Shown: one piece after another, positions 1-21,195 of the stretch
Position numbering within the stretch: the stretch's first letter is position 1
Layout: every line of letters begins with the position of its first letter
IMG/VR virus record: IMGVR_UViG_3300032086_003064
Location: 1-21,195 of that record
Length of the DNA stretch: 21,195 nucleotides
Source of the DNA: a virus
Direction: 5' to 3' (one strand)
The notes under the pieces: generated by a model
What the model saw: only the letters and a program-made list of their open reading frames with translations
Told to the model about the DNA's origin: nothing
Databases searched by the model: none
Position numbers and translations under genes: made by a program

Positions 1-1674
1 CAAGCCGATCAAATGTTTGAACTTATACAAATGAGCAGTGCAGCTGGTGAGGAAGAATTTGCAAACAGAGAAGAAATAAGACAGCGTGCAGAAGACACAG
101 TAATGCAAGATAGGCTCAAAGCAGCACAGCAAGCAGCAAGTGCTCTTGCAGTTCAAGCACAATTTAATTTACAAGACGAAGAAATTAGTCGTCAAGTAGA
201 ACAAGAAAAAATAACTACACAAACAATAGAAACCCTTGACTTAATTATTTCAGCTATAAATGTTGCAACAAATGATATAGACAATAGGTCTATAAAGGAT
301 ATTTACGAAGTTGTAAATTATATTACAGTTGTCTTTAGCAGCTTATCAGGCGAATATTACGAAGACTCGAGAATAAGCAAAAAATTTAGTCAAATAGAAG
401 ATAGTTTTCAAGATTTGCTCAGAGCAAAAGTAGCTAGTGTTGATACTGATTTAGATCAAGCCTTAGATTTAGCACAAGTAGAATTAGACAAAGAATCTAG
501 TCGAGATATTAATAAAGATATTGTTGAACAACTTTTAAATATAGCTCAAGACTCAAATTTAAAAGGCATCGAAGATGCATATCCTAGAGGGTTTACAGAT
601 TTTACACTTAATACTGAATCTGTTGATGCAAAACTACTAGAGCTTGCAAATGCTATCAAAGAATTAAATCGTAGGTTAGATCGAGATAATGATCCATTTT
701 TTGTTTTATGGTACGAAATTACTGAAGACATGGACGATTTAATTGCTAGAATAAAAGATTTAGAACTTGATGATATTGTGCCTGTTGTAGAAAAATTAGA
801 CGAACTTGAAAGTCTAATTGATGATGATAACATGCAATCAAACTTTGACAAAAAATTAGACCAATTTGAAACTATAGTTGACATTACCCTGACGCATAAG
901 TTAAACGAAGCAGGTTCTATATTTAATGAAATTAGAAACAATCTTATTGATGCAGAAGGAAATCTAAAGCCAACTGACGAATACGAATATGAAGATTTTG
1001 AATCTTACGCAGACTTATGGGAGTTATTTAAAACTATAGAAGAAATGTATGATGCATTAGATTTAGAACCGTCTCAACTTTATAATGAAGTTGCTAAGAA
1101 AATTGCAGCTTTAGCTAAAGTTATTCCTATAGAAAAAATGCCGTTTAGTGGCAGAAGTAGAGACGACTTTTTAGATTGGGTTGTTAAGTATGGACCAAAA
1201 AGTTCAGGACGAGGCGACGGCGAACTTGAAGTTGCTGGCAGGAAAGAATTTAGGCGCACAGCTATGGATGAGATAGGATTACCTTTATATAACAATGAAG
1301 GTGATTATCTTGCTACTGAAAAGCAGCGTAAAAAGTTTATTAGAGATACAGTAATTGATAGTACACCTGAAGAAGTAAGACGTATGTTATTCAAAAGAAG
1401 AAAACAACATTTTGAAACTTTAACACAATTTTCAGGGAGAGGGCAAGCAAGGAAAGATCCTTACATTAAAGAGGTGGGCAAAGCAGTAGTGCGTGATAAT
1501 CCTGGTTTGAAACGTATAGAAGTTGTTACCCTGAGGACAGGCTTTATGCTTGATAATTACCTAGACTCTTATATAAATCTTGCAGGCGAATATATGCCAC
1601 AACTGAAAGATCCTCCGGGATACGGTAACGAGTTTGATATTAGATCAGATTTATTAAATGATGAGGAAAACTAA
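1..1674 (+). CDS. Large coiled-coil-rich phage protein of unknown function (probably 5'-partial)
   Basis: The reading frame is open to the first base of the window. The first ATG, at 13, has no Shine-Dalgarno sequence before it, so the true start is probably upstream; from the ATG at 13 the product is 553 aa. I do not recognise the family. The first ~150 residues are rich in Glu, Gln and Ala and look helical or coiled-coil, followed by a long acidic, helix-rich middle. The last ~170 residues are basic and more varied, with runs such as KRRKQHFETLTQFSGRG. No signal peptide or membrane segment is visible. The stop overlaps the next ATG by one base (TAATG), so the two genes are probably translated together. 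A structural or morphogenesis role is possible from composition but not shown. Confidence 0.75.
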   Translation, partial: QADQMFELIQMSSAAGEEEFANREEIRQRAEDTVMQDRLKAAQQAASALAVQAQFNLQDEEISRQVEQEKITTQTIETLDLIISAINVATNDIDNRSIKDIYEVVNYITVVFSSLSGEYYEDSRISKKFSQIEDSFQDLLRAKVASVDTDLDQALDLAQVELDKESSRDINKDIVEQLLNIAQDSNLKGIEDAYPRGFTDFTLNTESVDAKLLELANAIKELNRRLDRDNDPFFVLWYEITEDMDDLIARIKDLELDDIVPVVEKLDELESLIDDDNMQSNFDKKLDQFETIVDITLTHKLNEAGSIFNEIRNNLIDAEGNLKPTDEYEYEDFESYADLWELFKTIEEMYDALDLEPSQLYNEVAKKIAALAKVIPIEKMPFSGRSRDDFLDWVVKYGPKSSGRGDGELEVAGRKEFRRTAMDEIGLPLYNNEGDYLATEKQRKKFIRDTVIDSTPEEVRRMLFKRRKQHFETLTQFSGRGQARKDPYIKEVGKAVVRDNPGLKRIEVVTLRTGFMLDNYLDSYINLAGEYMPQLKDPPGYGNEFDIRSDLLNDEEN

Positions 1675-2096
1675 TGGCAGATGATAGATTGAACACTGTA
1701 GCTGAACAGCTTTTTAACAAAATAAGAGGAAGATTTCCAAATATAACTATCGGCGATGCAGATGGCAATACAACTAATGTTCCTTCTGATGCACGATTTT
1801 ATGATTTTGAATATGCAGATAAAGGTGCAGTTGTAGGCAAAGTAAGTTGTGCTTTAGACCCAGAAAAAATTACTATAATGTATAGTGATAATCTTGTAGG
1901 TGATGAAGCTGAGCACGATAGACAAGATTGGTATAACTTTCTAAAAGGTTTAAGACAGTTTTCTAGATCTAGAATGCTAGGCTTTGATGTTCGGAATATC
2001 AATAAAGATAGTAACACTCGTCGTGATTATAAATTTCTAGCTGCGAACAAACTTCCTGAATCTGTAGACTTAGAAAATTATATCAAAAATTTATAA
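1674..2096 (+). CDS. Conserved T4-like phage protein of unknown function
   Basis: This encodes 140 aa. The start is supported by a GAGGA ribosome-binding site at 1661-1665 and by a one-base overlap with the preceding stop. The N-terminus (FNKIRGRFPNITIGDADG, about residues 14-31) and the block DWYNFLKGLRQFSRSRMLGFDVRNI resemble, from memory, the N-terminal domain of longer hypothetical proteins in marine T4-like phages. Here the protein ends soon after the RDYKFLA block, so it may be a stand-alone version of that domain. It appears soluble and mixed alpha/beta. It is the last gene before the gp32 leader. No function can be assigned. Confidence 0.8.
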   Translation: MADDRLNTVAEQLFNKIRGRFPNITIGDADGNTTNVPSDARFYDFEYADKGAVVGKVSCALDPEKITIMYSDNLVGDEAEHDRQDWYNFLKGLRQFSRSRMLGFDVRNINKDSNTRRDYKFLAANKLPESVDLENYIKNL

Positions 2097-2103
2097 AAAT
2101 TAG

Positions 2104-2132
2104 TTGACAGACTAAATAATATTATGTAATAT
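2104..2132 (+). promoter_or_regulatory. Candidate sigma-70 promoter upstream of gp32
   Basis: A TTGACA -35 box (2104-2109) is followed by 17 bases and TAATAT (2127-2132, four of six matches to TATAAT). It lies in the 100-base gap before gp32. Its start site would fall near 2139, inside the hairpin described next, so transcripts from here would lack the 5' arm of that hairpin. Confidence 0.5.
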
Positions 2133-2166
2133 AGACAATGTGCTTTATATTACATCTTTAGGCACA
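2124..2166 (+). promoter_or_regulatory. Potential hairpin/pseudoknot in the gp32 mRNA leader
   Basis: A perfect 10-base inverted repeat (2124-2133 with 2146-2155) encloses a 12-base loop. Loop bases TGTGC (2139-2143) are complementary to GCACA at 2162-2166, just past the stem, which is the layout of an H-type pseudoknot. It ends about 31 bases before the preferred gp32 start at 2198 and is followed by an unstructured AT-rich stretch holding the ribosome-binding site. T4 gp32 represses its own translation through a leader pseudoknot in a comparable position. The six-base loop crossing a ten-pair stem is short, so perhaps only part of the stem forms. Confidence 0.45.
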
Positions 2167-2197
2167 ATATATTAAGGCAATGAAAGGCAAAAATATT

Positions 2198-3178
2198 ATG
2201 ACATCACTAGCTGAAATCCGAGCAAAACTGCAACAGCAAGAAAGCAACTCAACTCAAGGACCAAGCGGTCCTAATCCTATTTTCCCATTTTGGAATATCA
2301 AAGAAGGCGAAAGTGCAACTATTCGATTCCTTCCTGATGGGGATCCTGATAACACTTTTTTCTGGCGTGAACGTCTAATGATCAAGCTTCCGTTTGCGGG
2401 CATTAAAGGTCAAACAGACAGTAAGCCAATTGTAGTTCAAGTTCCCTGTATGGAAATGTATGGAGCAAGCTGTCCTATTCTTTCGGAAGTACGTGGCTGG
2501 TTTAAAGATCCAAGTCTTGAAGACATGGGTCGTAAGTATTGGAAGAAGCGTAGTTACATCTTCCAAGGTTTTGTAACAGACAATCCTCTTACTGACGACG
2601 AAGCGCCGGAGAATCCTATCCGACGATTTATCATTGGTCCTCAGATCTTCCAAATTATCAAACAAGCTCTTATGGATCCTGATATGGAAGAACTTCCAAC
2701 TGATTATACTCAGGGTATTGATTTTAGACTTAACAAAAGTTCAAAGGGCGGTTATGCAGACTATTCTACATCTACATGGGCACGTAGAGAACGCCCACTA
2801 AGTGATGCGGAAATGCATGCTGTAAACAACTATGGTTTGTTTAACCTTAACGACTTTTTGCCAAGTCAACCTGATGAAACTGCTATCAAGGTAATGACAG
2901 ATATGTTTGAAGCATCTGTTGATGGCGAAGCATATGATCCAGATGCCTGGGGGCAGTATTTTAAAGCTCCAGGTATGAATACTGGCGATCCAGTAAAAAC
3001 AGCAGCACCTGCACCGGTATCAACACCTTCGCCTGCACCAGCAGCGCCAGTTGAAACAGTATCAGAATCAACACCTGTTGACCCGCCTTTTGAGCCTGAT
3101 CCTGCACCAGCAGCAGAAACAGCAGCACCACAATCGCAAGATATTCTTGCAATGATTCGTGCACGTCAAAACGACTAA
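2198..3178 (+). CDS. 32: gp32-like single-stranded DNA-binding protein
   Basis: This is the phage ssDNA-binding protein, which coats exposed strands during replication, recombination and repair and works with UvsX and the replisome. The core begins MTSLAEIRAKLQ, followed by FPFWNIKEGESATIRFLPDGD (about 29-49), typical of T4-like gp32 OB-fold proteins. I chose the ATG at 2198 (326 aa) over that at 2180 because family members begin with this motif and AAAGG (2183-2187) sits suitably before it. Only two cysteines (C84, C92) occur in the region where T4 gp32 uses one His and three Cys for zinc, so zinc binding looks lost. Residues ~265-312 are a Pro/Ala/acidic linker, ending in a distinct tip SQDILAMIRARQND, probably a protein-interaction tail. 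Confidence 0.93.
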   Translation: MTSLAEIRAKLQQQESNSTQGPSGPNPIFPFWNIKEGESATIRFLPDGDPDNTFFWRERLMIKLPFAGIKGQTDSKPIVVQVPCMEMYGASCPILSEVRGWFKDPSLEDMGRKYWKKRSYIFQGFVTDNPLTDDEAPENPIRRFIIGPQIFQIIKQALMDPDMEELPTDYTQGIDFRLNKSSKGGYADYSTSTWARRERPLSDAEMHAVNNYGLFNLNDFLPSQPDETAIKVMTDMFEASVDGEAYDPDAWGQYFKAPGMNTGDPVKTAAPAPVSTPSPAPAAPVETVSESTPVDPPFEPDPAPAAETAAPQSQDILAMIRARQND

Positions 3179-3190
3179 CGTTTGATAATA

Positions 3191-3224
3191 GTAGGGCTAT
3201 GTAATGCATAGCTCTACTTTTTTT
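3191..3224 (+). terminator. Intrinsic terminator after gp32
   Basis: An 11-pair stem (3191-3201 with 3207-3217, one G-T wobble) with a five-base loop is followed by seven T residues (3218-3224). It lies 12 bases past the gp32 stop and 17 before UvsX, so it would separate gp32 transcription from uvsX, at least partly. Confidence 0.9.
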
Positions 3225-3241
3225 ACATATAGGATAAACTA

Positions 3242-4315
3242 ATGACAACAAAGGCTTTCGACCCGACTAAATTTAGAAATAGCATTACCAAATCTATTCC
3301 TGGCATGAGTGCTGGCTTTCACGATCCAACGGATTGGATTTCAACTGGCAATTTTGCCCTAAACTATCTTATCTCCGGCGACTTTAACAAAGGAGTGCCG
3401 ATGGGTAAGGTTACTGTTTTTGCTGGCGAATCAGGTGCAGGCAAATCTTATATTTGTGCAGGAAACATTGTACGCCATGCACAAGAACAAGGTATTTTTG
3501 TAGTATTGATTGACTCAGAAAATGCACTTGACGAATCATGGTTACACGCACTTGATGTAGATACGTCAGAAGAAAAACTGCTTAAACTTAATATGTCAAT
3601 GATTGATGATGTTGCAAAAACAATTTCAACATTTATGGCAGATTATAAAGCAATGAACGAAGAAGAACGTCCAAAGGTATTGTTTGTAATTGACTCTTTA
3701 GGTATGTTGCTTACACCTACAGATGTTGATCAATTTAACAAAGGTGACATGAAGGGTGATATGGGCCGTAAACCTAAGGCGCTTACTTCACTTGTAAGAA
3801 ATACTGTTAACATGATCGGTTCACACAATGTAGGACTAGTATGTACTAATCACACTTATGCATCGCAGGATATGTTTGATCCGGATGATAAGATCTCAGG
3901 CGGACAAGGTTTTATCTATGCATCTAGTATTGTAGTTGCAATGAAAAAGCTTAAACTTAAAGAAGATGAAGACGGAAATAAAATTTCAGAAGTACGTGGT
4001 ATCCGTGCTGGATGTAAAGTAATGAAAACTCGTTATGCAAAACCGTTTGAAGGTGTGCAAGTAAAAATTCCCTACGAAACAGGTATGAATCCATACAGTG
4101 GTCTTCTTGAACTTTTTGAAGCAAAAGGTCTTATCGAAAAAAGCGGTAATCGACTAAAGTATGTTAGCGCTAGTGGTGAAGAAATTCTTGAATATAGAAA
4201 AAAATGGACAGGCGAATTACTAGATACAGTAATGGAAGAATATCATCTTAGAAATATAAATACCGACGAAGAAATTGAATTAGAGCAGGACACAGAAGAA
4301 CTAGTTCAAGAATAA
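3242..4315 (+). CDS. uvsX: UvsX RecA-like recombinase
   Basis: This encodes 357 aa of a RecA/Rad51-type strand-exchange ATPase. In T4-like phages UvsX forms filaments on ssDNA, displacing gp32, and drives homologous pairing and recombination-dependent replication. Visible motifs are Walker A GESGAGKS (62-69), Walker B VLFVIDS (146-152), and the SGGQGFIYASS segment (about 220-230) near the position of the DNA-binding L2 region. The C-terminus is acidic. AGGA at 3231-3234 supplies the ribosome-binding site. The gene follows the gp32 terminator, so it either relies on read-through or on a promoter I could not identify. Length matches family members, which are usually 350-390 aa. Confidence 0.95.
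   Translation: MTTKAFDPTKFRNSITKSIPGMSAGFHDPTDWISTGNFALNYLISGDFNKGVPMGKVTVFAGESGAGKSYICAGNIVRHAQEQGIFVVLIDSENALDESWLHALDVDTSEEKLLKLNMSMIDDVAKTISTFMADYKAMNEEERPKVLFVIDSLGMLLTPTDVDQFNKGDMKGDMGRKPKALTSLVRNTVNMIGSHNVGLVCTNHTYASQDMFDPDDKISGGQGFIYASSIVVAMKKLKLKEDEDGNKISEVRGIRAGCKVMKTRYAKPFEGVQVKIPYETGMNPYSGLLELFEAKGLIEKSGNRLKYVSASGEEILEYRKKWTGELLDTVMEEYHLRNINTDEEIELEQDTEELVQE
4255..4262 (+). promoter_or_regulatory. Possible T4-type late promoter motif inside the 3' end of uvsX
   Basis: TATAAATA matches the T4 late promoter consensus exactly and lies 69 bases before the next gene's start. A few such 8-mers are expected by chance in AT-rich DNA of this length, so it is a weak call. It would place the acidic protein, the UvsY candidate and the methyltransferases under late control. 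Confidence 0.25.
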
Positions 4316-4330
4316 AAAGGGAGAAATACA

Positions 4331-4558
4331 TTGGACGAGAATCAAATCATTGATGTATGGGCGGTATTTAAAGAATATCTTGACAAAAAAAGTGTACACG
4401 ATGTAGCTGAGCGCTATGTTGATACTCTTGTAGATTATGGTGTTGCTGACGAAACACTGCGTGACTGTTTAGGTCAAGATGTTATACTAGATGAAGCTAT
4501 TGAATATTACTTAGACGAAGACGACGCTGATGTCGACGACGACGAAGAGTGGGAATAG
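4331..4558 (+). CDS. Small acidic phage protein (TTG start)
   Basis: This encodes 75 aa and starts at TTG, supported by a strong AAGGGAG ribosome-binding site (4317-4323) eight bases upstream; there is no in-frame ATG nearby. The protein is very acidic: the last ~18 residues are nearly all Asp/Glu, ending DADVDDDEEWE. It lies 15 bases after uvsX and overlaps the next gene by 10 bases, so it is probably co-expressed with the recombination genes. I do not recognise the family. The acidic tail could contact a DNA-binding protein or imitate DNA, but that is inference from charge alone. Confidence 0.75.
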   Translation: MDENQIIDVWAVFKEYLDKKSVHDVAERYVDTLVDYGVADETLRDCLGQDVILDEAIEYYLDEDDADVDDDEEWE

Positions 4559-5016
4559 TAGTGGGCTGGTATAGTGAAATATCAAGAGACGTGGCTAAAA
4601 TACCTGCTGCTGTAGATTTTTACGAAAAGGAACTTGTATCGGCTAGGGCCGAAGTAAAGTTATCAGGTAGTGTAGAAAAAGCAGCAGCAGCTTTGCCCGG
4701 AACAGTAGAATATAGATTTAATCAATTGCAAGAAATCGAAGCTATATTAAATTATCTTAATATTGAACTGCGTAGATTACGTAGTTCTTTTTTCAAAAAG
4801 TATTTAGAAAATTATCAACGTGCACTTAGCAGTCGAGATGTTGAAAAATATGTCGACGGCGAAGCTGATGTTGTTGATTATGAAAAACTAGTAAATGAGT
4901 TTGCCCTAATTAGAAATAATTGGTTAGGAGTCTTAAAAGGCCTAGATCAGAAGCAATGGCAGATAACTAATATAGTTAAGTTAAGAGTTGCAGGTATGGA
5001 AGATGCAGTTCTGTAA
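4549..5016 (+). CDS. Possible UvsY-like recombination mediator
   Basis: This encodes 155 aa from GTG at 4549; the GTG at 4561 (VGWYSEIS) is a possible alternative start. The protein is helical and charged. Three things suggest UvsY, the T4 mediator that loads UvsX onto gp32-coated ssDNA. It sits just downstream of uvsX. Its size is close to T4 UvsY (137 aa). Its end (NNWLGVLKGLDQKQWQI then TNIVKLRVAG) has the rough pattern of the UvsY C-terminus, where a Trp/Leu helix is followed by a basic segment ending in an AG motif. The resemblance is by eye and from memory; a conserved phage protein of other function is the alternative. Confidence 0.6.
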   Translation: MGIVVGWYSEISRDVAKIPAAVDFYEKELVSARAEVKLSGSVEKAAAALPGTVEYRFNQLQEIEAILNYLNIELRRLRSSFFKKYLENYQRALSSRDVEKYVDGEADVVDYEKLVNEFALIRNNWLGVLKGLDQKQWQITNIVKLRVAGMEDAVL

Positions 5017-5024
5017 GGAAAGCC

Positions 5025-5582
5025 ATGAACTATTCAAAAGAGTATTTAGATCAATTAACTAATTTGCATGTCATAAAAAGTTTTGGCAATAGTACCAAAA
5101 TACACAAACAAGTACAATCTCTTGTTGATAATAATAATATAAAAAGTATCTTAGATTACGGTAGTGGTAAAGGAGGTACTTCAGAAGCATTTAAAAACAA
5201 ATGGCCAACAGTCAATGTAATTAGTTATGATCCTGTTACTAGTCCAATTGAATTACCTAATAATGTAGATCTCATATATAGTGCAGATGTGTTAGAACAT
5301 ATCGAACCAGACTATTTTGATGAAACAATGGACTATCTTTTTAAAAGTTCAAAACATCAATGGCATCTAATTGCATGCCATCCTGCAAAAAAGTCTTTGA
5401 GCGATGGAAGAAATGCACACTTGATTATAGAACAACCCGAATGGTGGTTAAAAGAATTTCAAAAAAGACTTGGCACTGAATGGAAAATTGTACATTCTGA
5501 AGATTACATTAAAGTTGGAAAAACAAAAAAAGCAGGCGTACTACATTCTCTTAAATTTATAATAGAATTAAAAAGAAAATAA
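5025..5582 (+). CDS. Class I SAM-dependent methyltransferase
   Basis: This encodes 185 aa. The Rossmann-fold SAM site is clear: motif I ILDYGSGKGG (42-51), an acidic residue ending the next strand (D69 in SYDPV), and the post-II block DLIYSADVLEHIEP (82-95), common in small-molecule methyltransferases such as the UbiE/Coq5-like group. The acceptor is unknown. AAGGAA (5015-5020) precedes the ATG. It begins the carbohydrate block and is followed one base later by an FkbM-type methyltransferase, so sugar or nucleotide-sugar methylation is plausible. A DNA or protein substrate is less likely because no target-recognition or DPPY-type motif is present. Confidence 0.85.
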   Translation: MNYSKEYLDQLTNLHVIKSFGNSTKIHKQVQSLVDNNNIKSILDYGSGKGGTSEAFKNKWPTVNVISYDPVTSPIELPNNVDLIYSADVLEHIEPDYFDETMDYLFKSSKHQWHLIACHPAKKSLSDGRNAHLIIEQPEWWLKEFQKRLGTEWKIVHSEDYIKVGKTKKAGVLHSLKFIIELKRK

Positions 5583-5583
5583 T

Positions 5584-6207
5584 ATGAAAAAAGTATTTGA
5601 CTACTGGATGCCCGATACTGATGACCACTTTGAGAGATTAATTGCAAAGCGTGTTAAAAACGGCGGACCTGCTGAATATCAAGATGATGTAAGAGATGCT
5701 GCGTATAAGCATGTAACTGATTTTGACGTTGTAGTAGATGCAGGCGCTAACGTAGGTTTATGGGCTAAGCCACTTGCTGAAAAGTTTAAAAAAGTAATTG
5801 CTTACGAACCATTAGAACAAGTGTATTCCTGCTTAGAAAAAAATGTAACTGGGCTGCCCGTTGAAATTTACAGACATGCAGTTGGTAACGAAAATACTGT
5901 TGTTGAAATGATATACGATAGTGAAAATACAGGCGGAAGTTTTATAACCACAGTTGGATCCGGTAGTATTGAAATAAAACGTATAGATGATTTAAATTTG
6001 CCTAAGTTTGGATTATTTAAAATAGATTGTGAGCGTCACGAGCTTGAAGTGCTCAAAGGTGCAACAGAAACTATTTTAAAGTATAAACCTATTATTGTAT
6101 GCGAACAGCAGGCCGATACAAACTTTTGTGCCGGTGAGTATTTGAGATCACTCGGAGCAAGAGAAATTACAAATGTACGAAAAGATTATATTTTTGGATG
6201 GGAATAA
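5584..6207 (+). CDS. FkbM family methyltransferase
   Basis: This encodes 207 aa. The SAM site is VDAGANVGLW (51-60), followed by the acidic strand-2 end in AYEPLEQV (73-80). The family hallmark block KIDCERHELEVLKGA (146-160) corresponds to the usual IDxEGxExxVLxG, with Arg-His in place of the commoner Gly/Gly-Ala region. FkbM enzymes O-methylate hydroxyls of sugars, polyketides and other small molecules, and are frequent in polysaccharide and phage carbohydrate clusters. The stop is directly abutted by the next start (TAAATG). In context it probably methylates a glycan made or transferred by the neighbouring enzymes. Confidence 0.88.
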   Translation: MKKVFDYWMPDTDDHFERLIAKRVKNGGPAEYQDDVRDAAYKHVTDFDVVVDAGANVGLWAKPLAEKFKKVIAYEPLEQVYSCLEKNVTGLPVEIYRHAVGNENTVVEMIYDSENTGGSFITTVGSGSIEIKRIDDLNLPKFGLFKIDCERHELEVLKGATETILKYKPIIVCEQQADTNFCAGEYLRSLGAREITNVRKDYIFGWE

Positions 6208-7917
6208 ATGACAGAAACACAAACTCCTCTTAAGATTTTTATCGGCTGGGATAGTCGTGAAGATATAGCATATCAAGTTGCAAAGAAAAGCATAGAAAAT
6301 CTTGCTTCGGTGCCTGTTGATATTCAACCAATCAAGCAAAGAGAGCTACGTAGAGATGGTGTGTATCTAAGAGGCGAAGATAAATTAGCCAGCACTGAAT
6401 TTACATTTACTAGATATCTTGTTCCATATCTTGCTGAGTATGAAGGTTGGGCGCTGTTTATTGATTGTGATTTTCTTTTTCTAGATGATGTTGCAAAACT
6501 ATTCGAACAAGTAAATGACAACTATGCAGTAATGTGTGCGCAACACGATTACACTCCTCAACCGGGACGAAAAATGGATGGAAAAAAGCAAGTTCCTTAT
6601 CCCCGAAAAAACTGGTCTAGTATGATGTTGCTTAATTGTGCACATCCGAAAAATAAAGAATTTTTAACACCTGACAACATTAATGCAGAAAGTACTAGTG
6701 CAGCTTATGTACACAGATTCAGCTGGTTAGACGATCAAGATATCGGTAAATTAAGTCATGAATGGAATTGGCTAGTAGGATGGTATAAAGAACCAAAAGA
6801 CGGGAAACCTAAAGCCCTACACTATACCGAAGGCGGCCCTTGGTTTGAAGAATACCAAGAATGCGAATATGCAATTGATTGGATTAAAATAGAGCATACA
6901 ATAGTAAATGATCTTCTTGAAGAATCCAAAAAAAAAATCAGCGACCTAAAAACAAGAGTCATTAGAATTGAGGATTTAACGCTACCTGACGAGTTAAAGG
7001 AAATATACATTAGTCTAACTAATAAAATGTTAGATCCAACTCAAAAATATTTAAAAAATGATTTTGAAAACAAAATGGAGACAAGGATGGGCGTTAAAGT
7101 TGCATCGATTATAACTGAAAAACAAGACGATACTGATTTTGATTATCGTCGCAAAGGTGTAGATTATGATCCGTATCTTAAAGACTTCATTTTAGGCGTA
7201 GGCGGAAAAGTTGGGGATTTTGACGATAAGGAGAGTTTGAAAGATCATACAATAGTAATAAGGGGGCTTGGCGGCGGTGGACAAAAAGCACTAAAATGGT
7301 GTCAAAAAAATAATATTGATTTTTATGCAATAGATACAGGTTATATACAACCAAAGCTAGCTAAAACAAAACAATATCACAGAATAACAAAAAATAGTTT
7401 ACAGAATCTTGGACCACTTAAAGATTTTCCTAGTGATAGATTGAACAGGTTAAATTGGAGGCCACGTAAACACAGAGGCGGTTCTTATATTCTCATTTGT
7501 CCGCCAAGTGAAAAAGTAATGAAGTTTTATAACCAAGATTTAGATACTTGGATGGATCAAACTATTGCACAAATCAAAAAGCACACTGATAGAGAAATAC
7601 GAATAAGATTAAAGCCAAGTCGTACTGAAAGAGTTACCACAAATCCGATTCAAAGCGAATTTGATGACATGCATTGCTTAGTAACATTTAACAGTATTGC
7701 AGCAACAGAAGCCTTACTTTATGGTAAGCCTGCAATAACTTTAGCACCTAATGCAGCATCAATGATTTACGATGCTAAAATAGAAAATATAGAAAGCCTG
7801 CCGATGATATCTACAGATCTAGTAGAAGCTTTTGCAAGACATTTGTCGTATAATCAATTTACCTCTGCTGAAATGCGTTCGGGTTTTGCATGGAAAACAC
7901 TCCAGTCAATGGAATGA
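6208..7917 (+). CDS. Bifunctional-looking glycosyltransferase: GT-A domain fused to capsule-transferase-like domain
   Basis: This encodes 569 aa in two parts. Residues ~8-230 are GT-A-like: KIFIGWDSRED at the start, FIDCDFLF with a DxD motif (D86, D88) for metal/nucleotide-sugar binding, and a later HYTEGGPW block, resembling GT8-type enzymes. After a charged linker, residues ~310-569 form a second domain with TDREIRIRLKP (460-470) and VTFNSIAATEALLYGKP (492-508). The latter recalls the nSxxxxEAlxxGkP signature of capsule polysaccharide biosynthesis transferases (KpsC/KpsS-like). The same two motifs recur in the proteins starting at 7922 and 9707, so the domain appears triplicated. It probably adds sugars to a phage or host surface glycan. 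The exact donors are not visible. Confidence 0.8.
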   Translation: MTETQTPLKIFIGWDSREDIAYQVAKKSIENLASVPVDIQPIKQRELRRDGVYLRGEDKLASTEFTFTRYLVPYLAEYEGWALFIDCDFLFLDDVAKLFEQVNDNYAVMCAQHDYTPQPGRKMDGKKQVPYPRKNWSSMMLLNCAHPKNKEFLTPDNINAESTSAAYVHRFSWLDDQDIGKLSHEWNWLVGWYKEPKDGKPKALHYTEGGPWFEEYQECEYAIDWIKIEHTIVNDLLEESKKKISDLKTRVIRIEDLTLPDELKEIYISLTNKMLDPTQKYLKNDFENKMETRMGVKVASIITEKQDDTDFDYRRKGVDYDPYLKDFILGVGGKVGDFDDKESLKDHTIVIRGLGGGGQKALKWCQKNNIDFYAIDTGYIQPKLAKTKQYHRITKNSLQNLGPLKDFPSDRLNRLNWRPRKHRGGSYILICPPSEKVMKFYNQDLDTWMDQTIAQIKKHTDREIRIRLKPSRTERVTTNPIQSEFDDMHCLVTFNSIAATEALLYGKPAITLAPNAASMIYDAKIENIESLPMISTDLVEAFARHLSYNQFTSAEMRSGFAWKTLQSME

Positions 7918-7921
7918 TGCA

Positions 7922-8845
7922 ATGAAAATAATCAGCTATTTAAAATCAGTACCGGAACGTAATAGCAATAAAACAAAAACTGATCTATTAATAAATTATG
8001 CAGAAGGTGCAAAAAAGTTAGGTGACGAAAGTCAAGTACTTGCTATACAAAACTGGCAACCTTCAGACGTAGCTGTAATACAGGGCTGGGTGTATGATAA
8101 TATATCAACTTCGCATCTTAGATTAAGATCAGAAATAATAAAAAATCAGCTAGCAAACAATAGATTTGTTTGCATTGCAGATGCAAATCTTTTTGGCTTT
8201 GTACCTAACAAAAAAGATTTATTTTTAAGATATAGCTTCAATGGCGTATTTCCTAGCACTGGTATTTATTGTGACGATACTGTTGATCCAAATAGATGGA
8301 ATAAAATTAAAAATACGATTAATATAGATATCGAACCGATTAAAAAAGGAAAAACAGTTTTACTTTGTGTTCAACGTAACGGTGGTTGGAGCATGAAAGG
8401 TCTTTCTAATATAGATTGGATATTATCTACGGTAAAAAAGCTACGCATGCATACAGATAGAAAAATTGTAGTTAGATCTCATCCAGGTGACAAACGTGCA
8501 AAAGAATGGCTTAAGGCACCGCAGCTTAGAGAGCTTGATCAACTTAATGCGGTAATAAGCCCCATTGGCACGCCTTTAGAAAACGATTTATTTAAATGTC
8601 ATGCTGTAGTAAATCATAATAGTAGTAGCATTGTAGGACCTATTATAAAAGGTCATCATGCTTTTATCACTGATCCAAAAGACAGTCATTGTGCTGAGGT
8701 AGCAAACACTGATCTAAGTTTGATAGAAAATCCAAACCTATTCGATAGGCAAAAATGGTTGGAAAGAATTAGTATGTTTCATTGGAGTTTGGGAGAACTA
8801 AGCAGCGGCAAATGCTGGAAACATATGAGACAATATTGCAGTTAG
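7922..8845 (+). CDS. Capsule-transferase-like (GT-B-like) protein
   Basis: This encodes 307 aa from the ATG at 7922. A longer in-frame start at 7832 would overlap the fusion gene by 86 bases and adds an unlikely N-terminus, whereas 7922 lies four bases past the previous stop. The C-terminal half carries TDRKIVVRSHPG (178-189) and AVVNHNSSSIVGPIIKGHHAF (228-248), the same pair of blocks seen in the fusion protein and in the protein at 9707. The central EA of the second block is replaced by GP, so activity may be altered. The N-terminal half has the alternating strand/helix look of a Rossmann-like fold. The stop overlaps that of the opposite-strand gene by a few bases. Confidence 0.72.
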   Translation: MKIISYLKSVPERNSNKTKTDLLINYAEGAKKLGDESQVLAIQNWQPSDVAVIQGWVYDNISTSHLRLRSEIIKNQLANNRFVCIADANLFGFVPNKKDLFLRYSFNGVFPSTGIYCDDTVDPNRWNKIKNTINIDIEPIKKGKTVLLCVQRNGGWSMKGLSNIDWILSTVKKLRMHTDRKIVVRSHPGDKRAKEWLKAPQLRELDQLNAVISPIGTPLENDLFKCHAVVNHNSSSIVGPIIKGHHAFITDPKDSHCAEVANTDLSLIENPNLFDRQKWLERISMFHWSLGELSSGKCWKHMRQYCS

Positions 8846-9693
8846 CTATTCCAATATCTTTCTTTTCTGTTTACCATTAAATCTTTAGCTAAACTTTTAC
8901 CTGTATTTTTCCTATCACCTTTCATGTGATCAATCCAAGTACCTAGCACTGTGTTGATTAGTGGGTGTCCTCCGCCCCCTGTTTTAGCTTCTTTTAAGTA
9001 CATATCTGCACTGTAATCTAGGACATTAGGATCACGTTCTTTTATTTTGTTTAATAAATCACCAAACACAAAACTGTCGTGCCATTCTTCTAATTTAAAG
9101 ATACCATTCTCAGCGTCTTCATATACACGTTCAAATTCTTTCAAAAACTTTTGACATGTTTTATCATTTAGATTCATACCGTAAAATCCACACTCGGGCC
9201 ATGTTTGTGAACCTTTACCTCTGCCTACGTATGTCATCCATTTATCGTCGGGTAGTAGATTTTTAAATTGATCGTATGACCATTTAGAATGAACAACAGT
9301 ATCTGCGTCCATCCACACACACCAGTCATATGATTTTTCACATGCATCAAACACTGCGTAGACTTTATTTGCAAAACGCACAGCATCCCATTTAAATGCT
9401 TTATGATAATCTCTAGGTCTTCTAGCTTTTATATCTTCAGGAGGTATTCCATTTGCCTTAGGCACATTGCCCCATTTTTCTTTGAACGCATTTAGTTTAG
9501 GCAATGCTTCTTTTGCGTTAAATACTAATACCTGTGTTGGATCTTTTACAACTGGAGAGCAGTCTTCTGCATATACATAAAGTTGTATACGCTTATCGAC
9601 ATTCTCTTCAAAACTGGTAATAAACTTTTGCCCGTACAAATCTAAGCCAGGCTTGTGAAAAGTGGTAACTACTTTTATATCTTTAAATTGCAT
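8842..9693 (-). CDS. Minus-strand GT-A-type glycosyltransferase-like protein
   Basis: This encodes 283 aa on the minus strand. I place the start at the ATG 9691-9693 (MQFKDIKVVTTFHKPG); the open frame continues further but gives implausible sequence. A GT-A-like core is suggested by VVTTFHKPGLDLYG near the start, and by WCVWMDADTVVH (125-135) with a DxD motif (D129, D131) after a long insertion. Later ECGFYGMN and EEWHDSFVF blocks follow. A nucleotide-sugar-dependent transferase is likely; the acceptor is unknown. Its stop overlaps the convergent gene by four bases and its start lies only 13 bases from the divergent gene at 9707, so it fits exactly between two + strand transferases. No good Shine-Dalgarno is visible. 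Confidence 0.8.
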   Translation of the reverse strand: MQFKDIKVVTTFHKPGLDLYGQKFITSFEENVDKRIQLYVYAEDCSPVVKDPTQVLVFNAKEALPKLNAFKEKWGNVPKANGIPPEDIKARRPRDYHKAFKWDAVRFANKVYAVFDACEKSYDWCVWMDADTVVHSKWSYDQFKNLLPDDKWMTYVGRGKGSQTWPECGFYGMNLNDKTCQKFLKEFERVYEDAENGIFKLEEWHDSFVFGDLLNKIKERDPNVLDYSADMYLKEAKTGGGGHPLINTVLGTWIDHMKGDRKNTGKSLAKDLMVNRKERYWNS

Positions 9694-9706
9694 AAGGTAT
9701 TTAACT

Positions 9707-10552
9707 ATGAAATTTAATCTATGGACAAATAATGGAGCAATGAATAGTAGTCCTGTGTTCAAAGCTTTTGAAATCGGAGCTAAGTCTCTAGGACACGAAG
9801 TTGTACACAACAGTACTGACGGCATAGACGTGATATGGAGTGTGCTGTGGCACGGACGTATGGCACCAAATGAAAAGATTTGGCATAGAGCTAGGCAACA
9901 AAATAAACCTGTAATTGTATTAGAAGTTGGTGTTTTGAATAGAGGCACATATTGGAAAGTCGGCCTAAATGGTATAAACCGCGATGCTTATTTTGCTCCT
10001 ACTGGTTTTGACGGCGCAAGAAAATATATACTAAATTTACAAACAAAGCCGTGGCGAGATAATCAAGACGGAGATATTCTACTTGTTACTCAACATGATA
10101 AAAGTCAACAATGGAAAAACATGCCTTCTATGTCCACGTGGGTTTACGAAACAATAGAAGAAATTAGAGGATATACTGATAGACAAATCACAGTACGATC
10201 ACATCCTCGGTGCAGACTTTCAGGCCTGCAATTTGAGTTTAAAAATGTCAGAGTGCAAGAGCCAAAAAAGTTAGACGGAACTTATGATGATTTTGATTTT
10301 AATTGCAGGAAGTCATGGGCAGTAGTAAATTGGTCAAGCAATCCTGCGATAGAAGCTGCTATTCAAGGTATACCTGTGTTTGTAGGTCCTAGTAGTTTAG
10401 CATACGAAGTAGGTAATCATAGCTACAGTACAATAGAAAATCCGTTAACACCTGACAGGACACAATGGTTAAATGATTATGCTCACAAAGAATATTCTGT
10501 TCCGGAAATACAAGCAGGCATACCTATAATATACTTGACAGAACGTCTTTAA
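9707..10552 (+). CDS. Capsule-transferase-like (GT-B-like) protein
   Basis: This encodes 281 aa from ATG 9707, chosen because AAGG (9694-9697) precedes it by nine bases and because the earlier in-frame ATG (9662) runs into the divergent gene. The N-terminus MKFNLWTNNGAMNSSPVF resembles a nucleotide-binding loop region. Residues 157-167 TDRQITVRSHP and 207-226 (VVNWSSN then PAIEAAIQGIP) match the capsule polysaccharide biosynthesis pattern, in which a conserved HP is followed by an nSsxxxEAxxxGxPv block. It is the cleanest of the three copies in this window. A KDO- or other sugar-transferase role is inferred from these motifs and from the KDO genes further on. Confidence 0.78.
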   Translation: MKFNLWTNNGAMNSSPVFKAFEIGAKSLGHEVVHNSTDGIDVIWSVLWHGRMAPNEKIWHRARQQNKPVIVLEVGVLNRGTYWKVGLNGINRDAYFAPTGFDGARKYILNLQTKPWRDNQDGDILLVTQHDKSQQWKNMPSMSTWVYETIEEIRGYTDRQITVRSHPRCRLSGLQFEFKNVRVQEPKKLDGTYDDFDFNCRKSWAVVNWSSNPAIEAAIQGIPVFVGPSSLAYEVGNHSYSTIENPLTPDRTQWLNDYAHKEYSVPEIQAGIPIIYLTERL

Positions 10553-10563
10553 TAAATTATTAT
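10535..10563 (+). promoter_or_regulatory. Consensus sigma-70 promoter abutting the next start codon
   Basis: TTGACA (10535-10540), a 17-base spacer and TATTAT (10558-10563, five of six) form a strong promoter. The -35 box lies inside the last codons of the preceding gene. Transcription would begin around 10570, at the ATG of the next gene (10569), giving a leaderless or nearly leaderless message. It probably drives the HARP-like protein and uvsW early. Confidence 0.68.
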
Positions 10564-10568
10564 AAAGA

Positions 10569-11567
10569 ATGTTTTTAGAACAACTGATTAGTAAGGCTAG
10601 CGAAGACGAGTCTGTAACCGACAACCATAGACAATTATTTAAAAGTTTATGTGTACAGGTTTATAGAAAAAGTCGTGCACTTACAGACAATCAACTAGAG
10701 CTAGCATTAACAAAATTAAAAACTTATTCTAAATACAAAGACGCATCCGAGTTGCCTTTGGAATTTCCGATTAGATTTATTGATAGATCTCGCTATGTAA
10801 AATTTACTCAAGATAAAATTATTGTGAGATTTGTTTTTAATAAAAAACTTATTAATTTTATAGAACTAGCAAAACAATGGCTAGTAAGTAAAAACAAAAT
10901 AGATAATACATACACGTATAAATTTACAGATCAAAGCTGTTTTGAAATAGTTAATATACTACAACACCATAATTTTGAAATAGCACCCGAGTTAACTCAG
11001 CGATGTGTAGAATTGCAGAAAATAAAAAATGATCCTACTAGTTATGTGCCAGGACTTTATAATTACGAAATCAAAAACCTTCCGCTAGATGCTGTTAATT
11101 TTTATACTAGTAAGTACGGTGCTCCGTCAAATGAAAATTTACACATGTACATAGATCGAAAACAACGAATAGGTCTTGAAATTATAGATACAACTTTTAA
11201 TTCTAACGACAAATACTTAGAAAAAATTGTCAATAGAAAATCAAGATTTGTTTATATTTCGCCTTCCGACTCAATAAAAGAAATAGCAAAAACCTTAAAT
11301 AAACTTAACAGAGATAAAATTTTGTTTGTTCATGATTATAATTTCTTTGATGATCTCACTGACGAAGCTTTTAAAATACGAGATGAGTTAGAAACTACCT
11401 ATACAGGTGAAATAACTATGCAACTTAATTTAGAACAAGATACAAAAACAGAAACAATATTTGCACTATATCCACGAACTAAAGGTTGGTTTAGAAAATT
11501 TCCGTTATCTGATTTAATTATATGTTATAATAATTCAGGCTTTCCATTATTAGAGACAATAGAGTAA
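10569..11567 (+). CDS. Uncharacterised protein with a HARP-like segment, upstream of UvsW
   Basis: This encodes 332 aa. I do not recognise a named family. Residues ~83-142 (KIIVRFVFNKKLINFIELAK followed by YTYKFTDQSCFEIVNILQHHNFEIAPEL) have the spacing of a HARP-type domain: a beta strand, a helix with a lysine-rich end, an aromatic strand, then helix and a PxL ending. HARP domains accompany SNF2-type annealing helicases such as SMARCAL1. The C-terminal ~150 residues contain a strand-rich segment with RFVYISPSDS and KILFVHDYNFFDD but no helicase motifs. The gene lies three bases before uvsW and is probably co-transcribed, so a partner of the helicase is an attractive guess. Only weak ribosome-binding sequence precedes the ATG. 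Confidence 0.78.
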   Translation: MFLEQLISKASEDESVTDNHRQLFKSLCVQVYRKSRALTDNQLELALTKLKTYSKYKDASELPLEFPIRFIDRSRYVKFTQDKIIVRFVFNKKLINFIELAKQWLVSKNKIDNTYTYKFTDQSCFEIVNILQHHNFEIAPELTQRCVELQKIKNDPTSYVPGLYNYEIKNLPLDAVNFYTSKYGAPSNENLHMYIDRKQRIGLEIIDTTFNSNDKYLEKIVNRKSRFVYISPSDSIKEIAKTLNKLNRDKILFVHDYNFFDDLTDEAFKIRDELETTYTGEITMQLNLEQDTKTETIFALYPRTKGWFRKFPLSDLIICYNNSGFPLLETIE

Positions 11568-11570
11568 AAT

Positions 11571-13034
11571 ATGCCAACATGTAAACTTATAATTCAGGAT
11601 GAAGTAAACATCAAGCTCGAAGGTCTTGAGGTAGATATACGACGTAAACTAGCTAATGCTTTAAAGTTTGAAGTACCGTATGCTAGATATATGCCGCAAT
11701 ACAAATTAGGAAGATGGGACGGCAAGGTAGCATTCTTTGGCATCGGCGGTACTGGATATGTAAATCATCTTGATACTATCACAAAAGTACTTGCTGATAA
11801 TAAAGTTACAATTACAGAAATTGATGATCAACGTCATTCCATACAACTTGACTTTGCACAAGTTACAGATCGCTATTGGGCCGATAAAGGTATTGTATGG
11901 CCAAAAGGACATCCTGCAGAAGGCGAAGAAGTTATTCTACGTGACTATCAAGTAGAAGCAATTAACAACTTTGCAAACAATCCACAGAGCTTGCAACAGA
12001 TTGCAACTGGTGCAGGTAAAACCATTACAACTGCTACACTATCACACATGAGTGAAAAGTATGGACGCAGTTTGGTAATTGTTCCAAATAAATCACTCGT
12101 TACGCAAACAGAAGAAGATTATATCAATTGTGGACTAGATGTTGGCGTTTATTTTGGAGACCGAAAAGAGTTAGGTAAGACCCACACCATTTGTACTTGG
12201 CAAAGTTTAAATATATTAGACAAAAAACATAAAGACGGAAAAGCTGTGCTATCACTAGCTGAATTTTTGGATGGTGTTAGCACTGTAATTGTAGACGAAG
12301 TGCATCAAGCAAAAGCAGAAGTTTTAAAAAACTTATTGACTCGTAATTTAAAAAATGCACCAATACGTTGGGGACTTACTGGTACTGTGCCTAAAGAACC
12401 TTTTGAATTTGAAAGTATACACGCAAGCTTAGGTCCTGTAGTTGGACAAATTACTGCTAAGGAGTTACAAGACAAAGGCGTGTTATCTAATTGTCATGTA
12501 AATGTAGTGCAGTTAAAAGACCCAGTAGCTTATAATGATTATCAAACTGAATTAAAATACTTGACAACAAATGAAAAACGTATACAATATATAGCAAGTA
12601 TACTTAACAGTGTGAAAGAGTCAGGCAACACACTAATACTAGTAGACAGAATTTCAGCAGGAAAAATGTTGCAAGACCTCATCCCAGGCAGTGTATTTGT
12701 TAAGGGGGATGTAAAATTAAAAGATCGAAAGGAAGCTTACGATGAAATCAATGAAGGAACTAATCACGTTGTTATTGCAACTTACGGGGTTGCGGCTGTG
12801 GGAATTAACATACCTCGTATTTTTAATCTTGTGCTCATTGAGCCTGGCAAGAGTTTTGTTAGGGTAATTCAGAGTATAGGACGTGGTGTACGTAAAGCAA
12901 AAGATAAAGACTTTGTACAGATTTGGGATATAACTAGTACTTGCAAGTTTGCAAAAAGACACTTAACACAACGTAAGAAATTTTATAAAGAAGCAGAATA
13001 TCCCTATAGTATAGAAAAACAAGACTGGACTTAA
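11571..13034 (+). CDS. uvsW: UvsW superfamily 2 DNA/RNA-DNA helicase
   Basis: This encodes 487 aa, a normal UvsW length. In T4, UvsW unwinds R-loops and branched DNA, promotes fork regression and shifts replication from origin- to recombination-dependent initiation. Motifs are LRDYQ (123-127, Q-like), Walker A ATGAGKT (145-151), DEVH box (242-245), motif III LTGT (269-272), motif V-like YGVAAVGINIPR (405-416) and motif VI IQSIGRGVRK (433-442). The first ~115 residues correspond to the small N-terminal DNA-binding domain of UvsW (ARYMPQYKLGRWDGKVAFF). It follows the HARP-like gene by three bases and precedes a GTG-started gene by one base. Confidence 0.95.
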   Translation: MPTCKLIIQDEVNIKLEGLEVDIRRKLANALKFEVPYARYMPQYKLGRWDGKVAFFGIGGTGYVNHLDTITKVLADNKVTITEIDDQRHSIQLDFAQVTDRYWADKGIVWPKGHPAEGEEVILRDYQVEAINNFANNPQSLQQIATGAGKTITTATLSHMSEKYGRSLVIVPNKSLVTQTEEDYINCGLDVGVYFGDRKELGKTHTICTWQSLNILDKKHKDGKAVLSLAEFLDGVSTVIVDEVHQAKAEVLKNLLTRNLKNAPIRWGLTGTVPKEPFEFESIHASLGPVVGQITAKELQDKGVLSNCHVNVVQLKDPVAYNDYQTELKYLTTNEKRIQYIASILNSVKESGNTLILVDRISAGKMLQDLIPGSVFVKGDVKLKDRKEAYDEINEGTNHVVIATYGVAAVGINIPRIFNLVLIEPGKSFVRVIQSIGRGVRKAKDKDFVQIWDITSTCKFAKRHLTQRKKFYKEAEYPYSIEKQDWT

Positions 13035-13035
13035 C

Positions 13036-13545
13036 GTGCAAATACTAACATTAGATAACAAATATTTTAGTTTGAATCAATTACCTAATGACGAAATCGA
13101 AGACGATATACGATTTAGTATATTAGATAATTCAAACACAGCAGAGCCAGATTTCTTTTTCTTGCCATTGATATTTGTTGAGTCTTTTAATTCTCCTGCA
13201 ATGGAACTTGAAATAGACGGTAATAAATTCATTATGCCTTTGGACTGGAATATATTAGTTGGTGATCCGATGGCAGGCAATGACTTAGAAATATTACCGC
13301 TAACAAGTATTAATGACAGGGGGTTCGAAGCGTTTATTTTTAATCCGTTATCCAGTTATACTCACAAATTTCTTAATGTAACAATTACAAACATATATAA
13401 TGATGTAAAATGGTATTTTCCTAAAACAAAAAATGCTCAGCTCCTAACGATTCCGATTGAAAAAACAGACGAACCAAGGTGTGCATATTTTATTAGGGAA
13501 ATAAACAGACAAAGTGAAACTTTACAGTTACACAATTTGCTATAA
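13036..13545 (+). CDS. Conserved phage protein of unknown function (GTG start)
   Basis: This encodes 169 aa starting at GTG 13036, one base after uvsW, so it is probably translated by coupling since no clear Shine-Dalgarno is visible. The protein is beta-rich and acidic: FFFLPLIFVESFNSP (40-54), MELEIDGNKFIMPLDWNILVGDP (56-78), then KWYFPKTKNAQLLTIPI near the C-terminus. I recall similar short proteins in marine T4-like phages but can name no function. No transmembrane segment, despite the hydrophobic stretch at 40-48. It ends the recombination part of the window; the cupin gene follows 11 bases later. Confidence 0.72.
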   Translation: MQILTLDNKYFSLNQLPNDEIEDDIRFSILDNSNTAEPDFFFLPLIFVESFNSPAMELEIDGNKFIMPLDWNILVGDPMAGNDLEILPLTSINDRGFEAFIFNPLSSYTHKFLNVTITNIYNDVKWYFPKTKNAQLLTIPIEKTDEPRCAYFIREINRQSETLQLHNLL

Positions 13546-13556
13546 AGGAAAAATAC

Positions 13557-13922
13557 ATGGGAATTAAAGCTGGAAAGATTTGGGGTAATACCGAATTAAT
13601 ACATGCTAACGGTGTATTAGAATTCCATCGTATAGAATTCAAAGCAGGATACAAGTGTTCAGAACACGAACACAAGTTTAAATGGAACGGCTTCTATGTC
13701 GAGTCGGGCGAAATGTTAGTTAGAGTATGGCAAGACGACGATCAAGAAGGTTTAGTTGATGAAACAATTTTAAAGGCAGGAGACTTTACCCAAGTCAAGC
13801 CAGGAAAGATTCATCAGTTCCAAGGTTTAAAAGATGGCGTAGCTTTTGAACTTTATTGGGCTGAATTTGCCCATGATGATATTGTACGTCGCACAATTGG
13901 AACACACGTAATAAGGGAATAA
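13557..13922 (+). CDS. Single-domain cupin
   Basis: This encodes 121 aa with AAAGGA (13544-13549) before the ATG. It is a small beta-barrel cupin: motif 1 is HEH (37-39) in GYKCSEHEHK with E49 in YVESGEM following, and motif 2 is GDFTQVKPGKIHQF (75-88) with H86. These residues form the usual His/His/Glu/His metal site. Cupins of this size are often sugar-phosphate or nucleotide-sugar isomerases, epimerases or small-molecule oxygenases. Lying upstream of kdsA and kdsB, it might act on a pentose- or hexose-phosphate feeding KDO synthesis, for example in place of the missing arabinose-5-phosphate isomerase. That assignment is inference only. Confidence 0.82.
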   Translation: MGIKAGKIWGNTELIHANGVLEFHRIEFKAGYKCSEHEHKFKWNGFYVESGEMLVRVWQDDDQEGLVDETILKAGDFTQVKPGKIHQFQGLKDGVAFELYWAEFAHDDIVRRTIGTHVIRE

Positions 13923-13925
13923 AAA

Positions 13926-14264
13926 ATGTTACAATGGTTATATGATATTTTAGGTATCAATCGTCAAGCAGTAAAAGCAAAAGTTGCAGAAAAACGTGCT
14001 GCTGTTAAAGAAAAAATTTCTGATGTAAAAGCTACTGTAAAAGAAGAAGTAAGTGGCACAATGTCAGAAGTAAAGTCAAAAGTAGCTGCTAAGAAAACAG
14101 CAGTAAAAGCAAAAGTAGCTGATGCAAAATCAAAAGCTACTGATTTTGCTTCGATGAAAAAAGCAGATCTTGTTGCTGAAGCAAAGAAGCAAAAAATTAA
14201 AGTAGCTGCATCAGCAAGTAAAGCAGCTATAATTGCTGAACTTGAAAAAAAGATAAATGGTTGA
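13926..14264 (+). CDS. Lysine/alanine-rich histone-H1-like protein with SAP/HeH-like C-terminus
   Basis: This encodes 112 aa, starting four bases after the cupin stop. After a short hydrophobic head (MLQWLYDILGI), residues ~15-75 are an imperfect helical repeat of Ala, Val, Lys and Glu built on AVKAKVA-type units, which recurs at about 15-21 and 58-64. This is like histone-H1-type or apolipoprotein/LEA-type helices. Residues ~77-110 (MKKADLVAEAKKQKIKV then SKAAIIAELEKK) resemble a SAP, HeH or Rho-N helix-extended loop-helix, a small nucleic-acid-binding fold. A DNA- or RNA-binding role is plausible. The hydrophobic head could instead anchor it to a membrane. I cannot name a characterised homologue. 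Confidence 0.78.
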   Translation: MLQWLYDILGINRQAVKAKVAEKRAAVKEKISDVKATVKEEVSGTMSEVKSKVAAKKTAVKAKVADAKSKATDFASMKKADLVAEAKKQKIKVAASASKAAIIAELEKKING

Positions 14265-14520
14265 CTACATTACCGGACAAGCTTTAATTTATGAGCGAGT
14301 TGACGGTGTAGTATATGCACGATATCGAGATCCCCCTTATAATCATCAACCTCGTTGGATTATAGGCGGGGATGCTGATGCTGTTGCTAAAGCAAAAGGA
14401 TCGTTTTTGTCTTGGAATGATTTTGAAGCTATGAATAAGTTAGCAAAAGAACATCCAGCACTTAAAAAACAAATGTCTAAACTTTTAGATTTATATTTCC
14501 TTATAAAGGATAATCAATGA
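14257..14520 (+). CDS. Small conserved phage protein of unknown function
   Basis: This encodes 87 aa, overlapping the previous gene by eight bases and the next by four (ATGA), so it is embedded in a translationally coupled run. The N-terminal half (YITGQALIYERVDGVVYARYRDPP, about 4-27) looks like a beta hairpin, with PRWIIGGD following. The C-terminal half is helical (FEAMNKLAKEHPALKKQMSKLLD). No catalytic motif is visible. Similar short proteins occur in marine T4-like phages as far as I recall. There is no basis for a function. Confidence 0.7.
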   Translation: MVDYITGQALIYERVDGVVYARYRDPPYNHQPRWIIGGDADAVAKAKGSFLSWNDFEAMNKLAKEHPALKKQMSKLLDLYFLIKDNQ

Positions 14521-15293
14521 AAATTATAGCAGGACCGTGTCAACACGAAAGCCTTGAACACAGCACAATGATTGCCAAACACTGTAAGTCAGTGTGCGAT
14601 GATCTAGGCATTGACTATTATTTCAAAGCTAGCTTTGATAAAGCAAACAGGACAAGTGCTAACGGTAAGCGTGGTCGTGGCATGCAACGCACTATGGACG
14701 ACTTTGTACAAATAAAAGAAAATCTTGATGTTAAGATTCTTACTGACTTTCATAGTGTGTTTGAAATTCATGCATGGCGAGGTGTCGACGAATGGTATAA
14801 TGCTATAGATGTAATTCAAATTCCTGCGTTTTTATGTAGGCAAACAGACTTAATTACAACCGCTTGTAATTCAGGAAAAATTGTTAACATTAAAAAAGGA
14901 CAATTCTTAGCACCATGGGATGTTGAAGGTATATTATCAAAAACCAAAAGTGCTAACGAAGTATGGATAACTGAAAGAGGAACAAGTTTTGGATATAACA
15001 CTTTGGTGGTTGATTTCACTGGTATACTTTACATGCTTGAGCACTACAACAATCCTATTGTATTTGATGTTACCCACTCAGTACAGAAACCAGGTGGTAA
15101 AGGCTCAAGCTCGGGTGGTAACAGGAATTTTGTTGCTCCACTTTCCCGCGGCGCTGCTGCTATGGGCGTGGACAACTTTTTCCTAGAAGTCCATGATGAC
15201 CCTGATAATGCACCTAGTGATGGTCCTAATATGATACGTCTTGATAACTTTGAAACAGTTATTAAGGACATTAAGGATAGCTATCGTGAATAA
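14517..15293 (+). CDS. kdsA: KDO-8-phosphate synthase (metal-dependent type)
   Basis: This encodes 258 aa. It condenses phosphoenolpyruvate with arabinose-5-phosphate to form 3-deoxy-D-manno-octulosonate-8-phosphate, the first committed step to KDO. Diagnostic blocks are IIAGPCQHES (3-12), YFKASFDKANRTS (35-47) and FDVTHSVQKPGG (183-194). They are followed by LEVHDDPDNAPSDGPN (223-238). C8, H187, E224 and D235 fit the metal ligands of class II (metal-dependent) enzymes such as that of Aquifex; class I enzymes have Asn in place of the Cys. It is about 20 residues shorter than typical bacterial enzymes but keeps all key motifs. AAAGGA at 14505-14510 gives its ribosome-binding site, and it overlaps kdsB by eight bases. 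Confidence 0.94.
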   Translation: MKIIAGPCQHESLEHSTMIAKHCKSVCDDLGIDYYFKASFDKANRTSANGKRGRGMQRTMDDFVQIKENLDVKILTDFHSVFEIHAWRGVDEWYNAIDVIQIPAFLCRQTDLITTACNSGKIVNIKKGQFLAPWDVEGILSKTKSANEVWITERGTSFGYNTLVVDFTGILYMLEHYNNPIVFDVTHSVQKPGGKGSSSGGNRNFVAPLSRGAAAMGVDNFFLEVHDDPDNAPSDGPNMIRLDNFETVIKDIKDSYRE

Positions 15294-15990
15294 CACTGCT
15301 ATTTTTATACCAGCTAGATTAGCAAGCACTAGATTTCCAAAAAAGATGCTTGCTGACCTCAACGGCAAAAGTCTTATTCGTACAGTGTACGACAAATGCG
15401 TAGCTACTGGATTAGATACCTATGTGTTAACCGACAGTGCCCAAATAAAAGAAGAAATACCAGCTGAGCATGTATTCATTACACCTTACGCTGATAACGG
15501 CACTGAACGTTGCGCACACGGCGTTGAAGCAGTATCGGGCAAAGGCTTTTTTAGACGAGCTTCGGGAATATATAAAAGTTATATTAATGTTCAAGGCGAC
15601 ATGCCTGACATTACTGAAGATATAATCCTTGCTATTAAACAAGGATTAGACAAAGGGCATAAGGTAGTAACAGCATACACTGATATGGCTCCTGAGCTGC
15701 GCACAGATCCTAACTCAGTTAAGATGATTCACAACGGCACACATGCGCACTGGTTTTGTAGAGCAAGTTTAGAGTACGGTGATCATCATCTCGGTGTATA
15801 TGGTTACAATTGGCGCACACTGGTTAGCTATAAGTCTATGCCCCAGTCTAAAGAAGAAAAAATAGAGAAATTAGAACAGTTGCGTTTTCTTCAAAACGGT
15901 GTTAATATTAATATACAGAAGGTAGACTTTAATGGTATGGAAATAAATACACCAACAGATTTAGAGGAATGGCGCAAGCATAATGCCTAA
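15286..15990 (+). CDS. kdsB: CMP-KDO synthetase (3-deoxy-manno-octulosonate cytidylyltransferase)
   Basis: This encodes 234 aa. It activates KDO with CTP to CMP-KDO, the donor for KDO transferases. I chose GTG 15286 because AAGGA (15273-15277) precedes it by eight bases and because the mature N-terminus then reads NNTAIFIPARLASTRFP, the family's nucleotide-binding start; the ATG at 15241 is buried in kdsA. Further motifs are KMLADLNGKSLIRTVYDK (20-37), NGTERCAHGV (71-80) and NVQGDMPDI (101-109), the last being the metal/nucleotide site (normally NVQGDEP, so Met replaces Glu). It is slightly shorter than the usual ~245-250 aa. It overlaps kdsA and the PEPCK gene by eight bases each. Confidence 0.9.
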   Translation: MNNTAIFIPARLASTRFPKKMLADLNGKSLIRTVYDKCVATGLDTYVLTDSAQIKEEIPAEHVFITPYADNGTERCAHGVEAVSGKGFFRRASGIYKSYINVQGDMPDITEDIILAIKQGLDKGHKVVTAYTDMAPELRTDPNSVKMIHNGTHAHWFCRASLEYGDHHLGVYGYNWRTLVSYKSMPQSKEEKIEKLEQLRFLQNGVNINIQKVDFNGMEINTPTDLEEWRKHNA

Positions 15991-17182
15991 TGTAGAAATT
16001 AGTACAGTACCTACTGGAAGAAGTCCCGATAACAAATACTATTTCGGCGAACTTACAAGCGAGCTAGATTTAACTCGTCCTAAATATAATAAAATCGGTA
16101 AAGATGAAGACTTTGAAAAGTTCTTTGATCAAATTACAAGTTGCGAAGATTTAGATCATATTATCTATTTTACTACTTGCGGAATACGTTTTAGATTTAT
16201 AACTAACGATTATCGGCATGCCCAGTTTGTAAGAAATATGTTCACCGACGAAGATTGGGCAGACGAAGAGTCTTGGGATTGGACTATTTGTCATAGCACT
16301 TCGTTAAATATTGAAGAACCAAAGATCTATATTAACTTAGATAGTTGTGATATTTTAATTGCTGGCACAACATTTATGGGTGAAATTAAAAAGTCTGTAT
16401 TTGGAGTTGTAAGTTTCTTACTACCAAAAAAGAATATTTTACCTATGCATTGTAGTGCATTTACATTTGCTGGCACTACAAATCTTATGTTTGGATTATC
16501 TGGTACAGGAAAAACTACGTTAAGTAGTGACCCTGATTTCATGCTCATAGGTGATGATGAGATTGCATGGCATAACAAGGGCATTGAAATGATCGAAACT
16601 GGTTGCTATGCAAAAAGCGAGGGGCTTACACCTGATACACACGAAACTATATTCAATGCAGTTGAAAAGGCAAAAGATCATAATACACTTGTGATCGAAA
16701 ATCCCGGAGTGCCGAATGCTAGATTAAGCTATCCGTTGCATTGTGTTGAAAATGCATATCATCAAGATCGCGAATTTAATCACCCTAACAACATCTTTTT
16801 CTTAACAATGGATGCAAAAGGTTTATTTCCCTCAATAAGCAAAATTACCGGAGACACAGTAAAGCGTTTCTTTGAAACAGGGTACACTAGTCAAATGCCA
16901 GGCACCGAAGCAGGCACTGACGAGATTAAGCCTTTATTTTCGCCTTGCTATGGCTCGCCATTTATGCCAAGAGCAGTAAGTGAATATAGTGATTTACTAA
17001 TGAAAAAGATAGACGAACACAAATGCAATGTGTATTTGGTAAACACTGGTATGGACAAAAAAGGTGTTCGCTTTCCGCTTGACTTTACTAGACGATGTGT
17101 TAAAATAGCTATTACTGAGGGAGCAGCAAACCAATCTACTGCTTGTTTAGCGATACTAGAAGAATTAATTAATGCCAAATAA
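15983..17182 (+). CDS. ATP-type phosphoenolpyruvate carboxykinase homologue, shortened
   Basis: This encodes 399 aa, against about 530-540 in cellular ATP-type PEPCK (PckA). The cellular enzyme makes PEP from oxaloacetate and ATP. Retained active-site features are TGRSPDNKY (11-19, substrate Arg13), GEIKKSVF (133-140, Lys), LPMHCSA (153-159, metal His156) and GLSGTGKTTLS (171-181, kinase loop). LIGDDE (188-193, metal Asp), ARLSYP (246-251, Arg247) and NTGMDKKGVRFPLDFTR (354-370, Arg363) follow. Spacing of these matches E. coli PckA closely, apart from two shorter internal stretches. About 50 residues are missing at the N-terminus and about 55 at the C-terminus. It directly follows kdsB, so it probably supplies PEP for KdsA. 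A different small-molecule kinase activity remains possible. Confidence 0.88.
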   Translation: MPNVEISTVPTGRSPDNKYYFGELTSELDLTRPKYNKIGKDEDFEKFFDQITSCEDLDHIIYFTTCGIRFRFITNDYRHAQFVRNMFTDEDWADEESWDWTICHSTSLNIEEPKIYINLDSCDILIAGTTFMGEIKKSVFGVVSFLLPKKNILPMHCSAFTFAGTTNLMFGLSGTGKTTLSSDPDFMLIGDDEIAWHNKGIEMIETGCYAKSEGLTPDTHETIFNAVEKAKDHNTLVIENPGVPNARLSYPLHCVENAYHQDREFNHPNNIFFLTMDAKGLFPSISKITGDTVKRFFETGYTSQMPGTEAGTDEIKPLFSPCYGSPFMPRAVSEYSDLLMKKIDEHKCNVYLVNTGMDKKGVRFPLDFTRRCVKIAITEGAANQSTACLAILEELINAK

Positions 17183-17639
17183 AGAATTAGATCTATTTAA
17201 AGAACTTATTCCTGCTATTGATATGGGAATAAAAGAACTATACGATGCTGCTAGCGACGACGGCAAAAAAGATATAAAACTAGATTTATGGAATCTAAAT
17301 AGATACATAAGTAGTGTTAAGGGTAACAGAGAGAAACAAGAATTAGCAGTATTTAAAGTAAACGAATACTATAATAAACATTGGGCAGAGATAGGTGCAA
17401 AACATCCTAAGTTGCAATGGCAATTATTGTGTGTTGCAGGCAAGACAGGAAAAAAAGAGTTTCATCCTTGGATTGGCCTTAAGAAGAAAAAAGGCGCAAA
17501 CTCTAAAATAGTAAACATGCTTGCAGGCATTTATCCAAATATGAAGATGGACGAGGTAGAACTTCTTGCTGGAACACTTACAAAAAAACAAATCAAACAA
17601 CTGGCTGAAGACCATGGCGTCGACACTAAAGGACTCTGA
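17172..17639 (+). CDS. Conserved phage protein of unknown function
   Basis: This encodes 155 aa, overlapping the PEPCK gene by 11 bases and the next gene by 26. The sequence is helical and basic: ELDLFKELIPAIDMGIKELYD (5-25), DLWNLNRYISSVKG (38-51), VNEYYNKHWAEIGAKHPKLQW (64-84), KKEFHPWIGLKKKK (95-108), and a C-terminal LLAGTLTKKQIKQLAEDHG. I recall similar proteins beside a zinc-finger gene in marine T4-like phages. The tail loosely recalls the end of the gp62 clamp-loader subunit, but I do not consider that sufficient to name it. Confidence 0.72.
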   Translation: MPNKELDLFKELIPAIDMGIKELYDAASDDGKKDIKLDLWNLNRYISSVKGNREKQELAVFKVNEYYNKHWAEIGAKHPKLQWQLLCVAGKTGKKEFHPWIGLKKKKGANSKIVNMLAGIYPNMKMDEVELLAGTLTKKQIKQLAEDHGVDTKGL

Positions 17640-18318
17640 AAAGTCATATACTTGTGAATACTGCAAAAAAAGTTATGCTAGAGAAAAAACACTAGCAGCT
17701 CATATGTGTGAACCAAAAAGGCGTTGGTTACAAAAAGACACAAAGCCTGCATTGTTAGGTTTATGGGCGTTTAACAGATTTTATAAACTAAGTGCAGGAA
17801 GTAAAAAAGAAAAGACATACGACGACTTTTGCAAGTCACCATACTATAATGCTTTTGTAAAATTTGGAAGTTATTTAAATAATGTACAACCTTTGTACAC
17901 AGAAAGATATATTGATCACGTTGTAACAAGTGGCATTAAACTAGATCATTGGTGTAAAGATGATTTATATGAAGCTTATGTGCTAGATCTAATTTTAAAA
18001 GAAGATGTACAAACTGCATTAGAAAGATCGATTAATACAATGATAGAATGGAGTAAAGATAACTCACCATCGCCTTGGAATCATTACTTTAAATATGTTA
18101 ATCCTAACAGAGCAGTATGGCATCTAAAAGACGGAAAAATTTCTCCATGGTTAGTGCTTAACTGCACTACAGGAAAAAATATGCTAGGTAAATTTTCAGA
18201 TGAACAATTGAATATGCTTGTAAATGTTATTGATCCAAAACACTGGAGTAGGAAATTTAAAAATAAGCCTGCAGATGTTGAGCTAGTAAAACAAGTTGTT
18301 AAAGAAAGTAAATTATGA
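17614..18318 (+). CDS. CCHC zinc-finger phage protein
   Basis: This encodes 234 aa from ATG 17614; an in-frame ATG at 17566 would overlap more deeply and adds a low-complexity head. Near the N-terminus, YTCEYCKKSYAREKTLAAHMC (12-32) is a C-x2-C-x12-H-x-C zinc finger (C14, C17, H30, C32), resembling a C2H2 finger with the last His replaced by Cys. The rest is mixed and aromatic-rich: LLGLWAFNRFYKL (48-60), NPNRAVWHLKDG, and KFKNKPADVELVKQVVKES at the end. A nucleic-acid- or protein-binding role is likely for the finger; the large C-terminal part is unassigned. Similar zinc-finger proteins occur in marine T4-like phages as far as I recall. Its stop overlaps the deformylase start (ATGA). Confidence 0.8.
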   Translation: MASTLKDSEKSYTCEYCKKSYAREKTLAAHMCEPKRRWLQKDTKPALLGLWAFNRFYKLSAGSKKEKTYDDFCKSPYYNAFVKFGSYLNNVQPLYTERYIDHVVTSGIKLDHWCKDDLYEAYVLDLILKEDVQTALERSINTMIEWSKDNSPSPWNHYFKYVNPNRAVWHLKDGKISPWLVLNCTTGKNMLGKFSDEQLNMLVNVIDPKHWSRKFKNKPADVELVKQVVKESKL

Positions 18319-18806
18319 ATTTATTATATTATCCTAACAAATTTTTATCTAAAACTTTAGACGAAGTTGATATAGAAAATATAACTTTTGACACTAAAGA
18401 TATTAAAGAACAAATGTTAGACATAATGTTATCTAATATAGGCATTGGTTTAAGCGCAAATCAAGTAGGGCTAGATTACAGACTTTTTGTTATGGGAAAT
18501 ACTAGAGAAGATGCAGTTATGTGCATTAATCCTAAAGTGTTACAATATACAGAAACAAAAAGTCTTGATATCGAAGGTTGTTTAAGCTTTCCTGGTATAA
18601 ACATTCAAGTACAGCGCCCAAGGGATATTCTTGTTGAATACTATGACGAAAATCTAGAGTTGAATCGAACAGTAACTTCTGATTACAGTGCAAGATTATT
18701 TTTACATGAACTTGATCATTTAAACGGCATAACATTTAAAGATAGAGTATCTAAATTAAAATGGAACTTAGCTGAAAAGAAAGCAAAGAAAAATGCCCGA
18801 CGTTGA
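18315..18806 (+). CDS. def: Peptide deformylase
   Basis: This encodes 163 aa. It removes the formyl group from the initiator methionine of new proteins. All three family motifs are intact: GLSANQVG (45-52), EGCLSFP (87-93) and HELDHLNG (131-138), which supply the Cys and two His metal ligands and the catalytic Glu. It lacks extra C-terminal domains and ends in a basic KKAKKNARR tail. Phage deformylases are known from marine cyanophages, where they are thought to help process host or phage proteins. It overlaps the upstream zinc-finger gene by four bases and the downstream polymerase-like gene by 14, so all three are probably translated together. Confidence 0.95.
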   Translation: MNLLYYPNKFLSKTLDEVDIENITFDTKDIKEQMLDIMLSNIGIGLSANQVGLDYRLFVMGNTREDAVMCINPKVLQYTETKSLDIEGCLSFPGINIQVQRPRDILVEYYDENLELNRTVTSDYSARLFLHELDHLNGITFKDRVSKLKWNLAEKKAKKNARR

Positions 18807-19362
18807 CATTGACTTTGCTGACAGATCTATTATACTAGAAAAACTACAGCACAGAGTTGCAATGCTTTCTAACGGAAAAAAGCATAACACTGGAATATAT
18901 CCGACAGAAATTCCGCACAATCCTATAGACAACTGCTCTACACTAAACTACAAAGACGCAGATGATCGAGGATATTTTAAATTAGATTTTCTTAACGTAA
19001 GCATATACAAAGATATTCAAAGCGAAGATCAATTAGATTATCTAGTTAGCAAAGAACCGTTATGGGATCTGTTGTGGCAAAAAGACTTTAGTGATTTAGT
19101 GTTTCATCTTAACGGACATAGTGAAATTTTACAAAAGTTGAAACCACGTAACGTAGAGCAACTAGCAGCTACACTTGCAATCATACGACCTGCTAAACGG
19201 TATCTTTTAAATTCTGATTGGGATACAATTTTACGTGAAGTTTGGGTACAACCAGACGGTGATGAATATTTCTTTAAAAAGAGTCATTCTTTTTCGTATG
19301 CATTTGCTGTGATTGTACATATGAATTTAATTTGTGAAAAAATTTCTTACGGATATACTTAG
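18793..19362 (+). CDS. Miniature DNA polymerase III alpha (DnaE/C-family) core-like protein
   Basis: This encodes 189 aa. The motifs are those of the bacterial replicative polymerase catalytic core, in the right order: PDVDIDFADR at 2-11 (palm; D5 and D7 corresponding to E. coli D401 and D403), GKKHNTGIYPTEIP (28-41, the KHxxG block), KLDFLNVSIYKDIQ (63-76, D65 corresponding to D555), VFHLNGHSEILQKLKPRNV (103-121), LAATLAIIRP (124-133) and FFKKSHSFSYA (160-170). Cellular DnaE is about 1,000-1,200 aa, so PHP, most of the fingers, beta-binding and OB domains are absent. Distances between motifs are also shortened (about 60 residues between catalytic aspartates, versus about 150). It overlaps the deformylase gene by 14 bases. 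It may be a reduced polymerase, a regulator or a decoy; catalysis is unproven. Confidence 0.75.
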   Translation: MPDVDIDFADRSIILEKLQHRVAMLSNGKKHNTGIYPTEIPHNPIDNCSTLNYKDADDRGYFKLDFLNVSIYKDIQSEDQLDYLVSKEPLWDLLWQKDFSDLVFHLNGHSEILQKLKPRNVEQLAATLAIIRPAKRYLLNSDWDTILREVWVQPDGDEYFFKKSHSFSYAFAVIVHMNLICEKISYGYT

Positions 19363-19730
19363 TTTTTAGCTTTACGAATTAGTTGGACACTTTTTCTTTT
19401 TATTCTCTTAACACTTAAATTTGTTAAATTCACACACGGACCGAAAGTAATCTTCACGTCTTTAGTGTTCATAGATAATTGGCAATAACTAAATTCTTTT
19501 ATTTCATTCCGCAAAAAAATATTTATTGGTATAAGTCTGTTAGATTCCCACCACCAGACATTCCCCAGTTCTAAAAATCTATGCTTTTCGTCATCAGATC
19601 GTAACAATGTAAAGACATACATGTTTGTGACAACAGCATCTTGATTGGATATTATTCCTACATATTCATTACCACCGTATGTAACTACACTGATAAATGG
19701 AAAATCTTTTTCAATATTTTTTAATAACAT
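19359..19730 (-). CDS. Minus-strand conserved phage protein of unknown function
   Basis: This encodes 123 aa from ATG 19728-19730 (MLLKNIEKDFPFISVV); the TTG at 19734-19736 would add two residues. Conserved-looking blocks are DFPFISVVTYGGNEYVGII (9-27), LELGNVWWWESNRLIPINI (54-72) and a basic end VKRIKRKSVQLIRKAKN. I recall this protein as widespread in marine T4-like phages with no assigned function. The beta-rich first part and basic C-terminus would suit an Sm-like or RNA-binding fold, but that is a guess. Its stop overlaps that of the polymerase-like gene by four bases, and its start is 17 bases from the divergent gene at 19748. Confidence 0.85.
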   Translation of the reverse strand: MLLKNIEKDFPFISVVTYGGNEYVGIISNQDAVVTNMYVFTLLRSDDEKHRFLELGNVWWWESNRLIPINIFLRNEIKEFSYCQLSMNTKDVKITFGPCVNLTNLSVKRIKRKSVQLIRKAKN

Positions 19731-19735
19731 AAACA

Positions 19736-19743
19736 AATAAATA
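19736..19743 (+). promoter_or_regulatory. Candidate T4-like late promoter for the virion-type gene
   Basis: AATAAATA matches the ATAAATA core reported for T4-like late promoters and the NATAAATA variant described for cyanophages. It lies four bases before the ATG at 19748, so the transcript would be nearly leaderless if that start is used. Confidence 0.4.
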
Positions 19744-19747
19744 TAGT

Positions 19748-20545
19748 ATGCAAAACACGCCAGTATATTTATTAAACAACCGAACAGACATTATTATGAA
19801 TGAATCTGGCTTCGTCACGGAGTATAGAGCAGTGTATCAAAAACAATTAAAAGTATATAAAGGTATAGACAATAAATTACAATTTAGATTACTAAATGCT
19901 GATCAAAAACCGCAAGATATAAGTGCACTGACGCCTTACTTTGTAGCGTATGATGAAAACAAAAGCACAGTAATAGAAAAAATAGGCACTTCGTTACAAA
20001 CATCAGATAGCACAGTTTTCAAAAACAAAGGTTTATTTGAAGTTGCCTTAGAGCAGGCTGATATTCAAGATCTTGATGATCAATTTTTAACATATAGCAT
20101 TTATTTTAAAAATACATCTAATGAAAATGTTTTGACTTATGTTAATTCATACTTTGGCGGCACAAATACTATACATTTATCTGATAGCATTTATCCCGAC
20201 CCTCAAGCTACAACTGAGACTAGTAATTGGACAGAAATTGCACCATTGTATGACAGCACAACTGAATGGGTTACTGAATCTATATATGCAAAACCTGAAT
20301 CAAACAATAATGATGCGCTGCATACTATTGCATTTTATACTAGCACTTACGCCGGTAACATTAAAATTCAAGCTACTCTAGAAAATCAAATTACTAATGG
20401 CACTAATTGGGTAGATGTTTCTACAATAGCATTTGACGGTTCAACATCGCCTACTGTAAAAAACATAAATGGTGTATATACATATTTAAGATTTTTTGCA
20501 GATGCAGATCCTGAAGATATAGAAAAAATTCAAATTAGAAATTGA
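19748..20545 (+). CDS. Probable phage virion structural protein
   Basis: This encodes 265 aa. The N-terminus (VYLLNNRTDIIMNESGFVTEYRAVYQKQLKVYKGIDNKLQFRLLNADQKPQDIS in separate recognisable blocks) resembles tail-associated structural proteins of marine T4-like phages, which start with a beta-sandwich carrying the GIDN and NADQK motifs. The rest is beta-rich, with many Thr, Ser and Asn (TIAFYTSTYAGNIKIQATLE), typical of fibre or baseplate-associated proteins. The first ATG is used because that N-terminal block is conserved; no Shine-Dalgarno is visible. The stop codon TGA is part of the -35 box of the next promoter. A virion role is inferred from composition and from family memory. Confidence 0.75.
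   Translation: MQNTPVYLLNNRTDIIMNESGFVTEYRAVYQKQLKVYKGIDNKLQFRLLNADQKPQDISALTPYFVAYDENKSTVIEKIGTSLQTSDSTVFKNKGLFEVALEQADIQDLDDQFLTYSIYFKNTSNENVLTYVNSYFGGTNTIHLSDSIYPDPQATTETSNWTEIAPLYDSTTEWVTESIYAKPESNNNDALHTIAFYTSTYAGNIKIQATLENQITNGTNWVDVSTIAFDGSTSPTVKNINGVYTYLRFFADADPEDIEKIQIRN
19766..19773 (-). promoter_or_regulatory. Candidate late promoter for the minus-strand conserved gene
   Basis: On the minus strand the sequence reads AATAAATA, the same late core as on the + strand 30 bases away. It lies 35 bases before the minus-strand ATG (19730), which would leave a short leader. It sits inside the coding start of the opposite gene. Chance occurrence is possible in such AT-rich DNA. Confidence 0.3.
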
Positions 20546-20569
20546 CAATAAACTTATTCTTGCTATAAT
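20542..20569 (+). promoter_or_regulatory. Perfect consensus sigma-70 promoter before primase
   Basis: TTGACA (20542-20547), a 16-base spacer and TATAAT (20564-20569) match the bacterial consensus in both boxes. The expected start site is near 20576, which is the primase ATG itself, so the message would be leaderless or nearly so. It should be read by host RNA polymerase early in infection. Confidence 0.82.
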
Positions 20570-20575
20570 AGTAGT

Positions 20576-21195
20576 ATGAATATAGTTCAAGATGTGATTA
20601 CATTACATTTGCCGTCGCAGCAGAAAGTTACACCATCAGGATGGACATCTTTCAATGCACCTTGTTGTCATCACAACGGAACTTCTGCTGACACAAGACA
20701 GCGTGGCGGCATCATTAAAGGGTCTGACGGAGAAGTGTCATACCATTGTTTTAATTGCGGATTTAAAACAGGATGGCAGCCTGGTCGCAATATATCTTAT
20801 AAATTAAGACAATTACTTCAATGGCTAAATGTACCTGATGATGTAATAAACAAGTTAGCACTTGACGTTATGAAATTAAATGAAGGTATAGATGTAAAAG
20901 AATTTACTTACAATATACCTGAGTTCGAAACTACACAATTGCCCGAAGGTGCTGAACCTTTGTCAAATCATCAATGGGCAGAAGTAGGCACTATACCAGA
21001 AAGTATTGTGCGTTGTTTTCAATACATGTTAGAACGTAATTTAAGAATTGAAGATATTGATTATCATTGGTCGCCTACACTTGCTTATCGAGATAGACTT
21101 ATCATACCGTTCCGTCACAAAGGACAAATAGTCGGATGGACCGGCCGTGCAGTAAAAGAAGACAAGAAGCCCAAGTACTTGTCTGAGCAACAGCC
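20576..21195 (+). CDS. 61: DnaG/gp61-type DNA primase, 5' part (cut by window end)
   Basis: The frame starting at ATG 20576 is open to the window end and gives about 206 residues. It begins with a primase zinc-binding domain: APCCHHNG (28-35) and YHCFNCGFKTGW (56-67), giving Cys/His ligands of which C30, H32 or H33, C58 and C61 are the likely set. About 110 residues later comes YRDRLIIPFRHKGQIVGWTGRAV, the start of the RNA-polymerase (catalytic) domain of DnaG-type primases, where an IPF-x(4)-GxIVGxxGR block is conserved. It makes RNA primers for lagging-strand synthesis with the gp41-type helicase. The catalytic TOPRIM acidic residues lie beyond the window. It has its own consensus promoter. 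Confidence 0.9.
   Translation, partial: MNIVQDVITLHLPSQQKVTPSGWTSFNAPCCHHNGTSADTRQRGGIIKGSDGEVSYHCFNCGFKTGWQPGRNISYKLRQLLQWLNVPDDVINKLALDVMKLNEGIDVKEFTYNIPEFETTQLPEGAEPLSNHQWAEVGTIPESIVRCFQYMLERNLRIEDIDYHWSPTLAYRDRLIIPFRHKGQIVGWTGRAVKEDKKPKYLSEQQ

Follow-up and report, generated by a model that had tools for sequence, protein, structure and literature searches.

Phage T4 gp32 binds a pseudoknot near -67 in the leader of its own message and spreads from there along A/U-rich leader sequence that contains UUAAA repeats (PMC535899, PMC3014915). An earlier note on the DNA analysed here, a stretch of 21,195 nucleotides from a virus (the window), proposed the same control by an unrelated sequence for the leader of a gp32-type gene. 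We ask whether this leader contains a selected pseudoknot, which messages could form it and what it might do there. The promoters, helices, repeats, gp32-type gene and terminator-like hairpin described below lie on the + strand.

A candidate pseudoknot before a gp32-type gene

The gp32-type single-strand DNA-binding protein gene (2198..3178) has matches among the PHROG SSB families, with PHROG_1192 at E 8e-63. An alternative in-frame ATG is found at 2180, and the relatives align to the 2198 start. Sequence searches with the gene product gave no Pfam match and no PDB match, and the kinship to T4 gp32 is therefore remote. The predicted structure (mean pLDDT 75) agrees with the naming of the gene in the earlier note, since its fold matches T4 and RB69 gp32. 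The top six Foldseek matches are all T4 or RB69 gp32 (E 2.6e-7 to 9.6e-5), and the only structures matched below 0.001 are T4 gp32 (1gpc), RB69 gp32 (2a1k/2atq) and gp32-Dda (8gme). Judged by this model, the window gene is a true gp32 relative. Directly 3' of it lies a terminator-like hairpin with a T-run (3190..3218), and UvsX-like and then UvsY-like genes come after it (PHROG matches). The UvsY-like recombination mediator is at 4331-5016, separated from the UvsX-like gene by a 75-aa acidic ORF. Candidate metabolic genes occur farther downstream in the window (14517-15293, 15241-15990, 15983-17182 and 18315-18806), namely KDO-8-phosphate-synthase-like, CMP-KDO-synthetase-like and PEP-carboxykinase-like genes, recognised in the translations by eye only, and a peptide deformylase (PHROG).

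The candidate knot reads, from 5' to 3', as the stem 1 5' arm ATGTAATATA (2124..2133), loop 1 GACAA (2134..2138), the stem 2 5' strand TGTGC (2139..2143), the stem 1 3' arm TATATTACAT (2146..2155), which is the exact reverse complement of ATGTAATATA, loop 3 CTTTAG (2156..2161; 6-10 nt in most relatives) and the stem 2 3' strand GCACA (2162..2166). The perfect 10-base repeat and the loop complement described previously are thus correct to the base. Stem 1 has 10 pairs in the window and encloses a 12-base loop, while stem 2 can be extended to seven pairs (2139-2145/2160-2166), one of them G-U. The knot spans -74 to -32 relative to the gp32 AUG.

Single-sequence folding gives the 134-nt window leader an ordinary energy compared with shuffles (z = -0.6). 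Three 10-bp inverted repeats with loops of at most 20 bases are found against 0.6 expected in 21 kb of the window composition, and only the one at 2124-2155 has a loop complementary to sequence on its 3' side, for which 0.1 is expected per 21 kb. Given the length and composition of the leader, the repeat would arise by chance with P ~0.012, and the repeat together with the knot with P ~0.0025, or in ~0.25% of comparable leaders. Rfam has no match for the window leader at gathering score, and a relaxed search returned two weak eukaryotic families only, far below their gathering scores. The window sequence alone is suggestive, and the decisive evidence is that from the relatives.

The window spacer between knot and gene (2167-2197, 31 nt) is almost without structure, at about -1.8 kcal/mol. 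In the window, this upholds the view that the spacer is unstructured, but in about one-fifth of the relatives an extra hairpin (e.g. GTAGC..GCTAC or GAGCA..TGTTC) lies between knot and ribosome-binding site (carriers are L009, L019, L022, L031, L042, L047, L065 and L066). The relatives' spacers are 43% A and no less structured than shuffles (mean z -0.4). Three copies of AGGCA run through this part of the window: the first (2160..2164) overlaps the stem 2 3' strand, the second (2175..2179) lies in the spacer and the third (2185..2189) overlaps the ribosome-binding site of the 2198 start. The motif is enriched 3' of stem 2 across leaders, at 1.7 copies per leader versus 0.04 in shuffles. Repeats of the T4 type (UUAAA/UAAA) were not found in the window spacer, which has a single UUAA at 2172-2175. 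The ribosome-binding site itself is at ~2183-2190; both helices stop at 2166, so it is not hidden by the knot.

Covariation and layout in related leaders

A scan of viral contigs yielded at least 80 close relatives, every one with a gp32-type gene, and two further scans added more distant ones. The leaders have in common TTGAC, 17 bp downstream of it a hexamer resembling a -10 box, an inverted repeat that varies, TGTGC and AGGCAC. The arms of the repeat come in many types (GTGTAG/CTACAC, GTATAG/CTATAC, GTAGTAG/CTACTAC, GCGTACA/TGTACGT, TTTGTAG/CTACAAA and others), and complementarity is kept throughout. The stem 1 5' arm overlaps the -10 box in one set of leaders (class A) and lies in the -35/-10 spacer in another (class B).

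Covariation among relatives had been named beforehand as the test of the proposal, and compensatory changes are indeed found. Among 32 aligned class-A leaders, double changes occur in seven of the eight stem 1 pairs. In the same set, 32 cells are doubly changed against 14.2 in shuffles, a count reached in 0/500, and 88.8% of cells are paired, compared with 6-63% when the partners are slid. When 5' regions are exchanged between leaders, stem 1 becomes weaker by ~3 kcal/mol on average, and a leader's own region pairs better than swapped ones (z = -10, 0/10,000 permutations, kinship ignored). Exchange within classes, again ignoring kinship, reaches the real pairing in 0/20,000 cases for class A and 1/20,000 for class B. 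Because the arm types vary, inheritance alone is an unlikely explanation of this pairing.

Stem 2 (4-5 pairs) is almost invariant across class A, so that its pairing rests on a few compensatory cases, namely L001 (TATGC/GCATA), L003 (TGTATT/AATACA) and L052 (GTATT/AATAC), and swapping its partners between leaders is uninformative. Each stem shows one double change between the window and its nearest relative, L001: A-T in the window becomes G-C in stem 1, and G-C becomes A-T in stem 2. RNAalifold favours a stem 1 lengthened by G-U pairs over the strand of stem 2. We further note a second downstream complement to the stem 2 strand (AGCAC/AGCATA) in 21 of 55 leaders, where 2.9 are expected, which is a possible alternative partner judging by its sequence. 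Taken as sequence comparisons, these data support a selected RNA pairing upstream of gp32 in the relatives.

The layout varies outside class A. In class B (L013, L022, L031, L042, L065 and others), stem 1 is retained, lies in the -35/-10 spacer and covaries. In L050, L053, L059 and L074, and likewise in the L185 group, the two helices share a strand and are mutually exclusive. A further group of gp32 leaders (L186, L191, L193, L201, L207, L209, L212, L233 and others) has a terminator-like element ~60-120 bases before gp32: the promoter -10 lies inside a hairpin that starts a few bases after TAAATA and is followed by a T-run, and the hairpin arms differ between leaders with complementarity retained. 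In the isolated Pseudomonas phage PA5oct (L083), whose gp32 is 54.6% identical to that of the window, an H-type pseudoknot candidate at 1424-1466 (-77 to -35 of gp32) is built from AGTTTTGC/GCAAAACT plus AACCC/GGGTT; it is unrelated in sequence to the window knot and identical in Ettore and 30-3. The leaders of RaK2, 121Q, GAP32, CBB, BF and Munch have no convincing equivalent knot, and the automatic matches there are long-range and weak. By sequence, then, the knot is not universal among gp32 leaders.

Two overlapping promoters and their predicted starts

A sigma70-type (early/middle) promoter at 2104..2132 consists of TTGACA (2104-2109), a 17-bp spacer and TAATAT (2127-2132). This candidate, proposed earlier as starting inside the hairpin, is confirmed, with a predicted +1 at ~2139, seven bases after the -10 and at the first base of stem 2. 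TTGAC is present in 79 of 79 full leaders, nearly all of them with a -10-like hexamer 17 bp on among the matches listed. In the 357-kb relative L071, TTGACA occurs upstream of genes 31 times, versus 6 on the opposite strand.

The earlier note missed an element located within the 17-bp spacer of this promoter, a late-type promoter ACTAAATA (2111..2118) with TAAATA at 2113-2118. No other hexamer upstream of genes in L071 has as strong a strand bias as TAAATA (60 vs 18), which often occurs as GATAAATA, a form that resembles T4's late promoter and differs from it in the first base. The T4 consensus TATAAATA was dropped as the late promoter for lack of enrichment over control; the enriched forms are GATAAATA, CTAAATA and TAAATA. 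Upstream regions in L071 divide into 52 with the late-type motif only, 34 with TTGAC only and six with both, gp32 included. Composite TTGAC+TAAATA promoters at other genes are few and inconsistent. Two composites in L071, near 207091 and 354675, have a hairpin that begins 4-5 bases after TAAATA.

The late start can be placed from the spacing of the motif to start codons. Over 11 contigs (L071 and 10 others), TAAATA-N5-ATG is found 113 times versus 23 in the control, and a 7-base gap 30 versus 33 times. From this enrichment, many late messages of these giant phages would seem to be leaderless, and the late +1 falls at the last A + 6, the sixth base after the motif. Applied to the window, this spacing predicts a late +1 at 2124, where stem 1 begins. 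The same TAARTA-N5-stem 1 register, with the late +1 at the start of the stem 1 core, is seen in 34 of 34 class-A leaders examined, and where shifts of 2 nt relative to the -35 occur, the late motif and stem 1 move together.

We infer that both promoters fire as read and that the two stems coexist on one message. Since the early start lies inside the knot, early messages would lack the 5' arm, and late or read-through messages could fold the knot. Early-type messages are predicted to form the TGTGC/GCACA hairpin only. Sequence and register agree that the structure depends on the promoter. The expectation that short and long messages differ is supported, as the sigma70-type start inside the hairpin would remove the 5' arm. 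The companion claim, that only transcripts from upstream could form the knot, needs correction, as messages from the late-type promoter (2113-2118) are predicted to begin at 2124. Class B has no late motif within ~40 bases 5' of stem 1, and mostly none in 500 bases; only upstream messages could therefore use stem 1 there.

Proposed feedback on late messages and competing explanations

We propose that the knot forms only on messages that contain 2124-2133. Such long messages would have two sources, the late promoter next to the knot, with its predicted start at the first base of stem 1, and transcription that reads through from the upstream gene. Sigma70-type messages, beginning at the first base of stem 2, would lack the stem 1 5' arm. 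Excess gp32 would nucleate on the knot, as in T4, and spread across the A-rich spacer, the AGGCA repeats and the ribosome-binding site, turning translation off. Early messages would evade this control or respond to it less, allowing full gp32 synthesis before replication and feedback afterwards. Here we infer that gp32 is the ligand and repression the outcome. The statement as a whole, a selected knot on long messages only with T4-like gp32 autorepression there, seems to us somewhat better than an even proposition. On the balance of the analysis, gp32 autorepression would be the likeliest function of the knot, with protection of the mRNA 5' end second.

The comparison with the gene 32 operator of T4, T2 and RB69 underlies this proposal. 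Both have a gp32-family gene preceded by an H-type pseudoknot before an A/U-rich leader with the ribosome-binding site, the knots are similarly placed (beginning near -67 in T4, -74 to -32 in the window), and short elements are repeated in the spacer. The window differs in its unrelated sequence, its long stem 1 (10 pairs) and short stem 2, and in having AGGCA where T4 has UUAAA repeats. Its knot also lies exactly at a predicted late start, with an overlapping early-type promoter that removes the 5' arm. The likeness is one of sequence layout and predicted fold. In T4, RNase E cuts the gene 32 message at -71, just 5' of the knot (PMC3014915), a place taken in the window by the predicted late start.

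Other known systems share single features with the window. Promoter-dependent leader hairpins are described in T4 for I-TevI, segB, Aeh1 mobE, soc and e (PMC2988022), and there too the promoter decides whether the 5' arm of a leader structure is present. In I-TevI, a hairpin over the ribosome-binding site blocks the early messages from upstream and late messages are free (PMC2988022), whereas in the window it is the late messages that would carry the structure and the early ones that would lack it, with the ribosome-binding site outside the structure. The STAXI RNA motif consists of tandem pseudoknots near Ssb genes, in two or three copies and often with UUCG loops (PMC2864571). It resembles the window in placing a pseudoknot close to a single-strand-binding-protein gene, but the window has one knot, is not tandem and lacks an Rfam match. 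PA5oct also has its pseudoknot candidate before gp32; unlike the window, the candidate lies 3' of a TTGACA-N17-TATAAT promoter, so that the main message would carry the knot.

The main rival to autorepression is a 5'-terminal stabilising structure, in which each message carries a helix at its 5' end against 5'-end-dependent decay (stem 1 on late messages, stem 2 on early ones), the knot is a by-product and gp32 has no regulatory part. Each predicted start is indeed the first base of a helix, the leaders with mutually exclusive helices (L050, L185) still fit, and the T4 gene 32 mRNA, with its RNase E cut at -71, is the most stable T4 message (PMC3014915). However, stem 1 covaries in class B without an adjacent late start and hence is not 5'-terminal there, and the AGGCA repeats running into the ribosome-binding site are left unexplained. 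We regard this explanation as unlikely, though it deserves serious weight.

A transcription attenuator or processing site for upstream read-through, separating the upstream unit from gp32, is improbable. The L186, L191, L207 and L212 groups do have a terminator-like hairpin and T-run at the same promoter-overlapping place, and the stop of the upstream ORF is only 7 bases 5' of the -35. Yet stem 1 is not followed by a T-run in the window group, and an attenuator gives no role to the stem 2 strand or to the late promoter register. Still less probable is that the inverted repeat acts in DNA only, where a repressor of the sigma70-type promoter would bind it as an operator. Its position, over the -10 in class A and across the start site, would suit an operator, but its arm sequence and spacing vary freely, where a protein site would keep both, and the 5' arm lies at the -10 in one class and in the spacer in the other. 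What is conserved is complementarity, not sequence or spacing, and we reject the operator on this ground. A chance fold of an AT-rich leader, with which the ordinary single-sequence energy would agree, is barely credible against covariation in dozens of leaders and a conserved register, and for stem 1 a chance origin is refuted by the relatives.

Autorepression remains our preferred function for the knot, and a broader reading can be attached to the layout. In this large group of giant phages, the gp32 leader would be a promoter-set RNA switch, in which each of two overlapping promoters starts at the first base of one of two nested helices, early and late messages adopt different folds and feedback can act on the late ones only, the layout being kept with unrelated sequences in distant subgroups either as a pseudoknot or as exclusive hairpins. 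We offer this generalisation tentatively, as one that may well not hold.

The leader knot and the promoter-dependent hairpins of T4 are already known, separately. A 2010 review considered the T4-type gene 32 knot as maybe the only viral pseudoknot in translational autoregulation, noting its absence from RB49 and calling for work on diverse relatives (PMC3014915). To this our analysis adds a candidate from giant phages that is supported by covariation; only fold and a remote similarity of profiles tie the gp32 of these phages to that of T4. The layout with an early promoter inside and a late promoter at the edge is not described for gene 32 in the T4-type open-access papers examined, and may exist elsewhere. 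By its sequence, the window leader appears to be a variant of the T4 gene-32 operator type, with putative binding and repression. The candidate forms a sequence class of its own, with natural variants numbering in the dozens, and opens the question of autoregulation to direct testing. It also ties the temporal choice of promoter to RNA feedback, a connection absent from the T4 gene 32 literature examined. These observations suggest that promoter choice may switch on feedback control of gp32 in a giant phage.
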